Program-made: the position numbers and the translations under genes
The notes under the pieces: generated by a model
The model's database searches: none
What the model was told of the DNA's origin: nothing
The model's input: the letters and a program-made list of their open reading frames with translations, nothing else
Assembly: GCA_016179865.1 (NCBI GenBank)
Contig: JACPCJ010000096.1
Span: 1-37,500 of the forward strand
Source of the DNA: Actinomycetota bacterium
GTDB taxonomy: Bacteria > Actinomycetota > Acidimicrobiia > IMCC26256 > JACPCJ01
Direction: 5' to 3'
DNA: 37,500 bases
Shown here: in pieces, positions 1 to 37,500 of the stretch
Position numbering within the stretch: position 1 is the stretch's first letter
How the letters are laid out: the number at the start of each line of letters is the position of its first letter

Positions 1-53
1 CGCACCGCAGAGCGGATCGCCGCCGACCGAAGTGATCGAGAGGAGACCACCTC

Positions 54-1256
54 GTGAGGGACTACACGTTCACGTCGGAGTCGGTGACCGAAGGTCACCC
101 CGACAAGATGGCCGACCAGATCAGCGACGCCGTCCTCGACGCCATCTTGACGGAAGATCCGGAGGCTCGGGTGGCGTGCGAGACCCTCCTCACGACCGGC
201 GTGGCCGTGGTGGCGGGCGAGATCTCCACGGTGGGTTACGTCGACATCGCCGCCATCGTGCGCGACACCATCGCCGGCATCGGGTACACCAGCTCCGACG
301 TCGGCTTCGACGGTCGCACGTGCGGCGTCATGGTGGCCATCGACGAGCAGTCGCCCGACATCGCCGCCGGGGTCAATCAGGCCGAGGAGATGCGGGGCCA
401 TGAGACGAGCGACCCCTACGAGATCATCGGCGCCGGCGACCAGGGGATGATGTTCGGCTTCGCCTGCGACGAGACCGACGACCTCATGCCGGTGCCGATC
501 TGGCTCGCCCACCGGCTGGCCCACCGGCTGGCCGAAGTGCGCAAGGCCGGTGTCATGCCCTACCTCCGCCCTGACGGTAAGACCCAGGTGACGGTCCAGT
601 ACGAGAACGGCATCCCCAAACGCCTCGACACCGTCCTCATCTCGACCCAGACCCAGCCCGGCATCGACGTGGGGACGCTCCTCAAGCCCGACCTCGTGGA
701 GCACGTCATCAACCCCCTCGTGCCGCCGGGTCTCGACGCGGGCGACTTTCAGGTGCTGTGCAACCCCACCGGGGTATTCCACCTCGGGGGGCCCCACGCC
801 GACGCCGGCCTCACCGGGCGCAAGATCATCGTGGATACCTATGGAGGCGCAGCCCCTCACGGAGGCGGCGCCTTCTCCGGGAAAGACCCGACCAAGGTCG
901 ACCGCTCGGCGGCCTACGCGGCTCGTCACGCCGCCAAGGCAATCGTCGCCGCCGGGATCGCCCGGCGCTGTCAGATCCAAGTGGCGTATGCCATCGGCCG
1001 CGCCCACCCGGTGTCGCTCATGGTCGACACCTTCGGAACCTCCGAGATCGACCCCGAGAAGCTGTCGGGGCTCATCCTCGACCACTTCGACCTCCGGCCC
1101 GGCGCCATCATCGACCGGCTCCGGCTTCGCCGGCCGATCTACAGGAAGACGGCCGCCTACGGGCACTTCGGGCGCGGCGAGGAGAAGGAGTTCACCTGGG
1201 AGCAGGTCGCCGACGTGGCCGACGAACTCCGCTCGGCGGCCGAGGCACTGGCGTAG
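54..1256 (+). CDS. metK: S-adenosylmethionine synthetase
   Basis: Makes S-adenosylmethionine from methionine and ATP in the cytoplasm. The 400-residue product has the family length and opens with the substrate-binding GHPDK motif (residues 14-18, His15 and Asp17). It carries the [10 protein letters not shown] loop near residue 125 and the [19 protein letters not shown] active-site segment in the C-terminal half. The GTG start at 54 follows a good AGGAG site (41-45) at normal spacing. The gene is followed by a long hairpin (1264-1310) that probably ends its transcript before priA. The 53 bases upstream are too short to judge a promoter or riboswitch. Identification is secure. Confidence 0.98.
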
Positions 1257-1263
1257 GCCCTCG

Positions 1264-1310
1264 TTCTTGACGGCGAATCCCGCACATACCGCGGAATCCG
1301 CCGTCAAGAA
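1264..1310 (+). terminator. Long hairpin between metK and priA
   Basis: Two 20-nt arms (1264-1283 and 1291-1310) pair at 18 of 20 positions around a 7-nt loop. The left arm begins TTCTTGACGGCGAAT. It starts 8 nt after the metK stop, which fits a terminator without a U-tract. The same arm sequence recurs in the hairpin at 19114-19176, so it belongs to a small repeat family. The priA reading frame is open through it, but the likely priA start lies downstream. Confidence 0.6.
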
Positions 1311-1326
1311 TTCCGATGCCCTCCGT

Positions 1327-3180
1327 GTGTGCCGGGTCCTTCCCGATCTGCCCGCGGTCGAGCGCGGCTTCGACTACCTGGTGCCCGACGCCTGGGCCGG
1401 GGTCGTTGGCGTTGGATCGATTGTTCGCGTCGCCCTTCGGGGCCGGCGCGTCCGCGGCTGGGTCATCGAGGACGCCGTCGTACCCGAGGCTCCGCTTGAC
1501 CGGCTGCAACCCCTGCTCAAGGTGTCGTCGGACGGGCCCCCGGCAGAACTGGTCGAGCTGAGTGCGTGGGCGGCCTGGCGCTGGGCCGGGCCCCGGGTGG
1601 CGTTCTTGCGTGCCGCGTCACCGCCCAACAACGTGACGCCCGGAACGTGCGGGCAGGCTCGGGGACCGACCGCCCCGTCGGAGCGAGAGAAGCCCGCCGA
1701 CGACCCGGCTGACGACCCCGACGTGGAAGCGCTGGCCATGCGGGGGCGCGAACTCACTCACGGCGTCGTCCGCTGGCCCCCCGCCGCCCGCTGGGCCGAA
1801 CTCCTCCGACGTCTTGTCGCGCCCGACGGCTCGACGGTCGTGGTCATCCCCGACGCCGTTCGCGCCGAAGCTCTGGCTCGCCACCTCAACCGGTCAGGGC
1901 GCCGCGCCCTCCTCGTGCGCGGCGACGACCCCGGCGCGGTGCGTACGGCGGCGTGGGTCGAGGCGAGCGCCGGGAACTGCGTGGTCGTGGGCGGCCGGCT
2001 CGCCGCCTGGGCGCCGGTCCCCGACGCCCGAGCCTTCGTGCTGGTCGACGACGCCGACGAGGCCCTGAAGGACGAGCGCGCGCCCACGTGGCATGCCCGC
2101 GAGGTGGCGGCCGAGCGGGCCGCTCGCGGCGGCGCCCGGCTCACGGTGGCGTCCCCGGCGCCAACCGTCGAGGCCCTCCAGATCGGCGTCGTCGTGGCGC
2201 CTTCCCGAGTCACGGAGCGACGGGGGTGGGGTCGCCTGATGGTGGTCGACCGCCGGGAAGAGGCGCCGGGAATGGGAATGTTCTCTCCCGAACTCACCGA
2301 GTTGCTCCGCCGGACGGTGGCCCGAGCGGCCCCACAGAGCGGACAACAGGCGCCATCCCAGCGCGCGCTGTGCGTCCTCAACCGCAAAGGCCGGGCGCGG
2401 CTCCTGCGCTGCGACGCCTGCCGCGAGCTCGTGCGGTGCGAGGCATGCGGTGCCGCCGTCGGGGAGGAGACGCGGGGCCTGGTGTGCAGGGTGTGCGCCA
2501 CCGAGCGTCCGCGGGTTTGCGCCCACTGCGCCAGCACTGTCCTCCGGCGCCTCCGCCCCGGCGTCCAGCGAGTCGCGGAGGAGGCGGCCGCCCTCTTGCC
2601 ACGCGTGGCGGTCGCCGAGATCGCAGGTGCGCCGGCACCAGCGACCGAACTGCCCGATGCGCCCGTGCTGGTTGGGACCGAGGCGGTGCTCCACCGAGCG
2701 GGCGACGCAGGGCTGGTCGCCTTTCTCGACTTCGACCAGGAGCTGCTCGCCCCTCGCTTTCGGGCCCCGGAGGAAGCCCTCTGGCTCCTCGTGCGGGCGC
2801 GCCGGGCAGCGGGGTCCCGGGGGGTTGTGCTCGTGCAGACGCACCTCCCCGACCACGAAGTGATCGCGTCGGCCCGCGAGGGCGACCCACAGGTGGTCAC
2901 CGAAGCGGACGCCGCCCGCCGTCGCCAGCTTGGGCTGCCCCCGTTCGGTGCCATGGCGCTCGTCGAAGGGGAGGCCAAGGCCCTCGCCGCCCTGCGCGTG
3001 GAGCTCAGTGCTATTCCCGGCGTCGCCTTCTCCGAGGTGCCCGGCACTCTCCAAGGCAGGGCGAAGGCGATCGTCCGCTCTCCGAGCGCTGATCACCTGT
3101 GCGACGCCCTGGCCGCAGCGGCACCCGCGGCTCGGGCCGCCGGCCGCCTCCGCATCGAAGTCGATCCGTTACGCCTCTGA
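1327..3180 (+). CDS. priA: PriA-like primosome protein, helicase motifs degenerate
   Basis: Homologue of the replication-restart protein PriA. The N-terminus (RVLPDLPAVERGFDYLVP) matches the PriA DNA-binding domain. The central domain has lost the Walker A GxGKT loop, and the DEAH-box position reads VLVDDADEALKDERAPTWHARE. The C-terminal half keeps eight cysteines in four CxxC pairs (about 2409-2540), the PriA zinc-binding region. This fits the actinobacterial form thought to lack ATPase activity. The frame is open upstream through metK. GTG 1327 gives 617 residues and places the first conserved block at the N-terminus. TTG 1267 is an alternative, but it lies inside the hairpin, and no clear ribosome site marks either start. 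It may act as a scaffold for primosome assembly rather than a motor (inference). Confidence 0.85.
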   Translation: MCRVLPDLPAVERGFDYLVPDAWAGVVGVGSIVRVALRGRRVRGWVIEDAVVPEAPLDRLQPLLKVSSDGPPAELVELSAWAAWRWAGPRVAFLRAASPPNNVTPGTCGQARGPTAPSEREKPADDPADDPDVEALAMRGRELTHGVVRWPPAARWAELLRRLVAPDGSTVVVIPDAVRAEALARHLNRSGRRALLVRGDDPGAVRTAAWVEASAGNCVVVGGRLAAWAPVPDARAFVLVDDADEALKDERAPTWHAREVAAERAARGGARLTVASPAPTVEALQIGVVVAPSRVTERRGWGRLMVVDRREEAPGMGMFSPELTELLRRTVARAAPQSGQQAPSQRALCVLNRKGRARLLRCDACRELVRCEACGAAVGEETRGLVCRVCATERPRVCAHCASTVLRRLRPGVQRVAEEAAALLPRVAVAEIAGAPAPATELPDAPVLVGTEAVLHRAGDAGLVAFLDFDQELLAPRFRAPEEALWLLVRARRAAGSRGVVLVQTHLPDHEVIASAREGDPQVVTEADAARRRQLGLPPFGAMALVEGEAKALAALRVELSAIPGVAFSEVPGTLQGRAKAIVRSPSADHLCDALAAAAPAARAAGRLRIEVDPLRL

Positions 3181-3197
3181 CACACGCAGCGGCGTTG

Positions 3198-3203
3198 TAA
3201 GTT
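3198..3203 (+). promoter_or_regulatory. -10 box of leaderless def promoter
   Basis: TAAGTT fits the actinobacterial TANNNT -10 pattern and ends exactly 7 nt before the def ATG, so transcription would start at the start codon. A CTGACA at 3177-3182 is a possible -35 (15-nt spacer), overlapping the priA stop. No ribosome binding site precedes def, which agrees with a leaderless mRNA. Confidence 0.55.
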
Positions 3204-3210
3204 CCCCGCA

Positions 3211-3699
3211 ATGCAGATCCGCACCTGGGGCGATCCGGTCCTCCGCCAGCCCGCGGCCCCCATCGAGAACATCGACGACACGCTTCTCAAGCTCGTCGAT
3301 GACATGCTCCAGACCATGTACGACGCCCCCGGGGTTGGCCTCGCCGCCCAGCAGGTGGGCGTGCTCCAGCAGGTGTTCGTATACGACATCGGCGAAGGCC
3401 CGGGCGTGCTCTTCAACCCGGAGATCGTCGAAACCAGCGGGGAGTGGATCTACGAGGAGGGCTGCCTGTCGGTGCCGGGCCTGTTCTTCCCGATCACGCG
3501 GGCTGAAGAAGTCCACATCCGGGGCCTCGACCTCGACGGCAACCCGGTCTCGTTCGAGGGCCACGAACTCCTGGGCCGGGTCTTCCTCCACGAGACCGAC
3601 CACCTGCACGGCCAGCTCCTGCTCGATCGCCTCGACAAGGCCACCCACAAACAGGCCATGCGCGCCCTGCGCGAGCGGGCCATGGCCCAGAATTCTTAA
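3211..3699 (+). CDS. def: Peptide deformylase
   Basis: Removes the formyl group from the N-terminal methionine of new proteins. The product is 162 residues and has all three family motifs in order: GVGLAAQQVG (41-50), EGCLSVPG (83-90, metal ligand Cys85) and HETDHLHG (127-134, metal ligands His127 and His131, catalytic Glu128). It is followed 11 nt later by fmt, which adds the formyl group, so the two opposing steps are co-transcribed. No Shine-Dalgarno is present; a TANNNT box 7 nt upstream points to a leaderless transcript. Confidence 0.97.
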   Translation: MQIRTWGDPVLRQPAAPIENIDDTLLKLVDDMLQTMYDAPGVGLAAQQVGVLQQVFVYDIGEGPGVLFNPEIVETSGEWIYEEGCLSVPGLFFPITRAEEVHIRGLDLDGNPVSFEGHELLGRVFLHETDHLHGQLLLDRLDKATHKQAMRALRERAMAQNS

Positions 3700-3710
3700 G
3701 GAGCCTGCCA

Positions 3711-4610
3711 GTGCGGGTCGTCTTCCTCGGGACCCCGATCGAGGCCGCCGAGGCGCTGCGGGCGGTCCACGGCGCCGGCCACGACGTCGCCCTCGTGGTC
3801 ACGCAGCCCGACCGCCGGCGAGGACGGGGCAGCGAGGTCGGCCCCAGCCCGGTGAAGCAGGCCGCCGAGGAGCTCGGCCTCCCCGTCCTGACGCCGGAGC
3901 GCTCGTCGGAAATCGTCGACGACCTTCGCGCGTCGGGGGCCGTGCTGGGAGCCGTGGTCGCCTTCGGCCAACTCCTTCCGCCAGCGGTGCTCGAGGCCTT
4001 GCCCGGCGGCTATGTGAATGTGCACTTCTCGCTCCTCCCGCGCTGGAGGGGCGCCGCCCCTGTGGAGCGCGCCATCCTGGCGGGCGACTCCGAGACCGGC
4101 GTGGCCCTCATGCAACTCGAAGAGGGGCTCGACACGGGGCCGGTGTACTTCTCCGAGCGGGTCTCAATCGGTGACGAAGAGACGGCTGGGGAATTGAGGC
4201 ACCGGCTTTCGACCATCGGCGCCGACCTCCTCGCCACCCACATCGAGGAGATCCCCGACGCCGTGCCGACGCCCCAGGACGGGGAACCGAGCTACGCGAA
4301 GAAACTGACCCCCGAGGAGTTCTGCCTGGACTGGGCCGAGCCGGCCGAGGTGCTGGCCCGGGTGGTACGCGCCGGAAACCCCAACCCGGGGGCCTGGACG
4401 GCGGCAGCCGGTCGGCGCCTGAAGATCCTCCGGGCGCGGGTGGGAGCGGCGAGGGCCACCGCGTCCCCGGGAAGCCTGCTCGCCGGACCGACGGTGGCAA
4501 CCGGCTCCGGGGTGCTCGAACTCATCGAAGTGCAGGCCGAGGGGAAGCGACCGGGCCCGGCTGGTGAGTGGTACCGAGGCCTCCGTGGGGTGGACCGACT
4601 CGGTGAGTGA
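3711..4610 (+). CDS. fmt: Methionyl-tRNA formyltransferase
   Basis: Formylates initiator Met-tRNA with 10-formyl-tetrahydrofolate. The 299-residue protein has the Rossmann-type N-terminus (RVVFLGTP) and the catalytic set Asn103, His105 (in NVHFSLLPRWRGAAP) and Asp141 (in EEGLDTGP). The C-terminal tRNA-binding OB domain follows residue 205. The GTG start follows AAGGAG (3698-3703) at 7 nt. Many actinobacteria carry rsmB between fmt and rpe; it is absent here. Identification is secure. Confidence 0.97.
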   Translation: MRVVFLGTPIEAAEALRAVHGAGHDVALVVTQPDRRRGRGSEVGPSPVKQAAEELGLPVLTPERSSEIVDDLRASGAVLGAVVAFGQLLPPAVLEALPGGYVNVHFSLLPRWRGAAPVERAILAGDSETGVALMQLEEGLDTGPVYFSERVSIGDEETAGELRHRLSTIGADLLATHIEEIPDAVPTPQDGEPSYAKKLTPEEFCLDWAEPAEVLARVVRAGNPNPGAWTAAAGRRLKILRARVGAARATASPGSLLAGPTVATGSGVLELIEVQAEGKRPGPAGEWYRGLRGVDRLGE

Positions 4611-4633
4611 ACGGCATCGCCGGAGGGGGTCGG

Positions 4634-4639
4634 TAGGAT
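4634..4639 (+). promoter_or_regulatory. -10 box of leaderless rpe promoter
   Basis: TAGGAT (TANNNT) ends 7 nt before the rpe GTG in the 36-nt gap after fmt. No ribosome binding site lies between, so rpe is probably also transcribed from its own leaderless promoter. No convincing -35 is seen. Confidence 0.5.
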
Positions 4640-4646
4640 CGCCCCG

Positions 4647-5312
4647 GTGACAGTCAAGATCGCTCCCTCGATCCTGTCGGCAAACTTCGCTCGCCTGGCC
4701 GAGGAGATCGACCGCGTCCGTCCCGAGTCCGACCTCCTGCACGTCGACGTCATGGACGGGCACTTCGTTCCCAACCTGACCATCGGCCCCCCCGTCGTCG
4801 CCTCCCTGCGCGAGCACACCGACCTCTATCTCGACTGCCACCTCATGGTCGACAACCCCGGTGATCTGCTCGACGACTTCGCCAAGGCCGGAGCGAGCGG
4901 CTGCACCGTGCACGTCGAGCTCGGCGACCCGACGCCCCTGATCGCGAGGATGCGAGACCTCGGGCTGGGGGTCGGGCTCGTGCTGAACCCGCCCACCCCG
5001 GTTTCTGCGGTCGAGGCATACCTCGACGCCATCGACCTCCTCCTCGTGATGAGCGTCAACCCCGGGTGGGGAGGGCAAGCTTTCATCCCGGAGGTTCTCG
5101 AAAAGGTCCGCGCCGCTCGGAGCCTGATCGACGGCGCCGGTCTCGCGGTGGAAATCGAAATTGACGGCGGCATCAGTGCCGACACGGCCGCGGCAGCCGC
5201 AGAAGCCGGAGCCGACATCTTCGTGGCCGGAAGTGCGATCTTCCACGCCGACGACCCGTTGGCCAGCGCGCGCCGGATTCGCGAGCAGGCGCTCAGCGGC
5301 GGGGGGGGCTAG
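4647..5312 (+). CDS. rpe: Ribulose-phosphate 3-epimerase
   Basis: Interconverts ribulose 5-phosphate and xylulose 5-phosphate in the pentose phosphate pathway. The pathway also feeds the riboflavin genes downstream, since DHBP synthase uses ribulose 5-phosphate. The 221-residue TIM barrel shows IAPSILSANF at the N-terminus, the metal/catalytic segment LLHVDVMDGHFVPN, the HLMV motif, MSVNPGWGGQ and the catalytic EIDGGI segment. The stop codon directly abuts the ATG of the next gene (TAGATG). The GTG start is favoured by the -10 box 7 nt upstream. Confidence 0.97.
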   Translation: MTVKIAPSILSANFARLAEEIDRVRPESDLLHVDVMDGHFVPNLTIGPPVVASLREHTDLYLDCHLMVDNPGDLLDDFAKAGASGCTVHVELGDPTPLIARMRDLGLGVGLVLNPPTPVSAVEAYLDAIDLLLVMSVNPGWGGQAFIPEVLEKVRAARSLIDGAGLAVEIEIDGGISADTAAAAAEAGADIFVAGSAIFHADDPLASARRIREQALSGGGG

Positions 5313-6275
5313 ATGGCCGACGCCGTACTCATCGTCGACGACGACGCCGACATCCGCCGCTTCCTCGGGCTCACGCTGCGCCACGACGGCTTCGAGGTCC
5401 ACGAGGCGGTCGACGCCGACGACGCCCTCGAGCAGGCGCGCGCCATCGATCCCGACGTGATCCTCCTCGACGTCATGATGCCGGGCGTCGATGGCTACGA
5501 GGTGTGCCGGCGGCTGCGCGCCGATCCCCGCACGCAGGAGACCCCGGTGATCTTGCTGACGGCGAAGGGGCGCGCCGAAGACAAGATCCGCGGTCTCGAC
5601 GTGGGAGCCGACGACTACGTCGTCAAACCCTTCGACCCCGAAGAGCTGGTGGCGCGGGTCAACAGCGTGCTGCGGCGGTCGAGGGCCCTCCGCGACGTCT
5701 CGCCCCTCACCGGTCTCCCCGGAAACAAGCGCATCGACGCCGAGCTCCGGCGCCTGGTGTCGGAGGCGGGCAGCGGGTTTGCGGTGCTCTATGCCGACCT
5801 CGACGACTTCAAGGTCTACAACGACCACTACGGCTTCATGCGCGGCGACGAGGTCCTCCGGTACACGGCCGAGGTGATCCGCACCGCCCTGGAGCGGCAC
5901 CCCTCGGCGCGCAACTTCCTCGGCCACCTCGGCGGAGACGACTTCATCGCCGTCACCTCTCCAGATCTGGTCGAGGAGGTGTGCCGCGAGATCTGCCAGA
6001 CGTTCGACCGCGGCATCGCCGAGTTCTATGACGCCGAAGACGCCGAGCGGGGCTACGTCGAGGCCGTCGACCGCTACGGCGAGCGAAGGCAGGTGCGGCC
6101 GGTGTCGATCTCAGTCGGCGTCGCCACCACCGCCCACCGCGATCTCCAGACCCAGTGGGAGATCTCGGCCGTGGCTACGGAAATGAAGCACCTGGCCAAG
6201 GGGGTCGAGGGGTCGCGCTACGAGATCGACCGCCGGCGTGGCTTCGAACGTGGCCACGACCGCGACGAGGACTGA
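5313..6275 (+). CDS. Response regulator with GGDEF-family output domain
   Basis: The N-terminal CheY-like receiver has the acidic pocket Asp9/Asp10, phospho-acceptor Asp53 (LLDVMMPG), Thr83 and Lys105. A linker starting LTGLPGN leads into a GGDEF-fold domain (about residues 132-310). Its signature reads GGDDF (207-211) instead of GG(D/E)EF, and no RxxD inhibitory site lies at the usual position upstream. It could be a weak or inactive diguanylate cyclase, or a nucleotide sensor. No membrane segment is seen. It directly abuts rpe, so it is probably co-transcribed with it. No partner kinase is adjacent; the only kinase in the window of the right type is the orphan at 14608. Confidence 0.85.
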   Translation: MADAVLIVDDDADIRRFLGLTLRHDGFEVHEAVDADDALEQARAIDPDVILLDVMMPGVDGYEVCRRLRADPRTQETPVILLTAKGRAEDKIRGLDVGADDYVVKPFDPEELVARVNSVLRRSRALRDVSPLTGLPGNKRIDAELRRLVSEAGSGFAVLYADLDDFKVYNDHYGFMRGDEVLRYTAEVIRTALERHPSARNFLGHLGGDDFIAVTSPDLVEEVCREICQTFDRGIAEFYDAEDAERGYVEAVDRYGERRQVRPVSISVGVATTAHRDLQTQWEISAVATEMKHLAKGVEGSRYEIDRRRGFERGHDRDED

Positions 6276-6754
6276 TCGCCACGCCCTCGGCCAAGGTGCT
6301 CACGGTCTCGGACGGTGTCGTCGCCGGCAGTCGAACCGACACGGCGGGCCCGGCGCTCGTCGAGGCGCTCATGGAGTCCGGGTTCGACGTGGTCGACACC
6401 GCGGTTTCGTCTGACGGCGTTGACGAGGTGGCAGCGGCTCTGACCACCCTGACCGAGGGCTTCAACGGCGTCGTGGTGGCGACCGGGGGCACTGGATTCG
6501 GCCCGCGCGACCTGACCCCCGAGGCCACCCGGCGCGTGATCGACCGGGAGGCGCCTGGCCTGGCCGAGGCGATGCGAGCCGCGTCGCCGTCGCCCCACGG
6601 GATGCTGTCTCGGGGCGTCTGCGGTGCCCGGGGCCAGGCCGTCGTCCTGAACGTGCCGGGCTCTCGCTCCGGCGCCCTCGAATGCCTCGCCGCAGTGCTG
6701 CCGGCGCTTCCGCACGCCCTGGAGCTCCTGGCGGGTGAGACCGCGCACTCGTAG
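6272..6754 (+). CDS. MogA/MoaB-like molybdopterin adenylyltransferase
   Basis: MoCF-fold protein of the MogA/MoaB family, which adenylylates molybdopterin on the way to the molybdenum cofactor. Visible motifs are VLTVSDG near the start, VVATGGTGFGPRDLTPEA, then SRGVCGARGQAVVLNVPGS. The first strand begins only a few codons after the upstream stop. The reading frame has no ATG, GTG or TTG between the 3' part of the receiver gene and this strand. CTG 6272 overlaps the upstream TGA (CTGA) and gives 160 residues, the family length; GTG 6296 would cut into the first strand. No other molybdenum-cofactor gene is nearby, so the exact step (MogA or MoaB) is not settled. Confidence 0.85.
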   Translation: MIATPSAKVLTVSDGVVAGSRTDTAGPALVEALMESGFDVVDTAVSSDGVDEVAAALTTLTEGFNGVVVATGGTGFGPRDLTPEATRRVIDREAPGLAEAMRAASPSPHGMLSRGVCGARGQAVVLNVPGSRSGALECLAAVLPALPHALELLAGETAHS

Positions 6755-6792
6755 TGCCGGATGTTCGGCTCTGAGCGCCGTTCGATCCGGCA
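6755..6792 (+). terminator. Possible terminator after the MogA-like gene
   Basis: Perfect 8-bp arms (TGCCGGAT at 6755-6762 and ATCCGGCA at 6785-6792) start at the base after the stop codon. They are followed by a short AAAAGG and no U-tract. The 22-nt interior can form a smaller GC stem. A terminator is plausible from position but not proven. Confidence 0.4.
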
Positions 6793-6804
6793 AAAGGACA
6801 GCGT

Positions 6805-6844
6805 ACCGGTCGTTCCTCGCACGATAGTGGTGCAAACGACCGGT
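6805..6844 (+). repeat. Inverted repeat upstream of the riboflavin promoter
   Basis: ACCGGTCGTT (6805-6814) and AACGACCGGT (6835-6844) are perfect 10-bp inverted arms separated by 20 nt. The pair spans the region where a -35 would lie for the candidate -10 at 6851-6856, so it may be an operator; it may instead be a second terminator arm set. The function is unknown. Confidence 0.4.
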
Positions 6845-6850
6845 CCGTGA

Positions 6851-6856
6851 TACCCT
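6851..6856 (+). promoter_or_regulatory. Candidate -10 of the riboflavin operon
   Basis: TACCCT fits TANNNT and would start a transcript about 24 nt before the first riboswitch stem. A short TGACT/AGTCA inverted repeat (6856-6869) lies at the expected start site. No good -35 is visible, so this is a positional call. Confidence 0.35.
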
Positions 6857-6886
6857 GACTCAACAGTCAACAAGCACAAGAAACGT

Positions 6887-7052
6887 CGTCCTCGGGAACG
6901 GGTGAAATTCCCAACCGGCGGTATCTGCTTGCGCCCGCAATCGAGCGAGAGCAGGAGCCCGCGAACCCACTGGCGGCCGGAGATCCGGTCACCCGTGGGC
7001 CGACCAGGTGCAAGGCCTGGGCCGACGGTGAGAGTCCGGATGGGAGAGGACG
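6887..7052 (+). ncRNA. FMN riboswitch (RFN element)
   Basis: Aptamer that binds flavin mononucleotide and turns off riboflavin genes. The closing stem P1 is a perfect 7-bp pair, CGTCCTC (6887-6893) with GAGGACG (7046-7052). Conserved RFN blocks are present in order: GGGTGAAATTCCCAACCGGC (6900-6919), GAGCCCGCGA (6955-6964), GATCCGGT (6982-6989), GCCGACGGTGAGAGTCCGGA (7021-7040), then TGGGAGAGGA. The variable arms between them are GC-rich. It directly precedes ribD, the first gene of the complete operon. Confidence 0.95.
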
Positions 7053-7103
7053 CGGCGGGGCGCCTCGCGCGCGGGAAGGTTCGCGCGTGACGACGCCTGC
7101 GGC

Positions 7104-7152
7104 CGTCCTGTCTCGGCTCCCGAAACGGCGTGAACGGCGTGAACGGGAGGAG
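7104..7152 (+). promoter_or_regulatory. Riboswitch expression platform and ribD ribosome site
   Basis: CTCCCG (7117-7122) is complementary to CGGGAG (7144-7149), which holds the ribD Shine-Dalgarno (GGGAGGAG, 7145-7152). The segment CGTCCT (7104-7109) plus CTCCC (7117-7121) is also complementary to the 3' edge of the aptamer (7042-7052): 11 pairs with a 7-nt bulge. The two foldings exclude each other, which fits translational control: FMN bound, ribosome site masked; FMN absent, site free. Confidence 0.6.
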
Positions 7153-7155
7153 CGG

Positions 7156-8265
7156 GTGGTCGAACACCCCGACGTCACCGCCATGCGTCGAGCCATCGAA
7201 CTCGGCGAGCGCGGCCGCCTCAGCCTGTCCGGCACCGACCCATGGGTCGGCTGCGTCCTCGTCGCCGACGGCCAGGTGGTGGGGGAGGGTGGTCACGACC
7301 GCGACGGCGGACCGCACGCGGAGGCCGTTGCACTGGAGCAGGCGGGGCGGCGGGCCCGCGGCTCAACCGCCTACGTCACCCTCGAGCCCTGCAACCACGA
7401 AGCTCGCACCCCGCCCTGCACCGAGGCCCTCATTTCGGCGGGAGTGGCATGCGTCGTCGTGGGCGTCACCGACGCCGACCCCCGGGTTCAGGGCGAGGGC
7501 GTCGACCGGCTGCGAAACGCGGGGATCACGGTCGAGGTCGGGGTCGCCGCCACCGAAGTCTTCGATTCCCTGCGTCCCTACCTCCACCACCGGGCCGCGG
7601 GCAGGCCCTGGTGCGTCCTCAAGGCGGCCGTCAGCCTCGACGGCCGTACGGCGGCGGTCGACGGAACGTCTCAGTGGATCACTGGCCCCGACGCCCGCGC
7701 CGACGGTCATCGGCTGCGAGCTCTTTCCGACGCCGTCGTCGTCGGCTCGGGCACCGCCCTTGCCGATCGGCCTGCCCTCACCGTCCGCGACTTCGACCCC
7801 CGACCCTCGGAGCCCCCGCTGCGCGTCCTCCTTGACGCGCGCGGACGCGTGCCTGCCGTGGGCCCGCTCTTCGAGGTCGACGTTGCCCCCACCCTCATCA
7901 TGACGACCGCCGCCGCCGACCCCGATGCCGTGCGGGAGTGGAAGGGCGCAGGGGCCGAAGTCGTCGAGCTGGAAGGCAGTCCCGCCGGGGGAGTGGACCT
8001 CGAATCAGCCCTCCGTGTGCTCCACGAACGCCGCGTGCTCCAGGCGCTGGTCGAGGGCGGAGCGGCGGTTCACGGCTCCCTCGCCGCCGCCGATCTCGCC
8101 GACGAGGTTGTCCTGTACGTGGGTGGGTCGGCACTGGGACCCGGGGGCCGGCCTCTCTTCGATGGCCTCTCGGTGCCCACCCTCAGCGACGCGCTCAGGT
8201 GGTCCCTCACCGACGTCGCCCGCGTCGGCACCGACGCCCGCATCACGTGGCGGCGGGCGGTCTGA
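7156..8265 (+). CDS. ribD: Bifunctional riboflavin deaminase/reductase
   Basis: Deaminates and then reduces the pyrimidine intermediate made from GTP in riboflavin synthesis. The N-terminal deaminase domain has the zinc site PHAEA (His54, Glu56) and EPCNHEARTPPC (Cys79, Cys88). The C-terminal reductase domain starts near residue 150 (LKAAVSLDGRTAA, then SQWITG). The GTG at 7156 is preferred because a strong GGGAGGAG lies just upstream and it gives 369 residues. The frame is open back to GTG 7087, but those codons fall in the riboswitch expression platform. The stop overlaps the ribE start (TGATG). Confidence 0.95.
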   Translation: MVEHPDVTAMRRAIELGERGRLSLSGTDPWVGCVLVADGQVVGEGGHDRDGGPHAEAVALEQAGRRARGSTAYVTLEPCNHEARTPPCTEALISAGVACVVVGVTDADPRVQGEGVDRLRNAGITVEVGVAATEVFDSLRPYLHHRAAGRPWCVLKAAVSLDGRTAAVDGTSQWITGPDARADGHRLRALSDAVVVGSGTALADRPALTVRDFDPRPSEPPLRVLLDARGRVPAVGPLFEVDVAPTLIMTTAAADPDAVREWKGAGAEVVELEGSPAGGVDLESALRVLHERRVLQALVEGGAAVHGSLAAADLADEVVLYVGGSALGPGGRPLFDGLSVPTLSDALRWSLTDVARVGTDARITWRRAV

Positions 8266-8870
8266 TGTTCACGGGGATCGTGGAGGAGCTCGGCCGGGTG
8301 CGGTCCGTCACCCCCAACGAAGGGGGGGCGCGCATCGAGATCGAAGGCCAAGCCACGCTCGCGGGCCTGGTGGTCGGCGGCTCGGTCGCGGTCAACGGAT
8401 GTTGCTTGACGGCGGTGGAGATCTCCGAAGGGGCGTTCTCCGCCGACGCCGTCTCCGAAACGCTCAGCCGCACATCACTGGGGCGCCTCGCCGCCGGCGA
8501 CGCCGTCAACATCGAGCGCCCCTTGCGCGCCGACGGGCGGCTCGACGGCCATATGGTCCAGGGCCACGTCGACGGCGTCGGGGTCCTGGAGGCTCGTGAG
8601 CACCTGCCCGATGGATCGTTCGCCGTGCGCGTCTCAGCGCCCCCCGCGCTCGTTCGCTACATCGTCGAGAAGGGCTCGATCGCCGTCGACGGCGTGAGTC
8701 TCACCGTTGTGGGCGTCGACGAGGAGGGTTTCAGTGTGGCCCTCATCCCACATACCGCGGAAGTCACGACGCTCGGCCACAAGCCGGTCGGCGCCGAGGT
8801 CAACCTGGAAGTCGATGTCGTCGCCAAGTACGTGGAGCGACTGACCCGTCCCTGGCGCGAAGACCGCTAG
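8265..8870 (+). CDS. ribE: Riboflavin synthase, alpha subunit
   Basis: Dismutates two 6,7-dimethyl-8-ribityllumazine molecules into riboflavin and a pyrimidine. The 201-residue protein has two lumazine-binding repeats: [10 protein letters not shown] with VAVNGCCLT (residues 1-50), then [19 protein letters not shown] and [11 protein letters not shown]. This is the usual tandem layout and length. The ATG shares one base with the ribD stop, so translation is coupled. Confidence 0.97.
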
Positions 8871-8890
8871 GGCGAAGAGAGGAGCACGCC

Positions 8891-10168
8891 GTGCCGTTCG
8901 CAAGCGCCGAAGCGGCGATCGAAGCCGTTCGCCGGGGCGACCTGGTCGTCGTGGCCGACGACGCCGACCGCGAAAACGAGGGCGACCTCATCATGGCGGC
9001 CGAGAAGGCGACCCCCGAGAAGATCGGATTCATGGTGCGCCACACGAGCGGCGTCATCTGCACGCCCTTGCCGGGGGAGCGGCTCGACGAGCTGCAGCTG
9101 CCGCTCATGGTCGCTGAGAACACGGAATCCATGCGGACCGCCTTCACCATCTCGGTAGACGCCCGCTCCGGCGTGACCACGGGAATCTCCGCCGCCGACC
9201 GTTCGGCCACCATCCAGGCCCTGATCGACCCTGCCACCCGGCCCGACGATCTGGCGCGCCCCGGTCACATCTTCCCGCTGCGGTATCGGGAGGGCGGGGT
9301 GCTCCGCCGAGCTGGACACACGGAGGCCTCCGTCGACCTCGCCCGGCTCGCCGGGCTCTATCCGGCGGGCGTGCTCTGCGAGATCGTCACCGACGATGGC
9401 ATGCCCGCGCGTCTTCCGCACCTGGAGCGGTTCGCGGAAGAGCACCACCTGGTGATGATCTCGATCGAGGACCTCATCCGGTATCGCCGCCAGCACGAGA
9501 AGCTCGTCCGCCGCATCGCCGAGGCCCGGATCCCAACCGCCTACGGCGCCTTCATCGCCTACGGCTACGAGTCGGTGCTGGAGGGCGACCACCACGTGGC
9601 CCTCGTGCGCGGCGAGGTGGCGGGGCGGCAGAACGTGCTCGTCCGCGTGCACTCCGAGTGTCTGACCGGCGACGTGTTCGGCTCACTGCGGTGTGACTGC
9701 GGCGTCCAGCTCGACGCCGCCCTGCGACAAATCGCCGAGGAGGGGTTCGGCGTCGTCGTCTACCTTCGGGGCCACGAGGGGCGAGGCATCGGCCTCTCAC
9801 ACAAGCTCCGCGCCTACAGCCTCCAAGACCAGGGCCGCGACACGGTCGAGGCCAACCTCGAACTCGGTTTCCCGGCCGACTCCCGGGAGTATGGAATTGG
9901 TGCCCAGATGCTTGCCGACCTCGGGATCACGACCATGCGGCTGATGACCAACAACCCGGCCAAGTACACCGGCCTCTCGGGATACGGGCTCGAGATCGTC
10001 GAGCGGGTGTCGATCCAGGCGCATCCCAACGACGAAAACATCACCTACCTGCGGGCCAAGCAGGCCAAGCTGGGTCACATGCTCGACCTTCCCTTTGAGG
10101 AAGCCCCGGTGCTGAGCGAAGAGACCGACGGTCCATCCCTGACCGACGGCACCGGTGGTGGTGCATGA
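8891..10168 (+). CDS. ribBA: DHBP synthase / GTP cyclohydrolase II fusion
   Basis: Supplies both precursors of riboflavin. The N-terminal DHBP synthase domain (1 to about 200) shows [12 protein letters not shown] (23-34) and [12 protein letters not shown] (140-151). The C-terminal GTP cyclohydrolase II domain (about 205-400) shows the zinc cysteines Cys257, Cys268 and Cys270 ([18 protein letters not shown]) and GHEGRGIGL (294-302). The GTG start follows AGAGGAG at good spacing. The stop overlaps the ribH start (ATGA). Both domains look intact. The last 25 residues are an acidic, Gly-rich tail. Confidence 0.97.
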
Positions 10169-10644
10169 AGGCGTCGCCCGAGTTCGGCGACGCCGACGGC
10201 GGCGGGCTGCGGATCGGCGTGGCAGCCGCGATGTTCAACGGCACCATCACCGAAGCGTTGCTCAAGTGGTGCCGCGAGGGCCTGCTCCACTCCGGCGTAT
10301 CCGACGCGGACATCATCGTCGAATGGGTGCCGGGTGCGTTCGAGCTGCCGTTGGCCGCACGGGTCTTCGCCATCGACGGCGGAGTCGACGCCGTGGTCTG
10401 CCTCGGGGCCGTGATCCGCGGCGACACGGCGCACTTTGAATACGTGGCGGGCGAGGCGGCTCGGGGCATCCAGGAGGTCGCGCTCGAAACCGGGGTCCCG
10501 GTGATGTTCGGTGTGCTGACGACCGACACCGTGGAGCAGGCTGAGGAGCGATCTCGCGATGACGAGACCAACAAGGGCTACGAGGCCGCACGCGGCGCCG
10601 TTCACATGGCCCGGGTGCTCGAGCGCATCCGGGGCGGGGCCTGA
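10165..10644 (+). CDS. ribH: 6,7-dimethyl-8-ribityllumazine synthase
   Basis: Condenses the DHBP-derived four-carbon unit with the ribitylamino-pyrimidine to form lumazine, the substrate of RibE. The 159-residue protein has [12 protein letters not shown] (54-65), [14 protein letters not shown] with the catalytic His90, and [15 protein letters not shown] near the C-terminus. It ends the riboflavin operon; no ribF or riboflavin transporter follows. The 4-nt overlap with ribBA couples their translation. Confidence 0.97.
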
Positions 10645-10693
10645 GGCCGGGGCCGAAGACGAGCACGGGAGCGGACGGGAAGAAGGGCAAGGG

Positions 10694-11569
10694 ATGCTGT
10701 CGATCGCACTGCCGAAGGGCTCGCTGGAGGAGCAGACACTCCGCCTCTTCGAGGAGGCCGACCTCCCAGTCGTCCGGTCGTCCGACCGCGACTACCGGCC
10801 GTCGATCGACGACCCTCGCATCTCTGAGGTTCGCGTCCTGCGACCCCAAGAGATCCCCCGCTACGTGTCGGAGGGCTTGTTTGACCTGGGCATCGCGGGC
10901 CGGGACTGGATCGAGGAGACCGGCGCCGACGTCGTCACGCTGACGGAACTGCGCTACTCGAAGGTGAGCCAGCGCCCCGTGCGCATCGTCGTAGCGGTGC
11001 CGCGTGAGTCGTCGGTCGAGGGCGTGGCCGACCTGCAAAGCGGGGTGCGGGTGTCCACCGAGTTCCCGGTGCTCACTGAGCGCTTCTTCCGCGAGCACGG
11101 CATCGAGGCCGACATCCGCCTCTCGTACGGCGCCACCGAGGCCAAGGTGCCCGACATCGTCGACGTCATCGTCGAGCTCACCGAGACCGGGTCGTCGTTG
11201 CGGGCCGCCGGGCTGAAGATCGTCGGCGAGATCCTCACGTCCTACACCGAACTGTTCGCCAATCCCGCCGCCCACGCCGACCTCGAGAAGCGCAAGGCCA
11301 TGGAGCAACTCACGACGCTCCTGACCGGCACTCTCGAGGCGCGCGGACGCGTCCTGGTCAAGCTCAACGTCGACGAAGCCAAGCTCGACGACGTCATCGC
11401 CGTCATGCCCTCGCTGAAGGCCCCCACCATCAACCAGCTCTATGGCGCCGGCGCGTACGCCGTCGAGGCCGTGGTGCCGAAGTCCGAGATCAACACGCTG
11501 ATCCCGGCCCTGAAGGACCACGGCGCAACCGACATCATCGAGCTCCCGATCTCCAAGATCGTTCACTGA
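10694..11569 (+). CDS. hisG: ATP phosphoribosyltransferase, long form
   Basis: First step of histidine synthesis: ATP plus PRPP gives phosphoribosyl-ATP. The ATG at 10694 gives 291 residues beginning MLSIALPKGSLEE, the usual start. The length and a C-terminal HisG_C-like region (from about residue 215) mark the long, histidine-regulated hexameric form that needs no HisZ. It lies 49 nt after ribH, with a purine-rich GAAGAAGG-type site upstream. In several actinobacteria hisE sits next to hisG; it is not here. Confidence 0.96.
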   Translation: MLSIALPKGSLEEQTLRLFEEADLPVVRSSDRDYRPSIDDPRISEVRVLRPQEIPRYVSEGLFDLGIAGRDWIEETGADVVTLTELRYSKVSQRPVRIVVAVPRESSVEGVADLQSGVRVSTEFPVLTERFFREHGIEADIRLSYGATEAKVPDIVDVIVELTETGSSLRAAGLKIVGEILTSYTELFANPAAHADLEKRKAMEQLTTLLTGTLEARGRVLVKLNVDEAKLDDVIAVMPSLKAPTINQLYGAGAYAVEAVVPKSEINTLIPALKDHGATDIIELPISKIVH

Positions 11570-11578
11570 GGCCTGCCC

Positions 11579-11779
11579 GTGCGCGGTCACGTCGTGACGT
11601 TCGACGAGCACCGCGGGCTCGGAGAGATCGAGGGCGACGACGGCCTGTTCTATCCGTTTCACTGCACGCAGATCGCCGACGGAACCCGCACCGTCGACGT
11701 CGGCGCCGCCGTCACCTTCGAGGTCGCAGCGGGACCACTCGGTCGGTGGGAGGCCACCGAGATCGCGAAGTTCGCGTGA
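11579..11779 (+). CDS. Small degenerate cold-shock-domain protein
   Basis: A 66-residue protein with the length and strand pattern of a single cold-shock OB fold: GHVVTFDEHRGLGEI, then FYPFHCTQIADGTR, then VGAAVTFEVAAGPLGRWEA. The RNP-1 motif (usually KGFGFI) reads RGLGEI, and RNP-2 (usually VFVHF) reads FYPFHC, so several aromatic nucleic-acid contacts are missing. It starts with GTG 9 nt after hisG and is probably co-transcribed with it. The stop lies 2 nt before a 27-bp palindrome. Family assignment is from the pattern; the function is unknown. Confidence 0.7.
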   Translation: MRGHVVTFDEHRGLGEIEGDDGLFYPFHCTQIADGTRTVDVGAAVTFEVAAGPLGRWEATEIAKFA

Positions 11780-11781
11780 GC

Positions 11782-11836
11782 CCCGTTCTTGGGTTCTTTG
11801 TTGCGCCCAGGGCGCAACAAAGAACCCAAGAACGGG
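11782..11836. terminator. Perfect 27-bp palindrome, bidirectional terminator
   Basis: Arms 11782-11808 and 11810-11836 are exact reverse complements with a single base between them. The palindrome fills the whole gap between the stop of the cold-shock-like gene (11779) and the stop of the convergent DUF1844 gene (11837), so it can end transcription from both sides. The arm begins CCCGTTCTTGGG and contains TTCTTTG. There is no U-tract. Confidence 0.75.
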
Positions 11837-12199
11837 TCAGGTGTCGGCGTCCTCGCTGACCCGCACGTACGCCAGCCGGATGTTGGTGAGGGCCGCGCGC
11901 AGGGGCTCGGCGTGATCGCCGAGGCGGTCGATGGTTCCTTCCACGAGCGACCAGAGGGAGTCGATCGCCAGCTTCGCTTCTTCCAGGTTGGGCGCGTGCT
12001 CTTCGTCGTCGAGCCCGAGGTGGAGGACGGCAAGCTGCCACAGTCCGATGGCGTGGTTGGCGACAATGTCCCGAACGGGCGTCGACAGGAGTTCGTCTCG
12101 GATTCGGTTCAGCTCCTGGCGCGCTCGGACCTGCTCCTCGTCCTCGTCCTCGACCTCGACCTCGGGCTCATCATCGCCGGGTGTCCAAAGCGTGCTCAT
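11837..12199 (-). CDS. DUF1844-family protein
   Basis: A 120-residue protein encoded just upstream of infC on the opposite strand. An acidic N-terminus (rich in Glu and Asp, residues 8-25) precedes a helical domain: PVRDIVANHAIGLWQLAVLHLGL, then NLEEAKLAIDSLWSLVEGTIDRLG, then LRAALTNIRLAYVRV. This matches DUF1844, which commonly sits beside infC in actinobacteria. Its function is not known. The ATG at 12199 is chosen because the domain and acidic leader follow it, with a GTGAGGA-type site upstream. The longer frame back to 12397 crosses the infC leader and is unlikely. Confidence 0.65.
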   Translation of the reverse strand: MSTLWTPGDDEPEVEVEDEDEEQVRARQELNRIRDELLSTPVRDIVANHAIGLWQLAVLHLGLDDEEHAPNLEEAKLAIDSLWSLVEGTIDRLGDHAEPLRAALTNIRLAYVRVSEDADT

Positions 12200-12268
12200 C
12201 GCTGGTATCCTCACACCTCGAACAATCGAGAGGGAAGCGGGGACCTGCGAGGAATCGGAGAGCCCCCC

Positions 12269-12302
12269 ACCCAGCCGCTGAAATTCATGAGCGAGTCTGG
12301 GT
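12269..12302 (+). promoter_or_regulatory. Leader stem upstream of infC
   Basis: ACCCAG (12269-12274) pairs with CTGGGT (12297-12302) in the 250-nt region before infC. CCAGCC (12271-12276) can instead pair with GGCTGG (12332-12337) next to the terminator-like hairpin. This could be part of an attenuation switch, but the pairings are short and the support is weak. Confidence 0.25.
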
Positions 12303-12339
12303 TGTTCCGGTCCGGCCCCCGGTAATGCATGGGCTGGAG

Positions 12340-12367
12340 ACGGCGGGCTTCCCTGTCCGCCGTTTTT
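12340..12367 (+). terminator. Terminator-like hairpin in the infC leader (attenuator)
   Basis: ACGGCGG (12340-12346) pairs perfectly with CCGCCGT (12357-12363) around a 10-nt loop, and a run of five T (12363-12367) follows. This is the only classical stem-plus-U-tract terminator I see in the window. It lies on the plus strand 84 nt before infC. Position suggests attenuation of the infC-rpmI-rplT operon, known in other bacteria to be feedback-controlled by L20 or by tRNA supply. Which signal acts here cannot be read from the sequence. Confidence 0.55.
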
Positions 12368-12450
12368 CGCGCCCAGCGAAGCCGGCGGCCACGACAACCT
12401 GCGCCGCCAGCGGCGGCCGAGACAAAGGAGACACAGAAGAAGGTGCGGTC

Positions 12451-13197
12451 ATCGCAGTAGACGACGCCAGGTTCAACGAGCAGATCCGGGCCCGGGAGGT
12501 CCGGCTGATCTCGGAGACCGGCGAGCAACTCGGCGTCACCCCGACCTCTGAGGCGCTCGACTACGCCCGCAGCAAGGATCTCGACCTGGTCGAGGTTGCT
12601 CCGGGTGCAGCGCCTCCGGTGGCCCGGGTGATGGACTTCAAGAAGTACCTCTACGACCAGCAGCAACGGCGTAAGGAAGCGCGGAAGAAGCAGACCCACG
12701 TTTCCATCAAGGAGATGAAGTTCCGGCCCAAGATCGACCGGCACGACTACGCCACCAAGGTCAGGCACGTGGAGCGCTTCCTCCATGAAGGGTCGAAGGT
12801 CAAGCTGACGATCATGTTCCGCGGTCGCGAGGTCTCGCACCCGGAGCTGGGGAAACGGATCCTCGATCGGGTGGCCGAAGAGGTCGAGGACTTCGCCGAG
12901 GTCGAGCACTACCCCCGCATCGACGGCCGCAACATGACCATGGTTCTTGCCCCGGTGAAGGACGGCCGCCGGCGACGGCGAGTCTCGGTGCCGGAGGAAG
13001 CGCCCGTGACGGCCGCGGCGGCAACAGAGAACGACGAGCCCGCGCTGGACGGGCAAGGCGGCGGCGACGCCGCAACAGAAGCGGGTGGCGACGCCGAAAC
13101 GGAGGCGAGCGTCACCGCCGAGGACACGACCGAGCCGACCCCAGCGCAGGACGCGACAGAGGAAGCAAGTCCCGCCGACGAAGATCCGGCCGGATAG
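12451..13197 (+). CDS. infC: Translation initiation factor IF-3 (ATC start)
   Basis: Binds the 30S subunit and proofreads start codon and initiator tRNA. The N-domain is FNEQIRAREVRLIS (8-21), followed by the linker helix with KKYLYDQQQRRKEARKKQ and the C-domain ending near residue 177 (YPRIDGRNMTMVLAP). No ATG, GTG or TTG lies in frame near the N-terminus. ATC 12451 follows GAAGGTG (12439-12445) at 5 nt and gives 248 residues. IF-3 genes elsewhere use AUU or AUC for autoregulation, so this fits. An in-frame ATG at 12325 would add 42 residues encoded across the attenuator. A 70-residue Ala/Glu/Thr-rich acidic tail (178-248) follows the core. Confidence 0.93.
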   Translation: MAVDDARFNEQIRAREVRLISETGEQLGVTPTSEALDYARSKDLDLVEVAPGAAPPVARVMDFKKYLYDQQQRRKEARKKQTHVSIKEMKFRPKIDRHDYATKVRHVERFLHEGSKVKLTIMFRGREVSHPELGKRILDRVAEEVEDFAEVEHYPRIDGRNMTMVLAPVKDGRRRRRVSVPEEAPVTAAAATENDEPALDGQGGGDAATEAGGDAETEASVTAEDTTEPTPAQDATEEASPADEDPAG

Positions 13198-13209
13198 GAG
13201 CACAGCCAC

Positions 13210-13404
13210 ATGCCCAAGATGAAGACCCACCGGGCCTCTGCCAAGCGATTCAAGTCGACCGGCAGCGGTCGGATCCTCCGCCGGCGCGGCTTCCGGGCCC
13301 ACCTGTTGGAAAAGAAGCCCACGAAGCGAACCCGACGCCTCGGCCGTCCGGCCGAGGTCACCGGAGGGCAGCGCCGCCACGTCCGGCGGGCGCTGGGCAA
13401 GTAG
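13210..13404 (+). CDS. rpmI: Ribosomal protein L35
   Basis: A 64-residue basic protein beginning [20 protein letters not shown], the standard L35 opening. A large-subunit component, in the conserved infC-rpmI-rplT order. It starts 12 nt after infC behind a TAGGAGC ribosome site, so it is in the same operon. Confidence 0.98.
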
Positions 13405-13446
13405 AAAACCGTCCCGCCCCACGGCGGATCGATTTCGGGAGCCACG

Positions 13447-13809
13447 ATGGCACGGGTCAAGCGGTCAGTTCATTCGAAGAAGCGACGGCGGAAGGTCCTT
13501 GAGCGCGCCGAGGGGTACTCGGGAGCGCGCAGCCGACGTCTACGCGTCGCCAACGAGCAGGTCATGCACTCGCTCCAGTACGCGTATCGCGATCGCCGGG
13601 TCCGCAAGCGCGAGTTCCGGCGCCTCTGGATCGCCCGGATCAACGCCGCCTGCCGGGAGCGGGGGATGCCGTACTCGCGCTTCATCTCCGGGCTGAAGTC
13701 GGCGGGCATCGAGGTCGACCGCAAGATCCTCGCCGATCTGGCCGTCCGCCAGCCCGAGGCCTTCGACGGTCTCGTCGAGCGAGCCCGTCAGGCACTCGAG
13801 GCCGCGTAG
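13447..13809 (+). CDS. rplT: Ribosomal protein L20
   Basis: A 120-residue basic protein with the L20 signatures [35 protein letters not shown] and [17 protein letters not shown]. It is an early assembly protein of the large subunit and, in other bacteria, the translational repressor of its own operon. It lies 42 nt after rpmI. Identification is secure. Confidence 0.98.
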
Positions 13810-13810
13810 C

Positions 13811-14611
13811 CTGACCGGTCAGGGTGCTGACGCGCTCGGCCCGCGGAGCGCCGTCGTCCGGCGGGTTCGCCGCCTGATCGAAAAGCGGTCGGCGCGCGAC
13901 GAAGCCGGCGTGCTGGTCATCGAGGGCGTCCGCGGGGTCGCTGCTGCGTTCGACGCCGGCGCCGCCGTCGAACAGATGCTCGTCGAACCGGACGCTCCGG
14001 CTGACCTGGTTCGGCAGGCTGTGGCGTGTGGTGCCGACGTGGTGACCGTGACACCCGGAGTCGTCGAGAGGCTGTCTGACACGATGACCCCGCAAGGCGT
14101 CATCGCGGTCGCTCGGGCGCCCGATCGGGTATTGACCACGCTCTCTGATCTGTCCCTTGCCGTGGTGCTTGCCGACGTACGCGATCCCGGGAACGCGGGC
14201 ACCATCGTGCGAGCCGCCGAAGGCGCCGGTGCCTCGGCGGTAATCTTCTGTCGCGGCTCCGCCGACGCGTTTGCGCCCAAGGTTGTGCGGGCGGCGGCCG
14301 GGGCGATCTTCCACGTTCCGGTCGTCCGGGGCGACCACCCAGGGGAGGTACTCGACGTGCTCGCTGAGCGGGGTGTGCGCCGCCTCGGCACCGTGGCCGA
14401 AGGGGGAGAGCCCTATGACCACGTCGACTGGTCCGTCCCCTCTGCGCTCGTCCTCGGAAACGAGGCCTGGGGTGTACCCACCGACGCCGCTCGTGGCGTC
14501 GACGCCTGGGTGACCATCCCGCTGCACGGCCGCTCCGAGTCGATCAACGTGGCCATGGCCGCGTCGGTGCTGCTCTTCGAGGCAAGCCGTCACGCCCGAG
14601 GGGGAACGTGA
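13811..14611 (+). CDS. SpoU/TrmH-family rRNA 2'-O-methyltransferase
   Basis: Probable SAM-dependent RNA ribose methylase of the SPOUT class. The C-terminal knot motifs are clear: LADVRDPGNAGTIVRAAEGAG, ALVLGNEAWGVP and IPLHGRSESINVAMAASVLLFEA. The conserved N-terminal substrate-binding segment (RRVRRLIEKRSARDEAGVLVIEGV) lies upstream of the first GTG in frame (13910), and the frame has no ATG, GTG or TTG back to the stop at 13696. CTG 13811, one base after the rplT stop and 9 nt after a weak GAGG, gives the expected 266 residues. Whether the target is 23S rRNA or tRNA cannot be told. Confidence 0.88.
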   Translation: MTGQGADALGPRSAVVRRVRRLIEKRSARDEAGVLVIEGVRGVAAAFDAGAAVEQMLVEPDAPADLVRQAVACGADVVTVTPGVVERLSDTMTPQGVIAVARAPDRVLTTLSDLSLAVVLADVRDPGNAGTIVRAAEGAGASAVIFCRGSADAFAPKVVRAAAGAIFHVPVVRGDHPGEVLDVLAERGVRRLGTVAEGGEPYDHVDWSVPSALVLGNEAWGVPTDAARGVDAWVTIPLHGRSESINVAMAASVLLFEASRHARGGT

Positions 14612-15687
14612 ACCCCTTCGACGACCTGCCCGACGCCGTCCTCGTCCTCGACCAGGATCGCAGGGTCGAGGAGGTGAACGCCGCCGCGTGTGCACTGCTC
14701 GGCGTCGATCGCTCGCGGCTCGTGGGGTCGCCGGCGGACGAGGTGCTCGACCCCCGCGGGCGTGACGGGGCGCCCGTGTGGGCCAACGGCTGGCCGGCCG
14801 CGACCAGGCTCGCCAGCGTTCACGGGATTCCGGAGCAGACCGTGCAGGTTTGCCGGGGCGACGGCAGCCAGGTCCGGCTCGCAGTCACGGGCCGATACCG
14901 GCGCGACGAGCAGGGCCGCCTCAGGGGAGTCGCGCTCGTCCTGCGTCCGGTTCGGCGTCGCGACGCCGAGGCGGCAAGCGGCATCGAAGTCGTCTCCACG
15001 GTGTCGCACGAGCTGCGGTCGCCTCTGACTTCTGTCAAGGGGTTCACCTCGCTGATGCTGAACCGGTGGGACCGCCTCAACGACACCCAGAAGCGCGAGA
15101 TGATCGAGCAGGTTCACATCGACGCCGACCGTGTGACGCGTCTCGTCACCGAGCTGCTTGACATCAGCCGCCTCGAAACGGGCCGGCTCAAGCTCCGACG
15201 GAGGATGATCGAGCTCCCGCCCCTCATCGAGAAGGTTGTCGCCGACGTCCACCATCTGCATCAAGGCCTCACCCCCCGGGTCGTCATCGCGGAATCCGTT
15301 CCCGAGGTCTACGCCGACCCTGACAAGATCATGCAGGTGCTCACCAACCTCGTGGAGAACACCGGCAAGTACGCCGACGGGCAGGGTGTTGAGGTTCGTC
15401 TCAGCCCTTCGAGTGACGGGTCCGAAGTGAGGATCGCCGTCCATGACGAGGGCCCCGGCATCCCCGGTGACGACCTCGAGCGAGTGTTCACGAAGTTCTA
15501 TCGATCGGGTGAGGGTCGACCCACGGGCTCTGGTCTCGGCCTGTACATCGCCCGCGGCCTGGTGGAGTCCCACGGCGGGCGGATGTGGGTCGAAAGCGAG
15601 CCGGGCCAGGGCTGCACGTTCGTGTTCACCTTGCCCTCCGGAGTGCCTGAAGAACTCGAGGTCGAGGGGCCCGATGACCGCGAGTGA
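14608..15687 (+). CDS. Soluble PAS-domain sensor histidine kinase
   Basis: A 359-residue kinase. An N-terminal PAS domain (about 5-115) precedes HisKA with phospho-acceptor His134 (VSTVSHELRSPLTSVKGF). The ATPase domain carries the N box (TNLVENTGKYA), G1 (DEGPGIP), F box (FTKFYR) and G2 (GSGLGLYIA). No membrane segment is seen, so it should sense a cytoplasmic cue. The GTG overlaps the methyltransferase stop (GTGA) and the gene overlaps pheS by 14 nt, so it is embedded in the translation operon. There is no adjacent response regulator. A kinase between trmH and pheS also occurs in Streptomyces, as I recall, so the placement looks conserved. Confidence 0.93.
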   Translation: MNPFDDLPDAVLVLDQDRRVEEVNAAACALLGVDRSRLVGSPADEVLDPRGRDGAPVWANGWPAATRLASVHGIPEQTVQVCRGDGSQVRLAVTGRYRRDEQGRLRGVALVLRPVRRRDAEAASGIEVVSTVSHELRSPLTSVKGFTSLMLNRWDRLNDTQKREMIEQVHIDADRVTRLVTELLDISRLETGRLKLRRRMIELPPLIEKVVADVHHLHQGLTPRVVIAESVPEVYADPDKIMQVLTNLVENTGKYADGQGVEVRLSPSSDGSEVRIAVHDEGPGIPGDDLERVFTKFYRSGEGRPTGSGLGLYIARGLVESHGGRMWVESEPGQGCTFVFTLPSGVPEELEVEGPDDRE

Positions 15688-16717
15688 TCTCATCGCCCGG
15701 CTCGACGCCGAACGGGGGGCTGCCGACGAGGCCATTCGCGCGGCGCGGTCCGCGGCCGAGGTCGAGGAGCTCGACCGGCGATTTCTGGGGAAGGCATCGG
15801 TGGCGGCGAGCGTCAAGGAGCAGATCAAAGGGCTTGACACCGCCGATCGACCTGGGGTGGGGAAGGCCCTGAACGAATTCCGCACGGCGGTCGAGGCGCT
15901 CCTCCAGGGGGAGCGCGAGCGGCGGGCGGGCGGTGACGGCGACCGACTGGGATCTGAGCGCATCGACGTCACTCTTCCTGGCCGCGGACCCACCCGCGGC
16001 CACCTCCACCTCGTGACCCAGGTCCAGCGGGAACTCGAGGATCTCTTCGTCGGATTCGGCTATCGCGTCGCAGAAGGCCCCGAGGTCGAGACCGACTGGA
16101 ACAACTTCGGCGCCCTCAACATCCCCGAGGCCCACCCGGCGCGCTCGATGTGGGACACGCTCTACGTACGACTCGGCGAGCCGGAGCAGGTCCTGCTCCG
16201 GACGCACACCTCTCCGATGCAGATCCGCGTGATGCAGGCGCAGGAACCCCCCGTGTACATCGTCATGCCGGGGCGCTGTTACCGGAAGGAGACGCTCGAC
16301 GCCCGCCACTCGCCGATGTTCCACCAGATCGAGGGGCTCGTCGTTGACCGCGGGATCACCTTCGGCGACCTCGCCGGAACCATCGAAGCGTTCACCGAGG
16401 CCTACTTCGGCGCCGGCCACCACGCCCGGCTGCGGCCGTCGTACTTTCCGTTCACGGAACCCTCGGCCGAGTTCGAGGTGACCTGCATCTTCTGCGAGGG
16501 CTCCGGATGCGGGACCTGCTCGCAGAGCGGCTGGATTGAGCTCGGCGGCTGCGGCATGGTCGACCCCAACGTCTTCACCGCCGTCGGTTACGACCCCGAG
16601 GAATGGTCGGGCTTCGCCTTCGGGTTCGGCCTGGAGCGGATGGCGATGATTCGCTTTGGGATCGACCACATCAAGACGTTCTACGAGAACGACGTCCGCT
16701 TCCTGAGTCAGTTCTGA
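15674..16717 (+). CDS. pheS: Phenylalanyl-tRNA synthetase, alpha subunit
   Basis: Catalytic subunit that charges tRNA-Phe. ATG 15674 gives 347 residues: an N-terminal coiled coil (about 1-85), then class II motifs including RSMWDTLYV, LLRTHTSPMQ, YRKETLDARHSPMFHQIEG (motif 2) and GFGLERMAMI (motif 3). A four-cysteine segment, CIFCEGSGCGTCSQSGW, lies before motif 3, as in many bacterial PheS. The start lies inside the kinase gene, so translation is coupled. Confidence 0.97.
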   Translation: MTASDLIARLDAERGAADEAIRAARSAAEVEELDRRFLGKASVAASVKEQIKGLDTADRPGVGKALNEFRTAVEALLQGERERRAGGDGDRLGSERIDVTLPGRGPTRGHLHLVTQVQRELEDLFVGFGYRVAEGPEVETDWNNFGALNIPEAHPARSMWDTLYVRLGEPEQVLLRTHTSPMQIRVMQAQEPPVYIVMPGRCYRKETLDARHSPMFHQIEGLVVDRGITFGDLAGTIEAFTEAYFGAGHHARLRPSYFPFTEPSAEFEVTCIFCEGSGCGTCSQSGWIELGGCGMVDPNVFTAVGYDPEEWSGFAFGFGLERMAMIRFGIDHIKTFYENDVRFLSQF

Positions 16718-16727
16718 GGCCGGCCTG

Positions 16728-19112
16728 ATGCGCGTCCCGCTGTCCTGGATCCGAGAGTTCGCGCCGGTCGAGGCGGCGCCGTCTGCCGTCGCCGACGCCC
16801 TCAACGAGATCGGGCTCATCGTCGACGCCATCGAAGCACCGGGCCGCGACATCGGCGGCGTCGTCGTCGCCCGGGTACTCGAAGTCGTCGACCACCCCGA
16901 CGCCGACAAGCTCACCCTGGTCGACGTGGACTTCGGTCAGGGCCAATCGCGAGTCGTGTGCGGCGCGCGAAACCTTGCCCCTGGCGATGTGGTGCCGTAC
17001 GCGCCCCCGGGAGCCACGCTTCCTGGAGGGCTCAAGCTCGAGCGGCGAAAGATCCGAGGTCAAGAGTCCGACGGCATGCTCTGCTCGGCCGCCGAACTCG
17101 GCTTGGGCGACGACCACACCGGGATCCTGCACCTGGGTCCGTCGGCTCCGCTGGGTGGCGACGTCCGCGAGGTGCTCGGCCTCGACGACGTGGTCTTCGA
17201 ACTCGACATCACCCCCAACCGGCCCGACGCCATGTCGGTGGTCGGGGTCGCCCGCGACCTCGCGGCCAAGCTCGCCGTTCCGTTTACGGTGCCGGTCCCG
17301 GCGACCCCGGCCGGGGACGGCACCAGCGCACCCGCTGAGGTTGAGGTGGTCGACGCCGTCCGCTGCCCCCGCTACGTGGCGATGACGGGGTCGGTGGCGG
17401 TCGGTGAGTCACCGACATGGCTCGCCAACCGCCTGACCCTTGCGGGCTTGCGACCAATTTCCAACGTGGTCGACGTGACCAACTACGTGCTCCTTGAGCG
17501 AGGCCAGCCCCTCCACGCCTTCGACCAAGGCCTGCTCGGGGGCGGGGGGATCCGGGTGCGAGTCGCCGAAGACGGGGAACGGATCACAACCCTCGACGGC
17601 GTCGAGCGCGAACTCACCCGCGAGGACCTGCTGATCTGTGACGCCGCCGACGCTCCCCAGGCGATCGCCGGCGTCATGGGCGGAGCCACCTCCGAAGTCC
17701 ACAGTGCGACCGCGCGTGTTCTCCTCGAGTCGGCCTATTTCGCGCCCGAGGGGATCCTGCGCACCTCCAAGCGACTCGGGCTCCGCACCGAGTCCAGCGC
17801 CCGGTTCGAGCGCGGGGTCGATCCCAACGGCGTCCTCACCGCCGCCGATCGGGCCTGGGAACTCCTGGCGGAGACCGCGGGTGGCACGGCGGATGGTCCT
17901 GGCGTCGACGCCTATCCAGAACCAATCGGGCCGGCGCGGATCACGCTGCGCACCGACCGAGTCAACCACCTGCTCGGGACGACCCTGACTCGCGACGAGA
18001 TTGCCACCCACCTGCGCGCCATCGAGCTGGACACCGGGGTGGTCGGCAACGACCTCGACGTGGCGGTGCCCACATTCCGCCCCGACCTCGAACGTGAGGT
18101 CGACCTCGTGGAGGAGGTGGCGCGCCTCCACGGCTACAACCGCTTTCCTCGCTCGCTGCCCCGGCCGACGACCCAGGTCGGCGCCCTTACGCCACAGCAA
18201 GTGGCGCGGCGTCGGGTCTGTGATGCTCTCGTCGGCCGGGGCCTGTCAGAGGCCATGACCCTCTCCCTCGTCTCACCGTCCGACCTTTCAAAGGCGGGCC
18301 TTCCGGCGGTGGGGATCGAAGTGGAAAACCCGCTGCGGGTCGAGGAGTCGCTGCTGCGAACTGCGCTCCTTCCCGGGCTTCTCCGCTCGGTGGCGTTTAA
18401 TGCTTCCCACGGCTTGCCCAGCGTGTCCCTCTTCGAGGTCGGCCACGTTTTCCTCGCCCCCACCGGCGATGACCTCCTCCCCGACGAGCGTGAGCACCTG
18501 GCCGCAGCGCTCTCGGGTGCCGCCGGAGCCGAGGTGCACGGAGAGGAGCGGCCGGTCGACACGCACGACGTCGTCGGAGTCCTCGAGGCGATCGCCGCCG
18601 CACTCGACCTCGAGGCCTTCACCCTTCAACCGGCAACCCGGCCCGGCCTCCATCCCGCCCGCTGCGCCGCCGTCTACGTGGAGGATCGCGAGGTAGGCGC
18701 GGTCGGCGAGGTGGACCCGGAAGTTGTGGCCCGCATAGAGCTGCCGCTGCCAGTGGTGGCCTTCGAACTCGACCTCGGCTGGTGCCTGACCGCCACGAAG
18801 CGGGTGCGACGGTTCGCCGAGCCGTCCCGGTACCCGGCGAGCACCATTGACCTCGCCTTCAGCGTGCCGGCCGACGTGCCCGCGCGTGCGGTCCGAGGCA
18901 CCCTCATGGCCGCCGCCGACCCGCTGGCCGAAGCGGTAGAACTGTTCGACGTGTTCCGTTCCGACGCCCTCGGCGCCGGGCAGGTCAGCCTGGCCTTTCG
19001 GCTCCGTTTCCGGGCTCCGGACCGCACCCTGACCGACTCGGAGGTCGGCGAAATCCGCCAGGCCTGTATCGCTGCGGTGGAACGCACCCACGGCGCGACC
19101 CTCCGCGGCTGA
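16728..19112 (+). CDS. pheT: Phenylalanyl-tRNA synthetase, beta subunit
   Basis: A 794-residue partner of PheS in the (alpha-beta)2 enzyme. Domains in order: N-terminal region MRVPLSWIREF; EMAP-like tRNA-binding OB domain (about 40-150, with DHPDADKLTLVDVD); B3/B4 editing domain (about 210-370, with SNVVDVTNYVLLERGQPLHAFD); B5 domain (about 400-480); catalytic-like core; and a C-terminal ferredoxin-fold anticodon-binding domain (about 700-794, beginning PSRYPASTIDLAF). It starts 10 nt after pheS. A long hairpin follows the stop. Confidence 0.97.
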   Translation: MRVPLSWIREFAPVEAAPSAVADALNEIGLIVDAIEAPGRDIGGVVVARVLEVVDHPDADKLTLVDVDFGQGQSRVVCGARNLAPGDVVPYAPPGATLPGGLKLERRKIRGQESDGMLCSAAELGLGDDHTGILHLGPSAPLGGDVREVLGLDDVVFELDITPNRPDAMSVVGVARDLAAKLAVPFTVPVPATPAGDGTSAPAEVEVVDAVRCPRYVAMTGSVAVGESPTWLANRLTLAGLRPISNVVDVTNYVLLERGQPLHAFDQGLLGGGGIRVRVAEDGERITTLDGVERELTREDLLICDAADAPQAIAGVMGGATSEVHSATARVLLESAYFAPEGILRTSKRLGLRTESSARFERGVDPNGVLTAADRAWELLAETAGGTADGPGVDAYPEPIGPARITLRTDRVNHLLGTTLTRDEIATHLRAIELDTGVVGNDLDVAVPTFRPDLEREVDLVEEVARLHGYNRFPRSLPRPTTQVGALTPQQVARRRVCDALVGRGLSEAMTLSLVSPSDLSKAGLPAVGIEVENPLRVEESLLRTALLPGLLRSVAFNASHGLPSVSLFEVGHVFLAPTGDDLLPDEREHLAAALSGAAGAEVHGEERPVDTHDVVGVLEAIAAALDLEAFTLQPATRPGLHPARCAAVYVEDREVGAVGEVDPEVVARIELPLPVVAFELDLGWCLTATKRVRRFAEPSRYPASTIDLAFSVPADVPARAVRGTLMAAADPLAEAVELFDVFRSDALGAGQVSLAFRLRFRAPDRTLTDSEVGEIRQACIAAVERTHGATLRG

Positions 19113-19113
19113 C

Positions 19114-19176
19114 CGCCCCACTTCTTGACGGTGAATTTCGTCTCCGCGACGAGATTCACCGTCAAGAACTGGGGCG
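19114..19176. terminator. Long hairpin between pheT and the convergent lipoprotein gene
   Basis: The core arms 19122-19142 and 19148-19168 pair over 21 positions with one U-G wobble and a 5-nt loop. After one mismatch, an outer 7-bp stem (CGCCCCA with TGGGGCG) extends it to 19114-19176. The arm starts TTCTTGACGGTGAAT, nearly the same as the metK-priA hairpin. It follows the pheT stop, and its right half forms the 3' end of the minus-strand lipoprotein gene, so it can end both transcripts. Confidence 0.7.
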
Positions 19177-20091
19177 AGACGCGCAGTAATCGTCGCGGGC
19201 TTCGGCGGCCCCGGTCAGGGGCAGGTAGGTCGTGGCGGCCTGGATGACGAGGGCACGGGCTTGCGCGTTGGCCTCGATCTCGTCGAGCACCTCGGCACGC
19301 TCGCCTTCGCTGGCCGCCGCCACCAGTCGCTGAGCGTTCACCCACGACTCCTGGCGCCAGGCGGCGATCACCGCCCCCGCCGTCGTCTCGTCAAGGTCGA
19401 GCCCAGGGATGTCGAAGGCCGCCATGGTGGGGTCGAACCGTTCGGCCACCCCGGCGATGACGGCAGGTGCCGCGGCCACGATGAGGTCGTCAACGAGCCG
19501 GAAGTCGGCCTCATGAGACGTCCCGTCTTCTGCGGTGAGACCGACGATGCTCAGGGCCACGGCCAGGTCGCGCGAGATGTGAGCGTTCATGCCCAGCAGG
19601 GTGTCGCCGATGCCCGCCACTTGGCGGGCATCGGAAGCGCCGAACGCGGTGCGCCAGACGGGCGGAACGTCTTCTTCCCGCTCGTCCTCCCAGTGGTCAC
19701 GCGCCTCGAAGTAGAGATCGGCGAAGACGGCGTCGAGCCGGCGCAGCCAGCCCGGGTCGGCGAACCGGCCTTCCGCATCGACCCCCTTGGCGACCTCGGC
19801 GGTCATGGTGCGGGAGGGGAGGGCGAAGGGCGCGTTGTGATCGCAAGCCTGCTCGAGCGGCCCGTACCGACGATCCATTTCCGCCAGCACCGCGGCGATG
19901 CACCCCTCCTCGCCCTGCACGCACTCCGGCAGATCAGCCGTGCCGAGGAAGCTCTCCGCCGCCGCAGCGGTGCTCGTCGTCGTGGCATCGGATCGAGCGG
20001 TGGTGTCCGCCGAGCGAGCATCCCCCTCTCCGCCGCCCGAACACGCCGAGAGGGCGAGGAAGCCCGCCACGAGTGGAAGCGCGCGCTTCAT
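19162..20091 (-). CDS. DUF5995-like lipoprotein
   Basis: A 309-residue exported protein. The signal peptide (MKRALPLVAGFLALSAC) ends in a lipobox, so it should be lipid-anchored outside the membrane. A low-complexity Ser/Thr/Ala linker (to about residue 50) leads to a helical domain with FADPGWLRRLDAVFADLYFEARDHWE and LLGMNAHISRDLAVAL, the pattern of DUF5995 proteins, whose role is unknown. The ATG overlaps the stop of the FHA-ABC gene (ATGA), so it is made with that transporter and may be its surface partner (inference). Its last codons lie in the long hairpin. Confidence 0.8.
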   Translation of the reverse strand: MKRALPLVAGFLALSACSGGGEGDARSADTTARSDATTTSTAAAAESFLGTADLPECVQGEEGCIAAVLAEMDRRYGPLEQACDHNAPFALPSRTMTAEVAKGVDAEGRFADPGWLRRLDAVFADLYFEARDHWEDEREEDVPPVWRTAFGASDARQVAGIGDTLLGMNAHISRDLAVALSIVGLTAEDGTSHEADFRLVDDLIVAAAPAVIAGVAERFDPTMAAFDIPGLDLDETTAGAVIAAWRQESWVNAQRLVAAASEGERAEVLDEIEANAQARALVIQAATTYLPLTGAAEARDDYCASRPSS

Positions 20092-22529
20092 GTCTGGGTG
20101 CCCGGGTCGTGCCGGCGAAGGGCGATGGACGCCGCCACGAGTCCCGCCGCGCTCAGCGCCACGAGTGCGAGGACGGCCGTCCACCACCGGCGGGCCTCGT
20201 GGGCGAGCAGGGGGTCGCCGACCTTGGCCGCCGCGATGCCGTCGATGATCTTCTCGGGCTCCTTCACGTCGATGGCGGGAATCTCCTGGCTGGCGGTGTT
20301 CAGCGGCTGAAGGCGGTTCAGGTCGACGGTGGCCGCCGCCGCCGTGAAGCCCCACTGGGGCCCGGCGGCGTACGTCGCCTGCTTGAGCACCGGCTTGTCT
20401 ACCAACTCGGGGAACAGACCTCCAGATGCCAGCGTGAGCTGGAGGATGAGGACGACCGGGAGCAGGGTCATGGCCCGGTCCACGGTGGGAGCGAGGGCCG
20501 AGATCAGCAGCCCGAGGGCCATGGCGGCGACGCCCGTGAGCGCTACCACGACGGCGAGTTCGAGGAGGGGCGAGCCGAGCACCAGAGCATCGGCGGGGCC
20601 GTCCTGCCTGGCGGTCGTCACAACCGTGAAGACCATCGCCTGCGCCGCGGTCAGGATTCCGAGAAGGAGCGCCTTCGACGTGACGTAGGCCGACAACGAG
20701 ACGCCGACGGCGCGCTCGCGCCGGAGTATTGGCAGCTCCTTCACGATCTCGCGGATGGCATTGGCCGCCCCCAGGTAGGTCGCGCCCACGATGAGGTTGA
20801 AGAGCACGAGTGACGACCGCGAGACGATCGGGATCTCCCCGACCGCGGGCAGCGCGAGCTGGCCGGGTGGCAGGGTGGTCAGCATGAGCGCCCCGAGGAA
20901 CGGGCCCTGGAGGATCAGGAGCGCCGCCGTGCGCCGGTCGGCGGCGATGACAGCGGCGTAGCGCCGCACGAGGGTCGACAGCTGGCGGCCCCAGGATCCT
21001 CGCTTCACACCTACCGGCGCTACGTCGGCGCGCTGACCTGCGGCAGCCAGCGGCACCGAAGCCGCCTTCGCCAGCGGGGCCTCGACGTACTCGGCGTGAT
21101 CCGCGTGCTCGCGGAATCGCGCCTTCCAGTCGACGTCGCTTTCGCCGCCGAGGAGCTGGAACACTTCCTCGTAGTCGTCCACGCCGAAGTAGGCGGGGGC
21201 GAACTGGGGGGGCCCGAAGTACGCCACCGAGCCCCCCGGCGCCAGCACGAGCACCCGGTCACAAAGACGCAGGCTCTGGACGGTGTGCGTCACCACGATC
21301 ACGGTCCGACCCCCGTCGGCCAACGATCGGAGCAGCTCCATGACATTGCGCTCGATGCCGGGATCGAGGCCGGAGGTCGGCTCGTCGAGAAACAACAACG
21401 ACGGGCGAGTCAGGAGTTCCAAGGCCACGCTGACTCGCTTGCGCTGCCCACCCGATAGGCGGGAGATCTGGACGTCGGCCCGATGCGTCAGCCCGAGCTC
21501 ACCGAGCACCTCGACCACGCGGGCCTCCCGCTCCGGGGTGGTCACGTCGGGCGCGAAGCGCAGTTCGGCGGCGAATTCGAGGGCGCGTCGGACCGTGAGC
21601 TCGGGATGGAGGATGTCGTCCTGGGGCACGAACCCGATGCGCTGGCCCAGGTCCTCGTATTCCCCGTACAGATCCTGACCCCCGTAGACCACCCGCCCCT
21701 CCTGCGCGGGGCGGAATCCGGTGAGGGCACCCAGGAGGGTCGACTTCCCCGCGCCCGATGGGCCCACGACGGCGAGGAAGCTGCAACCCCCGAGGGCAAG
21801 GCTGACGTCGTCGAGGAGCACCTGGCCGGCGGGCGTCCGGACGGTCAAGCGGTGGGCCTCGTAGGCGACGTCGCCCTCCTCGACGTAGTCCTCCAGCCGA
21901 TCGTCGACCACCCGGAAGCGGTGGCGGCCGATGCCCACGACGTCGAGGGGCTGAAGGATCGCTCGCCGGACGCGGCGCCCGTTCACGAACGTCCCGTTGT
22001 GGCTTCCGAGGTCAGCGATCTCGTACCCGATGTCGGGAAGACGGGCCATCTCGGCGTGATGCCGCGACACGAGCACGTCGTCGCCAACCACGACGTCGTT
22101 GTCCGGGTCGCGCCCGATCCGCACCCGGTCGGCGACGGTATAGATCGCGCTCAGCTTGCCGGCGCCCGGAGGCGCCGACGCCGGCGCCGGTGCCCGCTCC
22201 GGCGGAAGGGCTTCGACGGGCACCGCGACGGCCGCCCGGACCGCAGGCCCCATGGCCGGATCTCCGAGACGGAGCTCGACGTGGCCGTTGACGGCCGCCT
22301 CGATGACGCGGCTCTCGCCGACATACGTACCGTTGCTGCTCTGCTCGTCGCGGTAGATCCAGGCGCCGTCCCGGCACTCGAAGGTGCCGTGGCGCCGCGA
22401 CACCAGCGGATGATCGATCATGACGGTGCAGGAAGGGTCCCGGCCGACACTCGCGACTTGTCCCGCCTGCACCGCCACGCCCCGGTCAGCCACGTGAAGC
22501 GTGAGTTCGGGCCCCGCGGCCTCCTCCAT
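20088..22529 (-). CDS. FHA-FHA-ABC transporter (Rv1747-like)
   Basis: Single-chain half-transporter of 813 residues. Two FHA domains come first: FHA1 (about 10-100) with GR (29-30), SRRH (44-47) and NGTYV (66-70); FHA2 (about 130-210) with GR (139-140), SRHH (155-158) and NGTFV (178-182). Both keep the phosphothreonine-binding residues. The ABCG-type ATPase has Walker A GPSGAGKS (256-263), signature LSGGQRKR (358-365) and Walker B LLFLDEP (378-384). An ABC2-type membrane domain follows from about 535. The layout matches M. tuberculosis Rv1747, an envelope exporter controlled by kinase PknF. Here the kinase gene is divergent. ATG 22529 is preferred over GTG 22550 because GGAGGGG lies 7 nt upstream. 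Confidence 0.93.
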   Translation of the reverse strand: MEEAAGPELTLHVADRGVAVQAGQVASVGRDPSCTVMIDHPLVSRRHGTFECRDGAWIYRDEQSSNGTYVGESRVIEAAVNGHVELRLGDPAMGPAVRAAVAVPVEALPPERAPAPASAPPGAGKLSAIYTVADRVRIGRDPDNDVVVGDDVLVSRHHAEMARLPDIGYEIADLGSHNGTFVNGRRVRRAILQPLDVVGIGRHRFRVVDDRLEDYVEEGDVAYEAHRLTVRTPAGQVLLDDVSLALGGCSFLAVVGPSGAGKSTLLGALTGFRPAQEGRVVYGGQDLYGEYEDLGQRIGFVPQDDILHPELTVRRALEFAAELRFAPDVTTPEREARVVEVLGELGLTHRADVQISRLSGGQRKRVSVALELLTRPSLLFLDEPTSGLDPGIERNVMELLRSLADGGRTVIVVTHTVQSLRLCDRVLVLAPGGSVAYFGPPQFAPAYFGVDDYEEVFQLLGGESDVDWKARFREHADHAEYVEAPLAKAASVPLAAAGQRADVAPVGVKRGSWGRQLSTLVRRYAAVIAADRRTAALLILQGPFLGALMLTTLPPGQLALPAVGEIPIVSRSSLVLFNLIVGATYLGAANAIREIVKELPILRRERAVGVSLSAYVTSKALLLGILTAAQAMVFTVVTTARQDGPADALVLGSPLLELAVVVALTGVAAMALGLLISALAPTVDRAMTLLPVVLILQLTLASGGLFPELVDKPVLKQATYAAGPQWGFTAAAATVDLNRLQPLNTASQEIPAIDVKEPEKIIDGIAAAKVGDPLLAHEARRWWTAVLALVALSAAGLVAASIALRRHDPGTQT

Positions 22530-22575
22530 CGGCGCGCCCCTCCAGGACACCGGTGTAACGTCGCCGCACTCTAAC

Positions 22576-22634
22576 GGGCCCGAGCGGCCCTTCAGAGCGG
22601 GAACCAGGGCCCGAGCGGCCCGTCAGAGCGGGAA
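22576..22634. repeat. Tandem 28-bp direct repeats in the kinase/transporter promoter region
   Basis: Two copies (22576-22603 and 22607-22634) match at 27 of 28 positions with a 31-bp period. Each contains the inverted arms GGGCC and GGCCC around 5 bp, as a dimeric DNA-binding protein would need. They lie between the divergent FHA-ABC (start 22529) and kinase (start 22653) genes. On the minus strand, TAGAGT (22569-22574) beside the first copy is a possible -10 for the transporter. Confidence 0.6.
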
Positions 22635-22652
22635 ATAGACGCAGACGCATGG

Positions 22653-25088
22653 GTGAGGGGCGTGACCGAGCGGATCGGGCGGTACCGAACGGAGCGGGTG
22701 CTCGGCAGTGGCGCCTTCGCCACCGTCTGGCTCGCGACCGACGAGGCGCTCGACGCCAGTGTCGCCATCAAGGTTCTGGCCGACAACTGGGCTCACGACG
22801 AAGACGTCCGGAGGCGGTTCACCGACGAGGCCCGCATCCTCTGGCGCGCCGATTCCGATCGCATCATCCGCGTCCACACCGTCGAGGAGCTAGACGACGG
22901 GCGCCCATATTTCGTCATGGCCTACGCCGATCGCGGCAGCCTCGCCGACCGCATCGCCCAGCAGCGCTCTGCCGGCGCCAGCTTCGCAGTCGAGGAGGCA
23001 CTGGGATTCTCGCGTGACATCGCCGAGGGACTCGGCGTCGCCCACGCCCTTCAGATCGTCCACCGCGACCTCAAGCCTTCGAACGTTCTGTTCCAGTCCG
23101 TGCCCGAGCACCAGGGTGGGGGAGAGCGGCTCGTCCTCGCCGACTTCGGGATCGCCCGCTCCCTCGCCCAGTCACGCGGAAGGACCATCGCAACCGGCAC
23201 GCCCCAGTACATGGCCCCCGAACAGGCCGACGGCCAGGCCGACGAGCGCAGCGACGTCTACAGCGCCGCCGTCATCCTCTACGAGCTGCTGGTCGGAGAG
23301 CCACCGTTCCCCTTCGACTCGCTCGGCCAGGTACTGCGGGCCCAGCGCGAGCAGCCTGTTCCCCGAGCGCGAGCGCGACGAGCAGACGTGCCGCCGGGGC
23401 TCGACGACCTCCTCACCCGCACGATGTCGGCGGACCCCAGCCAGCGACCGGCGACGGCTCGCGACTGGAGCGCTGCGCTCCACGAGGTGAGTGAGAACGC
23501 AGGGGCAGCCCCGGTGGCCGGTCCGCCGCTCGGCGCCACCATGGGGCCTGAGGAGCTCGCACGCCTCCAGGCGGCCGGGGCGGTCCCGCCCCCGGTTCCG
23601 GTGCCCGGCCCGCCCCCGGCGCCGGCACCTCCCGGGCCGCCCCCGGCCGCGGTTCCTCCTCCTCCTGCCCCGCCCTTGCCCCCGGCCCCGAGCGGGGGAC
23701 CGCCGAGCAGCGGCGAGGGGCCGCCGGCGCCACGGCGCAAGCGGCGCACACCACTGCTTGCCGTCTTGGGCTTGGGCGGCATTGCCGCCGTCGTCGCCGT
23801 CCTCGCCCTTCTCGCCAGTGGCAGCGAGGATGAGGCGCCGACGGTTGGGGAGCTCTTCCTCGAACCGATCTCCGAGGTCGGCCCCCTTCCCTTCACCGGA
23901 TCACTCGTCCCCGACCTGCCCGACCTTCCGTCGCCGCAAGACCTGGTGAGTCAGGTCACCCTCCCGAGCGTGCCCGCGCTGCCGGAAGGGGGTGGAGGCG
24001 GTGGAGGCGGTGGAGGTGCCGGCACCCAGGTCACCACCATCTCGGGCGCCGCGCCCGGGCTGTATGGCGGAACCAAGCAGCTCTCCGTGTGCGACGCCGA
24101 GCAGCTCGTCACCTTCCTCGAGGATCACGCCGACAAGGCGGCGGCCTGGGCGTCGACCGTCGGGATCGAGGTCGGCGAGATTCGCTCCTACGTCGAGGAC
24201 CTCACCGACGTCATCCTCCAACGAGACGTCCGAGTGACGAACCACGGGTTCTCGGGGGGGAAGGCGACGCCCCGCCAGTCGGTACTCCAAGCGGGCACGG
24301 CCGTCCTGGTTGACGCCTTCGGCGTTCCCCGCGTCCGCTGCTACTGCGGGAACCCGCTGACCCCGGCGAAGCCCGCGGCCCCCGAGCCGGAGCTGGTCGG
24401 CGAGCCCTGGCCTGGCTACGCGCCGGGCGACGTCATCGTCATCGCCGCCACCGACCGCGTCGAGGAGTTCGTCATCCGCGACTTGGTCGACGGCGGCCTC
24501 ATCTCCCGCCCACCCGGAACCCCAGCCACCGAGGCCAAGCCGGTGGAGGGGACGGGCGAGACCACCACGACGACCACGACCACGGCTCCCGCCGTCGCCG
24601 GTCCGGTCCAGATGGGAAGCCCAACCGCCTCGAGCACCTACTCGAGCGAGTTCTCCGCCAACCTCTCGCTCGACGGTGACCGCTCGACCTCGTGGTTCTC
24701 GGCCGGCGGTGGGTCGGCGCGCTTCGGCGCCACGCTCAGCGGCGCCACCAACATCACCGAAATCACCGTCGTTGGAAACGGTGCGCACCCGCAGTTCCCA
24801 ACCGGATTCGGGTTCGGCGCGGTCACGATCGAGGTCTACCTCAACGACGAGGTGACTTTCACCGAGACCGTGTCACTCCCGGGGACACCCGATCCGAACG
24901 TGACGGTGCGCCCGGGAGCGGTCGGCAACGCCATCGTCCTCAACTTCACCGGCGGCGAGGCACCTGACTGCGGGGGCTTCGCCGAGCTCGAAGTGCTCGG
25001 CACGCCGGTCGCTGCCGACGGCGGTGGGGGAGGGTCCGGCGGCGATACCGGCGGGAGCCAGATTCCCGAAGGATTCGACGACTCCTGA
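22653..25088 (+). CDS. Transmembrane Ser/Thr kinase with DUF6777- and discoidin-like ectodomain
   Basis: An 811-residue receptor-type kinase. The kinase domain (about 8-278) has the Gly loop GSGAFATVW (18-26), Lys40, HRDLKPSN (Asp139), DFG (164-166), activation-loop threonines 178 and 181, and APE. A proline-rich linker (311-360), basic stop and one membrane helix (about 367-389) follow. Outside are a Gly-rich hinge, a domain like DUF6777 (about 460-630, with GLYGGTKQLSVCD and RCYCGNP), a Thr-rich linker, and a discoidin/F5-8C-like beta domain (about 655-790). It is divergent from an FHA-ABC transporter, its likely substrate (inference). The GTG 22653 start is uncertain; GTG 22662 is possible. 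Confidence 0.9.
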   Translation: MRGVTERIGRYRTERVLGSGAFATVWLATDEALDASVAIKVLADNWAHDEDVRRRFTDEARILWRADSDRIIRVHTVEELDDGRPYFVMAYADRGSLADRIAQQRSAGASFAVEEALGFSRDIAEGLGVAHALQIVHRDLKPSNVLFQSVPEHQGGGERLVLADFGIARSLAQSRGRTIATGTPQYMAPEQADGQADERSDVYSAAVILYELLVGEPPFPFDSLGQVLRAQREQPVPRARARRADVPPGLDDLLTRTMSADPSQRPATARDWSAALHEVSENAGAAPVAGPPLGATMGPEELARLQAAGAVPPPVPVPGPPPAPAPPGPPPAAVPPPPAPPLPPAPSGGPPSSGEGPPAPRRKRRTPLLAVLGLGGIAAVVAVLALLASGSEDEAPTVGELFLEPISEVGPLPFTGSLVPDLPDLPSPQDLVSQVTLPSVPALPEGGGGGGGGGGAGTQVTTISGAAPGLYGGTKQLSVCDAEQLVTFLEDHADKAAAWASTVGIEVGEIRSYVEDLTDVILQRDVRVTNHGFSGGKATPRQSVLQAGTAVLVDAFGVPRVRCYCGNPLTPAKPAAPEPELVGEPWPGYAPGDVIVIAATDRVEEFVIRDLVDGGLISRPPGTPATEAKPVEGTGETTTTTTTTAPAVAGPVQMGSPTASSTYSSEFSANLSLDGDRSTSWFSAGGGSARFGATLSGATNITEITVVGNGAHPQFPTGFGFGAVTIEVYLNDEVTFTETVSLPGTPDPNVTVRPGAVGNAIVLNFTGGEAPDCGGFAELEVLGTPVAADGGGGGSGGDTGGSQIPEGFDDS

Positions 25089-25089
25089 C

Positions 25090-25887
25090 CTATTTGCGCG
25101 AGAGCAATGCCATCCGGCCCGCGCCCGTTGTCGTGCTCTCGGTCGCGTTGACCAACTCGAACGTAGCGAGCTCGCCGTCCCGGATCACCCGAGCCTCGAC
25201 CGTGTCCTCTTCCAAGACGAGGCCGAAGAACCGGGCTTCGACGCTCCCGCTGGCAACGAAACCGGGACCCCAGGCGTCGAGGCAGCAGCCGTAGGCGGGC
25301 CCGAGCGTCTGCATTCCCATGGCCACCATGCCCGGCAAGCCCATTGCCTGGGCGGCGGCGTCATCGGAATGGAAGTTGCCGGCCCGGGAGTATGTCCGGA
25401 GAAGGTCGGCCGTCAGGGTGAGCGAGCGCCGGTCGCCCCCGGGCGGGACGTCGACGCGTTCTCGACGGGGCCCGGATCCCTCGCCCTCGCCGGCACCCGT
25501 CCTGCGGCGCGACGCCGCCAGCTCGGTCTCGGCTGACCACAACAGGGTCCCGTCTGCCGCGTGCACCTGGCTGGCCACAACGAAGTAGTCGCGCCCCCGC
25601 CGCTCGAAGCGTTCGAGCACTGTGCCGCTCACCGTGACGGCTCCGGGCGCACTGAGGGCGTGGGAATCGAGACGACCCCAGGTGTGGAGTACGCCTTCCC
25701 CGATGGTCTGCTGCACGAGGAGGATCGTGAAATTCACCGCCATCGGCGGGTAGAGGGCGCCCGAGGCGCCCGGCGGCGGAAACACTCCCGCTCCACGCCA
25801 GTACCGGTCGTTCGCCTCGTCAGTGACCTTCAGTTCGAGCGAACCGAGATCGGTACCGGGGGACGGGAAGGGAGATTCGACGTGCAT
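25090..25887 (-). CDS. Double-hotdog MaoC/FAS1-like dehydratase homologue
   Basis: A 265-residue protein with two hotdog-type halves. The N-terminal half (about 5-135) opens KVTDEANDRYWRGAG, as in MaoC N-terminal/FAS1-like dehydratases. The C-terminal half carries NFHSDDAAAQAMGLPGMVAMGMQT. The usual hydratase dyad is Asp-x4-His; the His is kept but the Asp position reads Arg, so activity on enoyl-CoA thioesters is doubtful. The stop is 1 nt from the kinase stop (convergent), leaving no room for a terminator. The start is 30 nt from argC (divergent), and an ARG-box-like palindrome overlaps the first codons. Its role is not known. Confidence 0.7.
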   Translation of the reverse strand: MHVESPFPSPGTDLGSLELKVTDEANDRYWRGAGVFPPPGASGALYPPMAVNFTILLVQQTIGEGVLHTWGRLDSHALSAPGAVTVSGTVLERFERRGRDYFVVASQVHAADGTLLWSAETELAASRRRTGAGEGEGSGPRRERVDVPPGGDRRSLTLTADLLRTYSRAGNFHSDDAAAQAMGLPGMVAMGMQTLGPAYGCCLDAWGPGFVASGSVEARFFGLVLEEDTVEARVIRDGELATFELVNATESTTTGAGRMALLSRK

Positions 25888-25918
25888 GAGTATGCAAACT
25901 TGTGTATCGTAGGCCGCA
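25881..25918. promoter_or_regulatory. ArgR operator (ARG boxes) at argC
   Basis: An 18-bp site (25881-25898) holds TGCAT-GAGT-ATGCA, the half-site and 4-bp spacing of an ARG box. A second, poorer box (TGTGTAT half at 25901-25907) lies 2 bp further on, the usual tandem spacing for an ArgR hexamer. It covers the argC promoter and the start codon of the divergent hotdog gene. The argR gene lies in the operon it would control. Confidence 0.6.
25905..25910 (+). promoter_or_regulatory. -10 box of leaderless arginine operon promoter
   Basis: TATCGT (TANNNT) ends 7 nt before the argC ATG and no ribosome site intervenes, so the operon mRNA probably starts at the ATG. The box lies inside the tandem ARG-box region, so bound ArgR would block polymerase. 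Confidence 0.6.
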
Positions 25919-26955
25919 TGGCAAAGGCGGCAGTGATCGGCGGCTCAGGGTACACGGGGGCCGAACTCCTCAGGCTCCTGGCGCACCACCCCGACATCGA
26001 GGTGGTGCAGGTGACCGCCGCTACCAACGCCGGGGCGACGGTCACCGACCTCTACCCGAGCCTCGGCCCCGCCTACGACGGGGTGCGCTTCGAGCCCTTC
26101 TCCACCGAGTCCCTCAGCGCAGGGCTCGACCTGGCTTTCGTGGCCCTGCCGCACGGCGAGTCGCAGCGCCACGCTTCGCCCCTCATCGAGGCGTGCGCCC
26201 ACGTGGTCGACATCGGCGCCGACTTCCGGCTCCCGGCCGCGGCCTACGCGACCTGGTACGGAACCGGGCACGAGGCACCCGAGCTTCTGGGGCAGTTCTC
26301 CTACGGGTTGCCGGAACTGTTCCGCGACGAGATCCGCGCCTTTCCCCACGTCGCCAATCCGGGCTGCTACCCGACCGCCGCCATCTTGTCGCTGGCCCCC
26401 CTACTCGCCCTGGGCCTCGCCGAGCCGACAGGAATCGTGGTCGACGCCGTCTCGGGGATCTCCGGGCGAGGCCGGAGCCTCACCGAGGAGAACTTGTTCT
26501 CTGAGGCCAACGAGAACGTCAGCGCCTACGGCCTCCTCGACCATCGGCACACGGCGGAAATGGAGATGGCGCTGTCGGCCGTGGCCGGCACCGCGGCCCA
26601 GGTCGTCTTCACGCCCCACGTCGCCCCCATGACCCGGGGGATCCTGGCCACCTGTTACGCCCGGCCCGCGGCGTCGGGGCTGTCATCGGCCGGCCTCCTC
26701 GACCACTACCGCGACTTCTACTCCGGTGAGCCGTTCGTCCGCGCCGTGGCCGATCCACCTCCGACCAAGGCCACTGCGGGCGCCAACACCTTCCTCGTTA
26801 CGCCCCGCTTCGACCCCCGCACCGGAACGATCGTGGTGGTCGGAGCGCTCGACAACCTCGTCAAGGGGGCGTCAGGCCAAGCGATCCAAAACGCCAACCT
26901 GCTCTTGGACCTGGCCGAGACCACGGGCCTCACCGACCTTGGGATCATGCCGTGA
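25918..26955 (+). CDS. argC: N-acetyl-gamma-glutamyl-phosphate reductase
   Basis: NADPH-dependent reduction of N-acetylglutamyl phosphate, third step of arginine synthesis. The 345-residue protein has the nucleotide loop GGSGYTG (8-14), catalytic Cys150 in NPGCYPTA, and the HRHTAEM and TPHVAPMTRGI segments. First gene of the argCJBDFRGH operon. The ATG has no Shine-Dalgarno but a -10 box at 7 nt. Confidence 0.97.
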   Translation: MAKAAVIGGSGYTGAELLRLLAHHPDIEVVQVTAATNAGATVTDLYPSLGPAYDGVRFEPFSTESLSAGLDLAFVALPHGESQRHASPLIEACAHVVDIGADFRLPAAAYATWYGTGHEAPELLGQFSYGLPELFRDEIRAFPHVANPGCYPTAAILSLAPLLALGLAEPTGIVVDAVSGISGRGRSLTEENLFSEANENVSAYGLLDHRHTAEMEMALSAVAGTAAQVVFTPHVAPMTRGILATCYARPAASGLSSAGLLDHYRDFYSGEPFVRAVADPPPTKATAGANTFLVTPRFDPRTGTIVVVGALDNLVKGASGQAIQNANLLLDLAETTGLTDLGIMP

Positions 26956-26968
26956 AGGATGCCCCGAG

Positions 26969-28165
26969 ATGGGTGTGACCGCCGCCAAGGGCTTCGAAGC
27001 GGCTGGGATCGCGTGCGGCATCAAAGAGGACGGCCGGCCCGACCTGGCGCTTGTCGCCACCGCCGGCCGCCGGCCCGTCCCGGCCGCCGCCGTGTTCACG
27101 ACCAACAAGGTGCAAGCCGCCCCCGTGCAGGTCAGCCGCGACCATCTCGTCGACGGCAAGGCGGTGGCCGTCGTCCTCAATTCCGGAAACGCCAACGCCG
27201 CCACCGGCTCGCAGGGCCGGGCCGACGCGGAGCGGATGTGCCAGCTCGCAGCCGAAGGCCTCGGGTGCTCCGCCGGCGACGTGCTCGTTTGCTCCACGGG
27301 GCTCATCGGGATCCCCCTGCCCATGGACCCGCTGGAGACGGGAATCCCCAAGCTGACGGGCGCCCTTCGAGCCGACAAGGCCGGTGGCGTCCAAGCCGCC
27401 GAGGCCATCATGACCACCGACACGCGTCCCAAGCAGGCGGCGGTGGCGCTGTCCGACGGTGGTCACACGGTCATGATCGGCGGGATGGCCAAGGGGGCGG
27501 CAATGCTCGCGCCGTCGATGGCCACGATGCTGGCCGTGGCCACCACCGACGCCGCCATCCAGCCCGCGGCGATGCGGGCGATGCTCGAGCACGCGGTCGA
27601 CCGCTCCTTCCACGAGTTGCTGATCGACGGCTGCACGAGCACCAACGACACGGTGATCCTCCTGGCCAGCGGGGTGGCGGGAGCGCCCGAGGTGAACGCG
27701 AGCTCGCCCAGCTTCCACGCCATGACCGAGGCCCTGACCGACGTGCTGGCCGACCTAGCCCAGCAGATGGCGACGGACGCCGAAGGAGCGACGAAGCTGG
27801 TGCGGGTGCACGTGGGGGGTGCCCGGTCCGACGAGGAGGCCCGCCGCGTTGCCCGCCACGTGGCTGGAAGCCTGCTGGTGAAGTGCTCGCTGTACGGCAA
27901 GGACCCGTACTGGGGGCGAGTGCTGTCGGAGCTGGGGGCCAGCGGCGTCACCTTGGAGCCCGACGCCGTATCCATCGCCTACAACGGGGTGGTCGTGTGT
28001 CGCGGCGGCATCGCCGCCGGCCACGACCCCGACGCCATTGTCGCCGCCATGGAGCAGCGGGAGATCGACCTCTCCTGCGACCTCGGACTGGGTGCGGGAA
28101 CGGCCACGGTCCTCACCAGCGACCTCACCCACGCCTACGTCGACGAGAACATGGGGACCTCATGA
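26969..28165 (+). CDS. argJ: Glutamate N-acetyltransferase (ornithine acetyltransferase)
   Basis: Transfers acetyl from N-acetylornithine to glutamate, recycling the acetyl group. Self-cleaving: the nucleophile Thr186 sits in PSMATMLAV, with cleavage expected at Ala185-Thr186. Other family signatures are FTTNKVQAAPV (43-53), NSGNANAATG (71-80) and STGLIGIPLPM (109-119). ATG 26969 lies 9 nt after AAGGA and gives 398 residues; GTG 26975 is possible. No argA or argE is in the operon, consistent with the cyclic pathway. Confidence 0.97.
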   Translation: MGVTAAKGFEAAGIACGIKEDGRPDLALVATAGRRPVPAAAVFTTNKVQAAPVQVSRDHLVDGKAVAVVLNSGNANAATGSQGRADAERMCQLAAEGLGCSAGDVLVCSTGLIGIPLPMDPLETGIPKLTGALRADKAGGVQAAEAIMTTDTRPKQAAVALSDGGHTVMIGGMAKGAAMLAPSMATMLAVATTDAAIQPAAMRAMLEHAVDRSFHELLIDGCTSTNDTVILLASGVAGAPEVNASSPSFHAMTEALTDVLADLAQQMATDAEGATKLVRVHVGGARSDEEARRVARHVAGSLLVKCSLYGKDPYWGRVLSELGASGVTLEPDAVSIAYNGVVVCRGGIAAGHDPDAIVAAMEQREIDLSCDLGLGAGTATVLTSDLTHAYVDENMGTS

Positions 28166-29028
28166 TGATGGGCGACCGCGACGACGCCGCCGCCAAGGCC
28201 AACATTCTCGTCGAGGCGCTGCCCTACATCCTGGAGTTCCGGGGCAAGGTGGTCGTGGTGAAGTACGGGGGGGCGGCCATGACCGACCCCAAGCTCGCCG
28301 ATTCCTTCGCCGAAGATGTCGTCCTGATGCGCTCGGTCGGGATGCAGCCGGTCGTGGTGCATGGCGGCGGGCCACAGATCACCGAGCTGATGCGTCGCCT
28401 GGGCAAGGAGCCCGAGTTCATCGACGGGCTTCGGGTGACCGATGCCGAGACGGTCGACATCGCCCGTATGGCGCTCGTGGGCAAGGTCAACCGGGAGATC
28501 GTCGCGTCCATCAACCGCCACGGCCCCGTCGCCGTCGGCCTCTCTGGAGAGGACGCAGGCCTCCTCACGGTCCGCCAGCGCGACCCGCGGCTGGGGTTCG
28601 TCGGTGACGTGGAGCGTGTTGACGCGTCGGTGCTGGAGCGGATCCTCCGCGAAGACCTCATCCCCGTGGTGGCGACGGTGGGAGCCGACGAGTCGGGCCA
28701 GGCCTACAACGTGAACGCCGACACCGTGGCCGGCGCCATTGCCGCCGCGCTCGCCGCCGAGAAGCTCGTCTACCTCACCGACGTGGAGGGCATCTACGAG
28801 GACTTCGACGACAAGGGGACACTGTTGAGCCAGGTCGACGCCGCCCGCTTGGAGGCGATGGTCGATTCGGGCTCGATGTCCGAGGGAATGATCCCGAAGG
28901 TTCGCTCATCGATCGACGCTGTACGAGCCGGAGTGGCGCGGGCCCACATCCTCGACGGACAGATTCCTCACGTGCTCCTCCTCGAGTTCTTCACGCGTGA
29001 GGGCATCGGAACGATGGTGGTGCCCTGA
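28162..29028 (+). CDS. argB: Acetylglutamate kinase
   Basis: Phosphorylates N-acetylglutamate, the committed and usually feedback-controlled step. The 288-residue protein shows VVVKYGGAAM (phosphate-binding Lys and glycines), VHGGGPQI, and SGSMSEGMIPKV near the C-terminus. The N-terminal helix before the kinase core resembles that of arginine-inhibited hexameric enzymes (inference). The start is one of three consecutive ATGs; the first overlaps the argJ stop (ATGA). Confidence 0.97.
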   Translation: MMMGDRDDAAAKANILVEALPYILEFRGKVVVVKYGGAAMTDPKLADSFAEDVVLMRSVGMQPVVVHGGGPQITELMRRLGKEPEFIDGLRVTDAETVDIARMALVGKVNREIVASINRHGPVAVGLSGEDAGLLTVRQRDPRLGFVGDVERVDASVLERILREDLIPVVATVGADESGQAYNVNADTVAGAIAAALAAEKLVYLTDVEGIYEDFDDKGTLLSQVDAARLEAMVDSGSMSEGMIPKVRSSIDAVRAGVARAHILDGQIPHVLLLEFFTREGIGTMVVP

Positions 29029-30221
29029 TGCCTTCCCTCGAAGACATTCAGACCGCCGACGCCGCGCACGTCATGCAGACGTATGGGCGAATCCCGGTTG
29101 CCTTCGTGCGTGGTGAGGGCACGCGGCTCTGGGATAGCGAGGGCCGGGAATACCTCGACTTCCTGAGTGGGTTGGCGGTGACCTCACTCGGGCACGCCCA
29201 CCCTGAGATCGCAGACGCCCTGGCCGACCAGGCGAGGCAGCTCGTCCACGTGTCCAACCTCTACTACAACGACCTCCAGCCGACACTGGCTGCCCGGCTT
29301 GACGGCCTGCTGGGGGGTGGGGGTCGCGTCTTCTTCGGAAACTCGGGCGCCGAGGCCAACGAGTGTGCCCTCAAGCTCGCGCGGCGCTGGGGGACCCTCC
29401 ACGGCGGGCCGGCCCGGTTCCACGTACTCTCCGCCTTCCGGTCCTTCCACGGGCGGACCCTGGCCACCCTCGCCGCCACCGGCCAGCCCGAGAAGCAGGA
29501 ACCCTTCCAGCCGCTGCCGGAGGGGTTTCGGCACGTGCCGTTCGGTGACGTGGGCGCGCTGGAAGCGGCGATGGACGAGCGGGTGTGCGCGGTGATGCTG
29601 GAAGCGGTCCAGGGGGAGGGCGGGGTCAACCCCGCTCCGGCCGGCTACCTGGAGGCGGTCTCGGGCCTCTGCGCGGAGCGGGACGCCCTCTTCATCTGCG
29701 ATGAAGTGCAGACGGGGCTCGGTCGCACCGGACGGTGGTTCGGATTCGAGCACGCAGACATACGGCCCGACGTCGTGACCCTGGCCAAGGCGCTGGGGAA
29801 CGGCGTGCCCATCGGGGCGTGCTGGGCGCGGGCCGAGGTGGCCGACGCCTTCTCGCCCGGCGACCACGCGTCGACCTTCGGCGGTCAGCCGCTGGCAGCC
29901 CGCGCCGCCCTCGCCGTCCTCGACGTCATGGAACGAGACGACATCCCCGGTCGCGCCGACCATGCCGGGAAGCGCCTCGCCGACGGTTTGGCTCTCGCGC
30001 CCGGCGTCGTGTCCGTCCGCGGTCTGGGTCTGCTCCTCGGCGCCCAGCTTTCCGCCCCGGTCGCGGGCCCGGTGGCGTCGGCCTGCCTCGGCGGCGGGTT
30101 GATCGTGAACGCCGTCGCCCCCGACACCGTGCGGTTCGCGCCGCCGCTGACGGTGACCGAGGACGAGATCGACAGCGCCCTCGAGATCTTCGGGCGCGCC
30201 ACCCGAGAGGCCATCTCATGA
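29028..30221 (+). CDS. argD: Acetylornithine aminotransferase
   Basis: PLP enzyme converting N-acetylglutamate semialdehyde to N-acetylornithine with glutamate as donor. The 397-residue class III aminotransferase has NSGAEANECALKLAR, the cofactor-binding Asp225 (CDEVQTGLGRTG) and the PLP lysine Lys254 (TLAKALGNGVPIG). It overlaps the argB stop by one base (TGATG) and the argF start by four. Confidence 0.97.
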   Translation: MPSLEDIQTADAAHVMQTYGRIPVAFVRGEGTRLWDSEGREYLDFLSGLAVTSLGHAHPEIADALADQARQLVHVSNLYYNDLQPTLAARLDGLLGGGGRVFFGNSGAEANECALKLARRWGTLHGGPARFHVLSAFRSFHGRTLATLAATGQPEKQEPFQPLPEGFRHVPFGDVGALEAAMDERVCAVMLEAVQGEGGVNPAPAGYLEAVSGLCAERDALFICDEVQTGLGRTGRWFGFEHADIRPDVVTLAKALGNGVPIGACWARAEVADAFSPGDHASTFGGQPLAARAALAVLDVMERDDIPGRADHAGKRLADGLALAPGVVSVRGLGLLLGAQLSAPVAGPVASACLGGGLIVNAVAPDTVRFAPPLTVTEDEIDSALEIFGRATREAIS

Positions 30222-31150
30222 ATCCTGCGAGCTTCCTCGACGTCGACGATCTCGACCACGCGGCGCTAGAACGCGTCCTCGATCGCGCCATCGCCTGGAA
30301 GGCGGACCCCTCGGGCGTGCAGCCGGCCCTCTCGGGTCGTGCGGGCGCCGCCCTCTTCGAGAAACCATCGACCCGGACGCGCGTCAGTTTCGAGACCGCC
30401 GTCGCCACCCTCGGCGGGCACCCCGTCAGCCTGCGGGGCGACGAGGTGGGCTTCGGGACGAGAGAGACGCCGGCCGACATCGCTCGCACCTTGGCCGGAT
30501 ACTGCGCGGTCATCGCGGCGCGGGTGTTCGACCACGCTGTGCTCGACGAGATGGCCGCCGCCGTGGAGGAGCGCCGCGTTCCGGTGGTCAACTTGCTCTC
30601 CGACGCCACGCATCCGTGCCAGGCTCTCGCCGACCTGATGACCATGAAGGAGCACTGGGGGTCACTGGAGGGGCGCCGAGTCGCCTACGTAGGCGACGGC
30701 AACAATGTCGCCGCCTCACTCACCGTGGGCGCGGCCATGACCGGGATCGAGGTGGTCCTTTCGAGCCCCAGTGGATACGAACTCGACGACCACGTGATCG
30801 CCCGAGCGCGCAACCTGGGGGGCATCGTCGACCAGGAGCAGGATCCCCACGAAGCGGTTCGGGGCGTCGACGCCGTCTACACCGACGTGTGGACGTCGAT
30901 GGGCCAGGAGGAGGAGTCCGCGGCGCGGCGGGCGGCGTTCGGCGCCTACCAGGTCGACGATCAGCTCATGGACGCCGTGGGCGGGAAGTCCCTGTTCCTC
31001 CATTGCCTGCCCGCCCATCGTGGCGAGGAGGTGACGGCGTCAGTCCTCGACGGCCCTCAGTCGGTCGTCTGGCAGCAGGCCGAAAACCGGATGCACGCCG
31101 CCCGGTCGCTCCTCGTCGAGCTGGTGACGGCTCAGCAGGAAGGTGGCTGA
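30218..31150 (+). CDS. argF: Ornithine carbamoyltransferase
   Basis: Makes citrulline from ornithine and carbamoyl phosphate. The 310-residue protein has the carbamoyl-phosphate motif STRTR (in FEKPSTRTRVSFE), HPCQALADLMT, a DxxxSMG ornithine-binding segment (DVWTSMG) and HCLPAHRGEEV. The ATG overlaps the argD stop (ATGA). Confidence 0.97.
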   Translation: MNPASFLDVDDLDHAALERVLDRAIAWKADPSGVQPALSGRAGAALFEKPSTRTRVSFETAVATLGGHPVSLRGDEVGFGTRETPADIARTLAGYCAVIAARVFDHAVLDEMAAAVEERRVPVVNLLSDATHPCQALADLMTMKEHWGSLEGRRVAYVGDGNNVAASLTVGAAMTGIEVVLSSPSGYELDDHVIARARNLGGIVDQEQDPHEAVRGVDAVYTDVWTSMGQEEESAARRAAFGAYQVDDQLMDAVGGKSLFLHCLPAHRGEEVTASVLDGPQSVVWQQAENRMHAARSLLVELVTAQQEGG

Positions 31151-31153
31151 GCG

Positions 31154-31630
31154 GTGTCCACCCTCGGAAAGCCGCAGCGGCAGCACCGGATCGCTCGCCT
31201 GCTCGAGGAGCAGATGATCTCCAGTCAGGGCCAGGTGGTCGAACTCCTGGCCAGCGAGGGCGTCGTGGCAACACAGGCGACCGTGAGTCGTGACCTCGAG
31301 GAGCTCGGCGCCGTCAAGGTGCGCATCCCTGGAGGTTCGACGGCGTACGCCATTCCCGAGCACGCCAAGGAACGGCCCGTCCCCGAGGACCATCTCCGCC
31401 GGGTCATGGGTGACTTCGTGGTGGAGGTCCGCCACAGTGGCAACCTCGTGGTGCTCCGCACGCCGCCCGGGTCGGCCCACGTCGTCGGCTCGGCCCTCGA
31501 CCGGGCCTCGCTCCCGGACGTGATCGGCACCGTAGCGGGCGACGACACGGTGCTCGTCGTGTGCAGCGAGTCGGTTGGCGGGGATGCCGTGGGTGCCGAA
31601 CTCTCGGAGCTCGCCGGGCTCGACGTCTAG
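31154..31630 (+). CDS. argR: Arginine repressor
   Basis: Hexameric, arginine-binding repressor of the operon. The N-terminal winged helix includes SQGQVVELLASEGVVATQATVSRDLEELGAVKV, where the recognition helix carries ATVSRDLEELG. The C-terminal domain has GTVAGDDTVLVV, the arginine-binding/oligomer motif. It is 158 residues with a GTG start 3 nt after argF behind AAGGTGG. The likely operator is at 25881-25918, so it would regulate its own operon. Confidence 0.96.
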   Translation: MSTLGKPQRQHRIARLLEEQMISSQGQVVELLASEGVVATQATVSRDLEELGAVKVRIPGGSTAYAIPEHAKERPVPEDHLRRVMGDFVVEVRHSGNLVVLRTPPGSAHVVGSALDRASLPDVIGTVAGDDTVLVVCSESVGGDAVGAELSELAGLDV

Positions 31631-31666
31631 GACGCCGGACCCACAAACCAGAACGGAGCACGAAGA

Positions 31667-32893
31667 ATGGCAAAACGGGTCGTCCTCGCCTACTCGGGGG
31701 GCCTCGATACGTCTGTGGCTGTGCGGTGGATGCGAGAGGAATGGGGAGTCGAAGTCGTCGCCCTCGCCGTCGACGTCGGCCAGCAGGAGGATTTCGGCGC
31801 CGTCCGCGATCGGGCCCTCGCTGCCGGCGCCATCGACGCCCGAGTCGTAGACGCCAGGGCGGAGTTCGCCGACGAGTACGTCGCCCGAGCCATCAGGGCC
31901 AACGCCCTCTACGAGGGCAAGTACCCACTCGTCTCTTCGTTGTCGCGCCCGCTCATCGCTCGCCACCTCGTCGACACGGCACGCGACGTCGGCGCCGACG
32001 GCGTGGCGCACGGTTGCACGGGGAAGGGCAACGACCAGGTCCGGTTCGAGGTTTCGTGCCGGGCATTGGCGCCCGACCTCGAGGTCATGGCACCGGTGCG
32101 CGAGTGGGGAATGACCCGCGACGACTGCATCGACTACGCCGAGCGGTACGAGATTCCCGTCACCGCCACCAAGGAGAAGCCGTACTCGATCGACGAGAAC
32201 CTCTGGGGAAAGGCGATCGAATGCGGCGCCATCGAGGACCCGTGGAATCCGGCGCCCGAGGATGTCTACACGCTGGTCCGAGCGCCCGAGCCCGGGCTCG
32301 ATCGCGACGCGGTCGTCGTCAGTTTCGAGGCCGGGGTCCCGGTCGGTCTCGACGGTGGCGACCTCGAGCTGGTCGATCTCGTCGGCGTCCTGAACGAGCG
32401 CGTCGGGCGGTTCGGCTGGGGGAGCGTCGACATGGTTGAGAACCGTCGGGTCGGCATCAAGAGCCGGGAGATCTACGAGTGCCCGGCGGCCCTGGCCCTG
32501 ATCATGGCGCACGGTGATCTGGAGTCGATCACGACTGAGCGCGACGTCCAGCGCGAGAAGCAGCGCCTCGACATCCGCTACGCAGAGCTCATCTATGACG
32601 GGCTGTGGTTTTCTCCCTTGCGCGAGGCGCTCGACGCGTTCATCGACACGACCCAACGACACGTCACCGGTGAGGTCCGCCTCGCCCTCTCGCCGGGCCG
32701 GTGCGCCGTGGTGGGGCGGCGCGCCGACCGCCCGCTCTACGACTATGAGCTCGCCACCTACGAGGCGCAAGACAGCTTCCGTCACGAGGACGCGGCCGGG
32801 TTCGTTCGCCTCTGGGGTCTCGGCCTCGAGGTGTGGTCGCGGCGTCAGGGCGGGCCCGAACAGGGAACGGGCCCGACTCGAGGACGATCATGA
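31667..32893 (+). CDS. argG: Argininosuccinate synthase
   Basis: Joins citrulline and aspartate using ATP. The 408-residue protein has the ATP-binding P-loop AYSGGLDTSV at the N-terminus, HGCTGKGNDQVRFE, and the SIDENLWG segment. The start follows a GGAG site. The stop overlaps the argH ATG (ATGA). Identification is secure. Confidence 0.97.
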   Translation: MAKRVVLAYSGGLDTSVAVRWMREEWGVEVVALAVDVGQQEDFGAVRDRALAAGAIDARVVDARAEFADEYVARAIRANALYEGKYPLVSSLSRPLIARHLVDTARDVGADGVAHGCTGKGNDQVRFEVSCRALAPDLEVMAPVREWGMTRDDCIDYAERYEIPVTATKEKPYSIDENLWGKAIECGAIEDPWNPAPEDVYTLVRAPEPGLDRDAVVVSFEAGVPVGLDGGDLELVDLVGVLNERVGRFGWGSVDMVENRRVGIKSREIYECPAALALIMAHGDLESITTERDVQREKQRLDIRYAELIYDGLWFSPLREALDAFIDTTQRHVTGEVRLALSPGRCAVVGRRADRPLYDYELATYEAQDSFRHEDAAGFVRLWGLGLEVWSRRQGGPEQGTGPTRGRS

Positions 32894-34323
32894 CCGACGA
32901 CGAAACCCGGCCGAGGTCTCAGGACGCGGCCCGGCCGCTGTGGCACGGCCGCATTCCCGGTGCCCCCGCCGACGACCTCTTGGCCTTCACCGTCAGCCTG
33001 CCCTTTGACGTGCGGCTCGCCGCCGACGACATCGCGGGCTCCCGGGCCCACGTGCGGATGCTGACGGGCACCGGGCTCCTCACTAGCGAAGAGTGCTCGG
33101 TCGTCCTCGCCGCTCTCGACCGGGTGGAACGGGAGCTGGCCGACGGTGCGTTTGCCTTCGCTCCCTCCGACGAAGACATTCACACCGCCGTCGAGCGTCG
33201 GGTCACCGAGCTGGCCGGCGACGCCGGCGCCAAGCTTCACACGGCCCGGAGCCGCAACGACCAGGTGGCGCTCGACCTTCGGCTGTACGTCCGGCGCGAG
33301 GGCGCCGCCCTGCGGCGCCGCCTCATTGAACTCATGGGCGTGCTCGTCCAGCGGGCTGCCGACGCGGGCGACGCCTACCTTCCCGGCTACACGCACCTCC
33401 AGCGGGCCCAACCCGTCATGCTCGGCCACCATCTGCTCGCCCATTTCTGGGCCATCGCCCGCGACGTCGAGCGCCTCGACCAGGCCCTGGCCCGGGCCGA
33501 CGTCTCGCCGCTGGGTGCGGGGGCGTTGGCGGGGACGAGCCTGCCCGTCGATCCGGACGCAGTGGCGACTGAGCTCGGGTTTTCATCGCGGTTCGAAAAC
33601 TCGCTCGACGCGGTGTCTGATCGCGATTTCGTGGCCGAATTGCTGTTCGTCTGCGCGCTGGCCCAGGTTCACCTGTCGCGCATCGGCGAGGAGGTCGTGC
33701 TCTGGACATCGCAAGAGTTCGGCTTCCTTGCCCTCGACGACGCCTACGCCACCGGCTCGTCGATGTTGCCCCAGAAGAAGAACCCCGACGTCGCGGAGCT
33801 GGCCCGCGCCAAGGCGGGGCGGCTCATCGGCAGCCTGGCCGGATTCCTCGCCACCCTGAAGGGCATTCCCCTGGCGTATAACCGCGACCTCCAGGAGGAC
33901 AAGGAACCGCTCTTTGATGCCCTCGACACGCTGTCGCTCGCGGCGTCGGCCCTGGCGGGGCTCCTGCGGACGGGGGAGTTCCGCACCGATCGGATGACCG
34001 AAGCCGCCGACGACTCCCTCGCCGCGGCCACCGACCTCGCCGAGTTCCTCGTTCGCAAGGGCGTGCCCTTCCGTGACGCCCACGCGCTCGTTGGCGGGCT
34101 CGTCCGCCAGGCCCTCGAGCGGGGCGTCACGATGGAGGAGCTCGTCATGACCGAACCCGCGCTGGGCCCCGAGGCCCTCGAACTGCTCGGGGGCGGTGGC
34201 GTGTCGGTGACGCACCGCACCAGCCCGGGCGGCGCCGGGCCCGAGCGCGTCGCCGAACAGCTCCTCGCCGCCACGGCGAGGCTGGCAGAGCTCGAAGGCC
34301 CCGCGGGCGAGGTGGGGTCCTGA
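32890..34323 (+). CDS. argH: Argininosuccinate lyase
   Basis: Last step to arginine, releasing fumarate. The 477-residue fumarase-superfamily enzyme has HTARSRNDQVALDLRL, the catalytic-loop signature GSSMLPQKKNPD, and TLKGIPLAYNRDLQEDKE. ATG 32890 lies in the argG overlap; earlier in-frame codons are inside argG. The stop overlaps the CTG start of the next gene. Confidence 0.97.
   Translation: MTDDETRPRSQDAARPLWHGRIPGAPADDLLAFTVSLPFDVRLAADDIAGSRAHVRMLTGTGLLTSEECSVVLAALDRVERELADGAFAFAPSDEDIHTAVERRVTELAGDAGAKLHTARSRNDQVALDLRLYVRREGAALRRRLIELMGVLVQRAADAGDAYLPGYTHLQRAQPVMLGHHLLAHFWAIARDVERLDQALARADVSPLGAGALAGTSLPVDPDAVATELGFSSRFENSLDAVSDRDFVAELLFVCALAQVHLSRIGEEVVLWTSQEFGFLALDDAYATGSSMLPQKKNPDVAELARAKAGRLIGSLAGFLATLKGIPLAYNRDLQEDKEPLFDALDTLSLAASALAGLLRTGEFRTDRMTEAADDSLAAATDLAEFLVRKGVPFRDAHALVGGLVRQALERGVTMEELVMTEPALGPEALELLGGGGVSVTHRTSPGGAGPERVAEQLLAATARLAELEGPAGEVGS
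34309..34314 (+). promoter_or_regulatory. Ribosome binding site deciding the CTG start of the glycosylase
   Basis: GAGGTG inside the end of argH is a near-perfect Shine-Dalgarno and stands 5 nt before CTG 34320. No ATG, GTG or TTG is in frame nearby, so it supports the CTG as start. Confidence 0.55.
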
Positions 34324-34907
34324 GCCGGGCGGTCCCACGGTCCTTCTACGCGCGCAGCGCGCTCGCGGTGGCGCCGCAGCTCCTCAACAAGGTCCTGGTA
34401 CGCCTCGACCCCGAGCACGGACGCCTCGCCGGCCGCATCGTGGAGGTGGAGGCCTACATGGGTCCGGAGGACCCTGCCAGCCATGCTTACCGGGGTCGAA
34501 CGCCTCGCAACGCGGTGATGTTCGGCCCCCCGGGCCACCTGTACGTCTATTTCACCTACGGCATGCACTTCTGCTGCAACGCGGTGTGCGGCGGTGTTGG
34601 AGAGGGGTCTGCGGTCCTGATCCGGGCGCTCGCGCCCCTCCCGCCCATCGAGCCGCTGTGGCTCCGCCGGCGGGCAGCCCGACGGGAGCGGGATCTGTGC
34701 TCAGGACCGGCCAAGCTGTGCCAGGCCCTGGGGATCGACCGCGACCTCGACGGCGAAGACCTGGTCCGGGGCTCCGTACGCGTCCTCGACGACGGCGTCG
34801 CGCCACCCGCTCGACCCTTACGGTCCCCCCGCATCGGGATCCGGCGGGCGACGCACCAACCGTGGCGCTTCTCGATTCCGCGCAACCCTCATGTGAGTCG
34901 CGCCTGA
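34320..34907 (+). CDS. 3-methyladenine DNA glycosylase (AAG/Mpg family)
   Basis: Base-excision repair enzyme that removes alkylated purines. The core motifs are LLNKVLVR, RIVEVEAYMGPEDPASHAYRG (with the catalytic Glu), NAVMFGPPGHLYVYFTYGMH, CCNAVCG and LCSGPAKLCQALGI. The conserved N-terminal segment RSFYARSALAVAPQLL lies before the first GTG in frame (34368). CTG 34320, in a CTGA overlap with the argH stop and 5 nt after GAGGTG, gives 195 residues and restores it. It ends 6 nt from the convergent PBP gene. A glycosylase between argH and tyrS also occurs in mycobacteria, with genes in between. Confidence 0.9.
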   Translation: MSRAVPRSFYARSALAVAPQLLNKVLVRLDPEHGRLAGRIVEVEAYMGPEDPASHAYRGRTPRNAVMFGPPGHLYVYFTYGMHFCCNAVCGGVGEGSAVLIRALAPLPPIEPLWLRRRAARRERDLCSGPAKLCQALGIDRDLDGEDLVRGSVRVLDDGVAPPARPLRSPRIGIRRATHQPWRFSIPRNPHVSRA

Positions 34908-34913
34908 CTCCAC

Positions 34914-37154
34914 TCAGACGTTGGGGTCGGAGTCGTTGGCGTCGCAGTCGGCGCCACGGCCGTCGCCGTCGAGGTTGGTCTGGGCCGGGTTCGAGACCCC
35001 AGGGCAGTTGTCGATGGTGTCGAGGAGGCCGTCGCCGTCGGTGTCGGTTGGCGCCGGCCCCGCGGCCGTGGTGGTGGTCTCGCCCGGGATCGTCGTGGTC
35101 GCGTTCGGGTCTCCCGGGATCGTCGTCGTAGTGGTCGTCGTCCCGCAGATCTGTTCGGCGGCGGCGATCACGTGATCGGAATATCCGTCGTCGGCCAGTG
35201 ACTCAGGGTCGACCCCCGGCGGCGCGGGCTGTCCGTCGGGGCCGGCGGGCGGGAAGATCTGGTCGCACGGCAGGCTGGTCTTGATCTTCTTCGTGGCCTT
35301 GAACTCGGGCGCCTCGGGAAACTCGCCGGGCGGCGCCCACTGGAGAGCCTGATCCATGAACAGGCTCCAGATCGTCGCCGGATACGAACCCCCCGTGACC
35401 GTGCGCTTCGTCAGGGGTGGTCGCATGGAAACCGGCTTGTCGGGGTTCCCGACCCACACCGCGGTCACCAGGCTCGTTGAGTACCCCACAAACCAGGCGT
35501 TGCGCCACGCCTGGGCCGTACCCGTCTTCCCGGCCACGTTGTCGGTGATTTCGAGGCGAGCCGCGGTCGCCGTACCGCCACTCACGACCCGGCGCAGGAT
35601 CTTGGTCACGTTGCGGGCGACGACCTTCGAAACCACTCGCCGGCGGGTCTCGGGAGCGCTGTAGACGGTCTTGCCGTCGGAGTCTTCGATGCGGTCGACG
35701 AACTTCGGATCAGTCTGAACCCCGTCGGCGGCGAGCGTCCCGTACGCCGACGCCATGTCGAGGGGGGAGACGTCGTTGGTACCGAGGACGGCGGCCGGGT
35801 TGTCTTTGAGCTCGCTCTTGATGCCCATGTCGCGCGCCATGTCGACGGCGATCTTGGGGCCCACGTCGAGAATGAGCTGCGCGTACACGGTGTTGACCGA
35901 GCGGACCGTGGCGTCGATGAGGGTCAGGGCGCCGTAGCCCCCACCGCCGTAGTTGCCCACCTTCCACTCGGGGCCGTACTTGTCGGGTTTCAGGGTGATG
36001 TTGCCGGGAGCCGGGTACACCTGGGTGGGCCCGATCCCCTCGGTGAGGGCGGCGGTCAGGGTAAAGGGCTTGAACGCAGAGCCGGCCTGGCGCCGCCCCA
36101 CGGTGGCGAAGTCGAACTTCGCCTTCTTCTCGGGGCCGAAGAACTCGTAGCCGCCCCACACGGCCCGCACCTTGCCCGTCGTCGGTTCGAGGGCCACCAG
36201 GGCAGAGATGATCTGGTCCTCGCTCTCGAGGGCCTGCGCAACGGAGTTCTGCGCCGCCTCCTGCATGCGCATGTCGAGGTTGGTGTGGATGTGGAGGCCG
36301 CCCTTGAAGAGCAGGTCGCGACGCTCCTGGCGGGTCTCGCCGAACTCCTCGCTCTCGAGGATGAATCGCTTGACGGCCTCGACGTAGTGGCCGGCCGCGT
36401 ATTCCTCATCGGGCCGCTGCACTTCCGGTGGCGACGCTGCTGCCTGCTCCAGCTCCGCCTCGGTGATCATCCCCTGATCGAGCATCCGTCGCAGTACGAG
36501 CTGGCGACGGGCCTCGGCCCGCTCGGGGTTCTCGAACGGGTCGTAACGTTCCGGCGCCCGGATCATGCCCGCCAGCAGCGCCGCCTGGGCCAGGGTGACC
36601 TCGGTGGCGTGCTTGCCGAAGAAGCGGGCCGCGGCCGACTCGGCGCCGTAGGCCCCGTTCCCGAAGTAGATGGTGTTGAGGTAGCGCTCGAGGATCGTTT
36701 CCTTGGTGAAGTTGCGCTCCATCTGGTAGGCGAGCGAGGCCTCCTTGATCTTGCGACCCACGGTGCGTTCGCGCCCAATGAGGACGTTCTTCACGTACTG
36801 CTGGGTGATGGTCGAGCCGCCCTCGATCACCTCACCGCCTTCCAGGTTGCGGCTGAGGGCCCGGAACGTCGCACGTAAGTCGACGCCGTTGTGCGCGTAG
36901 AAGCGCTCGTCCTCGATGGCGATCACGGCCTCTTGCAGGACGGGCGCGATCTTGTCGAGGGTCACCGGTTCCCGGTCCTCCTCGGCGTGGAGGCGGGCGA
37001 TGATGTTGCCCTGGGCGTCGTAGATGAACGTCGAGCGGGCCACGCTCGATACGGGCTCGAGGGGAACCGTGTACGAGCAGGCGCCCCCGAGCAGCGCGAG
37101 GAGGATCGCAGAGGAGAGCAGGCGGCGCGAGCGCGAGCGCCGGGGGCTTGACAT
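34914..37154 (-). CDS. Class A penicillin-binding protein with C-terminal TSP3 repeat
   Basis: Bifunctional peptidoglycan synthase of 746 residues, anchored by an N-terminal hydrophobic segment (12-25). Transglycosylase motifs: EDERFYAHNG (81-90, catalytic Glu81), GGSTITQQ (112-119), RKIKEASLA (134-142), KETILERYLN (151-160). Transpeptidase motifs: SAFK (Ser359, Lys362), SVN (419-421), KTG (543-545). All look intact. After residue 670 a Thr-rich linker (about 671-703) leads to an acidic segment (704-738) with DTDGDGLLD, DNCPGVSNPAQ and LDGDGRGADCD, a thrombospondin type-3 calcium-binding repeat. ATG 37154 has no ribosome site but a TACAAT box 7 nt upstream. Convergent with the glycosylase and divergent from tyrS. 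Confidence 0.95.
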   Translation of the reverse strand: MSSPRRSRSRRLLSSAILLALLGGACSYTVPLEPVSSVARSTFIYDAQGNIIARLHAEEDREPVTLDKIAPVLQEAVIAIEDERFYAHNGVDLRATFRALSRNLEGGEVIEGGSTITQQYVKNVLIGRERTVGRKIKEASLAYQMERNFTKETILERYLNTIYFGNGAYGAESAAARFFGKHATEVTLAQAALLAGMIRAPERYDPFENPERAEARRQLVLRRMLDQGMITEAELEQAAASPPEVQRPDEEYAAGHYVEAVKRFILESEEFGETRQERRDLLFKGGLHIHTNLDMRMQEAAQNSVAQALESEDQIISALVALEPTTGKVRAVWGGYEFFGPEKKAKFDFATVGRRQAGSAFKPFTLTAALTEGIGPTQVYPAPGNITLKPDKYGPEWKVGNYGGGGYGALTLIDATVRSVNTVYAQLILDVGPKIAVDMARDMGIKSELKDNPAAVLGTNDVSPLDMASAYGTLAADGVQTDPKFVDRIEDSDGKTVYSAPETRRRVVSKVVARNVTKILRRVVSGGTATAARLEITDNVAGKTGTAQAWRNAWFVGYSTSLVTAVWVGNPDKPVSMRPPLTKRTVTGGSYPATIWSLFMDQALQWAPPGEFPEAPEFKATKKIKTSLPCDQIFPPAGPDGQPAPPGVDPESLADDGYSDHVIAAAEQICGTTTTTTTIPGDPNATTTIPGETTTTAAGPAPTDTDGDGLLDTIDNCPGVSNPAQTNLDGDGRGADCDANDSDPNV

Positions 37155-37161
37155 TGGGGCG

Positions 37162-37167
37162 ATTGTA
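37162..37167 (-). promoter_or_regulatory. -10 box of leaderless PBP promoter
   Basis: On the minus strand TACAAT (TANNNT) ends exactly 7 nt before the PBP ATG, with no ribosome site between. No convincing -35 at normal spacing. Confidence 0.55.
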
Positions 37168-37220
37168 CGGGCGCAGTGAGGCCTCTCCGGTGTCAGAAGC
37201 AGAGCCGAACGGCGATTTGA

Positions 37221-37500
<280 letters not shown>

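Follow-up and report, generated by a model that had tools for sequence, protein, structure and literature searches.

Translational control by riboswitches is described by Barrick and Breaker as resting on mutually exclusive sequestor and antisequestor pairings, with direct occlusion as a further possibility (PMC2258182). For FMN riboswitches, the work in PMC7522473 describes an antiterminator strand reading TTCAGGGC and assigns to both P1 strands the role of anti-antiterminators. In descriptions of the E. coli ribB FMN riboswitch, FMN brings about a loop further downstream in which the ribosome site is concealed (PMC12453403, PMC9885008). In the account of the E. coli thiC TPP riboswitch given in PMC5234074, C7-G16 at the 5' end are protected in the way that pairing in a long-range anti-P1 stem would predict; this stem excludes P1 as well as the RBS-sequestering stem and is favored before the ribosome site has been transcribed.

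The window (the whole stretch of DNA analyzed, 37,500 nucleotides) contains an RF00050 element that spans the full covariance model (1-138), scores 85.7 bits (gathering score, 66.2 bits), and is the sole match in the 70%-complete source genome. The riboflavin synthesis genes follow it in the order ribD-ribE-ribBA-ribH, and the element is probably an FMN riboswitch of standard type by which ribD translation is switched off, FMN being its likely ligand. Features are collected in Table 1. The aptamer is 172 nt long against a model of 138 positions, two of its arms carrying long inserts; its 3' edge, which includes the P1 3' strand, reads GGGAGAGGACG (7042-7052). The ribD frame remains open across 7087-7155, as far back as a GTG at 7087 that lies within the platform, and the start at 7156 is preferred because of its ribosome site (anti-SD duplex, -10.3 kcal/mol) and the protein alignment. 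At 7126-7143, CGGCGTGAA stands twice head-to-tail; the two copies make up the masking hairpin's loop, and the first has one of its ends in strand X.

Table 1. Coordinates of the riboswitch, its platform strands and the downstream genes in the window
Feature	Position	Strand	Basis or remark
FMN riboswitch aptamer (RFN element)	6884-7055	+	RF00050 match, 85.7 bits, E 2.5e-18
5' switching strand (P1 5' strand and following joiner)	6883-6897	+	paired with 7118-7131 in the model without ligand
P1, 5' strand	6887-6893	+	pairs with 7046-7052 (7 bp in the family alignment)
P1, 3' strand	7046-7052	+	partner of 6887-6893 in the family alignment
Stable local hairpin between aptamer and switching strands	7065-7090	+	11-pair stem in minimum free energy folds
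Platform strand Y	7104-7114	+	CGTCCT (copy of P1 5' strand) and TCTC; pairs with 7042-7052 in ligand-free models
Masking hexamer CTCCCG	7117-7122	+	complement of 7144-7149
Platform strand X	7118-7131	+	complement of the aptamer 5' strand; 5' end overlaps the masking hexamer
ribD ribosome-binding site CGGGAGGAG	7144-7152	+	masked part CGGGAG 7144-7149
ribD, GTG start	7156-8265	+	TIGR00326, 304 bits; in-frame ORF
ribE, ribBA, ribH (rest of riboflavin operon)	8265-10644	+	NF006767, NF006803, TIGR00114

No intrinsic terminator was found on the + strand between 6700 and 7300, and translation is therefore the likely output. Transcription attenuation by an intrinsic terminator was rejected for this locus, none lying between aptamer and start codon, and so was direct occlusion, the ribosome site standing about 90 nt past P1.

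Folding was carried out on RNA from 6870 to seven 3' ends (7135-7240), both free and with chosen helices enforced. The preliminary description of this locus had correctly located CTCCCG (7117-7122), its target CGGGAG (7144-7149) and CGTCCT (7104-7109, and again at 6887-6892), and the complementarity it reported between the 3' aptamer edge, 7042-7052, and 7104-7109 plus 7117-7121 exists (6+5 pairs around a 7-nt bulge, 7110-7116). Its proposal that this helix holds the masking strand in the absence of FMN fared poorly, the helix having a probability of 0.00 and lying 8.1-9.6 kcal/mol above the free ensemble at all seven ends. The pairing of CGTCCT with the 3' strand, for which it saw competition with the P1 5' strand, does form in the models (7047-7052:7104-7109, ~0.92), but at all seven ends the 3' strand then continues into 7111-7114 (7042-7045:7111-7114, 0.88-0.98), leaving CTCCCG free. 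Although the pairs are present, and CGTCCT followed by CTCCC within 16 nt arose in 0/2000 shuffles (a post hoc test), this cost, the preference of the 3' strand for 7111-7114 and the behavior of the same strand in relatives (below) make capture of the mask by the 3' edge a very improbable wiring.

Calculation places strand X against the aptamer's other edge: 7118-7123 is paired with 6892-6897, and 7125-7131 with 6883-6889, in an anti-P1 helix of 13 pairs (-20.3 kcal/mol) that has a probability of 0.86-0.98 at ends 7135, 7143, 7150 and 7200. When its inner six pairs are enforced, the cost over the seven ends is 0.1-4.6 kcal/mol. The helix shares 6887-6889 and 6892-6893 with P1 and excludes it, so the mutual exclusion of P1 and a platform helix anticipated in the preliminary description holds, with a different helix. 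Judged from the window alone, there is a partner in the platform for each of the two P1 strands. A further duplex, 6884-6890 with 7089-7095, can be drawn, yet its ensemble probability is 0.00.

Masking of the ribosome site by 7117-7122 is strongly predicted within the window once P1 is enforced (7117-7122:7144-7149, probability 0.84-0.98 at the five ends that contain the site), and the models in this respect favor the logic by which FMN would turn the gene off. The mask also dominates without P1 enforced at ends 7158, 7175 and 7240 (0.96, 0.97, 0.67), and the free ensemble is thus not a clean ON state. When X was blocked in the window's platform taken by itself, the site did not become exposed (0.32 to 0.24).

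To estimate chance levels, 7056-7143 was dinucleotide-shuffled 2000 times. Of the shuffles, 10.75% contained a hexamer perfectly complementary to the ribosome site, and the mask taken alone is weakly above chance; a masking hexamer within an equally good 5'-strand complement occurred in 0.45%. The window's 5'-strand duplex is modestly rare (3.4%); over a longer platform the value is p = 0.22, and the best duplex there lies elsewhere. CGTCCT arose in 5.9% of the shuffles and a duplex with 7042-7052 of the real one's quality in 0.85%, whereas a 16-nt 3' segment set against the longer platform gave p = 0.385 (200 shuffles), so that the 3'-strand excess varies with the framing of the test. Such per-genome shuffles are weak because the platforms are very G+C-rich.

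Comparison among relatives was done at several depths. The source genome is the single member of its family among the genomes compared; the element is present in 34 of 58 genomes of the order and in 89 of 247 genomes of a class sample. The 89 aptamer loci from the class include one that stops just past the aptamer (L012) and one with no ribD match (L026). The main tests used 54 loci from 32 subfamilies (31 of the order's 34 genomes with a match among them) in which the chosen start lies at least 62 nt past GGATGGG; loci with a closer start, of direct-occlusion type or ambiguous, were left out, as were 80 further ribD loci, mostly Proteobacteria by title. Subfamily labels, letters added to family numbers, were assigned in this analysis from genus. 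In the swap test, each genome's strand was matched against the platform of that genome and against those from other subfamilies, and row and column means were removed; a first run, also with 54 loci, used a slightly different start rule, and the repeat run restricted platforms to the 75 nt before the start.

Under this test the 5' strand matches the platform of its own genome more closely than those of others (p = 0.0004 in both runs), and the 3' P1 strand shows no covariation with its own platform across the 54 loci (p = 0.73 and 0.74). When segments were slid along the aptamer, those that stood out were 2 of 26 in one scan and 2 of 21 in the other, both over the 5' strand, the remaining 19 segments of the 21-segment scan having |z| of at most 1.4. 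The 5'-strand result was also obtained in the order alone (p = 0.001), with loci grouped by 5'-strand type (p = 0.0002) or by family (p = 0.02), without four unusual loci (p = 0.004) and without the window (p = 0.0005); class members outside the order, taken by themselves, gave p = 0.10. In a version free of energies that scores the longest helix, the 5' strand again stood out (p = 0.0006-0.004), two controls gave p of 0.10 or more, and the 3' strand showed no excess (p = 0.10 or above; 0.24-0.92). Judged by these sequence comparisons, the homologous 5' segment covaries with its own platform in relatives; the platform helix conserved among homologues is thus with the 5' strand, and the 3'-strand helix of the preliminary description is not conserved. 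Its logic of switching seems right, and the results suggest that it placed the partner of the masking sequence on the wrong side of the aptamer.

Energies and longest helices separate own from swapped platforms, but counts of paired cells do not: own platforms gave 330.4 against 328.2 for swapped ones, with 121 of 300 swaps as high, and cells changed on both sides gave 91.6 against 86.0, with 44 of 300 as high. This lack of excess, together with the modest rarity of the window's 5' duplex and of its mask, is what one would expect if the platform held no working switch and its complementarities were by-products of high G+C. We regard that as improbable, since the comparisons of own with swapped platforms control for composition and still single out the 5' strand. 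In a phylum-wide set (48 of 49 loci usable), control segments were significant too.

Individual sequences illustrate the pattern. Platforms of the order commonly contain an ACCCCGnGGGC-like segment, the complement of the aptamer 5' strand GCCCTCGGGGT, and an altered 5' strand often comes with a matching platform; examples chosen by eye are L111 (TTGCAGGG with platform GCCCTGCA), L153 (CTCGCGGGGT with ACCCCGCG), L165 (TCGTGCGGG with CCCGCACGA) and L024, whose joiner is replaced by an insert (GGGATACAGCA and, in the platform, TGCTGTGTCTC). Four loci of the order (L024, L027, L018, L144) have an insert or altered joiner between P1 and the GGGTG motif, and the L024 insert makes 11 consecutive pairs with the platform, as if the switching strand had moved. 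Elsewhere in the class the arrangement differs. Many relatives (L125, L128, L156, L164 and similar, family f24) have a start codon about 20 nt past GGATGGG and a P1 3' strand reading AAGGAGGGC, so that the ribosome site seemingly lies inside P1, a case of direct occlusion with no separate platform. Terminator-type relatives in the phylum set (L176, L181, L188 and similar) carry CTTTCTCC in the terminator hairpin, complementing the aptamer 3' strand, and across the T-run loci of that set the 3'-strand fit reaches z = -2.7, unlike the window's order.

The mask itself gave no such signal in the tests made. In relatives, X was not seen to pair with the ribosome site better than other platform segments did (p = 0.83) or better with its own than with others' ribosome sites (p = 0.22), nor was blocking X seen to expose the site more than blocking other segments (p = 0.18; controls for 52 of the 54 loci). 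Having failed these three tests, X as a mask of the ribosome site throughout the order was set aside, and the masking step accordingly rests on the window's own sequence. With the 5'-strand helix conserved and the mask tests null, an anti-P1 helix acting mainly through Rho-dependent termination or mRNA decay has to be weighed; X need not then pair with the ribosome site, and Rho is used by E. coli ribB and thiC according to PMC5234074. The strength of the window's mask once P1 forms counts against this route, which we hold to be rather unlikely.

Taken as a whole, the observations are probably best explained by competition between P1 and the 5'-strand anti-P1/X helix, with the mask as the OFF step and ribD translation as the output. 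Without FMN, 6883-6897 would pair with X (7118-7131), abolishing P1 and keeping CTCCCG off the ribosome site, and ribD would be translated. FMN, if bound, may lock P1 (6887-6893:7046-7052) and so free X, whose 5' end would then pair with CGGGAG and block initiation; the mask may in this way serve as the OFF step. The 3' P1 strand, once released, probably finds a partner in this genome as well, at 7104-7114. The choice may be made early during transcription, before the ribosome site is made, which would reconcile the dominance of the mask at some 3' ends and would recall E. coli thiC as presented in PMC5234074.

A special case of this P1-versus-X competition would have Y working as well: without FMN, X would take the 5' and Y the 3' strand of P1, and with FMN, P1 would form and X would mask, translation again being the output. 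Such a four-strand exchange resembles the four-strand attenuator (1:2 versus 2:3 with 1:4). The X and Y helices, one nested inside the other, occur together in the free ensembles for ends 7135, 7143, 7150 and 7200, and the 3' duplex is rare in the shorter of the two shuffling framings given above. Y is, however, no general feature, the 3'-strand test being null in relatives, and the source genome stands alone in its family among those compared; we therefore treat the exchange as a tentative and somewhat doubtful extension. The adjacent platform copies of both P1 strands (Y 7104-7114, X 7118-7131) may be the one unusual feature of this locus; Y is not conserved. A literature search lacking most subscription journals returned no published example of an FMN riboswitch that captures both strands.

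The competition between P1 and the 5'-strand helix finds its nearest counterpart in the FMN antiterminator design. In the fetched relatives, the aptamer 5' segment immediately preceding the GGGTG motif reads TTCAGGGC, and the homologous position in the window is 6892-6899; the 5'-strand design is thus the usual arrangement, here lacking a terminator. As in the design described in PMC7522473, the same aptamer precedes the same operon, a 5' segment directly before GGGTGAAA pairs with the platform when ligand is absent, and P1 excludes that pairing; the differences are that no intrinsic terminator is present, that the output is probably translation, and that a partner exists for the 3' strand too (7104-7114). 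The wiring as corrected gives the conserved platform partner as the aptamer 5' strand, the published antiterminator strand, apparently serving translation here. More generally, a swap test with aptamer segments as controls offers a simple means of finding the switching strand in fast-changing platforms without alignment.

Other known systems are likened to this one by particular steps. The sequester loop that FMN induces over the ribosome site in E. coli ribB, as described, resembles the mask predicted here; ribB also terminates transcription, and the likeness is one of sequester logic, strands aside. E. coli thiC, in the account of PMC5234074, shares the long-range anti-P1 stem and differs in ligand and aptamer, and is thus analogous in its working and not a member of the same group. 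Direct translation attenuation, with the ribosome site inside the aptamer as set out in PMC2258182, is represented before ribD by class relatives such as L125 and L128, unlike the window.
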